The notes under the pieces were generated by a model that searched no databases, was not told where the DNA came from, and saw only the letters and a list, made by a program, of their open reading frames with translations. A stretch of DNA of 64,000 nt from Flavobacteriales bacterium UBA4466 (lineage in GTDB: Bacteria > Bacteroidota > Bacteroidia > Flavobacteriales_D > Crocinitomicaceae). Location of the stretch: contig CAJJBE010000003.1 in NCBI GenBank assembly GCA_905182335.1, positions 1-64,000 of the forward strand, in the 5' to 3' direction. A program made the translations under genes and the position numbers. This document shows positions 1-64,000 of the stretch, piece after piece (position 1 is the first letter of the stretch; each line of letters starts with the position of its first letter).

Positions 1-470
1 TATGGGGGTGGTTTGTTGTTCAATAGTTAATAACTAGACTTATCATAACGCTCGGACACCTCTCAAGCACCCCCAGGACTTTCACAATCCTAAACAAAAC
101 ATACATTAATCGAATCTATAAACACCTATAAACAAAGGGCTTGGTGAGTGTGTAAGGGTGGGGGGAAGGTGTGGCCGTACTTAGGTGTATACTGGTTTGG
201 TATTATACCCCGTTATTTAGAGCTAAGAACCCATTAGAAAAGCACCCCCCTCACAAAGCTTATACTATAAATGTCTGTCAGTAATTGAATACTTTTTTGG
301 TTTTTTGATAGGTTATATTGGGTGTGTAGACAGATAAATGTCTGTCAAATGTCTGTCAAAATATGATGTTTTTTCACTAATATGGTCAAAAATGGTATCT
401 TTACATAAATCTTATAAGTGTCTGTGAAGTCATTGTGCTAACAGTCTGGATACCCCTTAAATAAAGGGAA
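1..470. other. Gene-free leader region with short direct repeats
   Basis: No open reading frame with coding character is visible on either strand. The left part has G- and C-rich runs that stand out from the AT-rich surroundings. The right part holds three copies of an 11-bp repeat, listed separately. Position next to a tRNA cluster would suit the scar of an integrated element, but no integrase or flanking att repeat is visible, so that is only a guess. Confidence 0.6.
269..357 (+). repeat. Three 11-bp direct repeats AAATGTCTGTC, two in tandem
   Basis: AAATGTCTGTC occurs at 269-279, 336-346 and 347-357. The last two are directly abutting, so CTGTCAA recurs with a 4-base spacer. That spacing and the core resemble an enterobacterial PhoB box (two 7-bp CTGTCA-like repeats 11 bp apart). 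No gene in this window starts nearby, so any target would lie on the minus strand left of position 1, or the resemblance is chance. Confidence 0.55.
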
Positions 471-481
471 TGCAAACAAAA

Positions 482-505
482 AAGCCCCACATAAATGTGA
501 GGCTT
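482..505 (-). terminator. Intrinsic terminator of tRNA-Arg
   Basis: A 10-bp stem with one mismatch and a TAAA loop. On the minus strand it is followed by a T-rich tract (A-rich at 471-481 on the plus strand). It lies just downstream of the tRNA-Arg 3' end. Confidence 0.7.
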
Positions 506-509
506 AATG

Positions 510-583
510 TGAGCCAGTCAGGATTCGAACCTGAGACCGCCTCCTTAGAAGGGAGGTGCTCTATCCAGCTGAGCTACTGGCCC
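510..583 (-). tRNA. tRNA-Arg (anticodon TCT)
   Basis: The reverse complement folds as a cloverleaf. The acceptor stem is GGGCCAG/CTGGCTC, the D-arm contains AGCTCAGCTGGATAGAGC, the anticodon stem CCTCC/GGAGG encloses loop CTTCTAA with anticodon TCT, and the T-loop is GGTTCGAATCC. The discriminator is A. The CCA end is not encoded. It reads AGA codons, which are common in this AT-rich genome. Confidence 0.95.
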
Positions 584-603
584 ATTTTTAAGTTCAAAAA
601 AAT

Positions 604-630
604 AAAAAAAGGGGATGATTGCTCATCCCC
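604..630 (-). terminator. Intrinsic terminator of tRNA-Pro
   Basis: A perfect 8-bp stem GGGGATGA/TCATCCCC with a 4-base loop at 611-630, followed on the minus strand by seven T residues. It separates tRNA-Pro from tRNA-Arg, so the two are probably transcribed as separate units. Confidence 0.8.
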
Positions 631-640
631 AAAAAAAAAG

Positions 641-715
641 TCGGGGTGGCAGGATTCGAACCTGCGACCTCCTCGTCCCAAACGAGGCGCGATGACCGGG
701 CTACGCTACACCCCG
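641..715 (-). tRNA. tRNA-Pro (anticodon TGG)
   Basis: The reverse complement has acceptor stem CGGGGTG/CACCCCG, anticodon stem CCTCG/CGAGG around loop TTTGGGA (anticodon TGG) and T-arm GCAGGTTCGAATCCTGC. The discriminator is A and CCA is not encoded. With wobble, a TGG anticodon can read all CCN codons. Confidence 0.95.
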
Positions 716-833
716 AGTGTAAATTGAACTAAAAAATTTCAATTGGATTTGAGAAACGTTATCCTCAAATTCGAGTGCAAAAATAAGTAATTAATTTAGT
801 TTTGCAATCTAATTTATTTATTTTTTTTTCTTG

Positions 834-921
834 CGGAGAGACAGGGATTCGAACCCTGGGTACCCTTTTGAGGTACGCTTATTTAGCAAACAAGTCCTTT
901 CGGCCACTCAGGCATCTCTCC
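834..921 (-). tRNA. tRNA-Ser (anticodon GCT)
   Basis: At 88 nt with a long variable arm (GTACC/GGTAC) this is a class II tRNA. The acceptor stem is GGAGAGA/TCTCTCC. The anticodon stem CTTGT/ATAAG has one G-T pair and encloses loop TTGCTAA with anticodon GCT. The T-arm is CAGGGTTCGAATCCCTG and the discriminator is G, as usual for serine tRNAs. CCA is not encoded. Confidence 0.95.
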
Positions 922-1006
922 GTAAATCCTATTAAAGAACTAATCCCAAAACTAGTAAAAGCATACTTATAGAACAAGGGTTTTTAATAAATAAATAAAT
1001 AAATTT

Positions 1007-1582
1007 TTATTTATTGAATAGAATAGAAATGAACTTGCTGGCTTCCAATGTTAAGAGTAAAATCCAGAAGATGTGAATTGGTTTAAAAACAGGTTTAATT
1101 CTTACGGAAATCGTCAAAATAAAATATGAAATTGAAAGTAGTAAACTAGAAAATAGGGGGGTGGATATAATTAATCCGGCAATAAACGTAAAACAAAAAA
1201 AGCTGGATAATAAATAATTGAGAGCTCTATTTTGCTTACTTACAAACAAAATACCTAAAACTATTGTTATAATTCCGCTCAATAATTGAAAAATATCAGT
1301 GATAATAGTGTTAGAAAACACGGTCATACTCTCATAATTCAAGAAAATAGACCAATAGAATTCGTTTCCAAGTGTACTAAGCAATCCAATTATAAGCATT
1401 AAAATGGAGGCTAGTTTATACTTTTTAAAATTCCAAAACGTAAATTGGGCAGAAACAATTAATACAATAAATTGATTTAAAGGAAATGGAAAAAGAAAGG
1501 CATCTTTATCAAAAAAGATACTTAACGCATATATCAATAGAGTTAAAGAGGTGATAAACAATAAACGAACTTCTTTTGTCAT
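1007..1582 (-). CDS. Polytopic inner-membrane protein of unknown function
   Basis: The protein has 191 residues, is strongly hydrophobic and has about six or seven predicted membrane spans with short loops. I see no conserved catalytic motif and do not recognise a family. Its start codon overlaps the stop of map by one base (TAATG on the minus strand), so translation is probably coupled to map and the two are co-transcribed. The link to methionine aminopeptidase may be only one of shared transcription. Codon use matches the neighbours and there is no sign of recent transfer. Confidence 0.7.
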   Translation of the reverse strand: MTKEVRLLFITSLTLLIYALSIFFDKDAFLFPFPLNQFIVLIVSAQFTFWNFKKYKLASILMLIIGLLSTLGNEFYWSIFLNYESMTVFSNTIITDIFQLLSGIITIVLGILFVSKQNRALNYLLSSFFCFTFIAGLIISTPLFSSLLLSISYFILTISVRIKPVFKPIHIFWILLLTLEASKFISILFNK

Positions 1583-2358
1583 TATTTTTTACTTAGTGCT
1601 TCTTCTATGTATTTGAAAGTTGATAGAATCTCTGGTTTACCATTGATTACGGCAATATCATGCTCAAAATGAGCGCTTGGTAGCCCATCTTCAGTAACAA
1701 TTGTCCAATTATCATCTAATTGTTCTACTTTTTCTGTACCCATATTGATCATCGGTTCAATAGCAATCGTTAGTCCATCCTGTATTTTCTTACCTTTTCC
1801 ACGTCGACCATAATTTGGTACCTGTGGCTCTTCATGAAGTGTTTTACCTAATCCATGTCCAACTAAATCTCTAACTACACCATATCCATGATTTTCTGCA
1901 TGCTGCTGAATCGCAAAGCCAATATCTCCAATACGGTTTCCTACTTTAGCTTCAGATATACCTAGCATTAAACACTCTAATGTAACTTGAAGTAATTTCT
2001 TTTTCTCTTCAGAAACTTCTCCCACTTGAAACGTATATGCATGGTCACCATAATATCCCTTATAGACAGAACCACAATCAATCGAAACGATATCTCCTTC
2101 TTCAAAAGGTCGGTTTGTAGGTAGCCCATGAACTACTTGCTCATTAACAGATATGAGTAAGGTGCTTGGGCAATCGTATAATCCTTTAAATCCAGGAACA
2201 GCATCTTGTGAAATAATATATTCTTCAGCCATTTTATCCATTTCAAATGGTGTTACTCCAGGAGCAATCATTTCTGCACATTTACCTAAAGTTCTACTAA
2301 CAACTTGAGCCGCCTCACGCATTATCTCTATTTCTTTAGCTGTTTTATAAATAATCAT
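1582..2358 (-). CDS. map: Type I methionine aminopeptidase
   Basis: This cytoplasmic metalloenzyme removes the initiator Met from nascent proteins after deformylation (def is at 51.6 kb). The pita-bread-fold metal ligands are all present: D94, D105, H168, E201 and E232, with substrate-site H77 and H175. The length of 258 residues is normal for type I enzymes. An upstream ATG at 2379 would add seven residues. I prefer 2358 because family members begin MIIYKT-like and because a TATCTTTG promoter element at 2385-2392 would put transcription start near 2380, leaving about 20 nt of leader before 2358 but none before 2379. Confidence 0.95.
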   Translation of the reverse strand: MIIYKTAKEIEIMREAAQVVSRTLGKCAEMIAPGVTPFEMDKMAEEYIISQDAVPGFKGLYDCPSTLLISVNEQVVHGLPTNRPFEEGDIVSIDCGSVYKGYYGDHAYTFQVGEVSEEKKKLLQVTLECLMLGISEAKVGNRIGDIGFAIQQHAENHGYGVVRDLVGHGLGKTLHEEPQVPNYGRRGKGKKIQDGLTIAIEPMINMGTEKVEQLDDNWTIVTEDGLPSAHFEHDIAVINGKPEILSTFKYIEEALSKK

Positions 2359-2384
2359 ATTCCTGTTCAATAAATTCATTGGCG

Positions 2385-2392
2385 CAAAGATA
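2385..2392 (-). promoter_or_regulatory. Bacteroidota -7 promoter element for map
   Basis: TATCTTTG on the minus strand fits the TAnnTTTG -7 consensus used by the Bacteroidota primary sigma factor. I could not find a good TTTG -33 element 17-19 bases further upstream. Confidence 0.55.
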
Positions 2393-2425
2393 ATAGATTC
2401 TACTTAGATATTTTACCCTTTGGAT

Positions 2426-2530
2426 TTACTCAATAATTAGCTTAGTGCTTTCTTTGTCCAGATGTATAATATAGGTTCCGCTTTTCAATGACTTAGGTAC
2501 TCTTATTATATCTTTTAGAAAGTAAATTAT
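2426..2530 (-). pseudogene. Remnant of a T9SS type A sorting domain
   Basis: On the minus strand a stop-free stretch ends in a peptide with the pattern SLKSGTYIIHLDKESTKLIIE then TAA. This is the last part of a T9SS C-terminal sorting domain (L-x-x-G-x-Y, beta strand, charged turn, K-x-I-I). There is no start codon: reading backwards, the frame runs into the sucC terminator hairpin and a stop. I infer the 3' end of a deleted secreted-protein gene. It is short, so chance resemblance cannot be excluded. Confidence 0.5.
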
Positions 2531-2567
2531 AAAAAAAAAACGCTCTTAGAATTAACTAAAAGCGTTT
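2531..2567 (-). terminator. Intrinsic terminator of sucC
   Basis: A 12-bp stem with one mismatch at 2538-2567, closed by a 6-base loop, followed on the minus strand by about ten T residues. It starts some 20 bases after the sucC stop. Confidence 0.85.
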
Positions 2568-2587
2568 AAGTATAATATATGATTGAC

Positions 2588-3799
2588 TTATGCCAATACT
2601 TCCTTTACTTTATCAGCAGCATCCTGCAATTGAACAACAGAGATTACATCTAATCCAGAGTCATCAATTAATTTTTTCGCTTCTTCGGCGTTTGTTCCTT
2701 GTAAGCGAACAATTAATGGAACTGGGAATGAACCAAAGTTCTTGTATGCATCAACAACACCTTGAGCAACACGATCACAACGAACGATTCCTCCAAATAT
2801 GTTAATCAAGATTGCTTTTACATTTTCATCTTTTAGTATTATGCTAAAAGCTTTCTCAACACGTTCAGCATCTGCAGTACCACCTACGTCTAAGAAGTTA
2901 GCAGGATTGCCTCCGGATAACTTAATGATGTCCATAGTAGCCATTGCAAGACCTGCACCGTTTACCATACAACCAACATTCCCATCTAATTTAACGAAGT
3001 TTAATCCTGCTTCATCAGCTTCAACTTCAGTTGCATCCTCTTCGGACTTATCTCTCATTGCTGCGTATTCTGGGTGGCGGAATAATCCAGACCCATCCAA
3101 GGTTACTTTAGCATCAACTGCGATGATTTTATCATCTGATGTTTTTAAAACAGGGTTAATTTCGAACATTGCAGCATCACATCCTTCATAAGCAGCGTAA
3201 AGAGCACTAACGAATTTTGTCATTTGCTTCATTGCTTGTCCAGATAAACCTAGGTTAAAAGCAATTTTTCTAGTTTGAAAACCTTGAAGACCAACACGAG
3301 GATCGACTTCTTCTTTAAAAATTAAATGTGGAGTTTCTTCAGCAACAGTTTCAATATCCATTCCACCTTCAGTAGAATACATAATAATGTTACGTCCAGC
3401 TTCTCTATCTAAAACAACTGACATGTAAAACTCAGAAGGCTCACTTGCTCCTGGGTAATAAACATCCTCAGCAATTAAAACTTTATTTACAAGCTTACCA
3501 ATACCATTTGTTTGAGCAGTTGTTAAGTGCCCTCCTAAGATTCCTTTAACAGTGTCATCAACTTTGTCAATTCCTTTTGCTAAAACAACACCGTGAGATC
3601 CTGTTTCTGCAACAGTTCCTTTACCACGACCACCAGCATGAATCTGAGCTTTAACTACGTACCATTCAGTACCTGTCTGAGCTGATAATTCTTTCGCTGC
3701 AGCTTGTGCATCTTCAACCTTGTCTACTACTCTCCCTTCTTGGACAGCAACACCAAAGCTTTTTAATATTGATTTTCCTTGATATTCGTGTAAGTTCAT
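2588..3799 (-). CDS. sucC: Succinyl-CoA synthetase beta subunit (ADP-forming)
   Basis: This is the beta subunit of the TCA-cycle enzyme that converts succinyl-CoA to succinate with substrate-level phosphorylation. At 403 residues it is a little longer than the E. coli protein (388). The N-terminal ATP-grasp domain begins MNLHEYQGKSIL and has the glycine-rich AGGRGKG loop and the FEINP motif that positions Mg-ATP. The C-terminal CoA-ligase-like domain has the GGIVRCD motif. The alpha subunit gene sucD is not adjacent in this window, so it must be elsewhere. The gene has its own terminator and a putative promoter, so it looks monocistronic. Confidence 0.96.
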   Translation of the reverse strand: MNLHEYQGKSILKSFGVAVQEGRVVDKVEDAQAAAKELSAQTGTEWYVVKAQIHAGGRGKGTVAETGSHGVVLAKGIDKVDDTVKGILGGHLTTAQTNGIGKLVNKVLIAEDVYYPGASEPSEFYMSVVLDREAGRNIIMYSTEGGMDIETVAEETPHLIFKEEVDPRVGLQGFQTRKIAFNLGLSGQAMKQMTKFVSALYAAYEGCDAAMFEINPVLKTSDDKIIAVDAKVTLDGSGLFRHPEYAAMRDKSEEDATEVEADEAGLNFVKLDGNVGCMVNGAGLAMATMDIIKLSGGNPANFLDVGGTADAERVEKAFSIILKDENVKAILINIFGGIVRCDRVAQGVVDAYKNFGSFPVPLIVRLQGTNAEEAKKLIDDSGLDVISVVQLQDAADKVKEVLA

Positions 3800-3819
3800 G
3801 TTTTTGATATTATAAAAGG

Positions 3820-3827
3820 CAAAATTA
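3820..3827 (-). promoter_or_regulatory. Putative -7 element for sucC
   Basis: TAATTTTG on the minus strand matches TAnnTTTG and would give a leader of about 15 nt before the sucC start. The -33 element is weak. Confidence 0.45.
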
Positions 3828-3984
3828 AAAGGATTTATTGGAAACGACTAACCTCAGTTGCACTTTTTTATCATAAAGCATCTAATAAATCAGAATGCTA
3901 ATTTTAGTCAAAATGTAAGATTATACTTTTTACTTGTTATGATACTGATGTATAGTATTTTATACTTGTATTCTTTACTGTTTA

Positions 3985-5472
3985 CTACAAGCTTCTTGCA
4001 TTTTTCCAGCTACTTGTGATTTCTTTTGAAGCAAATTCCTTGCAATCTCTTTCTTTGATTGAAGTCCAAATTTGATTTATACCATGCTTTAATACTTCTC
4101 CTTCATCTTCCATTACTGTATACATTACACGTGGATCTTTTAAGTAATGCCTCACAAAATTAGTGTCAAAATTACCTGAAGTAAATGCTTCATGCTTCAA
4201 GACATATTTACCGAAATCAAGTGTAGTTTTAAGTCCAGAAATTTGATATTCATCGATTGCTCTAATTGTCCTTTCAATCGCTTTCTCACGTGTTTGGCCC
4301 CAAACAATCAATTTTGCAATCATTGGATCGTAGTAAATGGGAATATCCATTCCCTCTAAAAAAGCATCGTCTACACGAACACTTTTTCCTGAAGGAACAC
4401 TATAACGTTTCAAACGTCCAATGTCTGGAGTGAATCCATTTATTGTATCCTCAGCATATACACGAACTTCAATTGCATGACCATTAATACTTAATTCATT
4501 TTGTGCTTTTGGAAGGTTTTCGCCTCGTGCAACACGAATTTGCCATTCAACTAGATCTAATCCAGTAATCTCTTCCGTTACAGGATGCTCAACCTGAAGA
4601 CGTGTATTCATCTCTAAGAAGTAAAACTTAAGGTCTGCATCTAACAAAAACTCAACAGTTCCTGCTCCTTCGTAATCACATGCTTTACATACGTTTACAG
4701 CTGCATTTCCCATTTGTTCTCGTAATTCTGGAGTTAATATGGCGCTTGGAGCTTCTTCAATTACTTTTTGATGTCTTCGTTGAATGGAGCATTCACGTTC
4801 AAATAAGTAAACAGTATTTCCTTGCTTATCAGCAAATACTTGTATCTCAATATGACGTGGTTTTGTAACGAATTTCTCAACGAAACAAGCGTCATTTCCA
4901 AAAGAAGATCTTGCCTCATTTTGAGCAAGTTTCATTTGTTCTTCTAACATATCCTCTGACTCAACTAATCGCATTCCTTTACCGCCACCTCCGGCAGATG
5001 CTTTAATCAAGACTGGATATCCGATTTTTCTTGCGATTTCTTTAGCTTCATTAGCATCGGTAATTGCACGGTCAATACCAGGAACTAATGGAACATTAAA
5101 TTCTTTAACTGCTTTTTTTGCACTTAATTTATCTCCCATTAAAGCCATAGCTTTCGGTGAGGGACCAATAAATATCATTCCAGCATCTGTTACCTTTTGA
5201 GCAAAATCACCATTTTCGGATAAAAAACCATAGCCGGGATGGACACCATCAACATTTAAATTTTTACAGTGTTGAAGAATCACATCTTGCTTCAAATAAC
5301 TTTCAGCAGAAGGACTAGCTCCAACATATACTGCTTCATCAGCTTCAAGTACATGAGGAGCATTCGCGTCAGCATCTGAATAAATTGCGACACTTTGAAT
5401 CCCCATTTTCTTTAAAGTTCTAATCACTCTACGGGCAATTTCACCTCTGTTTGCTATAAGTACTTTTTTCAT
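3985..5472 (-). CDS. accC: Biotin carboxylase subunit of an acyl-CoA carboxylase
   Basis: The enzyme carboxylates biotin on a carrier protein using ATP and bicarbonate, supplying carboxybiotin for malonyl-CoA or methylmalonyl-CoA formation. Visible features are the N-terminal IANRGEIARR motif, the ATP-grasp glycine loop KASAGGGGKGM, and the biotin carboxylase signature MNTRLQVEHPVTE. At 495 residues it exceeds the stand-alone E. coli AccC (449). The extra C-terminal tail, the FLSEN variant and the absence of accB nearby make a propionyl/acyl-CoA carboxylase subunit as likely as the acetyl-CoA enzyme. The symbol is therefore a family name. Confidence 0.88.
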   Translation of the reverse strand: MKKVLIANRGEIARRVIRTLKKMGIQSVAIYSDADANAPHVLEADEAVYVGASPSAESYLKQDVILQHCKNLNVDGVHPGYGFLSENGDFAQKVTDAGMIFIGPSPKAMALMGDKLSAKKAVKEFNVPLVPGIDRAITDANEAKEIARKIGYPVLIKASAGGGGKGMRLVESEDMLEEQMKLAQNEARSSFGNDACFVEKFVTKPRHIEIQVFADKQGNTVYLFERECSIQRRHQKVIEEAPSAILTPELREQMGNAAVNVCKACDYEGAGTVEFLLDADLKFYFLEMNTRLQVEHPVTEEITGLDLVEWQIRVARGENLPKAQNELSINGHAIEVRVYAEDTINGFTPDIGRLKRYSVPSGKSVRVDDAFLEGMDIPIYYDPMIAKLIVWGQTREKAIERTIRAIDEYQISGLKTTLDFGKYVLKHEAFTSGNFDTNFVRHYLKDPRVMYTVMEDEGEVLKHGINQIWTSIKERDCKEFASKEITSSWKNARSL

Positions 5473-5505
5473 TAAATCTTATTTTAACTAGAATAATTGG
5501 CATTA

Positions 5506-5513
5506 CGAAGGTA
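5506..5513 (-). promoter_or_regulatory. Putative variant -7 element for accC
   Basis: TACCTTCG on the minus strand differs from TAnnTTTG by one base and would give a leader of about 30 nt. Similar TAnnTTCG sequences precede three other minus-strand genes in the window. Confidence 0.35.
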
Positions 5514-5541
5514 TTAATTTTTCAGTTTTTCTGCGATTTTT

Positions 5542-8500
5542 TTATCCATTCAACTTGTTCTCTACAGGAACAGGAACTTGTTTTCGTTTTATTGGATAGT
5601 ATTTGTTATTTTTCTTTCTGAAAACATCTAAGAAATACTGAATAACCTTGAAGTCTCTTACGTTATTAAAGTCCTCTTGATAATGTAATCCGGCTCCTTG
5701 GGTGAAGGGTCCTTGGTCTTGGTCTTGAATAATTGACTTGTCATTCGATTCATTAAAAATATTAACTCTAAAGGTTCCATTTTCATTTAAGAGATACTCA
5801 AGGCGAACATCTCCAATGATTGAATTTTCATCTTTTGAATCATCCAAGGTTGAATTTTCAATACCGAAACTTCCAGATAAGATTAATCGATCATCTAAGA
5901 ATCCTTTGGTTACACCAAATTCATAGGTGTTATCACCTGTTAATCGATCTGAGTCTAGATTGACGTTTAACCTGTAGTCTTTTGATACTTTAGATAGAAG
6001 GGCATTAATTTGATTTGCTACCAAATCCAAAGCAGCACTTCCGTCTGTTGAAATATTCCCCGCCATTGGCTGAAATCTTTTCCAAAGTAGTAAAGAGAAG
6101 AATTGTCGATTCAACTCCGCTTGATCTGAATTTATTTGTGTTAAGATTGATTTTTCTACGTCAGATGCCCTTGGTGCTTTAATGTTAAAATCAATTGCTG
6201 GTTTGATTAAAGATTCTTTCAAATTAAGGTAGCAGAGTATTTCTTGATCAGAACTTCCAGTAGTACTTAATTTGTTTCCTTGAGCTGTTGCAATATTTGC
6301 ATCTACGCGGTAGTATGTTTTAAGATCAAGTGTGGCATTATAAGGATCTCCTGACCAATTGATACTTCCTCCATCTTCAATATAAAACTTTTGTTTTAAA
6401 ATACCCATTGAGAAGTCGTAAGCCCCATCAGTAATTGCATAAACTCCATCCATTGTAATATCGCCAATGCTATTTAATGTTATGGCTAAATCCCCTTGTC
6501 CATGAGCTGTTATTTCATCTTCTAATTTGTCATTAAAAATAATTTTAATCTCGGCATCAGGAGTAACGTTGAAGTTTAAATTTAAATCTACTCCTGTAAA
6601 GTCAATTTTATGTTCTGCTAACTCTAGTGTAGTCTCTTTATCAAGAAAAATGATGAAGTTTTCTTGATCTTCTATATCTCCAATACCGTACATTGGAATG
6701 TTAATTTTGGTTCCTTTTTTTGTTTCTAGGTCTACCGTTATTTCAATATTATCGGCATATCCGAAAATATTAACTGTCCCAGTTGCGTAACCTTTTCCAT
6801 AATAGATGTCACCTGGTTTATAAGTCGAATTTAAAACTAAAAATTTATCTAGGGGTAATACTTTCCATGGTTGTGAGGGCGATTTGTTTACGGCATCTTC
6901 TTCTAAGTCAAAGTTTATGTCAAAATTGAAGTCACTGAAATTGTCATGATAGACAGACCCAATTAGTTTCCCTGCGTTACCCTCTTCATCAAATACAGGT
7001 ATTCCATTAATGTAAAGCCCAGATTCATCAACTTCAATTGGCCCTTCCATTCCGAAGTGCGTTCCTAATAGTCCAATTTTGACTGAACCTGCTAAAAGAG
7101 AAACTACTCCATCAAGAATCGGTTTGTCAGGTGTTCCTGTAACTTTTAATGTTCCTATTAAAAGTCCTTTTATTTGAGACACAACATCTGGATCTAAAAA
7201 AGCATTTGTAAATTGAATGTCAGTGTTATCAAAAAATAAATTAAAGTCTAAATTCTCCTTTTTACGATATGGGTAATAATCACCAGTGAAATCGAATGTC
7301 TGATTGGTTTTGTAAATTAAATCGCCTTTTAAAGCGATATTTTTATTGCTAGGCATCCAATGAGATGATACATTTATATCACCGACAAGTTGATTTTTCA
7401 TCAATAACTCCTCTATGTTAGCATCACCACTATATTGAAAATTTTCATATGGATTAGAAAGATAACCTGTTGCACTTAGTGTTCCTTCTAAAGGGATATC
7501 TGAAATGAAATTAGAAAACTCTGATAGATCAAGATCGTGTATATCAAACTTTAATTTGTGTGTGTCTGAATTCGATAAGTACCCAGTACCAGAGATAGAT
7601 TGATTATTTCGAGTTAATAAGAAGTCTTCAAAATGAATAGTGTCATTATTAAATGTGAATTTTGATGCATTTTCAATGTGCCATTTGTTAGAGTTAATAT
7701 AGAAATATGAAGTGTCTAGATTTATTTTATAGTGTTTTGCATCTACTAATAAAGTGGACCACTTAATTAATGATGGCTTACCTGAGGTTTTTCCCCATGA
7801 AAGGTCAGAAAAAAGCTTATCCGCTACACCGGCAATTTTAAAATTTAACTCATCAAAACTCAATGAATCTTTATATATGATTTTTTCTGTGTGAAAGTTA
7901 AGAGACATGTCATTTTTATTCATCGTCTGATGTGAATAAACATCATAGTACCTTAAGTCGCCATAGCTTATTGAATCAGATTTCAGATTGGCTAGAAAAT
8001 TAGATGATTCTTCAAAATAGTGACCTGAAATTGTCGTTCCTGAAGAAATACGTAAATCTGGGAGAAAGATATCTAGAAATCCATCTGACTGACCAAACTT
8101 AGCATCAAATTCGAAATGATCATGTTTTTCATGGTCAATTTTGTGAATGTGATTTTTAAATAATGCAGGGAATATTCGACTAAATTGATGTTGAAAATCT
8201 CTTATTATATTGCTGATGTTAACTTTTCCTGTGATGTTAACTTGTGCGATATCACTCAATATTGTAAACTGATCCTCTAGATCACTTCGTTTCATGTTAA
8301 TTTGCATAGATGGGATACTCAACTTTCTTGTCCCTTCACTTAAATTGAATTGATCCATCACGATCGAACCTCTAAATTCATTTGGATTATCGCCTCGAAT
8401 ATCAATTTTAAAGTGAGACGAAATTGTTGAGTTTTTAGTTGAGATGTTTAATTGATCAAGTAATGCATTTGAAACATTAAGTTCAAATTTCAAGTGCAGC

Positions 8501-10086
8501 TCGTCTTTAAAATTTATACTACCACTATAGGCGAGATCAATATTATCATCTTTCACATCAATTCTACCCGTAAATAGCTCATCAATTAAACTGCCTTCCA
8601 GAATTTTTATCTTGTTATAAGGATAATTTAAATAATCAAGACGATTTATTTCACCTTCAATAGAAGTAAATGCTATTTCAGAAACAGAATTAGCCTGTCC
8701 TGACAAGAAAAATATGCCATCTATTATTCCAATAGACTCATTGTTTAATAATTTACCTAAGTCGAAAGTTTCTATTTTAATATCATATTCGGTAGCTCCT
8801 GAGCGTTGAAAAAAGTAAGAATCGTTCTCTTTGTTTTGTGTAAACATCATACCGTTGTCCATTATAACATTCCCTAAGTGAGTTTGAACATTTTTAGCAG
8901 CGATTACAAATTGAGAATAAAAGCCATCCAGCTGAATTTCTTCTGCTTTAATGTATTCTAGGCGATTTACTATAGGATCAAGATCAAGATGATCAGTATT
9001 GAAGGAGTTCGGAAGTTTAATGGATTCTAATTCATTAATATCAAGATATGCGTAGTTAATTCGTTCTTGAAAAAAGGCAGCTTTTGGGTTTCGGTAATCT
9101 GGTAAGTTCAGGGTTCCTTTTATATGGGTGCTATTCAATGCTTTTAAATCGAAGTCGGCAAGTTTTAGTCGTTTAACTTCTTTTTGAATAGAAGTAGATA
9201 AATAGACAGTATCGTTCATGCCATCTAAAACGTAAGCAAATAATGCAGCTTCAGCTAAGTCAATAGTACTATTATCAATTTTCGCGTCAAATTTTACACT
9301 ATCAATAAAGTATTTAAAATCTCCCAGTCCAGTAGAAAGCATATCAAATTTTTTAGCTTCGATTATAGAGCGTTCAGAAGTTAAGATAAGATCTTGAAGA
9401 AATATTCCATTCTGAGATACAGACACTTTTGTTTCTAAGTCATTTAAAGTGAACCCGGATTTCTCTACGAAACTGAAACTGTTCACATCAGCGGAATAAG
9501 TGCCTTTATCAACTTTAAAATTATTTATAGCGCCATTTATTTCTTTTGTGTCTAAGTGGAAATAATCAACTCCTGTAGCGCTAGTGTCTTTTCTGTAATC
9601 ATCGTATTTAAAACGTGTATTACTCAATGTTATATTGATAACTGTGATTTTTGGACTATTCTTTTTTTTCTTCTTTTTGGACGTGAAATAATCTGTTAAA
9701 AACTGATGATTGAATACACCTTTTTTATCACGTTGTATATGAATAAGTCCACCTTCTAAGTCAACAGACTCTAGGACGAATAATAATTTTGAAATATTAT
9801 AATCGGCGAATGAGATAGAAGTATTCTTGGCAAAAAATAGCGTATCCTGATTGGTGTCAGTTAACAAAATATCATCTAATGATAATTTATTTAGAAATAC
9901 TATATCTAAAGTTTTTATTGCTACAGTCGCTTTTAATTCTTTTGATAAATAAGAGGCAACTTTTACAGCTATAAATGTTTGTACTGGAGAGGTTCTGATT
10001 GCAAAATTGAAAATAATACTAAAAATTAGTATCCACTCTAAGATTCCTCCTATCGTCCTTCCTAATATTTTGAGTAATTTTGCCAT
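5542..10086 (-). CDS. tamB: TamB-family translocation/assembly module protein
   Basis: At 1514 residues this is an AsmA-superfamily bridge protein. One N-terminal membrane anchor (about residues 12-32) is followed by a very long beta-rich periplasmic region and a C-terminal TamB (DUF490) domain with IEDGGSINWSGDPYNATLDLKT-like and FQPMAGN-like stretches. Known TamB proteins span the periplasm and serve in outer-membrane protein insertion and/or lipid transfer. Here the partner would be a Bacteroidota TamA/BamA homologue, not encoded in the window. Divergent placement beside tsaD is, from memory, common in this phylum. The start is supported by a hydrophobic anchor right after MAKLLKILG. A lysine-rich cluster lies near residues 136-142. 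Confidence 0.88.
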   Translation of the reverse strand: MAKLLKILGRTIGGILEWILIFSIIFNFAIRTSPVQTFIAVKVASYLSKELKATVAIKTLDIVFLNKLSLDDILLTDTNQDTLFFAKNTSISFADYNISKLLFVLESVDLEGGLIHIQRDKKGVFNHQFLTDYFTSKKKKKKNSPKITVINITLSNTRFKYDDYRKDTSATGVDYFHLDTKEINGAINNFKVDKGTYSADVNSFSFVEKSGFTLNDLETKVSVSQNGIFLQDLILTSERSIIEAKKFDMLSTGLGDFKYFIDSVKFDAKIDNSTIDLAEAALFAYVLDGMNDTVYLSTSIQKEVKRLKLADFDLKALNSTHIKGTLNLPDYRNPKAAFFQERINYAYLDINELESIKLPNSFNTDHLDLDPIVNRLEYIKAEEIQLDGFYSQFVIAAKNVQTHLGNVIMDNGMMFTQNKENDSYFFQRSGATEYDIKIETFDLGKLLNNESIGIIDGIFFLSGQANSVSEIAFTSIEGEINRLDYLNYPYNKIKILEGSLIDELFTGRIDVKDDNIDLAYSGSINFKDELHLKFELNVSNALLDQLNISTKNSTISSHFKIDIRGDNPNEFRGSIVMDQFNLSEGTRKLSIPSMQINMKRSDLEDQFTILSDIAQVNITGKVNISNIIRDFQHQFSRIFPALFKNHIHKIDHEKHDHFEFDAKFGQSDGFLDIFLPDLRISSGTTISGHYFEESSNFLANLKSDSISYGDLRYYDVYSHQTMNKNDMSLNFHTEKIIYKDSLSFDELNFKIAGVADKLFSDLSWGKTSGKPSLIKWSTLLVDAKHYKINLDTSYFYINSNKWHIENASKFTFNNDTIHFEDFLLTRNNQSISGTGYLSNSDTHKLKFDIHDLDLSEFSNFISDIPLEGTLSATGYLSNPYENFQYSGDANIEELLMKNQLVGDINVSSHWMPSNKNIALKGDLIYKTNQTFDFTGDYYPYRKKENLDFNLFFDNTDIQFTNAFLDPDVVSQIKGLLIGTLKVTGTPDKPILDGVVSLLAGSVKIGLLGTHFGMEGPIEVDESGLYINGIPVFDEEGNAGKLIGSVYHDNFSDFNFDINFDLEEDAVNKSPSQPWKVLPLDKFLVLNSTYKPGDIYYGKGYATGTVNIFGYADNIEITVDLETKKGTKINIPMYGIGDIEDQENFIIFLDKETTLELAEHKIDFTGVDLNLNFNVTPDAEIKIIFNDKLEDEITAHGQGDLAITLNSIGDITMDGVYAITDGAYDFSMGILKQKFYIEDGGSINWSGDPYNATLDLKTYYRVDANIATAQGNKLSTTGSSDQEILCYLNLKESLIKPAIDFNIKAPRASDVEKSILTQINSDQAELNRQFFSLLLWKRFQPMAGNISTDGSAALDLVANQINALLSKVSKDYRLNVNLDSDRLTGDNTYEFGVTKGFLDDRLILSGSFGIENSTLDDSKDENSIIGDVRLEYLLNENGTFRVNIFNESNDKSIIQDQDQGPFTQGAGLHYQEDFNNVRDFKVIQYFLDVFRKKNNKYYPIKRKQVPVPVENKLNG
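10075..10082 (+). promoter_or_regulatory. Putative -7 element for tsaD
   Basis: TAATTTTG on the plus strand lies inside the first codons of tamB. Transcription would start near 10086, giving a leader of about 20 nt for the GTG start at 10107 and excluding an ATG start at 10080. Confidence 0.45.
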
Positions 10087-10092
10087 TCGTTA

Positions 10093-10100
10093 CAAATTTA
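10093..10100 (-). promoter_or_regulatory. Putative -7 element for tamB
   Basis: TAAATTTG on the minus strand just before the tamB start would place the transcription start within a few bases of the ATG, i.e. a nearly leaderless message. It is interleaved with the tsaD element on the opposite strand. Confidence 0.4.
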
Positions 10101-10106
10101 AACATT

Positions 10107-11147
10107 GTGCGTCAAAAACAGACTATCATTCTTGCGATTGAATCATCTTGTGATGATACTTCAGCTGCAGTGCTCAAAAATTACACCGTTTTATCTAATT
10201 TAATTGCCGGGCAGTCAGTTCATAGTGAATATGGTGGAGTTGTTCCAGAGCTTGCGAGCAGAGCCCATTTACAAAACATTGTCCCCGTTGTTGACGCTGC
10301 AATTAAGAAGGCCGACATTAATAAAGATGAAATTGATGCAATTGCGTTTACTAAAGGTCCAGGTTTATTAGGTTCTTTGATCGTTGGGACGTCTTTTGCG
10401 AAATCGATGTCATTGGCTTTAAATATACCATTGATTGATGTGAATCACATGTATGGCCATGTCTTGGCTCATTTTATTGATGATGCGGGAAACGATAAGC
10501 CAGAATTTCCATTTTTATGTCTGACGGTATCTGGAGGACACACACAAATTGTTTTAGCAAGAGATCCATTAGATATGGAAGTTATAGGTACCACGATAGA
10601 TGATGCTGCAGGGGAGGCGTTTGATAAAAGCGCTAAAGTAATAGGGTTTGATTATCCAGGAGGTCCTTTGATTGATAAGCATGCTCAAAATGGAAATAAA
10701 AAAGCATTTCAGTTTGCTAAACCAAGAGTAGATGGATTTAATTATAGTTTCAGTGGTCTGAAAACTTCGATCCTTTATTTTATTCAAAAGCAGGAGCAAG
10801 AGAATCCAAATTTTATCTCTGAGAATCTAGATGATTTATGTGCATCGATACAATTTGCAATAATTGAGGTGCTAATGAAGCAATTGGTAAAAGCTGCAGA
10901 TTATCATGGAATTATGAATATTGCTATTGCTGGAGGTGTATCTGCAAATAGCGGGTTAAGAGAGAGGATAAAAGAATTGGGTAGTAGTAAAGGATGGAAA
11001 ACGTTTGTCCCAAAATTTGAGTATTGCACTGATAATGCTGCAATGATAGCTGTTACAGCAAAATTCATGTTTGACAAGAGCATGTTTACAGATCAAAAAG
11101 TGTCAGCTCAAGCTCGAGTTCCATTCAATTCTAACGGGGTTAAGTAA
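10107..11147 (+). CDS. tsaD: tRNA N6-adenosine threonylcarbamoyltransferase TsaD
   Basis: TsaD transfers threonylcarbamoyl from TC-AMP to A37 of ANN-decoding tRNAs, together with TsaB and TsaE. It has the ASKHA fold with the N-terminal ILAIESSCDD motif, metal ligands H114 and H118 in HMYGH, the GGHTQIV loop and the C-terminal CTDNAAMIA motif. Starting at GTG 10107 gives 346 residues, normal for the family. An in-frame ATG at 10080 would add nine residues not seen in homologues and would overlap the tamB start codon, so I chose GTG. Confidence 0.93.
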   Translation: MRQKQTIILAIESSCDDTSAAVLKNYTVLSNLIAGQSVHSEYGGVVPELASRAHLQNIVPVVDAAIKKADINKDEIDAIAFTKGPGLLGSLIVGTSFAKSMSLALNIPLIDVNHMYGHVLAHFIDDAGNDKPEFPFLCLTVSGGHTQIVLARDPLDMEVIGTTIDDAAGEAFDKSAKVIGFDYPGGPLIDKHAQNGNKKAFQFAKPRVDGFNYSFSGLKTSILYFIQKQEQENPNFISENLDDLCASIQFAIIEVLMKQLVKAADYHGIMNIAIAGGVSANSGLRERIKELGSSKGWKTFVPKFEYCTDNAAMIAVTAKFMFDKSMFTDQKVSAQARVPFNSNGVK

Positions 11148-11261
11148 TAGCCTGGTTCATTAAAACTCACAAGATGTAGATGTTAAATAATAGAGTTTAC
11201 TTCTATTTTGGGATTGCAAGGATGATTTTAATTGTTTTACTGTTTATTAATTCCTAATGTG

Positions 11262-11269
11262 TAAATTTG
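11262..11269 (+). promoter_or_regulatory. Putative -7 element for the dsbD operon
   Basis: TAAATTTG matches TAnnTTTG and predicts a leader of about 15 nt before the gene at 11288. It lies in the 140-base gap after tsaD, where nothing else is seen. Confidence 0.5.
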
Positions 11270-11287
11270 ATTTAATAAATATTCATC

Positions 11288-11722
11288 ATGCTTAAAACTT
11301 TAATTTTTCTTCTTTTCACCTTAGTTTCAACACTATTATTTAGTCAGGAGAAAGTTAAATGGATTTATTCTTTTAATTCAGAATCAAGTACGGTTCAGAT
11401 TAATGCGATAATTGACGAAGGTTGGCATCTATACAGTCAATATCTTGACAACGAAATTGGACCAGTACCAACGAGTATAACGTTTAAAGAAAGCCGTGAT
11501 TACTTCATTGTAGGTAATACGATAGAGCCTGAATCAATTAAGGAGTATGATGAGAATTTCGAAGGAGAATTGAACTTCTTTAAGGGAGAGGTAACGTTTA
11601 TACAAAAAATCAAGGTTAAAAAATATACAACAGTAAAAGGAGTAGTAACATTTATGGTGTGTAATGATTCAATGTGCCTACCACCAAAGGATATCGAATT
11701 CACAATTAAGATTAATAAGTAA
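11288..11722 (+). CDS. Stand-alone DsbD alpha-domain-like periplasmic protein
   Basis: The protein has 144 residues: an N-terminal signal peptide (cleavage around LLFSQ, residue 20), then a single immunoglobulin-like domain. That domain resembles the N-terminal (alpha) domain of DsbD, including the W-x-L/I-Y pattern near the front and a C-x4-C pair (CNDSMC) near the end followed by LPPKDIEF. In DsbD the alpha domain passes electrons from the Trx-like domain to periplasmic partners. The gene lies two bases before dsbD, which carries its own alpha domain with the same spacing (CDSISC). I infer an extra electron-shuttle domain for the same reductase. The partner specificity is unknown. Confidence 0.75.
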   Translation: MLKTLIFLLFTLVSTLLFSQEKVKWIYSFNSESSTVQINAIIDEGWHLYSQYLDNEIGPVPTSITFKESRDYFIVGNTIEPESIKEYDENFEGELNFFKGEVTFIQKIKVKKYTTVKGVVTFMVCNDSMCLPPKDIEFTIKINK

Positions 11723-11724
11723 AT

Positions 11725-13818
11725 ATGAAAAATAAGTTAGCACTAGTAATAGGTTCGTTACTGTTTATTTTAGCACCAATATTTGTTCAGAATGCTTCGG
11801 GACAACTTAAATTTCCTGAAGATAAAGTTAGTTGGAAGTTTTCTATTGAGCAGAATGGAGATGAGGCAACACTAGTTGGTAAAATAACCATAGTTGAGCA
11901 CTGGCATATCTATGCAGTTCATTTGCCAGATGGAGTTCTTACTCTACCAACTGAGTTAGTACTTTATCCAAGCTCTAGTTATAAAACAGTTGGAAAGGTT
12001 GTAGAACCAACCCCTCATTTTGAACATGATGAAATAGCTGATGAGGATTTATATTATCATTCAAATTCAATTGTTTTACGTCAGAAGATTAAAATTAATT
12101 CAGAGAAAGACTTTGAGTTAAAAGGAAGGTTTGGCTTCCAAACATGTGATAGCATTAGTTGTTTATCTCCTTTTGAAACTGATTTTTCAGTTAGCGTTAA
12201 AGGGTTAAAGCCTGAAGTTGAATATGTTCCTACAGATGACTTAAATGTTCCAATTGAAGATGACTCAAGTGCTTCTGATCTTGAAGTTGCTTTTGTGAAA
12301 GTTGATAGTAATGTTACTTCGAATGATGGTTTTAAACAAAATAAAGAAGCGAAAAATGAAAGCAATACTAATGAGGAACGGTCATTGTGGGGTGTTTTCT
12401 TTGCTGCTTTAGCTAGTGGTTTTATCGCACTTCTAACCCCTTGTGTTTTTCCTATGATTCCAATGACAGTAAGTTTCTTTACAAAACAAAGCAAAACAAA
12501 GGCAAAGGGAATTCAAAATGCTCTTTTTTACGGTTTAAGTATTATTTTAATATATGTCTTTCTTGGAGCAGTTGTTTGGTCTACGGGTACAGGAAGCCTT
12601 TTGAATGAGATGTCAACAAATCCGTGGTTTAATTTAGGATTTTTTGTGCTGATTGTCATTTTTGCAATATCCTTTATGGGTGCATTTGAAATTCGAATGC
12701 CAAACAAATGGGTAAATAAAGCAGATGAAAAAGCAGATAAAGGAGGTCTAATAGGTATTTTCTTTATGGCATTGGTTTTAGCACTAGTTTCATTTTCATG
12801 TACAGGACCGATTCTAGGTATATTACTAGTAGGAACAGCTTCTGATGGAGGTGGGGAAGCTTTAATGATAGGAATGTTTGGATTTGGATTAGCATTGGCT
12901 TTGCCATTTGCACTTTTTGCAGCTTTTCCTGGATGGATGAATTCAATGCCTCAGTCGGGAGGATGGCTAAATACAGTTAAAGTTGTTCTAGGATTCTTAG
13001 AGTTAGCACTTGCATTTAAATTCTTATCAAATGCTGATTTAGCTTGGCAGTCGCATATGTTAGAGAGAGAGGTTTTCTTAGCAATTTGGATAGCAATATT
13101 TACAGTTCTGACATTATACCTTTTTGGTAAAGTACTTTTACCTCATGATAGTCCAATTGAAAAGTTATCTGTTGGAAGAGCATTGTTTGGAACGTTTGTT
13201 TTAGCCTTTGTTGTTTATATGATACCAGGTCTATGGGGAGCACCATTAAAAATGATTAATGCATTTCCTCCACCAAGTACATATGCAGAATCTCCAAGGG
13301 GTGTTGGTGGTGGTGCGAGCACTGTTGAAGCTCATGTTCCAGATGGAACTCATTTAGCAACTGTAAGAGGGTTGTCTGTATTTCATGATTACGACAAAGC
13401 CCAAGCTTATGCAAAAGAGGTTAATAAACCTTTAGTTGTCGACTTTACAGGCTGGAATTGTGTGAACTGTAGAAAAATGGAACAAAGTGTTTGGGTTGAA
13501 GATAGTGTTTTCGAATCATTGAGAGATGATGTCGTGGTTGTTTCACTTTATATTGATGAAAGAACGATACTACCTGTGTCTGAACAAAAGAAGGATGTTA
13601 AAGTTGGAGATCGGACAAAAGATATGTTTACAGTAGGAGATAAATGGATGATCAAACAGATTACAGAGTATAATATTGCTTCTCAACCTTATTATGTAAT
13701 GCAAACTCCAGAAGGGTATGATTTATCAAATGGTTCTGCTGATTTCCAAAATCATTCTGATCCAAAAGTTTTCCATAAATGGTTAGATAAAGGTTTGATA
13801 GAGTATAAAAAGATGTAA
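11725..13818 (+). CDS. dsbD: Thiol:disulfide interchange protein DsbD
   Basis: The protein (697 residues) moves reducing power from cytoplasmic thioredoxin to the periplasm. Domain order: a signal sequence, an alpha domain with C-x4-C (CDSISC), a linker, an eight-span CcdA-like membrane domain with the two redox cysteines in LTPCVFPMIP and FSCTGPILG, then a C-terminal Trx-like domain with C579-V-N-C582 inside FTGWNCVNCRKME. All three cysteine pairs are present, so it looks functional. It follows the stand-alone alpha-domain gene at two bases and ends at a strong hairpin. Likely roles are isomerase and cytochrome c maturation support. Confidence 0.92.
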   Translation: MKNKLALVIGSLLFILAPIFVQNASGQLKFPEDKVSWKFSIEQNGDEATLVGKITIVEHWHIYAVHLPDGVLTLPTELVLYPSSSYKTVGKVVEPTPHFEHDEIADEDLYYHSNSIVLRQKIKINSEKDFELKGRFGFQTCDSISCLSPFETDFSVSVKGLKPEVEYVPTDDLNVPIEDDSSASDLEVAFVKVDSNVTSNDGFKQNKEAKNESNTNEERSLWGVFFAALASGFIALLTPCVFPMIPMTVSFFTKQSKTKAKGIQNALFYGLSIILIYVFLGAVVWSTGTGSLLNEMSTNPWFNLGFFVLIVIFAISFMGAFEIRMPNKWVNKADEKADKGGLIGIFFMALVLALVSFSCTGPILGILLVGTASDGGGEALMIGMFGFGLALALPFALFAAFPGWMNSMPQSGGWLNTVKVVLGFLELALAFKFLSNADLAWQSHMLEREVFLAIWIAIFTVLTLYLFGKVLLPHDSPIEKLSVGRALFGTFVLAFVVYMIPGLWGAPLKMINAFPPPSTYAESPRGVGGGASTVEAHVPDGTHLATVRGLSVFHDYDKAQAYAKEVNKPLVVDFTGWNCVNCRKMEQSVWVEDSVFESLRDDVVVVSLYIDERTILPVSEQKKDVKVGDRTKDMFTVGDKWMIKQITEYNIASQPYYVMQTPEGYDLSNGSADFQNHSDPKVFHKWLDKGLIEYKKM

Positions 13819-13840
13819 TTTCATTTCAATATTTGAGAAG

Positions 13841-13870
13841 AATCCTTCGTGTCAACGGATGATTTTTTTT
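13841..13870 (+). terminator. Intrinsic terminator after dsbD
   Basis: A stem of ten pairs with one mismatch and one G-T pair (13841-13864) has a 4-base loop and is followed by a run of eight T residues. It separates dsbD from recG, whose start is only 18 bases past the hairpin, so recG translation begins almost on the terminator tail. Confidence 0.75.
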
Positions 13871-13881
13871 AGTTTTACTTT

Positions 13882-15975
13882 ATGAATAATTTCCTTATAA
13901 CCCCGATCGAATACTTGAAAGGTGTTGGACCTCAGAAAGCGGAGTTGCTTAAAAAGGAAATTGGAGTATTTACCTTTGGAGATCTTCTCGAATACTATCC
14001 GTTTCGTTATGTTGACCGCTCTAGATTTCAACGAATTAGTGATTTATTGGATGTTGAAGGGAATGTTCAGATAAAAGGAAGAATAGTCGGGATTATAGAA
14101 GCTGGTTCAGGCAGAGGAAAAAGGCTCACAGCAAAATTTCAAGATGAGACAGGTATGATTGACCTGGTCTGGTTCAAAGGAGCTAGCTGGGTAAAAAACA
14201 CACTAAAAGTTAATAAGGAAATACAGGTATACGGAAAGGCTACACAGTTTAACGGCAGTTGGAATATAGCACACCCCGAGATGTCCGACATTAATAAGAG
14301 CAATGAAGTTGGTTATCAACCAGTTTACTCGAGTACAGAAAAACTAAATACGAGCGGATTAAATACAAAGGGCATTGAGAAACTAGTAAAGGGACTGCTT
14401 GATCAAATTCAAGAACTATTTGAAGAACCATTTTCAGAAGCTATTTGTACAGAGCATCGACTTATTTCTAAAGATAGAGCCGTACGATTAATTCATAACC
14501 CCAAGTCTGAATTAGATGCGCAACAAGCGCGATTTAGATTGAAATTTGAAGAGTTGTTTTTTCTTCAAATGGAATTGTTAGTACGAAAGAAGATCACACT
14601 TCAAAAATCTAAAGGTTATATCATGGAACAAGTGGGAGATGTGTTTAATACTTTTTATAAAAACTATATTCCATTTGAATTAACGGGAGCGCAAAAAAGA
14701 GTTCTTAAGGAAATCCGAAAAGATTTAAATACAGGGCATCACATGAATCGTTTACTTCAAGGTGATGTTGGTTCTGGTAAGACGCTTGTTGCCTTGTTGT
14801 CGATGTTGTTAACGGTAGGGAATGGATATCAATCGGCTATAATTGCACCAACTGAAATATTAGCTACCCAGCATTATGAATCTATTTCGGAACTGTTAGC
14901 GCCTATGGATGTAAAAGTAAAATTACTTACAGGGTCAACAAAGAAAAAAGATAGAATACCATTGCACGAAGGCTTGATTAATGGGGAAGTAAACATCTTG
15001 ATTGGAACTCATGCGCTCTTAGAAGATCCGGTTAAGTTTGATAATTTAGGATTGGTAGTAATTGATGAACAACATCGTTTTGGAGTGGCTCAACGTTCAA
15101 GGATGTGGAAAAAGAATGATTTGGCACCTCATGTCTTAATTATGACTGCGACTCCAATTCCAAGAACTTTAGCAATGACATTTTATGGCGACCTTGATGT
15201 TTCTGTAATTGATGAATTGCCTCCAGGTAGAAAACCGATAAAAACAATGCATAAGTATGATGCTAGTCGATTGCCAGTCTTTGGCTTGATTAGAGATGAA
15301 ATAGCTAAGGGGAGACAGGTGTATTTTGTATACCCATTAATTAAAGAATCTGAGAAGTTGGATTTTAATAATCTGCTGGATGGATTTGAAGCAATTAGTA
15401 GAAGTTTTCCAATGCCACAGTATAACGTCAGTATCGTTCATGGTAAAATGAAATCAGAGGACAAGGAGTTTGAGATGAATCGATTTGTTAAAGGCGAAAC
15501 TCAGATAATGGTAGCTACAACAGTGATTGAAGTTGGGGTAAATGTTCCTAATGCTTCAGTAATGATTATTGAAAGTGCAGAACGTTTTGGCTTGTCTCAA
15601 CTGCATCAGTTGAGAGGTAGAGTAGGACGTGGTGCTGAAAAATCATATTGTATCCTAATGACTGGAGATGAAATTTCAAAAGACAGCGAGAAGCGCATGA
15701 AAACAATGGTGCGAACAAATGATGGTTTTGAAATAGCAGAGGTTGATTTACAGTTGAGAGGACCTGGTGATTTGTTAGGAACTCAGCAAAGTGGCTTGTT
15801 GGATTTAAAAATTGCTAATTTATCGAAAGATGCTCAAGTTGTTGCAATGGCAAGAGATGTTGCCAAGCAGGTTCTAAGTAAAGACCCTACTATTGAATTG
15901 GAAGAGCATAAAATGATTCGTTATAGGCTTCAGGAAATGCTTAAATCTAGACCAAACTGGGGTCGAATTGCATGA
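13882..15975 (+). CDS. recG: ATP-dependent DNA helicase RecG
   Basis: RecG is a superfamily 2 branch-migration helicase acting on stalled forks and Holliday junctions. It has the N-terminal wedge/OB domain (about residues 60-160), the Walker A motif GDVGSGKT, the DEQH box in VVIDEQHRFG, TATPIPRT (motif III), and motif VI in QLRGRVGRG. The length of 697 is close to E. coli RecG (693). The start at MNNFLITPIEYLKGVGP fits the family's N-terminal helix-hairpin-helix pattern. Confidence 0.96.
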   Translation: MNNFLITPIEYLKGVGPQKAELLKKEIGVFTFGDLLEYYPFRYVDRSRFQRISDLLDVEGNVQIKGRIVGIIEAGSGRGKRLTAKFQDETGMIDLVWFKGASWVKNTLKVNKEIQVYGKATQFNGSWNIAHPEMSDINKSNEVGYQPVYSSTEKLNTSGLNTKGIEKLVKGLLDQIQELFEEPFSEAICTEHRLISKDRAVRLIHNPKSELDAQQARFRLKFEELFFLQMELLVRKKITLQKSKGYIMEQVGDVFNTFYKNYIPFELTGAQKRVLKEIRKDLNTGHHMNRLLQGDVGSGKTLVALLSMLLTVGNGYQSAIIAPTEILATQHYESISELLAPMDVKVKLLTGSTKKKDRIPLHEGLINGEVNILIGTHALLEDPVKFDNLGLVVIDEQHRFGVAQRSRMWKKNDLAPHVLIMTATPIPRTLAMTFYGDLDVSVIDELPPGRKPIKTMHKYDASRLPVFGLIRDEIAKGRQVYFVYPLIKESEKLDFNNLLDGFEAISRSFPMPQYNVSIVHGKMKSEDKEFEMNRFVKGETQIMVATTVIEVGVNVPNASVMIIESAERFGLSQLHQLRGRVGRGAEKSYCILMTGDEISKDSEKRMKTMVRTNDGFEIAEVDLQLRGPGDLLGTQQSGLLDLKIANLSKDAQVVAMARDVAKQVLSKDPTIELEEHKMIRYRLQEMLKSRPNWGRIA

Positions 15976-16010
15976 TTGATTTTTAGTACATTAGTAAATA
16001 AATAAAAACT

Positions 16011-16343
16011 ATGAAAACACTAGTTATTGGACTCATTCTTCTAATCTCTCCCGCTTCTTTTTCACAAATTATAAGTGGACAAATTGTTGCTGAAGGCAGG
16101 GAGGTCAGAAGTAATACACCCTTCGTTATTGAGGGGATGCTGAATGGATATTGTACATATGAACTTTCAGTAGATAGGGATGGCAAAGTTACAAACGCAA
16201 GATTAGTTGATACAAATTTAAAAAGTACTCCAGCCAAATATGAGGTGCATAATTATGTAAGTGAAATCAAGTTTGAACCAGGTACTTACTACCCTAAATT
16301 TCACTATGCTTTAGTGAAAATCACCACACTTAAAAGGAAGTAG
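16011..16343 (+). CDS. Small exported protein with a TonB C-terminal-like fold
   Basis: The protein has 110 residues with a clear signal peptide (about residues 1-19, ending SFSQ). The mature part matches the pattern of TonB C-terminal domains: a strand with ELSVDRDGKVTNARLVD, then a helix, then KFEPGTYY and a final V-K-I-T strand. It has no membrane anchor or proline-rich linker, so it is not a working energy transducer by itself and may be a periplasmic partner domain. It ends two bases from the stop of the convergent acyl-CoA synthetase, with no terminator between them. Confidence 0.65.
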   Translation: MKTLVIGLILLISPASFSQIISGQIVAEGREVRSNTPFVIEGMLNGYCTYELSVDRDGKVTNARLVDTNLKSTPAKYEVHNYVSEIKFEPGTYYPKFHYALVKITTLKRK

Positions 16344-16344
16344 A

Positions 16345-18105
16345 CTATTCAAAAATAGCCTTTACTTTGTCTGCATTAATATTTATAATCACTTTTCGCT
16401 TAAGTTTCAAAGTTGGGGTTAATTCGCCTCCTTCAACTGTCATCTCTTTTTCTAGCATTTGAACACATTTCAATTGTTCCCAACGTCCATATTCTTTATT
16501 GATTTCATTGATTTCATGGTCTATTCTAGCTTTAACAGCATCTGAGTTTACGATCGCGTTATTTGAACCATCTCCGATATCAATATGCTTGTGTTTTGCC
16601 CATTCACGAACAAAAGTAAAGGTTGGTACAACAAGTGCAGAAGGAAATTTCTGTCCTTCTCCAACAACCATAATTTGTTCAATAAATCGTGATTCTTTAA
16701 ATCGATTTTCCATTGCTTGTGGAGCGATATACTTACCTCCGGATGTTTTGAAAATTTCCTTCTTTCGATCTGTGATTTTAAGGTACTTTTCTTCTTGGAA
16801 TTTTCCTATATCACCCGTGTGAAACCAACCGTCTTTAATTACTTCTGATGTAGCTTTAGGCAGGTTGTAATATCCCATCATGATATTAGGTCCTTTAACA
16901 AGGATTTCACCGTCTTCAGCAATTTTCACTTCAACGTCGTCAATTAAAGCACCAACAGTTCCGATACGAATACCTTTAACGAAACTATTTACAGAAATTA
17001 CAGGAGATGTCTCCGTTAGACCATATCCTTCCAGAATTGGAATGTCGGCAGCTAAAAATATTCTAGCTAAACGAGGTTGTAATGCTGCACTTCCTGAAGC
17101 AATAGCTCTAACGTTTCCTCCAAGAGCTTCTTGCCACTTAGAGAAAATTAGTTTTCGAGCAATCTTCAGTTTTACATTGTATATCGGAGACCTACCTACG
17201 ACTTTGTACTTCTCCGCAACTCTCACTGCCCAAAAGAATAGCATTCGTTTGATTCCAGATAACTCATCTCCTTTGGCCATGATTTTATCAAAAACCTTTT
17301 CAATAAGTCTTGGCACTGCTGAAAAAACTTCTGGCTTAACTTCTCTAATGTTATCACCAATTGTCTCCATGGATTCAGCGTAGTGTATTGAACAGCCTAT
17401 ATACATGTATAGGTAGTGTAACATACGTTCATAAATATGACAAACTGGTAAGAATGAAAGTACTTTTGAATTAGCATCAGCCGGAATTGGTTCAATGCAC
17501 CCTTCTACATTTGAGAGAATGTTCTTATGAGAAAGCATAACACCTTTTGGTTTACCTGTAGTCCCTGAGGTATATATAATCGTTGCTAGATCTTCATTCT
17601 TTACTTGATCCATTCTAGCTTTCACCTCATCAATACTAACTTGATCCTTTAGTTTTGAAATGTCCATCCAATGGTAAGCACCTGAAACGGTATCCATCGT
17701 ATATATATGCTTTAAAGCAGGTGTTTTACTTTCAATATGTTTTATTTTCAGGAATAATTCTTCGTCTGCAACAATACACAATTTTACTCCTGAATCATTG
17801 AAAATATATTCATAGTCACCTTCTGAAATATTAGGGTAAAATGGCACAACAATAGCCCCTGTTTGTTGAATAGCAATATCCATAACGTTCCATTCATAGC
17901 GAGTACCTGAGACAAGTCCAACTTTATCCCCTGCATTTATACCTAGTGCCATTAGGCCTCGAGAGATATTCATGGCAGTTTCTAAAAATGTATTTGTTGA
18001 AACACTTTCCCAGACACCGTTTATTTTGGTAACAAACATGTTATCATTTGGGCAGTTATTTAATTGGTGGTATGGTACATCGAATAATCTTTTGGCTTCT
18101 ATCAT
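16345..18105 (-). CDS. Long-chain fatty acid--CoA ligase (AMP-forming)
   Basis: This 586-residue ANL-superfamily adenylating enzyme activates fatty acids to acyl-CoA through an acyl-AMP intermediate. It has the P-loop IIYTSGTTGKPKGVMLSH, the GYGLTETSPV adenylate motif, the hinge region GWFHTGDIG...TDRKKEIFKTSGGKYIAPQ and a C-terminal catalytic lysine region (TLKLKRK). The arrangement matches FadD/FACL-type long-chain ligases rather than acetyl-CoA synthetase. It would feed beta-oxidation or phospholipid synthesis at the inner membrane. The exact chain length cannot be told from sequence. Confidence 0.9.
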   Translation of the reverse strand: MIEAKRLFDVPYHQLNNCPNDNMFVTKINGVWESVSTNTFLETAMNISRGLMALGINAGDKVGLVSGTRYEWNVMDIAIQQTGAIVVPFYPNISEGDYEYIFNDSGVKLCIVADEELFLKIKHIESKTPALKHIYTMDTVSGAYHWMDISKLKDQVSIDEVKARMDQVKNEDLATIIYTSGTTGKPKGVMLSHKNILSNVEGCIEPIPADANSKVLSFLPVCHIYERMLHYLYMYIGCSIHYAESMETIGDNIREVKPEVFSAVPRLIEKVFDKIMAKGDELSGIKRMLFFWAVRVAEKYKVVGRSPIYNVKLKIARKLIFSKWQEALGGNVRAIASGSAALQPRLARIFLAADIPILEGYGLTETSPVISVNSFVKGIRIGTVGALIDDVEVKIAEDGEILVKGPNIMMGYYNLPKATSEVIKDGWFHTGDIGKFQEEKYLKITDRKKEIFKTSGGKYIAPQAMENRFKESRFIEQIMVVGEGQKFPSALVVPTFTFVREWAKHKHIDIGDGSNNAIVNSDAVKARIDHEINEINKEYGRWEQLKCVQMLEKEMTVEGGELTPTLKLKRKVIININADKVKAIFE

Positions 18106-18428
18106 AATAGGGAGTATTTGTTAATACGAATTTAGGTAAAAAAACAGAAAAACACACGGTGCTAAATATTCGACAATACACCATTGATATTAAATAACAG
18201 TGCCTCTATGTTAATTAACTGTATCATTCATTAATTAAAGACATTATATATGTGACATTAGTCTAGTAAAAGAAAGTTGTTTTTTGTTTTAACAGTATCT
18301 AAGTAAGTAATTATTAAAACAATTTTTTGGATATCTCATAAAGTACATCATAAACAGAGAGAATCTTCGTGATATTGTGCAGCTTTTTTAATAAAGCTAT
18401 GAATTCAGTGTTAGAAAATGGAGCTTGA
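18106..18428. other. Gene-free stretch upstream of the PorP/SprF remnant
   Basis: Apart from the putative promoter for the ligase, no coding sequence is recognisable on either strand. It may be the eroded 5' part of the PorP/SprF gene whose 3' end survives next to it, but I could not match any peptide here to that family. Confidence 0.4.
18127..18134 (-). promoter_or_regulatory. Putative variant -7 element for the acyl-CoA ligase
   Basis: TAAATTCG on the minus strand is one base off TAnnTTTG and gives a leader of about 18 nt. No -33 element is evident. Confidence 0.3.
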
Positions 18429-18701
18429 CAAAGCGAAAACGTATTTCAAGAGTTAAGTCTAGGTACCTATGTTAAATATGGTGTATTTATTGTTGGAGCT
18501 TGGTATAGAAATAGAGATGCCTTTATTTTATCTGTTGGAATTAACACAGGGAAGTTTAAAATTGGATACAGTTATGATGTAACGGTATCTAAATTGAATA
18601 ATGGAGTTTCAGGGGGGTCACATGAGATATCTTTGGGGCTTAATTTAAATTGTAAAGACAAACCAACGACGTTCAGAACTATTTCATGTCCATCATTTTA
18701 G
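18429..18701 (+). pseudogene. C-terminal remnant of a PorP/SprF family T9SS membrane protein
   Basis: A stop-free stretch of 90 codons, with no plausible start, encodes the final part of a PorP/SprF beta-barrel. Visible hallmarks are LGTYVKYGVFIVGAWYRN, then FKIGYSYDVTVSKL, then SGGSHEISLGLNLNC and the terminal FRTISCPSF. Complete family members are roughly 300 residues and partner PorE/SprE-type proteins or large adhesins in type IX secretion. Here the first two thirds are gone and the frame opens directly after a TGA at 18426. Reading frame and terminal motif are intact, suggesting fairly recent decay by 5' deletion. Confidence 0.85.
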
Positions 18702-18764
18702 TCGATGAATATTTGGCGGAATCCGATAATCTTTTCTGGTTTGATACTTCGGAGTACGTTTAAT

Positions 18765-18794
18765 AAAAGGTCTATTCGACAGAATAGACCTTTT
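18765..18794 (-). terminator. Terminator overlapping the amidohydrolase stop codon
   Basis: A perfect 13-bp stem AAAAGGTCTATTC/GAATAGACCTTTT with a 4-base loop. On the minus strand the stop TAG and last codons of the amidohydrolase lie inside the hairpin, followed by TTTTATT. A ribosome at the stop codon would block the hairpin. Confidence 0.75.
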
Positions 18795-20424
18795 CTCCAT
18801 TAATGAATGTCATGTAAGCAAAATTCGGACTATATAATTCATTCGCATGAATAGCAGATTCAAACATGACGATTGTAGCATCTTTCCCTGCTTCAATTGT
18901 GCCAAGGCTCAATTCTTGAAAAGCAGCATAAGCAGCCCATATTGTCATTCCACGTATGCATTGATTTAATGTTATTGCCTCTTCAGGTTGAAAACCTAAT
19001 ACGGGGAAGTTCTCACTGTTTTTTCTATTCACAGCAGCGTGTATAGTTAAAAACGGATTTATTAACTCTACTGGGAAGTCAGTTCCAATAGCAAGCATTC
19101 CAAATTGATTCAGTAATGAGTTATATGCATACGTACCTATCATTCGATCTTTTCCTAAACGTGATTCAGCCCATCGTTGATCCGAAGTCGCATGTGTTGG
19201 TTGAACACTTGGAAAAACACCTGCTTTAGCAAAGAATTCGAAATCTTTTGGGTCAACTATTTGTGCGTGCTCTATTCTCCAACGATGATCAGGGTTTACG
19301 TTGTAAATTTTTTCATACATCTCCAGCATTAATCGGTTGGTTGAGTCGCCAATGGCGTGAGTATTCATTTGATATCCAATTTCTTCACATATACCTGAGA
19401 TCTCTTTCATTCGTTTGATTGATGTTGTTAAATAGCCATGATGATTATGTTTATCCGTATATGCTTCTTTTAAAAAAGCGCCACGTGATCCAAGTGCTCC
19501 ATCTCCATAAACTTTAAAACTTCGTATTAGTAGATTCTCATTTTGGTAGACTCCATTCTTACGAGCAAACCCAATGTTTTTCTCAGTAGGAAGAAGCATT
19601 CCATATATGTTTAGGTTAAGCTCATCCTTTTTAATCAATTTTTGAAACAGCTCAACTTCTGCATACTTCAATCCTGCTTCATGAACTCCTGTAACTCCGT
19701 AAGAGTATAATTCTAATTGAATTTCCAAAATAGCTTCACTCAATTCTTTTTCAGTAAAGTCTGGTAATATATCAAGGATTGGATTCATAGCATTGTCGAC
19801 CATTACTCCAGTGAAGTTTTCCAATGAGTCATAAATGAAGTACCCACCGGATGACAATTCAGAATCGTTAGCAACCTTATTTAGTACATCAGATTTTTTG
19901 ATGAGGTAATCATTCGCTAAAAGTGCATGGCCGTCTATTCTAAATAAACAAACTGGGATATCAGGGAATAATTCGTTCAGTTTCTCATTTGTTGGCATTT
20001 CATCATTTTTCCAACGCGATTGATCCCAACCACAGCCAATAATGAAGTCATGCTGATGTTTACTTTTATATTTTTCAATGCGAACCAACATTTCATTATA
20101 TGACTTAGACCCTACTAGATTAACACTTAGCATTTGTCTTGCATAAGACATAATGTGACCGTGTGCATCAGTAAACCCAGGATATACTTCTTTTAACTCA
20201 GCATCTATAAATTCATCAGCTCTATATCTATTTAAAATTTCGCGCTCCGGTCCAACTTCAATGATTTGCCCATCACGAATTGCAATTGCGTCTTCGATGG
20301 TGTTAGCATCATCCATTGTATATATTTTAGCATTGTGTATTATTAGATCTACAGATTCCCCTTTCATACAAGAAGAAAATACAATAGTGGCTGTGATTAA
20401 AATTAAAAAGTAGAGCGATTTCAT
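18772..20424 (-). CDS. Amidohydrolase family 3 lipoprotein (YtcJ-like)
   Basis: The protein has 550 residues and starts with a lipoprotein signal peptide (lipobox FSSC, Cys near residue 19). A metal-dependent hydrolase TIM barrel follows: N-terminal beta-sandwich, the H-x-H pair in FTDAHGHI, the metal-site region RWRIEHAQIV, and a late aspartate in IGTDFPVE. This is the amidohydrolase_3 group, whose members cleave N-formyl/N-acyl or amidine-like bonds. The substrate is unknown. Anchoring at the cell envelope is inferred from the lipobox. The terminator overlaps the 3' end. Confidence 0.85.
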   Translation of the reverse strand: MKSLYFLILITATIVFSSCMKGESVDLIIHNAKIYTMDDANTIEDAIAIRDGQIIEVGPEREILNRYRADEFIDAELKEVYPGFTDAHGHIMSYARQMLSVNLVGSKSYNEMLVRIEKYKSKHQHDFIIGCGWDQSRWKNDEMPTNEKLNELFPDIPVCLFRIDGHALLANDYLIKKSDVLNKVANDSELSSGGYFIYDSLENFTGVMVDNAMNPILDILPDFTEKELSEAILEIQLELYSYGVTGVHEAGLKYAEVELFQKLIKKDELNLNIYGMLLPTEKNIGFARKNGVYQNENLLIRSFKVYGDGALGSRGAFLKEAYTDKHNHHGYLTTSIKRMKEISGICEEIGYQMNTHAIGDSTNRLMLEMYEKIYNVNPDHRWRIEHAQIVDPKDFEFFAKAGVFPSVQPTHATSDQRWAESRLGKDRMIGTYAYNSLLNQFGMLAIGTDFPVELINPFLTIHAAVNRKNSENFPVLGFQPEEAITLNQCIRGMTIWAAYAAFQELSLGTIEAGKDATIVMFESAIHANELYSPNFAYMTFINGEKVYSVE

Positions 20425-20440
20425 AGTTTGATATTTTCCT

Positions 20441-20448
20441 CAAAAATA
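20441..20448 (-). promoter_or_regulatory. Putative -7 element for the amidohydrolase
   Basis: TATTTTTG on the minus strand matches TAnnTTTG, about 17 bases before the start codon. It lies in the 87-base divergent gap shared with valS. Confidence 0.4.
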
Positions 20449-20511
20449 ATGGTTTAAAATCAAACGATTGTTTAGCGCGGAATTGCTAATTTTAGAGCCA
20501 AATAAATAATT

Positions 20512-23151
20512 ATGGAGACACCAAAAACGTACGAGCCTCAAAAGGCTGAGGAGAAATGGTATTCACATTGGATGGAAAAAGGATATTTTCATTCAGAACC
20601 AGATGAAAGAGAAGCGTACACGGTAGTTATTCCACCTCCAAATGTAACAGGTGTATTGCATATGGGGCATATGTTGAACAATACAATTCAAGATGTATTG
20701 GTTCGTCGTGCACGTATGTTGGGTAAAAATGCATGCTGGGTTCCTGGAACTGATCATGCATCAATTGCAACTGAAGCAAAGGTTGTTCAGAAATTACGTA
20801 AGGAGGGAATTAAAAAATCAGATCTTTCAAGAGATGAGTTTTTATCACACGCGTTTGAATGGAAGGATAAGCACGGAGGAATTATTTTAGAACAATTGAA
20901 GAAGTTAGGTGCTTCTTGTGATTGGGAAAGAACGAGTTTTACAATGGATACTGAGTATTCAGAGTCTGTTATTGATGTTTTTATGGATCTTTTTGAGAAA
21001 GGAAATATTTATAGAGGGGTTAGAATGGTAAACTGGGACCCAGAAGCATTAACTGCTTTATCAGATGAAGAAGTTTTGCACAAAGAAGTAAACTCTAAGT
21101 TATTTCATATACGGTATAAGATTTCAGGAACAGATGACAAGTGGTTAACTATTGCAACTACACGTCCTGAGACTATTCTTGGTGATTCTGCGATTTGTGT
21201 AAATCCAAATGATGCACGTTATGCAAACCTGAAAGGAAAAGAGGCAATTGTTCCTCTTGTTGGAAGGACTATTCCAATTATTTTTGATGATTATGTCGAT
21301 ATGGAATTTGGGACAGGTTGTCTTAAAGTAACTCCTGCTCATGACACAAACGATTACGACTTAGGGAAGAAGTATAACCTTGAAACTATTGATATCTTAA
21401 ATGATAACGGAACTTTAAATGCAAATGGACTTTATTATGAAGGACAAGACCGTTTTGATGTTCGCAAATCGATTGAAAAAGAATTATATAAAAAAGGGTA
21501 TCTAATAAAAACAGAAGACCATATTAATAAAGTGGGGTATTCTGAAAGAACAAATGCAATTATCGAACCTAGGCTGTCTTTGCAATGGTTTGTTGATATG
21601 AAAAAATTATCTAAGCCTGCTTTGGATGCTGTTATGGATGGTGATATTAATTTTCATCCAGCAAAATTCAAAAACACATACCGTCATTGGATGGAAAATA
21701 TAAAGGATTGGTGTATTTCTAGACAGTTATGGTGGGGTCATCGTATTCCAGCATGGTACTATGGTTCTGATGAAAATGATTTTGTTGTTTCTAAAACATT
21801 GGAAGACGCTATTGAAAAGGCGACAGCTAAATCAGGAAGAGCAATTACAGAGTCGGACCTTCGCCAAGATGAAGATGTATTGGATACCTGGTTCTCAAGT
21901 TGGTTATGGCCAATTTCTGTTTTTAATGGATTGACTAAGCCAGGTAATGAAGAGATTAAATATTATTATCCAACAAATGATGTTGTTACCGCACCGGAGA
22001 TTATGTTCTTCTGGGTTGCTAGAATGATTATTGCTGGCAAAGAATATTTGGGAGAGATTCCATTCAAAAATGTTTATTATACTGGTATTGTAAGAGATAA
22101 ATTAGGACGTAAAATGTCTAAATCTCTTGGTAATTCACCTGACCCTATTGATTTGATTAATAAGTATGGCGCTGATGGTGTACGTGTTGGGATGTTATTA
22201 TCTTCTCCAGCTGGAAATGATTTACCTTTTGATAGTTCGCAATGTGAGCAAGGAAGAAACTTTACAAACAAAATTTGGAATGCACACCGTTTAGTAAGTT
22301 CTTGGTCTGTTCAAGAAGATTTGCCTCAACCAGACTCATCAAAAGTCGCGATTGACTGGTTTGGAACTAGATTTAATCAAGAGTTAGAAAATATTAATGA
22401 TTTATTCGAGAAATTTAAAATCTCTGAAGCATTAATGGCTACATACAAATTAGTGTGGGATGATTTCTGTTCTTGGTACTTAGAAATGATTAAACCTGGA
22501 TATCAACATCCAATTGATAAAGCTACGTTGGAAACAACAAAAGACTTCTTTGAAGGTTTGTTAAAAATTTTGCAGCCATTTACACCTTTCGTAGCAGAAG
22601 AGTTGTGGCATCAGATTCGTGAGCGAGCAGAGGGAGATGATATTATTATTTCTCTATGGCCTGAGCAGGAATTCGTAAATGAAACGACTAAGAGTTTTTT
22701 ATTACAATTTGGACTTGCTGAAGAGGTTATTACAAATATTCGTAATATTCGTAAGAAGAATAATATTGCAAATAAAGTAAAAATGGAATTGTTCGTTAAG
22801 AAGAACGCTGAATTGGATACGACGTTTGATTCAGTAATTTTGAAAATGGGGAATCTTTCTCAATTAGAGTATACTTCAGATAAGATTGAAAACTCAAATA
22901 CATTTATCTCAAATGGTAATGAATATTTTATTCCTTTTGGTGATACAATAAATATTGAGGCAGAGAAAGAAAAACTTACTGAAGAATTGAAATACACACA
23001 AGGATTCTTGAATAGTGTCCAGCGTAAACTTCAAAATGAAAAATTCGTTGCAGGAGCTCCTGAGCACGTAGTCTCTGTGGAAAAGAAGAAAGAAGCAGAT
23101 GCACTAAGTAAGATTGCTATCCTTGAAGAAAAGATTTCATCTTTGAATTAA
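20512..23151 (+). CDS. valS: Valyl-tRNA synthetase
   Basis: A class I aminoacyl-tRNA synthetase of 879 residues that charges tRNA-Val and edits mischarged Thr. It has the HIGH-type motif in GVLHMGHML, the KMSKS motif in [10 protein letters not shown], the editing-domain region [11 protein letters not shown] with [12 protein letters not shown], and a C-terminal coiled-coil arm (from about residue 810, rich in E and K). Length and domain order are standard. It ends just before a strong bidirectional terminator. Confidence 0.97.
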
Positions 23152-23167
23152 GGCATAAATTAGAAAT

Positions 23168-23200
23168 AAAAAAGGGCTATGAAATTTCATAGCCCTTTTT
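23168..23200. terminator. Bidirectional terminator between valS and the M1 peptidase
   Basis: A perfect 15-bp palindrome AAAGGGCTATGAAA/TTTCATAGCCCTTT with A- and T-runs on both flanks. It can stop transcription of valS (plus) and of the convergent peptidase gene (minus). Confidence 0.9.
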
Positions 23201-23213
23201 ATGTCGTTAATAT

Positions 23214-25106
23214 TTAGTTTAAAACTCCTTCAATTGTACTTTTAGATACAAAGTGGTATCCATTTTTGGCTTTTTCGAAAGTGGCAAGTGCAAATTCTTT
23301 ATCTCCTTTTAATCCAGAGTCCACAAGGGCTTGGTAAATAGATTCGATATACCAACGCCTTCCAATCTTGATTAGGTATGCCTCCATAAATGGACGAATA
23401 ATTTTATTACCAGCGTTTATATTTAAAATGAACCAATCTGATTTAATAGCTGGATTCGCTTCCGCACTTAACATTAAATTAGAATCTATTTCATTTAAAA
23501 CTTCCGTTGATAGTTCAGGTGAAAGTTTTCGAATAAATGCTTGCCATTCTTGGGTAACACGATCGGCGCGTTTAATGTTTTTGTATTCACCAGTAAAAAC
23601 TTCCTCTCCTGAATTTACACGATCGGCCCAGGCTTCCATATCAAGAAGTCGCTGTGAATTTATTTTTATACAGTTTATAGGAAGTCCAGGGCGGTAAATC
23701 CATTCGTCTGTATCGAATTTTATATTATTTGGAATAAGTAGTTTTTTATTTAGATATTGAACAAATGATTCTGTAGTAATTGTTTCAAAAGCATGACTGT
23801 CGAAGTAATTTGTTAGGAAACCATCAAATTTAACACGACCAACCAAGTTTTCTAGTGTTCTTAATAAGAAAGCTCCTTTAATGTAAGCTATGTCTGTCAT
23901 TCCATCATCAGGGTTCCTATTTTCTAGTTGAAGCTTTAATTGGGTGTCTTCAGGGTGGTCACTTTGTTCAATATCTTGAATTGAAGTTAAAAGATCTTGA
24001 TATTCGATTACAGCATTGATATCTGCAATTTCTTTGCCGTACATCGCTTCCATAATTCTATTTTCAAAATACACGGTGAATCCTTCATTTAACCAGAAAT
24101 CATTCCATGTAGCATTTGTTACCAGGTTTCCTGACCAAGAATGTGCAAGTTCATGTGCAATAACAGATATTAAGCTTCTGTCACCTGCTATTAAAGTAGG
24201 GTTAGCAAATGTTAATCTTGGGTTCTCCATCCCCCCAAAAGGAAATGAATAAGGTAATATCACTAAGTCGTATTGATCCCATCGATATTCACCGTAAATA
24301 TTCTCTGCAGCCTTAATCATTTTTTGAAGGTCTACAAATTCATATTTACATTGTTCGGTTAATTCTGCTTCAGAATAAACGCCGCAAGACTCCCCGAGTG
24401 CATTATACTCCATATCTCCAACTACTAATGCAATTAGATAAGCTGGAATTGCTTGTTTCATTTCAAAGTGATAGTGCCCTTCAGTATTTTTCTCTTTAGG
24501 ATTATTGGCGCTCATTAGTGCAATTAATTCTGAAGGAACTGTAACATCAGCTGAATACGTAATACGATTCATCGGTGTATCCTGAATAGGGATCCATGAT
24601 CGTGTTAAAATTGCTTGGCCTTGTGTGTATAAATAAGGATACTGTTTACCCGCAGTTAATTCTGGTGTTAGCCAATCTAAAGCTTCTGTGTCTTTAGATG
24701 TTTGATAATATATATTTATATATTCTGTTCCGGGTTTAATATTCACTTTTAGTGGAGCACCTTTTATAGCATCAATTTCACCAATAGCGAAATCTGTTTC
24801 TACTTCGATATCTTTCCCTAATGTGATTTTTTTAATTTTCAATCCTTTGATGTCAAAAATTGCCTCAGAAACATTATTTTCACTCATTTTATGACGTGCA
24901 ATGCCATAAATTATATTTTTTTCAAAATTTACGTCTAAATCTAAGTGGACATGAGTTGTTCTAATTTCTGAATGATTTGAATAAGAGTGTGAATCTGAAA
25001 TTGGATCAGTTTTAACCAGTTTTCCATCTTCTATATGTTTATTAATTGGTGTGCACGAAATAGATGTTAACACTGATATTAAAAATAGTAGGTATATATT
25101 TTTCAT
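23214..25106 (-). CDS. M1-family aminopeptidase lipoprotein (leukotriene A4 hydrolase-like)
   Basis: A zinc aminopeptidase of 630 residues. It has a lipoprotein signal peptide (lipobox SISC), the N-terminal beta saddle, the exopeptidase motif FGGMEN, the zinc site H318-E-L-A-H322 with E341 in NEGFTVYFE, and a C-terminal alpha-helical domain typical of the LTA4H subgroup. It would release N-terminal amino acids from peptides at the envelope, fitting with the peptide carriers that follow. An upstream ATG at 25169 would bury the signal peptide behind 21 residues, so I place the start at 25106. Confidence 0.92.
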   Translation of the reverse strand: MKNIYLLFLISVLTSISCTPINKHIEDGKLVKTDPISDSHSYSNHSEIRTTHVHLDLDVNFEKNIIYGIARHKMSENNVSEAIFDIKGLKIKKITLGKDIEVETDFAIGEIDAIKGAPLKVNIKPGTEYINIYYQTSKDTEALDWLTPELTAGKQYPYLYTQGQAILTRSWIPIQDTPMNRITYSADVTVPSELIALMSANNPKEKNTEGHYHFEMKQAIPAYLIALVVGDMEYNALGESCGVYSEAELTEQCKYEFVDLQKMIKAAENIYGEYRWDQYDLVILPYSFPFGGMENPRLTFANPTLIAGDRSLISVIAHELAHSWSGNLVTNATWNDFWLNEGFTVYFENRIMEAMYGKEIADINAVIEYQDLLTSIQDIEQSDHPEDTQLKLQLENRNPDDGMTDIAYIKGAFLLRTLENLVGRVKFDGFLTNYFDSHAFETITTESFVQYLNKKLLIPNNIKFDTDEWIYRPGLPINCIKINSQRLLDMEAWADRVNSGEEVFTGEYKNIKRADRVTQEWQAFIRKLSPELSTEVLNEIDSNLMLSAEANPAIKSDWFILNINAGNKIIRPFMEAYLIKIGRRWYIESIYQALVDSGLKGDKEFALATFEKAKNGYHFVSKSTIEGVLN

Positions 25107-25293
25107 CTGTTTTTCTATGAGTAGTGGCCTAAATATAATTGTTTCATTGTGAATTACAGAATTTAACATAATATTATTGTTTAGTTAATTAGTTGTAAAT
25201 AAGTAGCTTTAAATGTTTATCGAAATAAGGCTTTAGTTCGTCGACAGTTTGATTCTTTTTATTACATTCACAGCCTAAAATTAATTTTTAATT

Positions 25294-26679
25294 ATGAGTC
25301 ACGAAAGTAATTTATCATCACAAAAAATGCTATTTGGACATCCAATAGGATTATTTGTGCTGTTCTTCACTGAAATGTGGGAGCGCTTTTCTTATTATGG
25401 AATGCGTGCAATATTGGTGTTGTATTTAGTTACACAGACTGGCGGAAATAACCCTGGGTTAGGTTGGACTGACGGTGAAGCTCTTGCTTTATATGGTTGG
25501 TACACAATGATGGTTTATGTGATGTCAATACCTGGTGGGATAATTGCGGATAAATTTCTTGGACAAAAGAAATCAGTATATGTAGGTGGAGTTCTATTAC
25601 TTTTTGGACATAGCATATTAGCAATAGAGCAAAGTTGGGCATTTTATACAGGATTAGTTTTAATTGTTTTAGGTGTAGGAATGTTAAAACCTAATATTTC
25701 AACTATGGTTGGAGGGCTCTACCCAAAAAGTGATATTAGAAGAGATAAGGGATTTACTTTGTTCTATATAGGAATTAATATTGGAGCTTTTCTGTCAAGT
25801 ATAATTGTTGGATATGTAGGTGAAGTACATGGTTGGCATTACGGTTTCGGATTAGCTGGATTAGGAATGCTACTAGGATTAGTTCAATATGCTTTTGGTC
25901 AAAAACACCTTAAACATGTAGGTAACTTCCTTGGAGCATCAGAAAATCAAGCTGATAAAGATGCATTGAAAAAACCTTTAACTAAAATTGAGAAAGACAG
26001 AGTTTCAGTGTTATTGCTATCATTTTTAATTGTAATTATTTTCTGGGGTGCTTTTGAACAGGCTGGAGGGTTGATGAATATCTATACAAAAACTAAAACT
26101 GACAGAATGCTATTAGGTCAAGAGATACCCGCAACTTGGTTTCAATCATTAAATGCTCTTTTTATTGTAATATTTGGTACTGCTGTAGCAGGTTTTTGGG
26201 CAAAAAGAAAGTTAAAAGGTAAAGAGGCATCTTCTTTATTTAAAATGATTTTAGGTTTAATAATAATGGGAATGGGATTCTTCTTTATGACTGGTGCTGT
26301 AGCTCAATTTAATGAGTCAGGTTCTTCAGCAATGTATTGGTTAGTATTAGCATACCTGTTCCATACTATTGGAGAGTTATGTTTATCTCCAGTTGCTCTT
26401 TCATTCATTACCAAATTAGCTCCACTGAAGTATGCCTCAATTATGATGGGGGTTTACTTTGCGATGACTGGTTTCGGAAGTAAGCTTGCAGGTCTTTTGG
26501 GGGAGTGGTCAGAGTCACTTGGTGAGTACGTTATTTTTACTGGGATAGCTGGATTTACAATTGTAGTTGGATTACTTTTGATGCTACTCCTAAAGAAGCT
26601 TAAGGCACTAACACACGGTGCTGAAGATCAAGAAATAAATGATGAGAAAGAATTAGAAAATATAGAATTAGCAGAGTAA
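25294..26679 (+). CDS. POT-family proton-coupled oligopeptide transporter (short form)
   Basis: A 461-residue major facilitator of the POT/PTR2 family that imports di- and tripeptides with protons. It has the signature FFTEMWERFSYYGMR on helix 1 (the ExxER motif) and the second PTR2 motif in GINIGAFLSS on helix 5, with about 12-14 membrane spans. The C-terminal tail is acidic. It is 33 bases ahead of a second, longer paralogue and probably co-transcribed with it. Confidence 0.92.
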   Translation: MSHESNLSSQKMLFGHPIGLFVLFFTEMWERFSYYGMRAILVLYLVTQTGGNNPGLGWTDGEALALYGWYTMMVYVMSIPGGIIADKFLGQKKSVYVGGVLLLFGHSILAIEQSWAFYTGLVLIVLGVGMLKPNISTMVGGLYPKSDIRRDKGFTLFYIGINIGAFLSSIIVGYVGEVHGWHYGFGLAGLGMLLGLVQYAFGQKHLKHVGNFLGASENQADKDALKKPLTKIEKDRVSVLLLSFLIVIIFWGAFEQAGGLMNIYTKTKTDRMLLGQEIPATWFQSLNALFIVIFGTAVAGFWAKRKLKGKEASSLFKMILGLIIMGMGFFFMTGAVAQFNESGSSAMYWLVLAYLFHTIGELCLSPVALSFITKLAPLKYASIMMGVYFAMTGFGSKLAGLLGEWSESLGEYVIFTGIAGFTIVVGLLLMLLLKKLKALTHGAEDQEINDEKELENIELAE

Positions 26680-26712
26680 ATTAAAAATTAAAAGAAGATT
26701 AAATAAATAGTT

Positions 26713-28818
26713 ATGTCAGATCAAAAATCAAATTTTTTCGATTCTCAAGTACTTGGACACCCAGCAGGGCTGTTTGTCTTGTTCTTTACAGAAATGTGGG
26801 AGCGCTTTTCATTCTATGGAATGAGAGTTCTTTTAGTTAATTTCCTTACAATGGCAGTTATAGGGTATAATCCAGGATGGGAATGGTCAGCGGAGAATGC
26901 GACAGCGCTTTTTGGAACATATGCCGGGTTACTTTATTTAACACCAATCCTCGGTGGTATTATCGCAGATAAATTAATTGGTTATCGTTGGGCCGTAGTT
27001 ATAGGAGCTTTGATTATGACTTTAGGTCATGTATCTATGGCTCTTGAAACTGAGTTTTCTTTATATTTTGGTTTAGCTTTATTGGTTATTGGTACTGGTT
27101 TCTTTAAACCAACAATGACTTCTATTATTTCTGAAATGTACAAAGATACACCGAAGAAAAAAGATGGTGCGTATACCATATTCTATATGGGAGTTAACGC
27201 TGGTGCATTTTTCGGAATGATGCTTTGTGGTTACTTGGCGGAGAAAATAGGATGGTCTTATGGATTTGGTCTCGCAGGTGTCTTTATGTTGTTAGGGACG
27301 TTACAGTTCTGGTTGTCTAAGCCCTTGTTTGGTAACATCGGAGAAGTTCCTTCTAAAATTGAAGTTAAAAAGTCAAGTGAAGTAGAAGGTGGTCAAAATT
27401 CGTCAAAAGAAAGTACTGCGGTAAATCCATTTACAATGGTTGATAAATTTTTAATTGGAATTACATCAGTAATCGGTTTACTTTATCTTTTAAATGACCC
27501 AATATCTAAAATTGCAGGTATTAACTTATTTCCTTTTATTATTGGTTCACTTGCAGGTGAATATTTCGCAGTATTAGTTGGATTAGGTTTGTTTTTATTC
27601 TTAGTCATCTCAAGAATATTTAGATACGACAGAATAACACGTGATCGAATGATTGCTTTTGTGATTTTCGCATTCTTTACAGTATTCTTTTGGTTGTCTT
27701 TTGAACAAGGTGCAACCTCATTAGTCCTATTTGCTAGAGACTCAGTTGACAGGGTAATGACAGGAGACGCTGCAATTACTTATAACATAGTTAATACTTT
27801 ATTGACGATAATTCCTTTGTTATTTATTACATGGGTTTTAGTTCTGTTATGGAAAAAAACGTACAAAACTATTCCAGGTTCAAACATTGTTTTGGCCATT
27901 TGTTTTGCTGGAATGTGGGGTGTAGTTGGATGGATGTTGAATAGAGATTTTAATACAATATCCTATGATGTCTCTTATAGTGCTATTCAGGGATCTCCTA
28001 TTATGGATGATGAAACTAAAAAACAACAGGCAGACGAAGAAGGAAATCTTCTGTTTGAGTACACTCCAATTACTGAGAACACCGAAGTTCCGGAAGGAGC
28101 TATTCTTGTTGATAAAGTTACTAGTATTGGAGAGCCATTGGAGTTAGATAAAGGTTCTGAAATTAGTTTAATTGCAATGAATAATGAGGGTACTGTTTAT
28201 GGATATCTTAATGAAGAAGGCGTTGAACGCGCAATAAATAATGGGGTTAAATATAAACGTGATAATGGAGTAATTAAGGCAGAAGTTTTAAAAATAAAGG
28301 ACAACGAAGTTACTATAACAGTGAGTTGGTTTAGTATTTTAAATTCATTCTTTATTATTGCATTCGCTTCTATTTTTTCTAAGTGGTGGGAGTCTAAATA
28401 CAATCCATCAGCAACTGGTAAGTATGCTTTAGGGCTTATCATTATGGCAATTGGATTCGGTCTTTTAGCCTATGGCTCTTATGGCATTCAAGCTGGAGTT
28501 AAAGTAAGTATGGTTTGGTTGGTATTCGCTTACTTATTTCATACGTTAGGAGAATTATGTATTTCACCCGTAGGCCTATCTTATGTTAGTAAGCTAGTAC
28601 CAGGTAGAATGATTGCATTTATGTTCGGGATGTGGTATCTGGCAATTGCCATTGGTAATAAGCTCGCTGCTGTTTTAGGTGGACAAATTGAAGCGATAAC
28701 TGAAAAGTATTCTCTATCAGTTTTCTTCTTGATATTTACAATTATTCCAGCTGTTGCAGGTCTATTAATTTTAGCATTAAGCCCAGTAATGAAGAGACTA
28801 ATGCACGGGGTTAAGTAG
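26713..28818 (+). CDS. POT-family transporter with a large internal insertion (long form)
   Basis: A 701-residue paralogue of the preceding gene. Helix 1 has FFTEMWERFSFYGMR and helix 5 has GVNAGAFFGMM. Compared with the 461-residue neighbour it has an acidic/basic spacer after the first half (about residues 210-240) and a soluble segment of roughly 120 residues (about 415-535) rich in E, K, D and N between two late membrane spans. The insertion has no transport motif. It may be an extracytoplasmic domain analogous in position, but not shown homologous, to the extracellular domain of mammalian PepT1. It is followed by a terminator. Confidence 0.9.
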   Translation: MSDQKSNFFDSQVLGHPAGLFVLFFTEMWERFSFYGMRVLLVNFLTMAVIGYNPGWEWSAENATALFGTYAGLLYLTPILGGIIADKLIGYRWAVVIGALIMTLGHVSMALETEFSLYFGLALLVIGTGFFKPTMTSIISEMYKDTPKKKDGAYTIFYMGVNAGAFFGMMLCGYLAEKIGWSYGFGLAGVFMLLGTLQFWLSKPLFGNIGEVPSKIEVKKSSEVEGGQNSSKESTAVNPFTMVDKFLIGITSVIGLLYLLNDPISKIAGINLFPFIIGSLAGEYFAVLVGLGLFLFLVISRIFRYDRITRDRMIAFVIFAFFTVFFWLSFEQGATSLVLFARDSVDRVMTGDAAITYNIVNTLLTIIPLLFITWVLVLLWKKTYKTIPGSNIVLAICFAGMWGVVGWMLNRDFNTISYDVSYSAIQGSPIMDDETKKQQADEEGNLLFEYTPITENTEVPEGAILVDKVTSIGEPLELDKGSEISLIAMNNEGTVYGYLNEEGVERAINNGVKYKRDNGVIKAEVLKIKDNEVTITVSWFSILNSFFIIAFASIFSKWWESKYNPSATGKYALGLIIMAIGFGLLAYGSYGIQAGVKVSMVWLVFAYLFHTLGELCISPVGLSYVSKLVPGRMIAFMFGMWYLAIAIGNKLAAVLGGQIEAITEKYSLSVFFLIFTIIPAVAGLLILALSPVMKRLMHGVK

Positions 28819-28835
28819 CCCTTATTAAAACCTTT

Positions 28836-28863
28836 AAAATAGCACTTTGGTGCTATTTTTTTT
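28836..28863 (+). terminator. Intrinsic terminator after the POT pair
   Basis: A perfect 10-bp stem AAAATAGCAC/GTGCTATTTT with a TTTG loop and eight T residues. The next gene starts only 18 bases later, leaving almost no room for a separate promoter. Read-through may therefore drive that gene at reduced level. Confidence 0.85.
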
Positions 28864-28880
28864 GCAAAAAAAAATAGATT

Positions 28881-30515
28881 ATGAAAGAGATAGTACTTCT
28901 TATTACTGTATTGGTTTCGTTTGCAAGCTTTGGACAAGATTTGAAAATAATGGACAGTGCTGCAATGCAATCATTGAAAGCAGGAGAGTTCGAATACATC
29001 AATATTTCTGTAGAACACGATCTAGTGATTGAAGGTAAAGAAGATATCCTAATCGACTTAAGTTCTTTAGATGTTCCTAACGGCGGTGTCGATTCAGTAA
29101 TAATTACGTTTACGAAAGAGCAGAGTAAGAAAACGTATACAATAAGAAGTGTAGTGCCCTTCTTAATTCAAGGAATTGACTCGTCTGTTTCAATGGCTTT
29201 GGTAATGTATAAAGACGCAAGTCCAATTCAACTTAAATCGAGTAATACTAAGAAAGCAAACTTGAATATTGATTATCGAGATCGCCCAACATTCGTTTCA
29301 GACACGATCGTTTTTGGCTTGTTATCTATCATTTTAGCATTGATATTTTATACATCAAGTTTACAATCAAAAGGATGGAAGAAATTCTATATGTTTGTTC
29401 CGGCTTTACTATTATGCTATTTGATTCCAGCAATATTGGATTCGTTAGGATTGATTTCAAAAGAATATTCAAGTCTTTACACAATGGCGAAGAATTATCT
29501 CCTTCCAGGAGCATTAATTTTGATGACCTTGGGAATTGATTTCAAAGGAATTATTAACCTTGGTCCTAAGGCAATTATCATGTTCTTAACGGCAACGGTG
29601 GGCATTATTGTCGGTGGGCCAATTGCTATATTCATCTATTCATTTATCGACCCTGAGGTTGTAGGTGGAGTAGGAGATCAAGAGGCATGGAGAGGATTCG
29701 CAACATTGGCAGGAAGTTGGATTGGTGGAGGAGCCAATCAAGCTGCAATGCTAGAAACATATAGATACAATCCAGATTTCTACGGAAAAATGGTAACTGT
29801 TGATATTGTTGTTGCAAACCTATGGATGGCATTCTTATTATGGGGTGCAGCACGTGCAGATAAATTTGATAAATGGTTAAAAGCAGATACTTCCTCGATT
29901 GAGAAGTTGAAAGAGAACATGGCTGAATACCAAGCAGCATCGGCAAAAAACCCAACGTTGACAGATTATATGATGATTCTTGGGATAACCTTTGGTATAG
30001 TTGCTTTTGCACATTATGCTGGGCAAGGAATGGCTAAAATTGTAGGAAATGTACTTGGTTCAGAATCACCATTTGCCGGGTCATTTTTCTGGTTAGTTGT
30101 ATTAGCTACAACGGGTGGGTTGATTTTATCTGCAACGAAATTTAGAAAGTACGAAGGAAGAGGAGCATCTAAAATTGGAAGTATATTCATTTATGTTTTG
30201 GTAGCGACAATCGGAATGAAAATGGAATTGGAAAAAGCAATCGAAGAACCACAGTTAATTTTGGTGGGAATCATTTGGATGCTTGTTCACGTAATCATTC
30301 TATTTGCTGTAGCAAAATTGATTAAAGCACCATTTTTCTTTGTGGCTGTAGGATCAAAGGCGAATATAGGAGGGGCGGCATCTGCGCCAATCGTTGCTGC
30401 AGCATTTCATCCATCATTAGCAAGTGTTGGAGCGTTGTTAGCAGTTCTTGGTTATGCCTTAGGTACATATGGAGCAATTGTATGTGCAGAAATGATGCGT
30501 TTGGTTTCTCCTTGA
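28881..30515 (+). CDS. DUF819 membrane protein with an added N-terminal extracytoplasmic domain
   Basis: The protein has 544 residues. Residues 1-18 form a signal peptide (ending SFGQ). About 19-140 form a soluble, beta-rich region that I do not recognise. From about 145 on, around ten to twelve membrane spans carry the DUF819 (YjcL-like) pattern, including GSWIGGGANQAAM and the C-terminal GSKANIGGAASAPIVAAAFHPSLA motif. DUF819 proteins resemble carboxylate/ion carriers but their substrate is unknown. DUF819 proteins I know begin close to the first span, so the exported front domain looks like an addition. Confidence 0.82.
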   Translation: MKEIVLLITVLVSFASFGQDLKIMDSAAMQSLKAGEFEYINISVEHDLVIEGKEDILIDLSSLDVPNGGVDSVIITFTKEQSKKTYTIRSVVPFLIQGIDSSVSMALVMYKDASPIQLKSSNTKKANLNIDYRDRPTFVSDTIVFGLLSIILALIFYTSSLQSKGWKKFYMFVPALLLCYLIPAILDSLGLISKEYSSLYTMAKNYLLPGALILMTLGIDFKGIINLGPKAIIMFLTATVGIIVGGPIAIFIYSFIDPEVVGGVGDQEAWRGFATLAGSWIGGGANQAAMLETYRYNPDFYGKMVTVDIVVANLWMAFLLWGAARADKFDKWLKADTSSIEKLKENMAEYQAASAKNPTLTDYMMILGITFGIVAFAHYAGQGMAKIVGNVLGSESPFAGSFFWLVVLATTGGLILSATKFRKYEGRGASKIGSIFIYVLVATIGMKMELEKAIEEPQLILVGIIWMLVHVIILFAVAKLIKAPFFFVAVGSKANIGGAASAPIVAAAFHPSLASVGALLAVLGYALGTYGAIVCAEMMRLVSP

Positions 30516-30549
30516 TATATGGGTTTTTCCTATTTTAAAGGTGTTTTAA

Positions 30550-32373
30550 TTAACTTGTTACACTCACACCTTGAAGATCAACTAAGTTTGCGTAAATCCC
30601 ATTAGAAGTGATTAAATCATCGTGTCTACCTGCCTCTTTGATTATCCCTTCATCGATCACAAATATATTATCTGCTTTGCGAATTGTTGAAAGTCGATGA
30701 GCGATAACAAATGATGTTCTTCCCGCCATTAATTTAGTCAGCGCCTCCTGTACCAATTTTTCAGATTCAGAATCTAAAGCAGATGTTGCCTCATCTAAAA
30801 TTAAAATCTTTGGATCTCTAAGAATTGCTCTTGCAATAGCAATACGCTGTTTTTGGCCTCCAGATAATTGAATTCCGCGATCTCCAACTTCAGTTTCTAA
30901 CCCGTCAGGAAAAGTAGAGATAAATTCCCAAGCGTTTGCCTGCTTCGCAGCTTCGATTATTTGTTCTGCAGTCGCATCAAGTTTTCCAAAGACTATATTC
31001 TCCTTAATAGATCCTCCAAAAAGAATAACCTCCTGTGGAACAATAGCCATGTGAGAACGCAAATGTTCTATCTCAATATCAGTAATTGAAACTCCATCAA
31101 ATTGTATTGTTCCTCCCGTAATTGGGTAGTAATTAAAAAGGAGAGATGCGATGGTAGACTTTCCTGCACCAGATGGTCCCACTAAGGCGATGGTTTGGTT
31201 TTTAGTAATGTTAAAATTAATACCTTTCAATACTTCAATATCTTTTCTTTGTGGGTAACTAAATGAAACTGTGCTGAATGAAATTTTACCTGTGATGATA
31301 GGTTTATTTGTACCGGTTAACAGGTTTTTTTCGTTTTTCGAGTATATAATATTCATTAGGTTTTCGGTCGCGCCAATTGCTTTCTGAATACTTGAGTACA
31401 TATCGGGAATAGAACCGAAAGACATTCCCATCATAATCGTCAATAGCATACAGGTAAAGAAATCTCCACGGGATAATTCCGGATTTGCTCCTTGCGTCAT
31501 TAGTAAACCTTGCCAAACTACAATCACAATTGCACCAGACATACAAAAGATTAAGAATGAAATGAAAACACCTCTCCATAATCCGCTTTTAACATTCAGT
31601 GCACGAATATTCGTAACTGATTTCACATACTTGCCGAGCATGAATAGCTCATTCGTAAATGATTTCACATTTGAAATCCCCATCAATGATTCTTCAATCA
31701 CCCCATTTGACGCAGCTGCTTCATCTTGAGCTTTTTTGGAAAGTTTTTTGATGAAACGTCCAAAAAAAACCGCGATTATAGCCATTACAGGGACAGTGGC
31801 TAACATGATTAACGCTAATTTCGGTGATATGTATAGCAAGAAAGTAACACTTCCAGCGATCATTACAAGCTGTCTAAAGAATTCAGCAACTGTTGTGCGC
31901 ATTGTTTCTTGTAATTTTTCAATATCAGCAGAAAGCCTGCTTGTCAATTCTCCAACTTTATTTTTATTAAAGAAGTCCATTGGCATATAGATCAATTGTT
32001 TAAATGCATCTTTACGAATATCTCTTAGTGCATTCTCTGTTACATTGGTGAAAATGACAACTCTGAAAAATGAAAAGAAAGATTGAGTGGCAAACATTAT
32101 AAATAGAGCAATGGCATAGGTGGTGACATTATTGACATTCATCATGTTAAGCGCACCTTGCATCGAACTTGATTGTTCAGATTCAACACCAAGTAGTTGT
32201 CCCATCAGAATAGGAAACAATAATCCAATAGAACTAGATAGAACAAGAAACACCCAGCCTATAGTGAAAAGTCCACGGTATGGCTTTAAGTACGAAAACA
32301 GCTTTTTTGCTCTTTGGATACTGTCCTTAGAAAGCTTCTCTCTTTTCTTTTTTTTATTGTTTGGTCCAAGCAT
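30550..32373 (-). CDS. ABC exporter, fused permease and ATPase (MsbA-like)
   Basis: The protein has 607 residues. The N-terminal six-span ABC_membrane domain (about 30-330) is followed by a nucleotide-binding domain with Walker A GPSGAGKST, the Q-loop, signature LSGGQKQ, Walker B ILILDEATSALD and switch His in IAHRLST. This is a homodimeric half-transporter of the MsbA/LmrA type for lipids or amphiphiles at the inner membrane. The substrate cannot be read from sequence. The N-terminus is lysine-rich and cytoplasmic. Confidence 0.9.
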   Translation of the reverse strand: MLGPNNKKKKREKLSKDSIQRAKKLFSYLKPYRGLFTIGWVFLVLSSSIGLLFPILMGQLLGVESEQSSSMQGALNMMNVNNVTTYAIALFIMFATQSFFSFFRVVIFTNVTENALRDIRKDAFKQLIYMPMDFFNKNKVGELTSRLSADIEKLQETMRTTVAEFFRQLVMIAGSVTFLLYISPKLALIMLATVPVMAIIAVFFGRFIKKLSKKAQDEAAASNGVIEESLMGISNVKSFTNELFMLGKYVKSVTNIRALNVKSGLWRGVFISFLIFCMSGAIVIVVWQGLLMTQGANPELSRGDFFTCMLLTIMMGMSFGSIPDMYSSIQKAIGATENLMNIIYSKNEKNLLTGTNKPIITGKISFSTVSFSYPQRKDIEVLKGINFNITKNQTIALVGPSGAGKSTIASLLFNYYPITGGTIQFDGVSITDIEIEHLRSHMAIVPQEVILFGGSIKENIVFGKLDATAEQIIEAAKQANAWEFISTFPDGLETEVGDRGIQLSGGQKQRIAIARAILRDPKILILDEATSALDSESEKLVQEALTKLMAGRTSFVIAHRLSTIRKADNIFVIDEGIIKEAGRHDDLITSNGIYANLVDLQGVSVTS

Positions 32374-32392
32374 TAAATAAAATTTCTTAGTA

Positions 32393-32400
32393 CGAAATTA
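32393..32400 (-). promoter_or_regulatory. Putative variant -7 element for the ABC exporter
   Basis: TAATTTCG on the minus strand, one base off TAnnTTTG, predicts a leader of about 16 nt. Confidence 0.3.
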
Positions 32401-32449
32401 CGCACAAATTAAGGAATGCGCTCTTTTTTATATAAATTTGTAAAAAGGC

Positions 32450-32479
32450 TTTGGAGAATAGAAAAAATAGTTATCTTTG
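32450..32479 (+). promoter_or_regulatory. Bacteroidota promoter of rpmH
   Basis: A near-perfect match to the Bacteroidota consensus: TTTG at 32450-32453, an 18-base spacer, then TATCTTTG at 32472-32479. Transcription would begin near 32484, about 35 nt before the rpmH start. This is the best -33/-7 pair in the window, as expected for a highly expressed ribosomal gene. Confidence 0.85.
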
Positions 32480-32518
32480 CAGTCCAAAATTTAGACAATA
32501 AGAGGAAATACATAGATC

Positions 32519-32677
32519 ATGAAAAGAACATTTCAACCATCAGTTAGAAAAAGAAGAAATAAGCACGGATTTCGTAGTCGTATGGCCACTAAGAACGGGC
32601 GTAGAGTATTAGCGGCACGTCGTCGTAAAGGAAGAAAAAGAATCTCTGTTTCTGACGAAGGAATGCACAAACGTTAG
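32519..32677 (+). CDS. rpmH: 50S ribosomal protein L34
   Basis: A 52-residue, very basic protein starting [20 protein letters not shown] and continuing [21 protein letters not shown], the universal L34 pattern. The short C-terminal extension after RKR ([11 protein letters not shown]) is, as far as I recall, usual in Bacteroidota. rpmH often sits near rnpA/dnaA in other phyla. Here neither is adjacent. Confidence 0.97.
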
Positions 32678-32696
32678 TCTTTTCTGTAGAAAAAAT

Positions 32697-32728
32697 AAAG
32701 CCGATATAGTTTTATATTGGCTTTTTTT
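32697..32728 (+). terminator. Intrinsic terminator of rpmH
   Basis: AAAGCCGATATA/TATATTGGCTTT forms a 12-bp stem with one G-T pair and a 4-base loop, then T residues, 20 bases after the rpmH stop. Confidence 0.85.
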
Positions 32729-33034
32729 ATGCGCTGTTTTTTTTGCAACTTACTAAGTTGCATTTCTTTTAATGGGCCATAGGGGTAGTCCGAATTCAAA
32801 TCATACTGGTGCCATTGTATTCGATTTGAAAAACTAAGTAGTTATAGGATAAATAAACTATAAAAACACTGCTGAGGAACCTATGATATAAAAATTTCCG
32901 AGGGATTTCAGAAGCCTTGATATGGTTAGTCACTCAGATAAATAGAAGCAGAGAATCACCTTATCCTTATATTGTGTTTTGGAGATAGTAAGAAATGGGA
33001 TGTAATTCTTTATCAAGACTAGGGTCTTCAAAAT
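32729..33034. other. Gene-free stretch, possibly decayed coding sequence
   Basis: No intact gene is visible. A 17-bp inverted repeat (GCAACTT, 3-base loop, AAGTTGC) lies at 32745-32761 but lacks a T-tract. One plus frame from 32773 gives short peptide-like runs (for example HTGAIVFDLKN and NYKNTAEEP) broken by several stops, which could be a relic. I cannot assign it to any family. Confidence 0.35.
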
Positions 33035-33068
33035 AAATTAAAAAAAGAACCTCTCGATGACAGGTTCT
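33035..33068 (-). terminator. Intrinsic terminator of the Na/Pi cotransporter gene
   Basis: Stem AGAACCT/AGGTTCT (33046-33068) with a 9-base loop and, on the minus strand, a T-rich tail. It lies about 90 bases past the stop codon. Confidence 0.65.
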
Positions 33069-33156
33069 AGTAATCTATAGCTTATAGGTGCTTGTTTCTT
33101 TAGAAAGACCGCTCACACTGACCATTTAAAATTCTGGGTACTTTTTTAATTAGATT

Positions 33157-35283
33157 TTAAACTTCTCCAGCAACTGCCTCAGAAACGTTAATAATATGGT
33201 CACCAACCTTCTCAAAAGAAGAGAATATATTACTGTAAATTAGCGCGCTGTTTATATTGAAATCAGCTGAGTTTTCAATTGTTTTCAGGTGATGTCTTCT
33301 TAATTGATCACGAAGTGTATTAATTTCCTTTTCTTTCGCAATTGCTTTATCTAAAGAAATCGTACCGTAACCTGACACTAAATTGTCATTCATAATATTG
33401 AATGCTTCTTCAGTGACAATGATCATTTTATTAATACCCTCTCTTTGTTCTGGGGTAAAGTAATGATTGTCTTTATCTTTCTTTTCAAGAGCTTTACTCA
33501 TTTGGAAGAATATGTCTCCTATTCGTTCAAGGTCAGTAGATATATTTAACATACTTCTCATTTGGACGGATGCATCATCACTCATTTCTAAACGTGCTGT
33601 TTCACCAAGGTAGTCAGCAATTTCAACTTCAACTCTATCTGTTATTTCTTCATATCGCTCTAGTTTGGTAAGCATTTTATTCTTAACCTTTTTTTCTGAA
33701 GAATTAATATAAGTCTTGATGAATCCATTCATTTTTGAAGTGATTTTACCAAATTTAGCAACTTCTTTTGTTGCTTCAAGAATACAAAGCTCAGCGGTAG
33801 ATCCTAGTGGTCCATTGATGAAATCCAACTTGAATTCTTCATCTGTCTCACCTTTCGATTTAACAAATCTCTCAGCTAAATGAACCAATTGAGGGACAAA
33901 CCAAATTAGAATAAGGACATTGGCTACATTAAATAGAGTATGGAATAACGCAATTCCTGAGTTAGCCATTTCAGTATTTTCAGGATCAAACGTTGAACCA
34001 CCAACGAAATAACCAATCATATCAATAAACCATGGGAAAATTAATATCATCCATAGAACACCTATCAGGTTAAACATAGTGTGTATATATGCTGACCGTT
34101 TTGCGTGAACGTTTGCAATTAACGACGCAATTTGAGCTGTAATTGTTGTTCCAATATTCTCGCCAAGAATCATTGCACAAGCAACTTCGAAAGGAATAGA
34201 CCCTGCTGCTACCATTGTTAGGGTAAGTGCCATTGCTGCAGATGAAGATTGAATAACAACCGTAACTATGGTTCCTAGTAAAACAAACATTAACCTGCCA
34301 TACCAAACATCTTTAAAATCAATAAAGAATTGGACAATACTTGAACCTTCATCAAGCATCGGTACAGTATCTTTTAATGCATCAAGTCCTATAAAAAGAA
34401 TGCAGAAGCCAAAAACGGCACTGGCCCAGGCTCTTGCTGTCCCTTTTGACAGAAATAATAAAGGGGTTGCTATAGCAATAATCATGAAGGCATAACTTGA
34501 TACACTAACCTTAAAGCCTAAGAGTAATACTAGCCAAGCTGTTATCGTTGTTCCAACATTAGCCCCCATCATTACGCCAGCAGATTGTCGTAGCGTCATT
34601 AAACCAGCATTTACGAAACTAACAGTCATTACAGATGTAACAGAAGAAGACTGGACGATTGAGGTAATTCCAAATCCTGTAAGAATACCTTTTAATCTGT
34701 TTGATGTTATTGATCCAAGCATAGAGCGAAGTCTATTCCCAGCAGCTTGCTGTAGCCCTTCACTCATTAATTTCATTCCGAAAATGAAAAATCCTAATGC
34801 ACCAATAAGCATTAATAGCTTTGCTATTCCCCAGCTGCGTTCTGTTTTTGCCTTAGCTTCAGAAGACCAAATGATTTTTTCTTCATTTTTAAAATCAACA
34901 CCTATCTTAAAATAGTAAGATTCATGTCCAGCTAAGTCTTCAATTTTAAAGCTTATTTTGTCAATGTCAATTGGTTTAGTATACATCCATTCTCCTCCGG
35001 AAAGACCTTTTTTAGATCTTTTCTTACCAATTTTGGTGTTATAAGTAATAATTAGCTTAGCATTCTTTGCTTTTAATTTAGTATATGCATCATGGTCAAT
35101 TGCCCATGATATTTCAGCACTTTCTTCACCTCCTTTCGCAGATATGTTTTGAAAAATGTCTGATGTGAAATTGAAACCAACTGTGGCATTATCTTGATTA
35201 ACATCTGTGTTATCAATAGTTGCATGTAACCCTGTAAATAGGAATAGTTGAATTGCTAGTAATAATTTTATGCCTCTAAACAT
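33157..35283 (-). CDS. Na+/phosphate cotransporter (NptA/PF02690) with PhoU-like domain
   Basis: The protein has 708 residues. Order: a signal peptide (about 1-22); an exported beta-rich domain (about 30-150) that looks fibronectin-like (SWAIDHDAY, SYYFKIGVDF); a two-repeat Na/Pi cotransporter membrane domain with the paired QSSS motifs (SIVQSSSVTSV and VVIQSSSAAMA); then a helical C-terminal PhoU-like domain (about 490-708). NptA-type carriers import phosphate with sodium. The PhoU-like tail is thought to sense or regulate flux. The divergent porin gene 199 bases away suggests a matching outer-membrane route. The exported front domain is unusual. Confidence 0.88.
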   Translation of the reverse strand: MFRGIKLLLAIQLFLFTGLHATIDNTDVNQDNATVGFNFTSDIFQNISAKGGEESAEISWAIDHDAYTKLKAKNAKLIITYNTKIGKKRSKKGLSGGEWMYTKPIDIDKISFKIEDLAGHESYYFKIGVDFKNEEKIIWSSEAKAKTERSWGIAKLLMLIGALGFFIFGMKLMSEGLQQAAGNRLRSMLGSITSNRLKGILTGFGITSIVQSSSVTSVMTVSFVNAGLMTLRQSAGVMMGANVGTTITAWLVLLLGFKVSVSSYAFMIIAIATPLLFLSKGTARAWASAVFGFCILFIGLDALKDTVPMLDEGSSIVQFFIDFKDVWYGRLMFVLLGTIVTVVIQSSSAAMALTLTMVAAGSIPFEVACAMILGENIGTTITAQIASLIANVHAKRSAYIHTMFNLIGVLWMILIFPWFIDMIGYFVGGSTFDPENTEMANSGIALFHTLFNVANVLILIWFVPQLVHLAERFVKSKGETDEEFKLDFINGPLGSTAELCILEATKEVAKFGKITSKMNGFIKTYINSSEKKVKNKMLTKLERYEEITDRVEVEIADYLGETARLEMSDDASVQMRSMLNISTDLERIGDIFFQMSKALEKKDKDNHYFTPEQREGINKMIIVTEEAFNIMNDNLVSGYGTISLDKAIAKEKEINTLRDQLRRHHLKTIENSADFNINSALIYSNIFSSFEKVGDHIINVSEAVAGEV

Positions 35284-35314
35284 TAGTGTGTGTGTTTCTT
35301 ATTTTTAATGATTA

Positions 35315-35322
35315 CGAATGTA
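35315..35322 (-). promoter_or_regulatory. Putative variant -7 element for the Na/Pi cotransporter
   Basis: TACATTCG on the minus strand gives a leader of about 28 nt. It lies 31 bases downstream (in the direction of transcription) of the Pho-box-like repeat. Confidence 0.35.
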
Positions 35323-35353
35323 CTCTCTCATATTTAAATAGTGGAGGTTGTAA

Positions 35354-35371
35354 TGTTACGAAAATGTTAAC
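35354..35371. promoter_or_regulatory. Pho-box-like direct repeat between Na/Pi transporter and porin
   Basis: TGTTACG-AAAA-TGTTAAC: two 7-base direct repeats with a 4-base A-rich spacer, the layout of a PhoB box (11-bp period, helical phase). It lies in the divergent gap between two genes predicted to act in phosphate uptake. The base identity is only partly like the enterobacterial consensus, so this rests on layout and context. Confidence 0.4.
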
Positions 35372-35482
35372 CTTTTAATCACTTATTAACTAAATATTAA
35401 TCTTGAGTTAAGCTTGTATTTTTAATGTTAAATCAATATTAAATTGACTCATATTTGTATTCAAATTTAAATAGAATAAGAT

Positions 35483-36694
35483 ATGAGAGTTAGTTTGATT
35501 GTATTGTCTGTATTATTCAGTATTACTTTGTTATCGCAGGATGTTGTAGACACTAAGTTTGGAAAAGGATTGTATAATGTTGTTTCAAAGGATAGCTCGT
35601 GGAGCATGAAGTTTGGACTGAGAATTCAGTCTTTGTATGTTGGTGAGTTTAATTTTAATGATGGGTTCGGCGAAGTGAACTCGAATTTTATGATTAGACG
35701 ATCTAGGTTAAAATTCGGAGGGCATGCATTTTCTCCAAAACTTCAGTACAAAATTGAATTTGGTCTATCGAATAAAGACTTGGGTAAAGTTAACTCGAGA
35801 GGTAATTTTGCGCCAAGAATGATTTTAGATGCCGTTATTAAATGGAATTTTTATGAAAATTTTACATTGTGGGCAGGTCAAACTAAATTACCAGGAAATA
35901 GGGAGCGTGTAATTTCTTCAGCAAATCTTCAATTTGTAGACAGATCATTGTTAAATTCTAAATTTAATATAGATCGTGACATGGGTATTCAACTCCGACA
36001 TCACTTTGTATTAGGTAAAAACTTTTTAGTTCGAGATATGATTTCTATTTCTCAAGGCGAGGGTAGAAATCTAGTTCAAGATAATCTTGGAGGTTTCCAA
36101 TATACTGGCCGTATTGAATTATTACCTATGGGTGCTTTCTCTAGTAAGGGGGATTATGTAGGTGGAGCAACAAAACGTGAAAATACTCCTAAGCTAGCAG
36201 TTGGAATTTCATATGATTACAACGATAGAGCTGTTAAGAATAGAGCAAACATGGGGAGTTATATGTCGTATGATACTGATTTAGATGGAGAAATAGATGG
36301 TTACTTTATGTCTAGTACACGCACAATTTTTTCAGACTTGATGTTTAAGTATAAAGGGTTTTCTGTTATGGCAGAGTATGCTTTAAGAGATGCTGACAAG
36401 GTTGATCATGAGCGTTTAAATGTTGATTCGACATTTACTAGTGCTTCGGTTTCTGTTGGCTCTGGTTTTAATGTTCAAGCAGGATATAATTTCAATAAAA
36501 ACTGGGAGTTAGCCGGAAGATATACTCAAATTTCTTTAGCTGGATATAATACAGATCGACAATTTACTTTAGGTTTATCTAAGTATGTTGTTGGTCACAA
36601 GTTGAAAGTTCAAACGGATTTAAGTTACAGGAAAATAGATGATAGCTCTGATGGAGGTTTGATGTATAGACTCCAGTTTGAATTACATTTTTAA
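35483..36694 (+). CDS. Outer-membrane porin, OprO/OprP (phosphate-selective) family
   Basis: The protein has 403 residues: a signal peptide (ending LLSQ, about residue 18), then a 16-strand-type beta barrel of the Porin_O_P family. Family marks are the MKFGLRIQSLY opening strand, the IRRSRLKFGGHAFSPKLQYKIEF block with its basic residues, and ERVISSANLQFVDRS. It closes with alternating hydrophobic residues and a terminal F (LQFELHF), as needed for barrel insertion. Divergence from the Na/Pi transporter makes phosphate or another small anion a likely substrate, but many Bacteroidota Porin_O_P proteins are uncharacterised. Confidence 0.82.
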   Translation: MRVSLIVLSVLFSITLLSQDVVDTKFGKGLYNVVSKDSSWSMKFGLRIQSLYVGEFNFNDGFGEVNSNFMIRRSRLKFGGHAFSPKLQYKIEFGLSNKDLGKVNSRGNFAPRMILDAVIKWNFYENFTLWAGQTKLPGNRERVISSANLQFVDRSLLNSKFNIDRDMGIQLRHHFVLGKNFLVRDMISISQGEGRNLVQDNLGGFQYTGRIELLPMGAFSSKGDYVGGATKRENTPKLAVGISYDYNDRAVKNRANMGSYMSYDTDLDGEIDGYFMSSTRTIFSDLMFKYKGFSVMAEYALRDADKVDHERLNVDSTFTSASVSVGSGFNVQAGYNFNKNWELAGRYTQISLAGYNTDRQFTLGLSKYVVGHKLKVQTDLSYRKIDDSSDGGLMYRLQFELHF

Positions 36695-36779
36695 TCAATT
36701 AAAATCAGTAATTATATTTTATAAACATTTTACTGTGATTAATTATGATTTCATTTAGTTATAAGCATTTAAAATAGAC

Positions 36780-36787
36780 TATCTTTG
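36780..36787 (+). promoter_or_regulatory. Putative -7 element for the desaturase
   Basis: TATCTTTG matches TAnnTTTG and predicts a leader of about 40 nt. No good TTTG is at the -33 spacing. Confidence 0.5.
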
Positions 36788-36829
36788 GAATTCATCTAAC
36801 ATGAATTGGGTGTGAATTTTTATTAAGTT

Positions 36830-37951
36830 ATGGGCGCACCACATATTAAGTTCAACGAACAAGACCATCCTGAATTTTTTAAGGTTTTGCGTAAACGCGT
36901 GAATGCCCATTTCAAGGGAAGGAACATATCAAGATACGCGAACTTCAATATGAAGTTTAAAACGTTATTTATGCTGGTGTTGTATTTTACACCTATGGTC
37001 TTGATGTCAACGGGAATGATTCACTCTACTTTGCCAATGATAGCAATGTGGGTCTTAATGGGCTTAGGAATGTCAGGTATTGGTTTGTCTGTAATGCATG
37101 ATGCGAATCACGGTGCTTATTCTAAGAATCAGAAGGTAAATGATATTGTTAGTTTTAGTTTAAATTTTGTAGGTGGATACCCAATTAACTGGAGAATACA
37201 GCATAATGTTTTACATCACTCCTTCACTAATATAGAGGGTTATGATGAAGATATTGAAAAAGGTGTTATGCGTTTTTCACCTACTCAAAAAAGATTAGGT
37301 TTCTTTAAGTTTCAGATTTTTTATGCTCCCATTTTATATGGTGTTTTAACGATATACTGGTTCCTTGTTAAGGATTTTGAGCAATTAATTCGATATGATA
37401 AAAAAGAATTGCTTGAGGCGCATGGGATAACATTGAAGAAAGGACTGTTAATTGTAGTTTTTCATAAAATATGGTATACGTTATTAACATTGGTTCTACC
37501 GATGTATATGTTGAACATTATCTGGTGGCAAGTTTTGCTAGGTTTCTTGCTAATGCATTTTATTAGCGGTATGATTTTAGCTTTGATTTTTCAGCCAGCT
37601 CACGTTGTTCAGGAAACTGAGTTTTTTTCACCTAAAAATGGAACTGTTGAAAACAACTGGGCCATTCATCAAATGAAAACTACATCAAACTTTGCAAATG
37701 GTAGCTTTCTTTTTTCGTGGTTAATAGGGGGATTGAACTATCAAATAGAACATCATCTATTCCCGAATATTTGTCATGTTCACTATAGAAACATTGCACC
37801 TATCGTGAAAGAAACAGCAAAAGAGTTTGGTGTTCCTTATTATCATAATAAAACATTTTATAATGCTCTTGTTAGCCATTTTACACTGTTGAATAAATTG
37901 GGTACGGGAGATTACGACAAGCATCTTGAAGAGATGAATACAGCTCGTTAA
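36830..37951 (+). CDS. Membrane fatty acid desaturase (acyl-lipid/acyl-CoA type)
   Basis: The protein has 373 residues with four main membrane spans and the three di-iron histidine boxes: HDANHG, HNVLHH and QIEHHLF (the QxxHH form seen in front-end and linoleoyl-CoA-type desaturases). It introduces a double bond into acyl chains using O2 and ferredoxin-type or cytochrome b5 electrons, probably for membrane fluidity at low temperature. No fused cytochrome b5 domain is present. The position of desaturation cannot be assigned from sequence. Confidence 0.9.
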   Translation: MGAPHIKFNEQDHPEFFKVLRKRVNAHFKGRNISRYANFNMKFKTLFMLVLYFTPMVLMSTGMIHSTLPMIAMWVLMGLGMSGIGLSVMHDANHGAYSKNQKVNDIVSFSLNFVGGYPINWRIQHNVLHHSFTNIEGYDEDIEKGVMRFSPTQKRLGFFKFQIFYAPILYGVLTIYWFLVKDFEQLIRYDKKELLEAHGITLKKGLLIVVFHKIWYTLLTLVLPMYMLNIIWWQVLLGFLLMHFISGMILALIFQPAHVVQETEFFSPKNGTVENNWAIHQMKTTSNFANGSFLFSWLIGGLNYQIEHHLFPNICHVHYRNIAPIVKETAKEFGVPYYHNKTFYNALVSHFTLLNKLGTGDYDKHLEEMNTAR

Positions 37952-38020
37952 AACGACTTAAATTTAACTAAGGCTCAATCAGGTTTTTTGTGAAGTCTAT
38001 TATTGATTTTTAATCGAAAC

Positions 38021-38731
38021 TTAATTAAAGGCTATACCCAATAAATCATCTTTTGAAACAGGTGATTTCATAAAGGTTAATTCAGAAGTTTTATTGTTGG
38101 TTGCTAAAAAGTCACAAGCTGTGTCAATACTTAATTCTAAATCATGGGAAGATAGGACAATACATTTGTTTGTCTTCTTTGCTATTCTTTTTAATGTATG
38201 ATGAAGTAATGACTTGTTTGAATAGTCTAAAAATGCAGTAGGTTCGTCGAGTAGAATCACCGATGTATCTTGAGCGATTGCTTTTGCAATTGCCACTAAT
38301 TGTCTTTCCCCATCAGATAGTTCTGAAGTGAATTTATTAATTAGTGGAACACTATTTAAAATCTCAAGTGATTTATGAATAATCTCGTTGTCTTTTTGAC
38401 GCAGACGGCCTAAGCTCTTTGTATAAGGAGAACGGCCAAGCGCTACAAAATCAAATACAGTTAAATAATCTGTTTTAGGAAACGTTGATTTAACCAATGA
38501 GATTTTCTTTGATAGTTCAATTCTTGAATAAGAATGAACATTTTTACTATCAATAATAATCTCACCAGACAACAATGGTTGAGAACCAATTATTGATTTA
38601 AGTAGTGATGACTTTCCTGATCCATTTTTGCCAATAAGTATATATAATTCTCCTTTGTTTAGTTTTAGTGAATCAATAGAAATAAGAGGGGTTTTATTAA
38701 AGCCAATCGATACGTTATTAAATGTAATCAT
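38021..38731 (-). CDS. FecE/BtuD-type ABC transporter ATP-binding protein
   Basis: A 236-residue ATPase with Walker A GKNGSGKSSL, signature region LSDGERQLVAIAKA (LSDGE variant of LSGGQ), Walker B VILLDEPTAFLD and switch His in LSSHDLE. It powers the FecCD permease whose stop codon overlaps its start by four bases (ATGA), so the two are translationally coupled. Substrate class is an iron-siderophore, heme or cobalamin chelate. Confidence 0.9.
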   Translation of the reverse strand: MITFNNVSIGFNKTPLISIDSLKLNKGELYILIGKNGSGKSSLLKSIIGSQPLLSGEIIIDSKNVHSYSRIELSKKISLVKSTFPKTDYLTVFDFVALGRSPYTKSLGRLRQKDNEIIHKSLEILNSVPLINKFTSELSDGERQLVAIAKAIAQDTSVILLDEPTAFLDYSNKSLLHHTLKRIAKKTNKCIVLSSHDLELSIDTACDFLATNNKTSELTFMKSPVSKDDLLGIAFN

Positions 38732-39726
38732 GCTAAACGTTTTAAAACGATTAATACTACAAATGGGGCTCCAACAAGAGATGTTAATGCATTGATGGGA
38801 ATGTGAATGTTACTTTCTAACAGTTGAATCAGTATATCACACACTAAAACAAAACCTCCTCCAATAAAAACTGAAGCGAAGATCAATGTGAAATGATTCT
38901 GTGTTTTAAATGTTATTCGAACCAAATTAGGTACAGCCAATCCTACAAAAGCTATTGGGCCACAGAATGCTGTAATTAAACCCGTTAATAGTGCTGTAAT
39001 ACTTATTATGAATAAGCGTATCGTTTTAGAGTTTACACCAAGTAATATTGCATCTTCTTCTCCAATTACTAATGTGTTGAGAGGTTTAACTAATAGTATT
39101 GATCCAATCAGTCCTAAAATGAATAAAAAAGTAATTATTGGTAGTTGTGACAACTCAGTATTTTGTAAAGAGCCCATTGCCCAAATTGTAAATGATTTAA
39201 GTTCTTCCGATGAGCTTGCAGATTGCAGAATGAAAACAATAGCTCCTGTAAAGCTACCTAGCATAAGTCCAAGAAGTAAGAGAGATACATTTGATCTTAC
39301 AAGAGAGGAAAAAAACAAAATAAGGATTCCAAATGTAAAGGCTCCAATTAGTGCGCTTGAGATGACTCCTAAGTCTGAACTTAAAAATGGTATGCCGGTC
39401 ATGATACTAAAAGCAACAAACAAGCTAGATCCAGAATTAATACCTAGTACAAACGGACCTGCTAGCGGATTGTTAAATAGTGTTTGCATTAGTAGTCCGG
39501 CTAATGATAGTCCGGCTCCAGTAATTACGGCCATAAGCATTCTTGGTAAACGTAATTCACGTATTATTAGTTGGTTCGTATTTTCATGATTATAATTAAA
39601 AAATGAATCGATAAAATCTTGAAATCCGATATTTATTTCCCCACTAAATAAATGAACAAGGCATAATACAGGTAAGAGAATACCCGAAATTATCAAAAAG
39701 ACCGATTGTTTTTTTGTTAGATTCAT
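38728..39726 (-). CDS. FecCD-family ABC transporter permease
   Basis: A 332-residue inner-membrane permease with about nine or ten spans. It shows the family blocks LPRMLMAVITGAGLSLAG, QTLFNNPLAGPFVLGINSG and AFCGPIAFVGLAVPNLVR. It forms a homodimer channel in type II importers such as BtuCD and FhuBC. Its start overlaps the stop of the binding-protein gene by one base (TAATG), so the three genes form a tight operon transcribed in the order binding protein, permease, ATPase. Confidence 0.93.
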   Translation of the reverse strand: MNLTKKQSVFLIISGILLPVLCLVHLFSGEINIGFQDFIDSFFNYNHENTNQLIIRELRLPRMLMAVITGAGLSLAGLLMQTLFNNPLAGPFVLGINSGSSLFVAFSIMTGIPFLSSDLGVISSALIGAFTFGILILFFSSLVRSNVSLLLLGLMLGSFTGAIVFILQSASSSEELKSFTIWAMGSLQNTELSQLPIITFLFILGLIGSILLVKPLNTLVIGEEDAILLGVNSKTIRLFIISITALLTGLITAFCGPIAFVGLAVPNLVRITFKTQNHFTLIFASVFIGGGFVLVCDILIQLLESNIHIPINALTSLVGAPFVVLIVLKRLA

Positions 39727-40823
39727 TATTTAATGTTCTTGTAAAAATACAAAGAATCCGAAGTTTTCACTTCAGGGTGAAAAATATGAATGAAATCTGA
39801 CAAAACATTATGTGGTTCAATGGTGCTTCGTTCCCAAAATAGATTCGTATTATGAGAATAGCAATAGGTATTTTTTTCTAGAGGATCTATGTGTTTTAAT
39901 TTATGATTTAATTCTAATATAGCATCTCGACTTGAGAAGCCTGGGTTGATCCAATAATCAGTCTCAGTATTTTCTTTAATTACGCGCTCCAGAGATAGTT
40001 GAACACTTCCTGTACCTAATGTACTTTGATATTTATATTTTACATTAGCATCTTCAAGCATCTGCGCCACAAAGCTATTTCCGCTTGGAGCATACCAAAT
40101 GTCTCCTAAAATATTTCCACTCAGTACCGTTGGCATATCGTTAAGTAGTTTTACTTCTTCTTTCAATTCGAGATATTTCGATTCAATTTTATTAAAATAA
40201 CGCTCAGCAGCTTCGGTTTTATCTGATAGAGCACCAAATAGTTTTATCCATTCTGCTTTACCTAGAGGATGTGTTTCTCGCCAATCGTAAATTGGGAGAG
40301 ATTTGATTCCTAGAGCGTTAAGCTTTTTACTTCCTGGAAAATCACTTCCAAAGCCACTGTATAGAATTAACTGAGCTTTTATTTGTATAATTTTTTCTAA
40401 TGGAAGATTTGATTCTACCCCGACTTCTATTATTTGATTGTTTTTAATACGCTCCAAGGTTTGTTTGTCATAGATATAATTTTTCCCTGAAACACCTACA
40501 ATTCTATCTTGTTCATTAAGAGTTGACAACATGCCAATACTTGTCCCTGATAAAGCAATCAACTTTGAGGTTGGGATTGTAATTGTTGTGTATCCATTTT
40601 TTGAGTTTTCAGCGTCTTTTGTTAAAAAAAAACGAAGTTCAATCTCTCCTGAATCTGGACTTATAAAGTGAAGTAGGAAATCACCTTTTGATTTGATTAA
40701 CTCAAAATGTGAAGCATAAGAAATCAATGATTTCTCATTGTTATTTGATATATTGGAGTGCTTGACATCTGGACGACATCCAATTGTAATTAATGATATA
40801 AACAGTAAAATATTAATCTTCAT
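39726..40823 (-). CDS. FecB/BtuF-type substrate-binding lipoprotein
   Basis: The mature part is a Peripla_BP_2 fold: SGTSIGMLSTLNEQDRIVGVSG, a single helical backbone linker, and a C-terminal lobe ending near DILHIFHP-like residues. The signal peptide has lipobox ITIGC, so it is anchored as a lipoprotein. I start at ATG 40823. An upstream ATG at 40859 would add 12 residues before the signal peptide, leaving it internal, and sits against the rplI terminator. Ligand could be an iron or cobalt chelate. No TonB-dependent receptor is encoded nearby to narrow it. Confidence 0.87.
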   Translation of the reverse strand: MKINILLFISLITIGCRPDVKHSNISNNNEKSLISYASHFELIKSKGDFLLHFISPDSGEIELRFFLTKDAENSKNGYTTITIPTSKLIALSGTSIGMLSTLNEQDRIVGVSGKNYIYDKQTLERIKNNQIIEVGVESNLPLEKIIQIKAQLILYSGFGSDFPGSKKLNALGIKSLPIYDWRETHPLGKAEWIKLFGALSDKTEAAERYFNKIESKYLELKEEVKLLNDMPTVLSGNILGDIWYAPSGNSFVAQMLEDANVKYKYQSTLGTGSVQLSLERVIKENTETDYWINPGFSSRDAILELNHKLKHIDPLEKNTYCYSHNTNLFWERSTIEPHNVLSDFIHIFHPEVKTSDSLYFYKNIK

Positions 40824-40856
40824 GATGCAAAGGAAAGGTAAATTGGGAGAGTAGAG

Positions 40857-40890
40857 CAAAAAAAATCCTCTATCAATCGATAGAGGATTT
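40857..40890 (-). terminator. Intrinsic terminator of the rpsF-rpsR-rplI operon
   Basis: A perfect 12-bp stem AAATCCTCTATC/GATAGAGGATTT with loop AATC (40863-40890). On the minus strand it is followed by a T-run. It lies between rplI and the binding-protein gene. Confidence 0.9.
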
Positions 40891-40912
40891 AATGTTTTAT
40901 GTGAATAATAAT

Positions 40913-41359
40913 TTATTCACCTGCAACTTCAAATGTGAAAGTTGATTTCACATCCTTGTGCAAATTAGCAGTTGCCTCGTAAGAACCCGTTTCTCTAACA
41001 GGTTCTTCTTTGATTTTAAGCGATTTCCTGTCAATGTCAATGCCTACAGCTTTAAGAGCCTCAGACAATTGAACAGTGTTGACTGAACCAAAAATCTTCC
41101 CTTTTTCCCCAACTTTAGTAACAATTTTCACTAAAGTTCCTTGAATTTTAGTGCTAAGCTCCTGAGCTTGAACTAAGACTTTAGATTCTTTATGTGATTT
41201 TTGTTTCATGATTTCTGCATGAGCTTTCTTTGCAGAAGCTGTAGCAAGAATACCATATCCTTGAGGGATTAAAAAGTTACGACCGTATCCAGGCTTTACT
41301 GTAACAATTTCGTTCGCGTATCCTAAGTTGTCTACGCTCTTCTTTAAAATTACTTCCAT
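40913..41359 (-). CDS. rplI: 50S ribosomal protein L9
   Basis: A 148-residue protein with the N-terminal L9 signature VDNLGYANEIVTVKPGYGRNFLIPQGYG, a long connecting helix, and the C-terminal domain (KIFGSVNTVQLSEAL). Last gene of the rpsF operon, followed by the terminator. Confidence 0.97.
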   Translation of the reverse strand: MEVILKKSVDNLGYANEIVTVKPGYGRNFLIPQGYGILATASAKKAHAEIMKQKSHKESKVLVQAQELSTKIQGTLVKIVTKVGEKGKIFGSVNTVQLSEALKAVGIDIDRKSLKIKEEPVRETGSYEATANLHKDVKSTFTFEVAGE

Positions 41360-41389
41360 TTTGAATAAAATTTCCTGTTATACAATCAA

Positions 41390-41653
41390 TTATCTTAACA
41401 TGTCTCCTACATAAGGAAGAACAGCAATGTGACGCGCGCGCTTAATTGCTTTGTTCACTCTTCCTTGGAACTTTTGAGATGTACCAGTAATACGACGTGG
41501 TAAAATCTTTCCTTGCTCATTTACTAATTTCAATAAGAAGTTAGCGTCCTTGTAATCAACAAATTTCATACCGCTTTTCTTGAAGCGACAGTATTTTTCT
41601 TTTTTGATTTCGATGTTAATCGGAGTCAAATAACGAATATCATTTTGAGCCAT
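41390..41653 (-). CDS. rpsR: 30S ribosomal protein S18
   Basis: An 87-residue protein with the family core YKDANFLLKLVNEQGKILPRRITGTSQKFQ and basic C-terminus. It forms a dimer with S6 on the 30S platform. Middle gene of the operon; gaps are about 30 bases on each side. Confidence 0.96.
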   Translation of the reverse strand: MAQNDIRYLTPINIEIKKEKYCRFKKSGMKFVDYKDANFLLKLVNEQGKILPRRITGTSQKFQGRVNKAIKRARHIAVLPYVGDMLR

Positions 41654-41680
41654 TTTTTCTCTTTTTTTAATGTGATTAAT

Positions 41681-42037
41681 TTAAGCTTCAGCCTTTGCTG
41701 ATTTAGCCGATTTCATTTTAGATCTACGCGTTTCCGCCCATACTAAATGATCTGCATCCATTCTTACTGTTAAGAAACGCATGATGCGCTCGTCTCTTTT
41801 GTAGTTCACTTCTAACTCAGCAATTGCAGCTCCAGGAGCTTCAAATTCTAATAAAAAGTAAAATCCAGTAGATTTTTTTTGAATCGGGTATGCTAACTTA
41901 CGCAATCCCCAACTTTCTGTGTGCTTAACCTTACCACCCAAAGAGCTAACATCGCCTTCGAATTTCTGCACTGCTTCCTTTGCCTGGTCTTCAGACAAAA
42001 CGGGAGTTAAAATGAAAACAGTTTCGTACGAATTCAT
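41681..42037 (-). CDS. rpsF: 30S ribosomal protein S6
   Basis: A 118-residue protein starting [18 protein letters not shown] and containing [20 protein letters not shown], the S6 signature, with a basic/alanine tail (SAKSAKAEA). First gene of rpsF-rpsR-rplI. Single-stranded DNA-binding protein gene ssb is not inserted, unlike in some phyla. Confidence 0.96.
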
Positions 42038-42095
42038 AAAATTGAGATTATATTATTAATATATTGTTTGTCTTGCTTTTCTCTAAACAAGAGCG

Positions 42096-42103
42096 CAAAG
42101 GTA
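42096..42103 (-). promoter_or_regulatory. -7 promoter element of the rpsF operon
   Basis: TACCTTTG on the minus strand is a full TAnnTTTG match and predicts a leader of about 50 nt. A weak CTTG/CAAG hairpin can be drawn in that leader; I could not identify the known S6:S18-binding motif. Confidence 0.6.
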
Positions 42104-42306
42104 TTAAAAAATGTTTGGAAAGCCCGTTTTATATATAATAAATACACACTTTTTTTTAGTGTTTATAGTTTTTTATTATACTTTACTGTGTGTTATGCTT
42201 TAAAATATAAGACAAATTTAGTACATTCGCTTGAGTTAAAAAAGAGCATTTAAGTAAATTTATACTTTTACTTCAAACAATATTGAATACCTACATATAG
42301 ATTAAC

Positions 42307-45084
42307 ATGAATGTTTATTTAGATTACATCCAAGAAGTCCAAGCTAGAAAAGCTTTAGGCCTTAGTCCAAAGCCAATTGATGGTGCTGAAATAACTACTG
42401 CAGTTATTGATCAAATAAAAGATGTAAATAATCAGTATAGAGAGGATTCTTTGAATTTCTTTATTTACAATGTTTTACCCGGCACAACAAGTGCTGCTAG
42501 TGCCAAGTCTAAATTTTTAAAAGAAATAATTCTTGGGGAATCTGTTGTGGAAGAAATCAATAGAACTTCAGCTTTTAAGCAATTATCACATATGAAGGGT
42601 GGGCCTTCAATAGCTGTATTATTAGATCTTGCTTTAGGTAATGATGAATCAATTGCTATATCAGCAACTGATGTATTGAAAACACAGGTTTTTCTTTACG
42701 AAGTAGATATGCAGCGTTTAACAGAGGCATTTAACAGCGGAAACCAATTCGCTAAAGAAATTATAGAAAGTTATGCTCAGGCTGAGTTCTTTACGAAGCT
42801 TCCTGAGATTGACGAAGAAATTGAAGTTGTAACTTATGTTGCAGGTGTAGGAGATATTTCTACAGATTTACTTTCTCCAGGTGGAGATGCTCACTCGAGG
42901 TCAGATCGTGAGTTACACGGGCAGTGTTTGTTTGAACATAACAAAGAGATGCAAAGCGAACTTCTTAGATTAAAAGAGTGTCATCCCAATAAGCGTGTAA
43001 TGTTAATAGCTGATAAGGGAACAATGGGAGTCGGTTCTTCTAGAATGTCTGGTGTTAACAATGTTGCTTTATGGACAGGTATTAAGTCGAGCCCCTATGT
43101 GCCATTCATTAATATTGCCCCAGTAATTGCAGGGACAAATGGTATTTCTCCAATTTTTCTTACGACAGTTGGTGTGACAGGTGGTATCGGAATTGACCTT
43201 AAGAACTGGGTTAAGCAAAAAGATGCTAATGGCAAAACAATTAGAAATGAAGATGGAGAGCCTGTTTTAAAGCAAGAGTATTCTGTTGAAACGGGAACAG
43301 TACTTACTATCAACACCAAGACAAAGAAATTATATAGTGGTGAGAAGGAATTAAAAGACATTTCAACAGCATTGACCCCGCAGAAAATGGAGTTCATTAA
43401 AGCTGGTGGTTCTTACGCTGTTGTTTTCGGAAAAAAAGTTCAAACTTTTGCAGTTAAATTACTAGGAATTGATACTCCTCAAGTTTATGCTGCTTCTAAA
43501 GAAATCTCAATTGAAGGCCAAGGTTTGACAGCTGTAGAGAGGATTTTTAATAAAAATTCAGTAGGAGCTACGCCAGGAAAAATATTACATGCAGGTTCTG
43601 ATGTGCGTGTTGAAGTTAATATTGTAGGTTCTCAAGATACAACTGGATTAATGACTTCTCAGGAGTTAGAGATGATGGCTGCTAAGACAATTTCACCTAT
43701 CGTTGATGGTGCTTACCAATCGGGTTGTCACACAGCTTCAGTTTGGGATGATAAGTCTAAGTCTAATATTCCAAGGTTGATGAGCTTCATGAATGACTTC
43801 GGTTTAATTACTGCTCGTGACCCACAAGGAAAATATGCTCCAATGACAGATGTTATTCATAAGGTGTTAAATGATATTACCGTTGATGATTGGGCAGTTA
43901 TTATAGGAGGTGATTCTCATACAAGAATGTCAAAAGGTATTGCTTTTGGTGCAGATTCAGGAACAGTCGCTTTAGCATTAGCAACTGGTGAGGCTTCTAT
44001 GCCAATTCCAGAATCGGTAAAAGTTACTTTTAAAGGTAAAATGAGAAGTTATATGGATTTCCGTGATGTCGTTCATGCTACACAGCAACAAATGTTGAAG
44101 CAGTTTGGGGGAGATAATGTTTTCCAAGGTAGGGTCATTGAAGTTCATATTGGAACTCTTACAGCAGATCAATCATTTACATTCACTGATTGGACAGCAG
44201 AAATGAAAGCAAAAGCTTCTATTTGTATTTCAGAAGATGATACTCTCATAGAGTCTTTAGATATTGCTAAAGGTCGTATTCAAATTATGATCGATAAAGG
44301 CATGGACAATGAGAAGCAAGTTCTACAAGGTTTGATTAATATCGCTAATAGAAGAGTTTCTGAAATAAAGTCAGGAGAGAAAACAGGTATTAAGCCAGAT
44401 ATAAATGCAAATTATTTTGCTAAGCTAGTTGTTGACCTTGATGAGATTGCAGAACCAATGATTGCAGATCCAGATGTAAATAATGATGACGTTTCTAAAC
44501 GTTATACGCATGACACTATCCGTCCATTGTCTTTCTATGGTGGAACTAAAAAAGTTGATCTAGGATTTGTAGGGTCTTGCATGGTTCATAAGGGAGATAT
44601 GAAAATATTAGCTCAAATGCTAAAAAATATTGAAGTTATTCACGGTAAGGTTGAGTTTAAATCACCTTTAGTTGTCGCTCCACCAACATATAATATCGTT
44701 GATGAATTAAAAGCGGAAGGCGATTGGGAAGTGCTCCAGAAGTATTCAGGATTTGAGTTTGATGATAATGTACCAAAAAGTGTAGCTCGTACTAAGTATG
44801 AAAACATGTTATACTTAGAGCGTCCTGGATGTAATTTATGTATGGGTAATCAAGAGAAAGCTGAGCCTGGAGATACTGTAATGGCAACTTCAACACGTTT
44901 GTTCTCAGGAAGAGTTGTTAAAGATTCTGGAGAGAAGAAAGGGGAGTCTTTATTATCTTCTACACCAGTTGTGGTACTCTCTTCATTTTTAGGAAGAACA
45001 CCAACTATGGCTGAGTATGAAGCTGCAGTTGAAGGGGTTGTGTTAACGAAGTTTACTCCATCTTTAAAACAATTAGTTAAATAA
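42307..45084 (+). CDS. acnB: Aconitate hydratase B
   Basis: This TCA-cycle enzyme of 925 residues isomerises citrate to isocitrate and may hydrate 2-methylisocitrate. The AcnB type is shown by the N-terminal HEAT-like domain, then the swivelling domain before the catalytic core. The 4Fe-4S ligands are likely C758 (VGSCMVHKGD), C842 and C845 (RPGCNLCMGNQ). GGDSHTRMSKG is the substrate-binding block. It is somewhat longer than E. coli AcnB (865). Three T9SS cargo genes follow within 5-6 bases each, so they may share a transcript. Confidence 0.96.
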   Translation: MNVYLDYIQEVQARKALGLSPKPIDGAEITTAVIDQIKDVNNQYREDSLNFFIYNVLPGTTSAASAKSKFLKEIILGESVVEEINRTSAFKQLSHMKGGPSIAVLLDLALGNDESIAISATDVLKTQVFLYEVDMQRLTEAFNSGNQFAKEIIESYAQAEFFTKLPEIDEEIEVVTYVAGVGDISTDLLSPGGDAHSRSDRELHGQCLFEHNKEMQSELLRLKECHPNKRVMLIADKGTMGVGSSRMSGVNNVALWTGIKSSPYVPFINIAPVIAGTNGISPIFLTTVGVTGGIGIDLKNWVKQKDANGKTIRNEDGEPVLKQEYSVETGTVLTINTKTKKLYSGEKELKDISTALTPQKMEFIKAGGSYAVVFGKKVQTFAVKLLGIDTPQVYAASKEISIEGQGLTAVERIFNKNSVGATPGKILHAGSDVRVEVNIVGSQDTTGLMTSQELEMMAAKTISPIVDGAYQSGCHTASVWDDKSKSNIPRLMSFMNDFGLITARDPQGKYAPMTDVIHKVLNDITVDDWAVIIGGDSHTRMSKGIAFGADSGTVALALATGEASMPIPESVKVTFKGKMRSYMDFRDVVHATQQQMLKQFGGDNVFQGRVIEVHIGTLTADQSFTFTDWTAEMKAKASICISEDDTLIESLDIAKGRIQIMIDKGMDNEKQVLQGLINIANRRVSEIKSGEKTGIKPDINANYFAKLVVDLDEIAEPMIADPDVNNDDVSKRYTHDTIRPLSFYGGTKKVDLGFVGSCMVHKGDMKILAQMLKNIEVIHGKVEFKSPLVVAPPTYNIVDELKAEGDWEVLQKYSGFEFDDNVPKSVARTKYENMLYLERPGCNLCMGNQEKAEPGDTVMATSTRLFSGRVVKDSGEKKGESLLSSTPVVVLSSFLGRTPTMAEYEAAVEGVVLTKFTPSLKQLVK

Positions 45085-45089
45085 CTTTT

Positions 45090-46629
45090 ATGAAAAACAA
45101 ACAAAATATGAGTATAAAAAACTACTTTATAGCAGTATTACTAATTGGATCTTCTATATTTCAATCAGCAGATGCACAGTCATTCAATGGCTATGTTCTT
45201 TATAATTTACAAAATCAAAACACGACATATCTAATTGATAATGCAGGTAATATAGCTCATACTTGGTCCTGTTCTAATTCATGTAACTACTCAGTGTTAC
45301 TTAAAGACAATGGAAACATTGTTCGTGGAACGAAAAACACAAGTAATCAATTGAATGGAGCTGCAATTGGCGGTAGAGTTCAAGAACTTGATGCAGATGC
45401 AAATGTTATTTGGGACTATGTTTATTCAAATTCAGATCATTGTTCTCATCACGATATAACTTTATTACCAAATGGTAATGTGATATTAACTGCATGGGAA
45501 GTTAAATCTACAGCTGAGTTGACGCAGGCAGGATATAGTAACGCTAATTCAGAAAAATGGCCAACCCATTTTATTGAATTACAACAAAATGGATCCAGTG
45601 CAGATATTGTCTGGGAGTGGCATATTTGGGATCATTTGATTCAAGACCATGACTCATCTAAAGATAATTATGGTGTTGTTCCTGATCACCCAGAATTAAT
45701 GGATATTAATGCCATTACCTCTTCTGGTGGCGGACCTGGTGGCCCGGTGGGGCGGTGATTGGTTCCATGTAAATGGAGTTGACTACAATGAAACACTTGA
45801 TCAATTGGTATTTAGCTCCCGTCATGCAAGTGAAATATTTATTATTGATCATAGCACAACTTCAGAAGAAGCGGCAACTCACTCTGGCGGTAACTCAGGA
45901 ATGGGAGGTGATTTCTTATACCGTTGGGGAAAGCCAAGTAATTATGGGGTAAATGGAACGCAAACAATTGACGCTGCAGTACATGACCCTAGGTGGATTA
46001 AAGATGATGGCCGACCACTTGGTGGGTTTATTCAATACTTTAATAATTCAGGCGCTTCCAATGGTGGGTCAACAGTAGATGCAATTGAAGCTCCAGAAAA
46101 TGGGTTTTTATATAATTTGGCAGGGACTTCTTATGGTCCTATTAATTATGATTTTAGGCATGTATGCTTAGTAAGTAACTCTGGTCAAGGAGCAAGTAAT
46201 GCAATGTCAAACGGTAATACATTTGTCAATGTTTCTCAGAATTATATGTATGAAGTGGATCAAAGTGGTACAGTTGTTTGGCAATACAATGCTGGCCCAA
46301 CAAAGTCCTTTAGATATGAGTGCGATCATCCTGGTGTTATTGCTCTACTAGGAGAAGATCCATGTGATTTATTATCAATTTCAGAGGAGACATTGTCCCA
46401 AGTGAATTTATATCCTAATCCTTCTAATGGTATGTTTCAAATTGATGGATTTAAGCTAGGTCAGAATAATTTAACAATTACAGTGGTTAATATTTATGGT
46501 GAGGTTGTTTTTGAAGTACATAACGCTTTAAGTATTGATTTGTCTAATTATGCTGATGGTGTTTATTTTGCAAAAATGAATTTTAATAATAAAAAATCAA
46601 TTACACGAAAAATATCTTTAGTCAGATAG
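45090..46629 (+). pseudogene. Arylsulfotransferase-like T9SS protein, interrupted by a frameshift
   Basis: Frame one (45090-45758) has a signal peptide (ending SADAQ) and propeller-like repeats (LDADANVIWDYVYSN, HHDITLLPNGNVILTAWE, DIVWEWHIWDHLIQDHD). It fails just after SSGGGPGGP at a TGA. A second frame, shifted by +1, picks up at about 45750 with GGDWFHVNGVDYN and runs through EIFIIDHST, repeats and a T9SS type A sorting domain ending ITRKISLVR. Joined, they give about 512 residues of an ASST-like beta propeller. The break is in a G/C-rich run (ggtggcccggtggggcggt), so an assembly error, a real indel or phase variation are all possible. Confidence 0.85.
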
Positions 46630-46635
46630 TTTTAG

Positions 46636-48921
46636 ATGCGAGGCCACATCGTTTTAATAATATTTATTGGAGCAACATTTTTTGCTTGTAAAGGTCTGCT
46701 TGCACAACCAGACTTTTACGCTGTTGATAGTATTCGTGAAGTCAAGTTGTATTTTGATGAGGCTAATTGGGACGAAGTTTTAGACGACTTATATATAGCT
46801 GGAGAAAACGAACGGCTTGTTGGTAATTTAATTATTGATGGTATCTATTATCCGGGTGTTGGTGTTCGCTATAAGGGGTATAGCTCTTATAACTCTTCAC
46901 GCTCAAAGAATCCATTCAATATCTCCTTAGATTATTCATTTAATGGATTGGAGCACAGAGGAATCAATAAAATGAAGCTTAGCAATGTAATCCAAGACCC
47001 TTCCTTTGTTAGAGAGGTTCTGTCTTATGAAGTAGCTCGGAAATATATGCCAGCTGCCCAGGCTAATTATGCAAACATATATGTAAACGATACATTAATA
47101 GGTCTTTATACTAACGTTGAAGCCGTAAATAAAGATTTCTTGGAAGATCATTATGGTTCAAGAAATAATGTGTTCTTTAAATGTAATCCTGAGAGTCTTG
47201 ATTTAAATGGTGAAAATGCAAACCTTGGAAATGCTCCAGGTATAGATGTATCGAATTATTATCCTTTTTATAAACTAAAGTCTGAGCTAGATTTGGGTTG
47301 GTTGGAATTACAAACTTTAATCAATACGCTAAATGACTCGCCAGATGACATTGAATCTAAACTAAATGTTGATCGAACACTCTGGATGCATGCGCTCAAC
47401 TATGTGATGGTCAATTTTGATAGTTATATTGGTTATGCACAAAACTATTATCTGTATCAAGATAATGCAGGGCTATTTAATCCTATTATTTGGGATTTAA
47501 ACATGTCTTTTGCTAGTTACCGGTTAACTGATGCCTCCAATAATTGGGATGGTTTCACCATTAATGAAGCTAAATCAATTGATCCATTATTACATTATTC
47601 AAGTGTTTCAGTATATCCAAGGCCCTTATTAAGGAATTTATTTGATAATGATAGGTATAGAAGAATGTACTTGGCGCACATCAGAACAATCGTTGAAGAG
47701 AATTTTCTAAACGGGGATTACAATCAGAGAGCTAGTCATATGCAATCAATAATTAACACAGATGTTTTAGCTGACACTAATAAATTTTATTCAAATACTG
47801 ATTTTACAGATAACCTTACTTCTACAGTTTCAGATTTAGTTGATTATCCAGGGATCATTGACTTAATGGATTCTCGTGCTGCTTATTTAGATACTTTTCC
47901 TGGTATTCAGGGTTCTCCAACTATTTCAATGGTTGAATTTTATCCTGTAAATCCAACCACTGGAGATAATATTTTCATTAATGTAACGGTGAATGACCTG
48001 AACTCTAATGTGATATTGGGCTATCGATTTTCTGAAAGTGAAGCTTTTACAATGTTAGATATGGAAGATGATGGTAATTCTGGAGACGGGACTTCTGGAG
48101 ATGGTGTTTTTGGAGTTAAAATTCCAGGTATTTCAAATGTTGTGCAGTATTATGTTTATGCTGAAAATGATTCTTCTGGTCGGTTTTCTCCCGAACGTGC
48201 AGCTTATGAATACTATACAATTGAGTCTCAGATTAACACGAAAGATTTAGCGATTAATGAATTGATGGCTGTAAATACTTTTTCAGTAACGGATAGTCAA
48301 GGACAGTACGATGATTGGATTGAATTATATAACAACACAAGCTATAAGGTCTCAATAAAAGACCTTTACTTGTCAAACGACTCGAAAGATAAGCTAAAGT
48401 GGTCACTTCCAGAGGTTGTTATAAATCCAGGGTCCTACTATATTGTTTGGGCAGATCAAGAGATAAACCAAAATGGAGCTCATGCTAATTTTAAATTAGA
48501 TAAAGAAGCAGATTCTCTTTGGTTGAGTTATGCTGATGGTAGTATTATAGACTCTGTTATTTTTGATAATCAATATGAAGCTATTTCTTTTGGGCGCTAC
48601 CCCAATGGCACAGGGGAGTTTAGGGAAATGCTTCCAACTTTTGATTCCTTTAATAATTTAATTGATGTCGCTTTATTGAATGATGATGTTTTTATTTTTC
48701 CAAATCCAGCGGTAAATTCATTTGATATTAAGATAAATATTGATGAACCGGCTACAATTAATATTTATACAGTAGATGGACGGAGATTAATATATGATTT
48801 ATTGATTGATGGGAGTCAGGTTTTGAATATCGATTCAAGACAGTTTACAAGTGGGATTTATTTAGCACATTTTGCATTTGAAGGCAGAGAAATAATAAAG
48901 AAAATAATAATAACAAAATAG
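46636..48921 (+). CDS. CotH kinase-like secreted protein with lamin-tail and T9SS domains
   Basis: The protein has 761 residues: a signal peptide (ending GLLAQ); a CotH kinase domain (about 30-400) with VRYKGYSSYN, NKMKLSN, NYYLYQDN and the acidic IIWDLNMSF motif; a choice-of-fold beta region (about 430-520); a lamin-tail domain (about 535-660: INELMAVN, DDWIELYNN, YYIVWAD); and a T9SS type A sorting domain (VFIFPNPAV to KKIIITK). CotH proteins are atypical kinases that phosphorylate secreted proteins. Here it would act at or beyond the cell surface. Substrates could be its operon neighbours, but that is inference. Confidence 0.88.
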   Translation: MRGHIVLIIFIGATFFACKGLLAQPDFYAVDSIREVKLYFDEANWDEVLDDLYIAGENERLVGNLIIDGIYYPGVGVRYKGYSSYNSSRSKNPFNISLDYSFNGLEHRGINKMKLSNVIQDPSFVREVLSYEVARKYMPAAQANYANIYVNDTLIGLYTNVEAVNKDFLEDHYGSRNNVFFKCNPESLDLNGENANLGNAPGIDVSNYYPFYKLKSELDLGWLELQTLINTLNDSPDDIESKLNVDRTLWMHALNYVMVNFDSYIGYAQNYYLYQDNAGLFNPIIWDLNMSFASYRLTDASNNWDGFTINEAKSIDPLLHYSSVSVYPRPLLRNLFDNDRYRRMYLAHIRTIVEENFLNGDYNQRASHMQSIINTDVLADTNKFYSNTDFTDNLTSTVSDLVDYPGIIDLMDSRAAYLDTFPGIQGSPTISMVEFYPVNPTTGDNIFINVTVNDLNSNVILGYRFSESEAFTMLDMEDDGNSGDGTSGDGVFGVKIPGISNVVQYYVYAENDSSGRFSPERAAYEYYTIESQINTKDLAINELMAVNTFSVTDSQGQYDDWIELYNNTSYKVSIKDLYLSNDSKDKLKWSLPEVVINPGSYYIVWADQEINQNGAHANFKLDKEADSLWLSYADGSIIDSVIFDNQYEAISFGRYPNGTGEFREMLPTFDSFNNLIDVALLNDDVFIFPNPAVNSFDIKINIDEPATINIYTVDGRRLIYDLLIDGSQVLNIDSRQFTSGIYLAHFAFEGREIIKKIIITK

Positions 48922-48927
48922 ATCAAT

Positions 48928-50136
48928 ATGAAATTAAAATTAACGATAGTATTTTCTACGTTTTTAACTATAGGAACTTTTGCCCAGACATTTACTAATT
49001 ATACGTCTGCTGATGGATTACTTAGTGATAACGTGAATTGTTTAGATACAGATGCATCAAATAACTTATGGTTTGGAACACAAAATGGCGTCTCTATGTT
49101 TGATGGTGCTACTTGGTTAGGTTATACAACTAATGATGGCGTTGTAGATAATACCATTCAAGCTATTCATATTGCTTTAAATGGAGATGTATGGGTGGGT
49201 ACAGATTTTGGGGCAAGTGTTTTTTCTTCAGGTACTTGGACGTCTTACACAACTGCTGATGGCTTAGGTAATAATCAAATTAAATGTATCAGTGAAGACA
49301 GTGATGGAAATATTTGGTTTGGGACAAATAATGGAGCCAGTGAATTCAATGGTTTGAGTTGGTTCTCTTTAGGGTCTGCCGATGGTTTACCATTTGGAGG
49401 TGTCGTGGATGTTGATCAAAGTGCCAACGGAGATATATACTTAAGTACTGGCTTAGGAGGTGTATTTATCTATGATGGCTCTTCTATGACCTCAGTGACT
49501 GATTCAGATGGACTACTTAATAACAAAGTACGTTCGTTATTAATCAATGCGCAAGATGAAAGATGGGTTGCTACATCAGATGGAATTACTGTTCTTGATA
49601 ACACGAATACTTTCGATATAAATCATACAACGATGTTGACAATACCGACGGATGACACGCTAAATCCGATAGAAGATATCGAGATGGATTCTCAAGGTAA
49701 TATTTGGGTAGGTGTCTATGTAGATTACTTAGTTACAGAAGGGGGGGTTTGCGGTTATAATGGCTATGAATGGATAGAATACCAAGTTGTTGATGGATTG
49801 GTTGGGCCAGTAATTAGAGCTATTGCTGTTGATGATAATGATGATTTATGGGTAGCTACAAGTACGGGTGTTTCTAGATTGTCAGATCACGGATTAAGTC
49901 TTAAAGAGAAAGATGAAAATCAATTTGTTGTTTATCCTAACCCTGCTAGTGATTTGGTAACGATTATGTTGAGAGAAGGAGTTTCTGATAAAGTAGATAT
50001 TTATAATAGTTCAATGCAGTTGGTTAGTTCTGAACAGATGAATATTACTAAAGTATGTATTGATACGAGTAAGTTTTCTCGTGGAATGTATTTTATAAAA
50101 GTCAATAATTCAATTGCAAAGTTGAGTCTCAACTAG
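48928..50136 (+). CDS. Two-component-regulator-type beta-propeller T9SS protein
   Basis: The protein has 402 residues: a signal peptide (ending GTFAQ), then about seven Reg_prop repeats with the period pattern DG...N...D..GNIWFGT..G.S.F (for example NLWFGTQNGVSMFDG, NIWFGTNNGASEFNG, DLWVATSTGVSRL), and a T9SS type A sorting domain starting FVVYPNPAS. In hybrid two-component systems such propellers bind ligands outside the membrane. Here no kinase part exists, so it is a free or surface-attached propeller. Last gene before a terminator. Confidence 0.88.
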   Translation: MKLKLTIVFSTFLTIGTFAQTFTNYTSADGLLSDNVNCLDTDASNNLWFGTQNGVSMFDGATWLGYTTNDGVVDNTIQAIHIALNGDVWVGTDFGASVFSSGTWTSYTTADGLGNNQIKCISEDSDGNIWFGTNNGASEFNGLSWFSLGSADGLPFGGVVDVDQSANGDIYLSTGLGGVFIYDGSSMTSVTDSDGLLNNKVRSLLINAQDERWVATSDGITVLDNTNTFDINHTTMLTIPTDDTLNPIEDIEMDSQGNIWVGVYVDYLVTEGGVCGYNGYEWIEYQVVDGLVGPVIRAIAVDDNDDLWVATSTGVSRLSDHGLSLKEKDENQFVVYPNPASDLVTIMLREGVSDKVDIYNSSMQLVSSEQMNITKVCIDTSKFSRGMYFIKVNNSIAKLSLN

Positions 50137-50153
50137 AAAAGAATTAACAAAAC

Positions 50154-50189
50154 AAAAAAGTCATATTGCTAATACAATAGGACTTTTTT
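50154..50189. terminator. Bidirectional terminator between T9SS operon and dapD
   Basis: AAAAAAGTC/GACTTTTTT plus an inner TATTG/CAATA, separated by one A-G mismatch, with a 6-base loop. A- and T-runs flank it on both sides, so it can end both the plus-strand operon and minus-strand dapD. Confidence 0.8.
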
Positions 50190-50207
50190 AATAAAAAGAA
50201 CTCTTAC

Positions 50208-51017
50208 TTATACAGCCACGTCATTTTCTCTTAAGGCATCGTTTAAGGAAGTTTTCAAATTGGTAGATGCTTTACGTTTTCCAATAATCAACGCGCAAGG
50301 CACTTGAAAATCTCCAGCAGAGAATGTTTTTGTATAAGACCCTGGTATAACAACACTGCGTTCTGGTACATAACCTTTAATTTCTTTTGGCTCGTCTCCA
50401 GTAACATCAATTATTTTTGTTGATTTTGTCAAAACAACATTTGCTCCAAGAACAGCTTCTTTTCCAATATGAACCCCTTCTACAACGATACAGCGAGATC
50501 CAATAAAAGCACCATCCTCAATAATAACAGGTGCAGCTTGTAGTGGCTCTAGAACCCCGCCAATTCCAACGCCTCCGCTCAAGTGAACATTCTTACCAAT
50601 TTGAGCGCATGAACCAACTGTAGCCCATGTGTCAACCATGGTTCCAGAATCAACATAAGCTCCAATATTAATATAACAAGGCATCATAATTACGCCAGGA
50701 GCAACATAAGCGCCATATCGAGCAACTGCATGAGGTACAACACGAACACCAAGTTCTTTGTAGTTTGTCTTTAGCTTCATCTTGTCATGAAACTCAAAAG
50801 GACCAACCTCAATCGTTTCCATTTTACGAATAGGGAAATACATCACGACTGCTTTCTTTACCCATTCATTTACGCGCCATGTTCCATCAGCTAATGGTTC
50901 AGTAACTCGAAGTTTTCCTTTGTCTATATCTTCTATTACTTGTTCAATTGTTTGAACCGTTTTTTCATCTTTTAATAATTCACGATTCTCCCAAGCGGAT
51001 TCTATAATTGATCTCAT
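50208..51017 (-). CDS. dapD: 2,3,4,5-tetrahydropyridine-2,6-dicarboxylate N-succinyltransferase
   Basis: DapD adds succinyl to tetrahydrodipicolinate in the succinylase branch of diaminopimelate/lysine synthesis. The protein has 269 residues with the left-handed beta-helix hexapeptide repeats (GAYVDSGTMVDTWATVGSCAQIGKNVHLSGGVGIGG, given here in shortened form: GAYVDSGTMVDTWATVGSCA onward) and the E-P-L-Q-A-A-P motif. I use ATG 51017 rather than 51038: homologues start near MRxxIExAWExR, and a TACATTTG element at 51036-51043 overlaps the upstream ATG. Other dap genes are not in the window. Confidence 0.95.
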   Translation of the reverse strand: MRSIIESAWENRELLKDEKTVQTIEQVIEDIDKGKLRVTEPLADGTWRVNEWVKKAVVMYFPIRKMETIEVGPFEFHDKMKLKTNYKELGVRVVPHAVARYGAYVAPGVIMMPCYINIGAYVDSGTMVDTWATVGSCAQIGKNVHLSGGVGIGGVLEPLQAAPVIIEDGAFIGSRCIVVEGVHIGKEAVLGANVVLTKSTKIIDVTGDEPKEIKGYVPERSVVIPGSYTKTFSAGDFQVPCALIIGKRKASTNLKTSLNDALRENDVAV

Positions 51018-51035
51018 TTTTTCATTTTTGTTTAA

Positions 51036-51043
51036 CAAATGTA
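51036..51043 (-). promoter_or_regulatory. -7 promoter element of dapD
   Basis: TACATTTG on the minus strand fully matches TAnnTTTG and predicts a leader of about 15 nt for the start at 51017. Confidence 0.55.
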
Positions 51044-51062
51044 ATTATCTAGAATGGATATT

Positions 51063-51093
51063 TTTGTTTACTGATAGATTTCTAGCATCTTTG
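51063..51093 (+). promoter_or_regulatory. Putative promoter of ruvX giving a leaderless mRNA
   Basis: TTTG at 51063-51066, a 19-base spacer, then CATCTTTG at 51086-51093 (one base off TAnnTTTG). The expected transcription start is within about three bases of the ruvX ATG at 51099. Confidence 0.45.
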
Positions 51094-51098
51094 CTTTT

Positions 51099-51509
51099 AT
51101 GGGTAAAATAATTGCAATTGATTTTGGTTTAAAAAGAACAGGTCTGTCAATTACTGACGATATGAACATGTTTGCGTTTGGATTAGATACGGTAGAGTCT
51201 AAAGAGCTAATGACGTCTTTGAACAACTTGATACCAAAGGAAAATATTGATACGATTGTTTTAGGTTTACCTAAACGTTTGAATAATGAAGATGCTCACA
51301 TTACACAAAATGTATACTTGTTAAAGGAAGCGTTGGAGAAGCAGTTCAATTTAGTTAAGGTTGTTTTAATTGATGAACGATTCACATCAAAAATGGCTAG
51401 CCAATCTATGCATACTGCGGGAGCTACTAAAAAGCAAAAAAAACAGAAAGGCCTAGTCGATAAGGTTAGTGCCACCATTATTTTGCAATCTTATCTTTCT
51501 CAACTTTAG
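51099..51509 (+). CDS. ruvX: RuvX/YqgF family Holliday-junction resolvase-like nuclease
   Basis: The protein has 136 residues with the RNase H-like fold: IIAIDFGLKRTGLSITD (catalytic Asp in the first strand), IVLGLPKRLN, LIDERFTSKMA with its acidic pair, and the final Asp in GLVDKVSATIIL. Family members process rRNA ends and/or Holliday junctions. Size is typical. def follows 88 bases later with its own putative promoter. Confidence 0.93.
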   Translation: MGKIIAIDFGLKRTGLSITDDMNMFAFGLDTVESKELMTSLNNLIPKENIDTIVLGLPKRLNNEDAHITQNVYLLKEALEKQFNLVKVVLIDERFTSKMASQSMHTAGATKKQKKQKGLVDKVSATIILQSYLSQL

Positions 51510-51570
51510 ATAAGTTGTCTGTTTAATGGTATTTAGCATTGAATAGACTTTTATTTTAAACGGAAAGCAT

Positions 51571-51578
51571 TAATTTTG
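51571..51578 (+). promoter_or_regulatory. Putative promoter of def
   Basis: TAATTTTG matches TAnnTTTG. A TTTA at 51550-51553 lies 17 bases upstream as a possible -33. The predicted leader is about 16 nt. Confidence 0.5.
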
Positions 51579-51597
51579 AATTCTAACATACAATAAG

Positions 51598-52194
51598 ATG
51601 ATTTTACCAATTGTAGCATACGGTGACCCAGTTTTAAAAAAAGAAGGTGTTGAAATAGATAAAGACTATCGAGATTTAAAGAAACTAATCGAAGACATGT
51701 TCGAAACGATGTATGCTGCTTCTGGTGTAGGGCTTGCTGCCCCTCAAATTGGTAAATCAATCCGCTTGTTTATTGTTGATGGAAGTCCATTTGCAGATGA
51801 TGAGGAAGGTGAAGAGCCCGATCCAATGGCGGAAGGAATGGAAGGCTTTAAGAAAGTGTTTATCAATCCAATTATCGAAGAAGAAAAAGGAGAAGAGTGG
51901 GGATTTAATGAAGGTTGTCTTTCTATTCCTAAGCTGCGCGAAGAGGTTTTTAGAAAAGAAAATATTGTGATTTCATATTACAATGAAAACTGGGAGTTAA
52001 AAGAAGAAGAATACGATGGATACGCTGCTCGAATTATTCAGCATGAGTATGATCATGTAGAAGGTGTTTTGTTTACAGATCATCTTTCTCCATTGAAAAA
52101 GCGGATTATCAATAAAAAGTTGTTAAATATTTCAAAAGGAGAGATAAATGTAGATTATAAAATGAAATTTCCAGCTCGTAAAAAACAACGTTAA
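51598..52194 (+). CDS. def: Peptide deformylase
   Basis: The metalloenzyme removes formyl from nascent N-terminal fMet before Map acts. It has 198 residues with the three PDF motifs: GVGLAAPQIG, EGCLSIP (metal ligand C107) and QHEYDH (H149, E150, H153). An acidic insertion of about 25 residues (DDEEGEEPDPMAEGMEG) sits between motifs one and two. It is followed after one base by a lipoprotein gene. Confidence 0.96.
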   Translation: MILPIVAYGDPVLKKEGVEIDKDYRDLKKLIEDMFETMYAASGVGLAAPQIGKSIRLFIVDGSPFADDEEGEEPDPMAEGMEGFKKVFINPIIEEEKGEEWGFNEGCLSIPKLREEVFRKENIVISYYNENWELKEEEYDGYAARIIQHEYDHVEGVLFTDHLSPLKKRIINKKLLNISKGEINVDYKMKFPARKKQR

Positions 52195-52195
52195 T

Positions 52196-52729
52196 ATGAA
52201 AGTCTTTTTATTCGTAATTGGATCAATCTTTTTTTTAGCTTCTTGTGGAGATAAAAAAACAGCTTTGCTAAATGAAATTAAGGATGCTGAAAACATCTTA
52301 TTTGAACAATCTAAGCAATTAAAACCTGATGAGACAATTTCTTTAGAATTGGATCAAGCATTGGTTAAGGCTCTTTCTGATTTTTATATACAGTTTCCAA
52401 AAGACACGCATGCACCCGAATGCTTGGATAAATTGCACATGAAATATTCAGGATCAGGTGATTTTAAAAAGGCTGCTATGTATGGTGATACGCTTTTGTT
52501 AAAGTATGAGTATTATGTAAATCGCGCTATGATTTTAGAGAGTCTTGCCAATATTCATGATATGAATCTATCACCTAGAGACACTTCTAAGGTTAGGTTT
52601 TATAGTGAGATGTTATTAAAAGAAAACCCAGATCTACCTTTAGAAAAGGTAGAAGATATTAATTACCGACTAGATAATATTAACTTAACAATTCGTGAGT
52701 TGATTCAAAAACGCATATCCGAGGAGTAG
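52196..52729 (+). CDS. Small lipoprotein with TPR-like helices
   Basis: The protein has 177 residues. The N-terminus is a lipoprotein signal peptide (lipobox FLASC, Cys near residue 17). The rest is helical, with a segment DFYIQFPKDTHAPECLDKLHMKYSG and KAAMYGDTLLLKYEY that resembles YbgF/TPR-type repeats. No enzyme motif is visible. It is spaced one base after def, so it is almost certainly co-transcribed, although its role in deformylation is not obvious. Outer-membrane or periplasmic anchoring is inferred from the lipobox. Confidence 0.75.
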   Translation: MKVFLFVIGSIFFLASCGDKKTALLNEIKDAENILFEQSKQLKPDETISLELDQALVKALSDFYIQFPKDTHAPECLDKLHMKYSGSGDFKKAAMYGDTLLLKYEYYVNRAMILESLANIHDMNLSPRDTSKVRFYSEMLLKENPDLPLEKVEDINYRLDNINLTIRELIQKRISEE

Positions 52730-52820
52730 CATAAGCTGTTAACGAAGTGTTAAAAAAAGGCTTTATTCATTACCTTAGGTTATATTTACAGTAGAATATC
52801 AAACTTAAATAAATTAAAAT

Positions 52821-53267
52821 ATGAAAAAGGTATTATTATCATTAGCTGTTATGTTTGTTACAGTATTAGGGACAAACAAAGTAGTAGCTCAGGAAGTTAC
52901 TAACGGAGCACAAATCAAATTTGCAAAAGATATTCATGATTATGGAAATGTTGAATATGGAGGAAATGGTCAGTGTACATTTGAATTTACTAATACAGGT
53001 AATGCTCCATTGATTATTTCTAATGCGAAAGGATCTTGTGGCTGTACTGTTCCTTCTTGGCCAAAAGAGCCAGTTGCTCCAGGAGCTACAGCATCTTTAT
53101 CTGTGAAGTATGATACTAAGCGTCCAGGGGCTATTAATAAATCTGTTACAATTACTTCTAATGCTAGTAATTCACCAACTAAAGTTGTAAGAATTAAAGG
53201 TACTGTTAAGCCTAAGCCTACTTCAGGGGCTCCAGTTAACAACACTGGTGCACCGGCTAACAAATAA
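52821..53267 (+). CDS. DUF1573 domain protein (first of a pair)
   Basis: The protein has 148 residues: a signal peptide (ending KVVAQ), then a DUF1573 immunoglobulin-like domain with FAKDIHDYGNVEYGGNGQCTF, FTNTGNAPLIISNAKGSCGCTVP and PGATASLSVKYDTKRPG. The C-terminus is a short P/T/A/N-rich tail. The two cysteines in SCGCT are typical of the family. DUF1573 proteins are exported in Bacteroidota, often near envelope genes; function is unknown. The second DUF1573 gene begins on the next base. Confidence 0.85.
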   Translation: MKKVLLSLAVMFVTVLGTNKVVAQEVTNGAQIKFAKDIHDYGNVEYGGNGQCTFEFTNTGNAPLIISNAKGSCGCTVPSWPKEPVAPGATASLSVKYDTKRPGAINKSVTITSNASNSPTKVVRIKGTVKPKPTSGAPVNNTGAPANK

Positions 53268-53648
53268 ATGAAGCTATATTTAACAATTATATTTATAGTA
53301 TTAAAATCCGCCCTTGGCTTCTGTCAAGAGGCGGATTTTAGCATTGATAAAGCTGTACATAAGTTTCCTAAAACAATTGAAGGGAAAGTTCTTGAGTACT
53401 ATTTTGTTATTACTAATAATGGAGATATACCCTTGATTATTTATGATTATACAGTAGAGTGTTCATGTACTAAAGTTATACTTCCTTTAAAGCCCATCGC
53501 CCCAGGTCAATCTTATCGTATGAAATTAACGTTTGATACAAAGGGTAAATATTATTTACAAGATAGAGCCATCTCTTTGCAAGATAACACAAGAAAAGGT
53601 TCACACGCCTTACGTGTTAAGGTCAATGTGATACCACACAATGAGTAG
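53268..53648 (+). CDS. DUF1573 domain protein (second of a pair)
   Basis: The protein has 126 residues: a signal peptide (ending GFCQ), then a diverged DUF1573 domain with HKFPKTIEGKVLEYYFVITNNG, YTVECSCTKVILP (the matching cysteine pair) and PGQSYRMKLTFDTKGK. Its ATG follows the stop of the first copy without a gap, so the pair is translationally linked. It probably arose by tandem duplication followed by divergence. Confidence 0.83.
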   Translation: MKLYLTIIFIVLKSALGFCQEADFSIDKAVHKFPKTIEGKVLEYYFVITNNGDIPLIIYDYTVECSCTKVILPLKPIAPGQSYRMKLTFDTKGKYYLQDRAISLQDNTRKGSHALRVKVNVIPHNE

Positions 53649-53703
53649 GTGTCACATGGTTTTAGGGACTAGTATTTTTTTAATACTGAATTGTAACAAT
53701 AAA

Positions 53704-53736
53704 AAAAGCCATCACTTATTTTAAGTGATGGCTTTT
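53704..53736. terminator. Bidirectional terminator after the DUF1573 pair
   Basis: A perfect 15-bp stem (AAAAGCCATCACTTA and its complement) with a 3-base loop and A/T flanks on both sides. It serves the plus-strand DUF1573 genes and the minus-strand barrel gene. Confidence 0.9.
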
Positions 53737-53751
53737 ATTTTATTTTACCCC

Positions 53752-54363
53752 CTATAAGGCAAGAGAAAGTCCAGCATTTAATACGCCACCTTGTCCAAAA
53801 CCTAGTCCCACATTCGCTGCAAGATTTTGAGTGAAGAAAATACGAGTTCCAACTCCAATTCTTCCTGCAATAGGAACTACTGTTGATGATAGTACTAGAT
53901 CTTGATTAAGATCTGGGTTGGTTGATTTATAACTCCAACTTCTATTTTTAAATCCAGCTCCAACTACTGCGAAAAAATCAATTCTATCAGTGCTTACGAA
54001 ATGGTAGTTGAATGTTGCCATAAGGCCTATTTTTGTAGTGCTTATCTCTTCTGTATAGACTGTGTTGTCGCCACTTGAAAAATCATCGTAGCTATATGAA
54101 ACTTTAGATGAGTTAATCATAAAATCAACGCCAACTCCTATTTTGTCTGAAAACATATATTCACCTCTTACTCCTACTGGTCCATACCCAGATATTTTAA
54201 AGTCATCAGTATCTGTAGTCTCATACCCACTTCTTAATACGCTTGTGTAAAGATTTGGGAAGCCATAATATGTATCAATAATTATTGAAGACTCTTCTAC
54301 TTGAGAAGTAACTGAAAATAAAGCTCCAAATACAATAGTACAGGTAATAAATAAATTTTTCAT
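53752..54363 (-). CDS. Small outer-membrane beta-barrel protein
   Basis: The protein has 203 residues with a signal peptide (ending VTSQ) and about eight amphipathic strands, for example GPVGVRGEYMFSDKIGVGVDFMIN, IGLMATFNYHFV and AGRIGVGTRIFFTQNLAANVGLGFG, ending in a hydrophobic residue (LSLAL). It resembles OmpA/OmpX-like outer_membrane beta-barrel domains of about 20 kDa. The substrate or role is unknown. Confidence 0.78.
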   Translation of the reverse strand: MKNLFITCTIVFGALFSVTSQVEESSIIIDTYYGFPNLYTSVLRSGYETTDTDDFKISGYGPVGVRGEYMFSDKIGVGVDFMINSSKVSYSYDDFSSGDNTVYTEEISTTKIGLMATFNYHFVSTDRIDFFAVVGAGFKNRSWSYKSTNPDLNQDLVLSSTVVPIAGRIGVGTRIFFTQNLAANVGLGFGQGGVLNAGLSLAL

Positions 54364-54470
54364 AAAGTATATTTTATAATTAATTGCAATATACTAAAAT
54401 TTATTGCACAATTAAGCACTAAATGTTTTAATTTTAGTTAATATTGTAATATAATAAACTTCATAAACTT

Positions 54471-55418
54471 ATGAAAATCATATATTTAAGCCTTTTTTTA
54501 TTAATATCAAGTTCATTTTCATTTTCCCAGCAGGTTGATTTTTCCGGCCATCTTGAAAATACTTCTGGGATTTCTGTTTTCATTAGCTTTGAAGTGTTTG
54601 ATATGAATACAATTGTTGCTAGTGGCGACGCATATACTGATTTATATGGCAATTACGAATTTGCTTTACCGATTAGTTTTAATCCTAATACATCAGGATA
54701 TACAATGGTATTTATTGATTGTGATAGTAACTTTATTTCAACATCAGGGTCTTTAGCAGTTTCACCAATTCAAGTTGATACATTAGATTATTGTGATAGT
54801 GGTTCACAGCCTCTCGGATGTATTTCAGGTTTCATAATAGAACAAGAGTATTCAATTGATTCACTAAATCCAAATGGTCTTCCGGTCGCTGTTCCCAATT
54901 CATTAATAGTTACAAATACTTCACAAGGTAATGGACTTTCATATTTTTGGGCTTTAGGAGATGGCAGTATTTCAACTGGATTTACAGTTTCACATTCATA
55001 TGCTACTGCAGGGCCATTTAACCTTTGTTTAACTGTTTCTGACTCGACTGGATGCTCAGAAACTTTTTGTGATTCGATTGGGGTAAACAGTTTAGGCTTA
55101 ATTCTAGGGAAACAAGCTGGGTTTACTATTAATATTACAGGGGCTCTTAATGTTTTGGATCTTAAGGATGACTACATGTTTAATATTTATCCAAACCCTG
55201 CTTCTGAAAATATTAAAATGGAAATAGGAGCGCTTTCAGAAAGATCAAAACTTTTACTCTTAGATAATGCAGGTAAATTAGTTTATTCAGAGGTTATAGA
55301 GCCATCACCATCAAATCAATTAATTACAATAGATTTGACTGCAATTTCAACTGGAATATACCATGTAAATTTATTCACTCAGCACGTCATTGTAAATGAA
55401 CGTCTAATTGTGAGATAA
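54471..55418 (+). CDS. PKD-domain secreted protein with T9SS sorting domain
   Basis: The protein has 315 residues: a signal peptide (ending FSFSQ), an N-terminal beta domain of unknown type (about 20-115), a PKD domain (about 125-205: VTNTSQGNGLSYFWALGDGS then SHSYATAGPFNLCLTVSD), and a T9SS type A sorting domain (YMFNIYPNPASENIKMEIG onward, ending VNERLIVR). PKD domains are common in adhesins and polymer-binding enzymes; no catalytic domain is seen here. It is followed by a terminator. Confidence 0.85.
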   Translation: MKIIYLSLFLLISSSFSFSQQVDFSGHLENTSGISVFISFEVFDMNTIVASGDAYTDLYGNYEFALPISFNPNTSGYTMVFIDCDSNFISTSGSLAVSPIQVDTLDYCDSGSQPLGCISGFIIEQEYSIDSLNPNGLPVAVPNSLIVTNTSQGNGLSYFWALGDGSISTGFTVSHSYATAGPFNLCLTVSDSTGCSETFCDSIGVNSLGLILGKQAGFTINITGALNVLDLKDDYMFNIYPNPASENIKMEIGALSERSKLLLLDNAGKLVYSEVIEPSPSNQLITIDLTAISTGIYHVNLFTQHVIVNERLIVR

Positions 55419-55442
55419 TATATTATAAAGTAAATTCAATAT

Positions 55443-55478
55443 AAAACCAGTACTTACAATTGAGCGCTGGTTTTTTTT
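55443..55478 (+). terminator. Terminator after the PKD-domain gene
   Basis: Stem AAAACCAG/CTGGTTTT with a 16-base, partly paired loop, then T residues. Weaker than others in the window because of the long loop. Confidence 0.6.
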
Positions 55479-55566
55479 GTGTAAAATCCTGTCAAATTGT
55501 TAATATTTCGTCTAGCGTTCAGTCTCTTTTTTTAGCTAACTTTAGTGGTTAGAATTCAGCACTGCT

Positions 55567-58500
55567 ATGTACATTATTTTTGATACCGAAACAACCGGCT
55601 TACCAAGAAATTGGAATGCGCCAATCACTGATACTGATAACTGGCCACGCGTTGTTCAAATTGCATGGCAACTGCATAACGACATGGGGGAGATTGTTGA
55701 ATCCCGAGATTTTTTAATTGATCCGGATGGCTATAATATCCCATATGATTCTGAGCAAATCCACGGTATTTCAACTGAATTAGCTAGGCAGCAAGGTGTT
55801 GCCTTGGTTGATGTGCTAAGTGAGTTCAATATTGCACTGTCAAAAGCAAAATTTGTTGTTGGACAAAATGTTCAGTTCGATTTAAACGTATGGGGATGTG
55901 AGTACCATCGAATGGGGATTAAGTCTCAGATGGTTGACATGGCTGTTCTTGACACTTGTACTGAAGTTACTGCTAGTATTTGTAAGATTCCAGGTGGTCG
56001 TGGTGGTCGTTTTAAATTACCAACATTAACAGAGCTTCATAAATTCTTGTTTAATCAAGCTTTCGGTGAAGCACACAATGCCACAGCTGATGTTGAGGCA
56101 ACAACACGTTGTTTCTTTGAGTTAATGCGAAGGGGGGTATTCTTGCCAGAGCAATTGCAGCAAGAAGAAAAATACATTGAGGACTTTCAAGTGTTTAATC
56201 CATCACCTATAGGTCTTATAGGTTTAAAACACCTTAACCTTAAGGAAGAAAGCGGAAAATTAATTGTAAGTAAGAAGGAGCCCGTAATATCTGATATTGA
56301 TAAGTCTTCAATTTTAGGAGAGCTTGAAGATTTCACCTTTGCCCATTTACACAATCACACACAATTTTCGATCCTTCAATCTACTATCGACATTAAAGGC
56401 TTGGTTAAAAAAGCCGCAGCAAATAATATGCGTGCTCTTGCCATAACTGATACGGGGAATATGATGGGAGCCTTTCACTTTGAAAGAGAGGTGACGAATT
56501 ACAATAAGTCTTTAAGAGAAAAAAAGAAACAGGCAGAAGAAACAGGTGATCTTGTAGAAGGTGTTGAAATGGTTCCCATTATTGGATGTGAATTTAACGT
56601 TTGCCGTGACCTAAGAGACAAAACACAAAAAGATAATGGGTATCAAATTGTCCTTTTAGCAAAGAATAAAGAGGGATATCATAACTTAATAAAATTAGCT
56701 TCAATTGCATATACTGAAGGTATGTACTATGTTCCAAGGGTAGATAAGGCAACAATTGAAGAGTATAGTAAAGACATTATTGTGCTTACTGGGAATTTAT
56801 ATGGTGAGGTTCCAAGTTTAGTCTTGAATGTTGGTGAAGTCCAGGCAGAAGAAGCGCTTGTTTGGTGGAAATCAATTTTTAAAGACGACCTTTATGTGGA
56901 GTTGATGCGTCACGGACAAGAGAACGAAGATCGCGTTAATGAAACATTAATTAGACTGGCGGATAAACATCATGTGAAATTAGTGGCTTCAAATAATACA
57001 TATTATTTAGATCAAGACGATTCTGAGTCGCATGATGTATTGTTGTGTGTTAAGGATAATGAACTTGTTTCAACACCAAAAGGTCGTGGTAGAGGATTCC
57101 GCTATGGATTAGACAATGACGAGTATTACTTCAAATCACAAGATGAGATGAAGGAGTTGTTTCTAGATCTTCCTGAAGCAATCAAATCGATAGATGAAAT
57201 TGTTGATAAAATTGAATATTACGGCTTGGCGCGTGAGGTATTACTTCCTGCTTATGATATCCCACCTCAATTTACTAATGCTGAAGATGCTAAAGATGGT
57301 GGTAAACGTGGAGAGAATAACTACTTAAGGCATCTAACTTATGAGGGTGCTAGGATGCGTTATGGTGAGATTACTGATGAGGTTAATGAACGATTAGATT
57401 TCGAGCTTGAAACGATAGAGCGAACAGGGTATCCAGGATATTTTTTGATTGTGCAGGATTTCTGTCATGCCGCACGTGATATGGGTGTTTCTGTAGGTCC
57501 CGGTCGTGGTTCCGCGGCAGGTTCTGCGGTTGCTTACTGTACACAGATCACTAATATTGATCCAATTGCATACGATTTACTGTTTGAGCGTTTTTTGAAT
57601 CCAGATCGTATTTCAATGCCTGATATTGACATTGATTTTGATGATGAGGGTCGTGGACGTGTAATTGAATGGGTAATAAATAAGTATGGTGCGAATCAAG
57701 TTGCGCAGATTATTACTTATGGCACAATGGCTGCAAAATCTTCTGTTCGAGACACTGCAAGAGTACTTGACCTACCACTTTCTGAAGCAGATAGAATTGC
57801 TAAATTGATTCCTGATATTTCATTAGCTAAATTATTCAATTTAAATGATCCTGAATTAAGAGAGAAGTTAAAGAATAATCAAGATGATATTAAGCGTGCA
57901 AATGAGTTAAAGTCAATTTCAAATGGAGCTGGTCTTTCTGCACAAGTAATTAATCAGGCGAGACAGTTAGAAGGATCTGTAAGGAATACTGGGATTCACG
58001 CCTGCGGTGTAATTATTACGCCAGATGATATCACAAAATTTGTTCCGGTTGCTTTAGCAAAGGATTCAGATATGTATTGTACTCAGTACGATAACTCTGT
58101 GGCTGAAGATGCTGGCTTATTGAAGATGGATTTCTTAGGACTAAAAACATTGACGTTGATTAAACATGCCGTTAGGAATGTCAAAGAAAGACATAATGTT
58201 GATTTGGTTCCAGATGATTTCCCTATTGATGATGAAGCGACTTATGAATTATTCCAGCGCGGAGAAACCGTAGGGATCTTCCAGTATGAATCTGCGGGAA
58301 TGCAGAAATATATGCGAGAATTGAAGCCTACAGTGTTTGCTGATTTAATTGCAATGAATGCCTTGTATCGTCCAGGACCATTAGAATATATCCCTTCGTT
58401 TATAAAGCGTAAACATGGAGACGAAGATATTATTTATGATCTTCCTGCTTGTGAAGAGTACCTTAAAGAAACATACGGAATTACAGTTTATCAAGAGCAG

Positions 58501-59928
58501 GTAATGCTTTTGTCTCAAAAGCTAGCTGGATTCTCAAAAGGTGAGGCGGATACCTTGCGTAAAGCAATGGGTAAAAAGCAAAAGTATATTCTGGATAAAA
58601 TGAAGCCTACTTTCCTTCAAAGAGGAGGTGAGAATGGTCATAATATTGATGCACTTGAAAAAATTTGGAAGGATTGGGAAGCATTTGCCTCATATGCTTT
58701 TAATAAATCTCACTCTACGTGTTACGCTTGGATTGCTTATCAAACAGCATATTTAAAAGCGAATTATCCTGCAGAGTATATGGCGTCCGTATTGAGTAAT
58801 AATATGAACGATATTAAACAGGTTACATTCTTTATGGATGAGTGCAAGCGGATGGGGCTAGAGGTTTTTGGGCCGGATGTGAATGAGTCAAATTATCAAT
58901 TTACTGTAAATAGTAAAGGGGCCATTCGCTTTGGATTAGGCGCTATTAAGGGGTTAGGTTCTTCACCAGTTGAAGCTATTATTGTTGAGCGTTCTAAAAA
59001 TGGTGCTTTGAAGAATGTTTTTGATCTTGCTAAGCGTATTAATTTGCGTATTTGTAGTAAGAAGGCATTTGAAAGTTTAGCATATGCTGGAGGTTTTGAT
59101 TCTTTCGGTAATATTCATAGGGCTCAGTATTTTAAGGAAGACGTGAGTGGTCGTTCATTTATTGAGAATGTAGTCCGGTTTGGCTCTGGGTTTCAAGATA
59201 GTGAGAATTCAAGCCAAGCGTCTTTGTTTGGTGAGGATACGGGCACAACTTTGCCTGAGCCTATAATTCCTGAAGCAGAAGAATGGGGGAATATTTATAC
59301 ACTGAATAAAGAGAAGGAAGTTGTTGGTGTCTTTATTTCTGGGCATCCATTAGATGATTTTAAAATGGAAATAGACGCATTCTGCTCTGGGGGTGTTGAT
59401 ATGTTAAATAATCTGGAGGAGCATAAAGGGAAAGAGGTATTGATTGCTGCAATTGTTATAGAGGGTGAGCATCGCACAACGCGAAAAGGAGATCCTTTCG
59501 GGACAATCTTAATTGAAGATTATGCAGATCAGCATAAAATTTTCCTGTGGCGAGAGAATTACTTGAAATACAAACATTTTTTAAATCCAGGTACCTTTAT
59601 TTCATTAAAAGGAAGAATTGAAATTCCTCCACGCCGTTCTGAATTAGAATTTGTTATTCATTCAGTTGATTTACTAACAAATTTAAAGGAAACAAGAGCG
59701 AGTGGAGTCTATTTAAAAGTATCTACAAAAGCATTGTCTCAAACAATGGTTCAGGATTTATTCACCCTTTTTAATGAAAATGAAGGGTCAGCAGATGTCC
59801 ACTTCACAATATATGATACGTTAGATGGAGTAGAGGTGCGTATGCCTTCGAAAAGTATAAAAGTGGAGTTGAATAATACCTTATTTAAAAGATTAGAGGG
59901 GTTTGACTTAGATTTTGAGATCAAATAA
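55567..59928 (+). CDS. dnaE: DNA polymerase III alpha subunit with fused proofreading exonuclease
   Basis: The replicative polymerase has 1453 residues. An N-terminal DnaQ-type DEDDh exonuclease (about 1-185) carries D6, E8, D105, H170 and D175. A short linker leads to the PHP domain (from about 255, HLHNHTQFS), then the polymerase core with the catalytic aspartates in PDIDIDFDD (about 684-692), helix-hairpin-helix, and a C-terminal OB-fold (from about 1280). E. coli keeps epsilon separate, but fused forms are, as I recall, usual in Flavobacteriia. The stop codon overlaps the convergent gene by 21 bases. Confidence 0.95.
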   Translation: MYIIFDTETTGLPRNWNAPITDTDNWPRVVQIAWQLHNDMGEIVESRDFLIDPDGYNIPYDSEQIHGISTELARQQGVALVDVLSEFNIALSKAKFVVGQNVQFDLNVWGCEYHRMGIKSQMVDMAVLDTCTEVTASICKIPGGRGGRFKLPTLTELHKFLFNQAFGEAHNATADVEATTRCFFELMRRGVFLPEQLQQEEKYIEDFQVFNPSPIGLIGLKHLNLKEESGKLIVSKKEPVISDIDKSSILGELEDFTFAHLHNHTQFSILQSTIDIKGLVKKAAANNMRALAITDTGNMMGAFHFEREVTNYNKSLREKKKQAEETGDLVEGVEMVPIIGCEFNVCRDLRDKTQKDNGYQIVLLAKNKEGYHNLIKLASIAYTEGMYYVPRVDKATIEEYSKDIIVLTGNLYGEVPSLVLNVGEVQAEEALVWWKSIFKDDLYVELMRHGQENEDRVNETLIRLADKHHVKLVASNNTYYLDQDDSESHDVLLCVKDNELVSTPKGRGRGFRYGLDNDEYYFKSQDEMKELFLDLPEAIKSIDEIVDKIEYYGLAREVLLPAYDIPPQFTNAEDAKDGGKRGENNYLRHLTYEGARMRYGEITDEVNERLDFELETIERTGYPGYFLIVQDFCHAARDMGVSVGPGRGSAAGSAVAYCTQITNIDPIAYDLLFERFLNPDRISMPDIDIDFDDEGRGRVIEWVINKYGANQVAQIITYGTMAAKSSVRDTARVLDLPLSEADRIAKLIPDISLAKLFNLNDPELREKLKNNQDDIKRANELKSISNGAGLSAQVINQARQLEGSVRNTGIHACGVIITPDDITKFVPVALAKDSDMYCTQYDNSVAEDAGLLKMDFLGLKTLTLIKHAVRNVKERHNVDLVPDDFPIDDEATYELFQRGETVGIFQYESAGMQKYMRELKPTVFADLIAMNALYRPGPLEYIPSFIKRKHGDEDIIYDLPACEEYLKETYGITVYQEQVMLLSQKLAGFSKGEADTLRKAMGKKQKYILDKMKPTFLQRGGENGHNIDALEKIWKDWEAFASYAFNKSHSTCYAWIAYQTAYLKANYPAEYMASVLSNNMNDIKQVTFFMDECKRMGLEVFGPDVNESNYQFTVNSKGAIRFGLGAIKGLGSSPVEAIIVERSKNGALKNVFDLAKRINLRICSKKAFESLAYAGGFDSFGNIHRAQYFKEDVSGRSFIENVVRFGSGFQDSENSSQASLFGEDTGTTLPEPIIPEAEEWGNIYTLNKEKEVVGVFISGHPLDDFKMEIDAFCSGGVDMLNNLEEHKGKEVLIAAIVIEGEHRTTRKGDPFGTILIEDYADQHKIFLWRENYLKYKHFLNPGTFISLKGRIEIPPRRSELEFVIHSVDLLTNLKETRASGVYLKVSTKALSQTMVQDLFTLFNENEGSADVHFTIYDTLDGVEVRMPSKSIKVELNNTLFKRLEGFDLDFEIK

Positions 59929-60903
59929 ATCTCTAAGCTCAATCAATTCTTTGACACGTTTTACACTTCCAGATTGTTGAAATGATGCAATAAGATTCGT
60001 AAGCATACGCAAAATAATTACGGAGTTAGAGCAAGGTTCATAGTATTCGCGTGATTTAGTCTTGTTTAAACCGTTTAAGAATTCGTCAATTTCAGGTTCT
60101 TCAAAAATACTTCCTTTTGAAAAAGCATTTATATAGAATAATGCACCGTGTTTGTTCTCATCTTTAATAAAAGTATTTATTTTATTTTCGTCTAAACAGG
60201 TTAATATAAAATGATTTGGAAGGTTGATTCCATAGATTGGCATATCTAAAGATTGTGCAATTACAGAGTAAAGTATGCATAGGCTTAAAGGATTTCCTTT
60301 TCGAGTTTCAATAACTGTATTAATGTATGAATTCATAGGGGAATTATAATCCTTTGAATTACCTGAGAAGTTTTCTTCTCCATAAAACACTTTATTGAAT
60401 ATACTTACCTTTTCAAATGAGGTTTGGTGGTTATTCAATTCTAGCCATATGCTATCACGAATACGCTTGATTTCTGAACGTATCTTCTCCTCTTCAAAAT
60501 TCGGATATTGATAGCGTGCTATTAATAATGCTCCATCTAGCAATTCTTTATTAGGTGAATTAATCCATTCTCTCAAGTCATATTTAACCGCATGGTATTG
60601 AATTTCGTGTATCAAATCCTCTATACGCGATTGAAATAATAAGCCATAATCTTCTTCTTCCCACGATGCTTCTAAGAATGGAATCGCAGCAGTACCATGA
60701 CTAATGAGCTCATCTCTGATCTGGCAATATATGCTTTCATCAGGGTCGTCACATAGACGCACCAGGGCCTGTATGGATTTTGTTGTGTTCACTCCATAAA
60801 GATAGTTTGGTTTATCATCCTTAAAATGATGATGTGAAAAACTTTTTAATGCGTAAATGTTAATTGCGACAGAATAAAATCTCGAAATACTTTCACGGAT
60901 CAA
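59908..60903 (-). CDS. SirB1/transglutaminase-like family protein
   Basis: Central and C-terminal parts match the SirB1 (transglut_core2) pattern: NTVIETRKGNPLSLCILYSVIAQSLDMPIYGINLPNHFILTC, with the Cys and His of a transglutaminase-like site. The N-terminal portion has helix-turn repeats (ALVRLCDDPDESIYCQIRDELI). Function is unknown. The longest reading frame begins at 60903 (331 residues), but the first 37 residues look unlike the family, and GTG at 60792 followed by NTTKSIQALVRL is a credible alternative. The 3' end overlaps the dnaE stop tail-to-tail by 21 bases. Confidence 0.78.
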   Translation of the reverse strand: MIRESISRFYSVAINIYALKSFSHHHFKDDKPNYLYGVNTTKSIQALVRLCDDPDESIYCQIRDELISHGTAAIPFLEASWEEEDYGLLFQSRIEDLIHEIQYHAVKYDLREWINSPNKELLDGALLIARYQYPNFEEEKIRSEIKRIRDSIWLELNNHQTSFEKVSIFNKVFYGEENFSGNSKDYNSPMNSYINTVIETRKGNPLSLCILYSVIAQSLDMPIYGINLPNHFILTCLDENKINTFIKDENKHGALFYINAFSKGSIFEEPEIDEFLNGLNKTKSREYYEPCSNSVIILRMLTNLIASFQQSGSVKRVKELIELRDLFDLKI

Positions 60904-61067
60904 TTATTAACTCTTACAAACTAAAAAGAAAGGAGGACTTATATTTAAAACCTATTTTTTTAACGTATGTCAATAAATTTTAAAACAAAATCATATATTT
61001 TTGTCAGTACTTTATATGAAAATATTAATCTGTTTAACTTATTACTAGTTTAGTTAAACATTTTAAT

Positions 61068-61075
61068 TAAATTTG
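61068..61075 (+). promoter_or_regulatory. Putative -7 element for the FAS1 protein gene
   Basis: TAAATTTG matches TAnnTTTG and predicts a leader of about 25 nt in a very AT-rich 200-base gap. The -33 element is unclear. Confidence 0.45.
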
Positions 61076-61104
61076 TTTATTATTTAATTTAAAAATCAAA
61101 GAAA

Positions 61105-62724
61105 ATGAAAAGAATTGTACAAAAAATGAATTTTAGAAAATTAGGCTTAACAGCATTATTGTTATCTTCTACTTTAGGTCTTTCAGCACAAACAAGTGTA
61201 TTTGATGTAATTGCTGGAAGTCCAGACCACACATCATTAGAGGCAGCGCTTATTCAAGAAGGATTGGATGTCACTTTAGATGATAACTCGGGAACTTTCA
61301 CTGTATTTGCTCCGAATGATTTAGCATTTACAAATTTAGCAACAGCTCTTGGAACAGATATTACTGGTTTATTAAATCTACCAAATTTAACAGACATTTT
61401 AACATATCATGTTTTAGGATCTATTGTTCCTTCCAGTGTCGTAACTAATGGTGAAATTGTACAACCTCTTTCTCTAACAAATACTTTAAAGTTAACTGTT
61501 ACAGATGAGTTAGGTACTGTTTTTGTAAATCAAGGACAGGTAATAGCTCCTGATTTACCTGCTGATAATGGGGTAGTGCATTCATTAGATGCGGTTGTCC
61601 TTCCATATGAAACAGTTGTAGATATCGCTATCGATAATGGTTTCAATTCCCTAGCAGCTGCAGTTATTTATGCAGAACTTATGCCAGTTTTAACAGATCC
61701 CTTAGCTACTTACACAGTTTTTGCACCAACAGACCAAGCATTCGAAAATTTAGCCGCTTGGGTTGGTGTTCAAGAAAATGGAGTAGCTTATGATTTATCT
61801 GAGCTTTTAACACCTGAAGTTACACCTATTGAACTTATGGCAGATGTTCTTGCTTATCATGTTATAGGCACATCTTCTGTTTTGGCTGCAGACCTATTAA
61901 ATGGAGATATTGTAACACCATTGAGTCTATCTAATAATCTAAAGATAACTGTTAAAGCCACTGGTGATGCTTTTGTAAATCAAGCACAAATTACAGGTAC
62001 AGATATTGTTGCAGAAAATGGGGTCGTTCACATTCTAGATGAAGTAGTCGTGCCCTTCGAAACCGTTGTTGATGTTGCTATTGATAATGGATTCACAACA
62101 CTTACAACAGCAGTTATTACTGCAGAATTATTACCAGCTTTAACTGATCCGTACAATCTATTTACTGTATTTGCACCAACTAATGATGCTTTTGATGCCT
62201 TAGCTACAGAGTTAGGCACAGATCTTACGGGGATATTAGCGCTCCCAAATTTAGCTGATGTGCTGTTATATCACGTAGTAAGTGGAGATGTAGAATCTGG
62301 AGATTTAGTTAATGGACCAGTACCTACTTTAAATGGTAGTGATATTATAGTTGACTTATCAAATGGCGTAATGATAAATGACGCAATGGTTTCGTTGCCA
62401 GATGTAGAGGCTGAGAATGGTATGGTGCATGTTATTGATGGTGTGCTTCTTCCTCCAACTGCAGGTATTAATAAAAATGAGTTGAATGGATTTGATATTT
62501 TCCCAAACCCAACAGCTGATTTTATTAATGTTAAAGTTGAATATTTTGATTTAAAAGATGTTTCAATTTTAAATAATGTCGGTCAAGTAGTTAAGATTAC
62601 TCCTTTAACTTCTAATGAGACAAGAATAAATGTTCTTGACTTAGCACCTGGTAATTATACTATAGGTGTTCAAGGGCAAGGTAAATCTAAATATGAGAGG
62701 TTAGTTATTACTTCATTGAAGTAA
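61105..62724 (+). CDS. Three-FAS1-domain secreted adhesin-like protein with T9SS sorting domain
   Basis: The protein has 539 residues: a signal peptide (ending LGLSAQ); three fasciclin FAS1 repeats (about 30-155, 165-315 and 318-448), each with TVFAPxDxAF and a YHV block, and with a VVHxLDxVVLP-type end (MVHVIDGVLLP in the third); then a T9SS type A sorting domain (FDIFPNPTADFINVKVE to YERLVITSLK). FAS1 repeats act in cell adhesion. The signal peptide may start at the first or second Met; both are in frame. Confidence 0.92.
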   Translation: MKRIVQKMNFRKLGLTALLLSSTLGLSAQTSVFDVIAGSPDHTSLEAALIQEGLDVTLDDNSGTFTVFAPNDLAFTNLATALGTDITGLLNLPNLTDILTYHVLGSIVPSSVVTNGEIVQPLSLTNTLKLTVTDELGTVFVNQGQVIAPDLPADNGVVHSLDAVVLPYETVVDIAIDNGFNSLAAAVIYAELMPVLTDPLATYTVFAPTDQAFENLAAWVGVQENGVAYDLSELLTPEVTPIELMADVLAYHVIGTSSVLAADLLNGDIVTPLSLSNNLKITVKATGDAFVNQAQITGTDIVAENGVVHILDEVVVPFETVVDVAIDNGFTTLTTAVITAELLPALTDPYNLFTVFAPTNDAFDALATELGTDLTGILALPNLADVLLYHVVSGDVESGDLVNGPVPTLNGSDIIVDLSNGVMINDAMVSLPDVEAENGMVHVIDGVLLPPTAGINKNELNGFDIFPNPTADFINVKVEYFDLKDVSILNNVGQVVKITPLTSNETRINVLDLAPGNYTIGVQGQGKSKYERLVITSLK

Positions 62725-62775
62725 TTTTTGTAGTAGTTAGTTACAATAATTTAGTAGCTAGTTATAAATTAAGTT

Positions 62776-62809
62776 GGGCTCAGGTTTTAATTTCCTGAGC
62801 CCTTTTTTT
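62776..62809 (+). terminator. Terminator of the FAS1 gene
   Basis: A perfect 9-bp GC-rich stem GGGCTCAGG/CCTGAGCCC with a 9-base loop, followed by seven T residues. It ends 15 bases before the SRPBCC gene. Confidence 0.9.
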
Positions 62810-62823
62810 ATTAATTTTTTATT

Positions 62824-63303
62824 ATGGTTAATTTTGAAAGTTACTCTGGATTATATAAGTTGGTGTCCACACAATGGATCGATTCTTCTTTAGATGAAGT
62901 GTGGGATTATTTCTCGAACCCTAGAAATTTACAATCGATGACCCCTGATGATTTGAATTTTGAAATTCTCAGTAATCCTTCGAGTGTTATGCGGGAGGGA
63001 GATGTTATAGTCTATAAGATTCAAATATTACCTTTCGTTAAGGTTAAGTGGGTGACTGAGATAAAGTCGGTTTCTACTTTAAATTCATTTGTTGATGAAC
63101 AGCGTACAGGACCTTACAAGATGTGGCATCATAGGCATTCATTTGAATCTAAAGATGGAGGGACATTGATTACTGATGAGGTTCATTTTATGTTGCCTTT
63201 AGGTTTCTTATCTCGTCCTTTTTACCCTATTTTTATTAAACCTAAATTGAATAAAATATTTAATTTTAGGGTTTTAAAAATAGCTGATGTCTTTAAAAAA
63301 TAG
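62824..63303 (+). CDS. SRPBCC-superfamily ligand-binding protein
   Basis: The protein has 159 residues and no signal peptide. It has a START/SRPBCC-type hydrophobic pocket fold: WIDSSLDEVWDYFSNPRNLQSMTP at the N-terminus, central strands with VKWVTEIKSV and FVDEQRTGPYKMWHHRHSF, and a C-terminal helix. Bacterial members of this type are often annotated as cell-division inhibitor SulA-like or cyclase/dehydrase proteins. The ligand is unknown. It is two bases upstream of tspO and probably in one operon with it. Confidence 0.82.
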   Translation: MVNFESYSGLYKLVSTQWIDSSLDEVWDYFSNPRNLQSMTPDDLNFEILSNPSSVMREGDVIVYKIQILPFVKVKWVTEIKSVSTLNSFVDEQRTGPYKMWHHRHSFESKDGGTLITDEVHFMLPLGFLSRPFYPIFIKPKLNKIFNFRVLKIADVFKK

Positions 63304-63305
63304 CT

Positions 63306-63770
63306 ATGATGAGATTATTTATAGTAGTTGTCTTTATTGTAGTTAACTTTCTAGCCTTAGCTATAGGAGGTGCTTATACTTCTGATGGTATTTCTTCTGA
63401 TTGGTATCAAGAGCTGAATAAGGCGCCTTGGACTCCTCCTGGCTGGATGTTTGGAGTTGCTTGGACGACGATTATGATTTTTTTTAGCTTTTACATGGCT
63501 AACCTATATCGCTTTGGTAAATCAAGAATTCTTATTTTCGGATTATTTCTCTTACAATGGGTATTGAATGTAGTATGGAACCCGATATTCTTTTATTTCA
63601 GAAATGTTGAGTTTGGATTGGTTGTTATTTTATGCTTGACAGGAATAGTAGGTGTTTTCTTGTTTAAGTATTATAATCTTCTAAAATTAAGGTCATTATT
63701 TATTGTTCCATATTTCCTTTGGCTAATTATCGCTTCATCACTTAACTACTATATTTATCTATATAATTAG
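63306..63770 (+). CDS. tspO: TspO/MBR family tryptophan-rich membrane protein
   Basis: The protein has 154 residues with five membrane spans and the family motifs WYQELNKAPWTPPGWMFGVAWT and LNVVWNPIFFYFRN. TspO binds porphyrins and cholesterol-like ligands and is linked to tetrapyrrole and stress regulation. Pairing with an SRPBCC protein suggests a shared hydrophobic or tetrapyrrole ligand, which is inference. Confidence 0.92.
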   Translation: MMRLFIVVVFIVVNFLALAIGGAYTSDGISSDWYQELNKAPWTPPGWMFGVAWTTIMIFFSFYMANLYRFGKSRILIFGLFLLQWVLNVVWNPIFFYFRNVEFGLVVILCLTGIVGVFLFKYYNLLKLRSLFIVPYFLWLIIASSLNYYIYLYN

Positions 63771-63777
63771 AAGAAAT

Positions 63778-63800
63778 ATCACTTTTAAAAGTGATGTTTT
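63778..63800 (+). terminator. Putative terminator after tspO
   Basis: An 18-bp perfect palindrome ATCACTTTT/AAAAGTGAT followed by GTTTT. The stem is AT-rich with no spare loop bases and the T-tract is short, so strength is doubtful. Confidence 0.5.
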
Positions 63801-63866
63801 ACCAGTCACATTTTAATTAAACTTTTAATTAATGATAATACATTTATAATACTGTTTATCATAGTT

Positions 63867-64000
63867 TTAAATATTAAGTATAAGTTTTAATTTTTTTAGT
63901 GATTCTTGATTTCTTACGCTTTTAAATGCCTGTTCAATTTTATTCTTTTCTGATTGTGTTAAGTGCCAGGATAGTGATATTCGATCTTTACTTTTTTCAC
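63867..64000 (-). CDS. C-terminal end of an unknown protein, running off the window
   Basis: The minus strand has an open frame entering from the right edge and ending at TAA (63867-63869). The visible part is a lysine- and glutamate-rich helix-like tail of about 44 residues (SLSWHLTQSEKNKIEQAF, ending KLKLILNI). I do not recognise it. The start lies outside the window. Confidence 0.6.
   Translation of the reverse strand, partial: EKSKDRISLSWHLTQSEKNKIEQAFKSVRNQESLKKLKLILNI

Follow-up and report, generated by a model that had tools for sequence, protein, structure and literature searches.

A TTAA repeat array as candidate Pho operator between a Na/Pi carrier gene and an OprO/P-like porin gene in Crocinitomicaceae

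Results

The locus and its genes

The window, i.e. the whole stretch of 64,000 nucleotides analysed, is part of contig C3 of a 2.36-Mb genome that is 91.9% complete, and the named genomes closest to this host are Crocinitomicaceae MAGs. Two divergent genes and the region between them contain the following features:

33157..35283, minus strand: Na/Pi carrier with a signal peptide, an FN3-like front (residues ~38-152), a Na_Pi_cotrans core with two QSSS motifs and a C-terminal PhoU domain
34828..35172, minus strand: codons of the exported FN3-like front domain, supported by AlphaFold and Foldseek
35284..35482, no strand: common divergent promoter region of 199 bp between the carrier and porin starts
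35315..35322, minus strand: carrier -7-like element TACATTCG; locus L009 of a relative has TACATTTG
35354..35371, plus strand: box of the first-pass annotation, TGTTACG-AAAA-TGTTAAC, half-sites spaced 11 bp, the pair of the array nearest the carrier
35373..35412, plus strand: four further half-sites, TTAA cores at 35375, 35386, 35397 and 35408, 11 bp apart
35397..35442, no strand: two-pair array TTAA-N7-TTAA-N16-TTAA-N7-TTAA with a 31-bp pair spacing, from the genome-wide exact scan
35426..35443, plus strand: porin-proximal pair TGTTAAA-N4-TATTAAA, the best conserved pair in near relatives
35450..35457, plus strand: porin -7-like element CATATTTG; relatives have ATCTTTG at the same place
35483..36694, plus strand: OprO/P-like porin (Porin_O_P), the single PF07396 match in its own genome

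The Bacteroidota -7 consensus is TAnnTTTG, and both -7-like elements were named by likeness to this sequence. The first-pass annotation, made from the letters of the DNA, had described a carrier with a PhoU-like tail facing a Porin_O_P barrel over 199 bp, and both the coordinates and the Pfam scores agree with this description. The carrier matches PF02690 (Na_Pi_cotrans) with 199.1 bits, exceeding the curated cut-off of 29.1, its PhoU domain (44.4 bits) is above the curated cut-off, and TIGR00704 is also passed (216 vs a cut-off of 210.1). Its paired QSSS motifs (Q211-S214 and Q345-S348) are invariant across 9 relatives. Judged by PF02690 and the paired QSSS motifs, the carrier is a member of the Na/Pi cotransporter (SLC34/NptA) type, and Na+-coupled Pi transport is predicted. 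The facing gene product is a Porin_O_P as judged by its PF07396 score (43.2 bits vs a cut-off of 20.9, covering residues 45-389), with putative phosphate selectivity. Further along the window, an ABC-type ATPase, a permease and a binding protein resembling an iron/cobalamin importer (38021-40859) stand downstream of a desaturase-like gene (36830-37951), all of these being identified by eye only.

The exported beta-rich front domain that had been noticed on the carrier is real. The full-length model of the carrier was poor (pLDDT 62.3, pTM 0.38) and served only for picking the front domain to be remodelled. Modelled separately, residues 38-152 gave an AlphaFold pLDDT of 91.3, and the PDB matches listed by Foldseek for this model were FN3-type modules (best E value 1.2e-5, TM score of the top-ranked match 0.64). 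A Pfam fn3 search of the carrier at an E threshold of 0.1 gave no match. According to the model, the front domain is of the fibronectin-III fold. It had been presented as an oddity; since tblastn found it in 34/34 relative loci supplied, with 24-69% identity, it is no peculiarity of the host genome.

Phosphate importers in the host and in the family

Among 60 family genomes, the carrier was found in 32 and PiT in 29, with both in 3 and neither in 2. In this tally, three genomes whose carrier matches were weak or confined to PhoU were left out, as were two whose PHO4 matches were weak; some of the carriers counted begin to match at residue 98 or beyond, or are truncated at the end of a contig. 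This near-exclusion of the two importers gives a Fisher p of 2.5e-11 over the 60 genomes, uncorrected for phylogeny. PstB was above cut-off in 4/60 family genomes, 0 of them carrier genomes. The host genome contains one carrier gene and one Porin_O_P gene, and neither a PstB above cut-off nor a PiT was found in it at its ~92% completeness. The single carrier-porin pair therefore seems to be the recognisable Pi route of the host, given this completeness.

An array of TTAA half-sites between the two genes

TTAA cores stand at 35367, 35375, 35386, 35397, 35408, 35428 and 35439 of the gap, among others, and make up an array of about eight half-sites. This array is far beyond chance: four TTAA pairs at 11 bp are present, and 2000 shuffles of the gap gave a mean of 0.09, with 0/2000 reaching four. 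The first-pass annotation had singled out a 7+4+7 repeat like a PhoB box, of which the 11-bp spacing stood, but the 18-mer is one pair of the longer array and is unspecific when taken alone. Its two 7-mers are 5/7 identical, and its score against TGTTAA-N5-TGTTAA (11/12) is equalled by 10/500 dinucleotide shuffles of the gap. When the host genome was scanned with the 18-mer at up to 3 mismatches, no enrichment appeared (237 matches vs 500 for a reversed control pattern). Because shuffles match it and the scan stays below the control, the 18-mer alone is little proof, and we dropped it as a genome-wide marker. Single GTTAA-N6-GTTAA boxes were dropped as well, as they showed no enrichment in the host genome (12 vs 28 for the control, 1/12 being at the PhoB-like regulator gap), and TGTTAA-N5-TGTTAA run over 60 genomes gave scattered matches, many among the matches listed, and was kept as a lead only. 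The two-pair array has one exact match in the 2.36-Mb genome, at 35397-35442. The box had also been said to differ from the enterobacterial consensus, and the half-sites are indeed of the TGTTAA/TTAACA type and not the enterobacterial one. Only one other gap of the window has an 11-bp TTAA pair, at 52730-52820, before a protein starting MKKVLLSLAVMFVTV; it is a single pair, possibly due to chance.

The pair adjoining the porin promoter (35426-35443) is distinct from the box singled out earlier, with 6 bp between its downstream end and the porin -7-like element; the box, for its part, is ~31 bp upstream of the corresponding carrier element. Judged by these distances, the positions of the pairs relative to both elements are in activator geometry.

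Conservation in orthologous gaps

Sixteen carrier loci were taken from named genomes, in which the porin is divergent and adjoining in 11, matched elsewhere in the locus in 3 and not found in 2. Three blocks stand out as conserved in a six-way alignment of near relatives: the earlier box, the porin-proximal pair together with the ATCTTTG-like -7 element after it, and, towards the carrier, an element like TACATTCG. Compared with L009, half-site and -7 columns are identical at 38/44 positions vs 90/136 for the remaining columns. Of 15 gaps where a carrier faces a porin, near relatives included, 13 have TTAA pairs spaced 11 bp, 14 have pairs spaced 31 bp and 11 have pairs spaced 42 bp. The repeat is thus kept in the orthologous gaps of relatives.

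Association with phosphate genes in Crocinitomicaceae

Loci around carriers, PhoB-like regulators, pst and PiT were fetched in the family, giving 437 gaps after removal of exact duplicates alone; near relatives are counted separately, so the gap counts are not independent, and gap borders were set by the longest ORFs, some gene starts being approximate. In 167 Pho gaps, the TTAA spacing peaks at 11 bp with 306 pairs vs a shuffled mean of 27.5, and 42 in 270 control gaps, all these counts taking both strands and each TTAA pair twice. Further peaks in these gaps lie at 22, 31 and 42 bp. Sorted by neighbouring genes, the 11-bp pair is present in 36/46 carrier/porin gaps (3.7 in shuffled sequences), 29/62 regulator/kinase (PhoB/PhoR-type) gaps (5.5), 25/48 lipoprotein/TonB-receptor gaps (2.8) and 4/11 PiT/pst gaps (1.3), vs 18/193 other upstream gaps (9.6) and 1/77 convergent gaps. 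At 8-10 and 12-14 bp, pairs occur in 3-7 carrier/porin, 2-9 regulator/kinase and 2-6 lipoprotein/TonB gaps. The 31-bp pair spacing is weak in regulator/kinase gaps (14/62) and absent as a signal in lipoprotein/TonB gaps (5/48).

Over the 60 genomes, the exact two-pair array occurs 8 times, all before phosphate genes, and a control pattern in 4 places. The eight arrays are in the host gap, another carrier/porin gap, a porin/DUF47-PiT gap, before a PHO4-like gene, in three PhoB-type regulator gaps (TonB/lipoprotein), and before a gene for a protein with a purple-acid-phosphatase N-domain and a Metallophos domain. Among relatives, the repeat is found again at genes for pst, PiT, porins and phoB-type regulators. 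The array before the purple-acid-phosphatase-like protein lies at G003:C62:598-643 (L326), and this protein is likely a further regulon member. In two PiT genomes (L330 of G014 and L068 of G037), DUF47-PiT replaces the carrier and faces a porin or pstS across a like array. Phosphatases of the host itself were dropped as regulon members: no 11-bp pair precedes either of its two Metallophos genes, the pairs in their loci being all intra-coding, and a search of the host genome for PhoD found none.

A candidate regulator

The host encodes a PhoB-like regulator beside a PhoR-like kinase on contig C2:

L067, 3099-3776: PhoB-like regulator of the host genome

Its best matches are to PhoB models, with 204 of 296.2 bits (TIGR02154) and 200 of 270 (NF053854), and as these scores are below the PhoB equivalog cut-offs we call it PhoB-type and not PhoB. 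The best NCBIfam match of the kinase is PnpS/PhoR, below cut-off. The gap from the regulator to a divergent lipoprotein and TonB receptor has three phased TTAA cores. In another genome (G013), a single cluster combines pst, a TonB receptor, a lipoprotein of similar start and a PhoB-like regulator with its kinase, which supports the assignment of the regulator as PhoB-type. Likewise, the PhoBR operon of F. johnsoniae has OprP, a TonB receptor and lipoproteins, according to the accessible text of PMC8115612. The carrier (C3) and the regulator (C2) of the host are unlinked; in 21/32 carrier genomes, the host not among them, the distance from the carrier to a PhoB-like regulator is no more than 10 kb, and the same holds for PiT in 9/29 PiT genomes. 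Family genomes carry many OmpR-type regulators, and a second PhoB-like paralogue stands 5 kb from the host regulator. In the host (L067, 3777-4021) and in the homologous clusters L165, L166, L168 and L170, two PhoB-like regulators flank the lipoprotein, which has no Pfam or NCBIfam match, and the TonB receptor; in many relatives this two-regulator cluster also includes the carrier and the porin. A role of its own is possible for the second regulator.

The 11-bp repeat in other Bacteroidia

PstB is above cut-off in 50/149 Bacteroidia-level genomes. Forty pst loci were fetched, and 67 gaps before pst or porin genes were tested. In an unsupervised test of all 4-6-mers over these gaps, GTTA, GTTAA, TTAA and their complements came top for 11-bp recurrence (vs background: GTTA 30 vs 1.0, GTTAA 16 vs 0.26, TTAA 72 vs 5.0). 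The 11-bp pair is present in 23/67 pst/porin gaps and 18/36 loci. It is also present in 14/77 'other' gaps, which are impure controls: 7 of these 14 adjoin a gene matching by BLAST a regulator, lipoprotein, DUF47 or porin, and several more look porin-flanked by eye. The 31-bp pair spacing was dropped as a Bacteroidia-wide rule, showing no excess in class-level pst gaps (3 pairs).

Discussion

A model for phosphate control of the two genes

The array, its conservation, its link to phosphate genes and the lack of matches to Pst and PiT in the host can all be read from the DNA. Since the array recurs at phosphate-uptake and phosphate-sensing genes of relatives, it is probably the binding site of the phosphate-starvation regulator in these bacteria. 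We consider it likely that the gap is the operator of a PhoB-type response regulator, common to the carrier and the porin, and that both genes are raised in low Pi. On the TGTTAA-type half-sites, which repeat every 11 bp, the regulator would form side-by-side dimers, each of them ~31 bp, or about three turns of the helix, from the next. From the pair adjoining the porin -7 element, it would bring RNA polymerase to the porin promoter, and from the upstream pair, i.e. the box singled out earlier, to that of the carrier, so that low phosphate would raise expression of both genes. Pi would cross the outer membrane by the porin and be imported by the Na+-driven carrier, whose PhoU domain may report uptake to the PhoR-type kinase, replacing Pst-PhoU. 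PhoB binding to the array, activation of both genes and the PhoU feedback are what we infer.

Several published results bear on this model, here as given in the accessible parts of the sources. In Riemerella, PhoP is up in Pi starvation and binds TTTAACA in vitro (DAP-seq) and its own promoter (EMSA) (PMC9603813). In S. aureus, nptA depends on PhoPR and goes up at low Pi, and at intermediate Pi its expression rises when the PhoU domain of NptA is removed (PMC13170248). In B. fragilis at low Pi, the Na/Pi carrier BF4351 is changed -101-fold in a PhoB-dependent manner, being unchanged in a phoB deletion, and the porin-O genes BF0375 and BF2289 change by +3.55 and -3.16 (PMC3547664). In F. johnsoniae, OprP did not rise (PMC8115612). 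The repression of BF4351, the fall of BF2289 and the OprP result speak against our explanation, as do the sub-cut-off regulator with a second paralogue 5 kb from it, the unlinked carrier and regulator, the restriction of the pair to 18/36 pst loci, and the missing enrichment of single GTTAA-N6-GTTAA boxes in the host genome.

The BF4351 result in particular would fit control of opposite sign on one side of the gap, the regulator in starvation activating the porin and repressing the carrier as a low-affinity importer. Half-site orientation also points this way, CTTAACATT reading toward carrier, regulator and DUF47-PiT genes and AATGTTAAG toward porin, TonB receptor, lipoprotein and pstS genes; however, TTAA is palindromic, and half-site polarity is therefore poorly defined. 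The pair ~31 bp upstream of the carrier -7-like element is, moreover, in an activator position, and S. aureus nptA goes up at low Pi. As the carrier is the sole recognisable Pi importer, with no Pst above cut-off and no PiT in the host, shutting it in starvation would be self-defeating, and we regard this opposite control as unlikely. Because no other importer was found in the host, activation of both carrier and porin in starvation is judged the more likely outcome.

The site could also belong to a different OmpR-family regulator, ArcA-like or the neighbouring paralogue, with no phosphate switch. The motif of Riemerella PhoP resembles that of E. coli ArcA, according to its authors in the accessible text (PMC9603813), many OmpR-type regulators are encoded in the family genomes and two PhoB-like paralogues flank the TonB/lipoprotein genes, but the sites concentrate at Pi carriers, PiT, pst, porins, a purple acid phosphatase and PhoB/PhoR-type genes, which makes this assignment improbable. 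It is hardly credible that the array is a chance or DNA-curvature repeat of AT-rich intergenic DNA: the 18-mer alone is equalled by shuffles and single boxes lack genome enrichment, but the pairs are spaced 11 bp rather than 10 or 12, half-sites are kept while their surroundings diverge (see the comparison with L009) and pairs are nearly missing from convergent gaps.

Beyond the operator model, we tentatively propose a closed loop for Pst-less bacteria, which we hold to be possible but rather doubtful. The PhoU-fused carrier (or, for the remaining half of the family, PiT with a DUF47/PhoU-like partner) would itself sense phosphate, its PhoU would signal uptake to a PhoR-type kinase, and the 31-bp-phased TTAA array would return the signal to carrier and porin, importer types having been swapped within the same Pho cluster in evolution.

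Comparison with known systems

TTAA-core Pho boxes with an 11-bp period are also known in Bacillus. The open-access literature searched (preprints excluded) yielded no Bacteroidota Pho operator with its spacing, the closest being the Riemerella DAP-seq half-site. As far as we have seen in this literature, the 31-bp pairing at carrier-porin gaps and the exchange of carrier and PiT within one Pho cluster are undescribed. A defined Bacteroidota Pho operator would make phosphate regulons predictable in a phylum that is abundant in marine, soil and gut habitats.

The following comparisons hold for the accessible parts of the sources. The Pho box of cyanobacterial SphR (PhoB) consists of CTTAACCT repeats with 3-bp linkers (PMC1906773) and shares with our array the TTAA core, the 11-bp period and tandem copies, the SphR copies preceding pst and phosphatase genes; the array differs by its CTTAACATT/AATGTTAAG half-sites, its 31-bp pair recurrence in carrier-porin gaps and its different genes. 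Like the array, the E. coli PhoB box has two direct repeats with an 11-bp period, ~10 bp upstream of the -10 element (PMC1906773), but here the half-site is TGTTAA-type and not CTGT-type and the array has about eight. The R. anatipestifer motif TTTAACA is the same half-site on the complementary strand, from the same phylum and for a regulator that is up in Pi starvation, whereas that PhoP has 583 peaks and a broad regulon, and repeat spacing, a Pho box or a phosphate-transport target were not found in the text (PMC9603813). In B. fragilis, PhoB controls pst, porin-O genes and a Na/Pi carrier and binds the pstC promoter; there the carrier is repressed, and an operator sequence was not found in the text (PMC3547664). 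Finally, S. aureus NptA is likewise a Na/Pi carrier fused to PhoU, under a phosphate two-component system (PMC13170248). In contrast to NptA, the carrier described here has an FN3-like exported front and a partner porin, in a genome where no Pst or PiT was found, and such a system would be a clean case for how PhoR senses phosphate without Pst.
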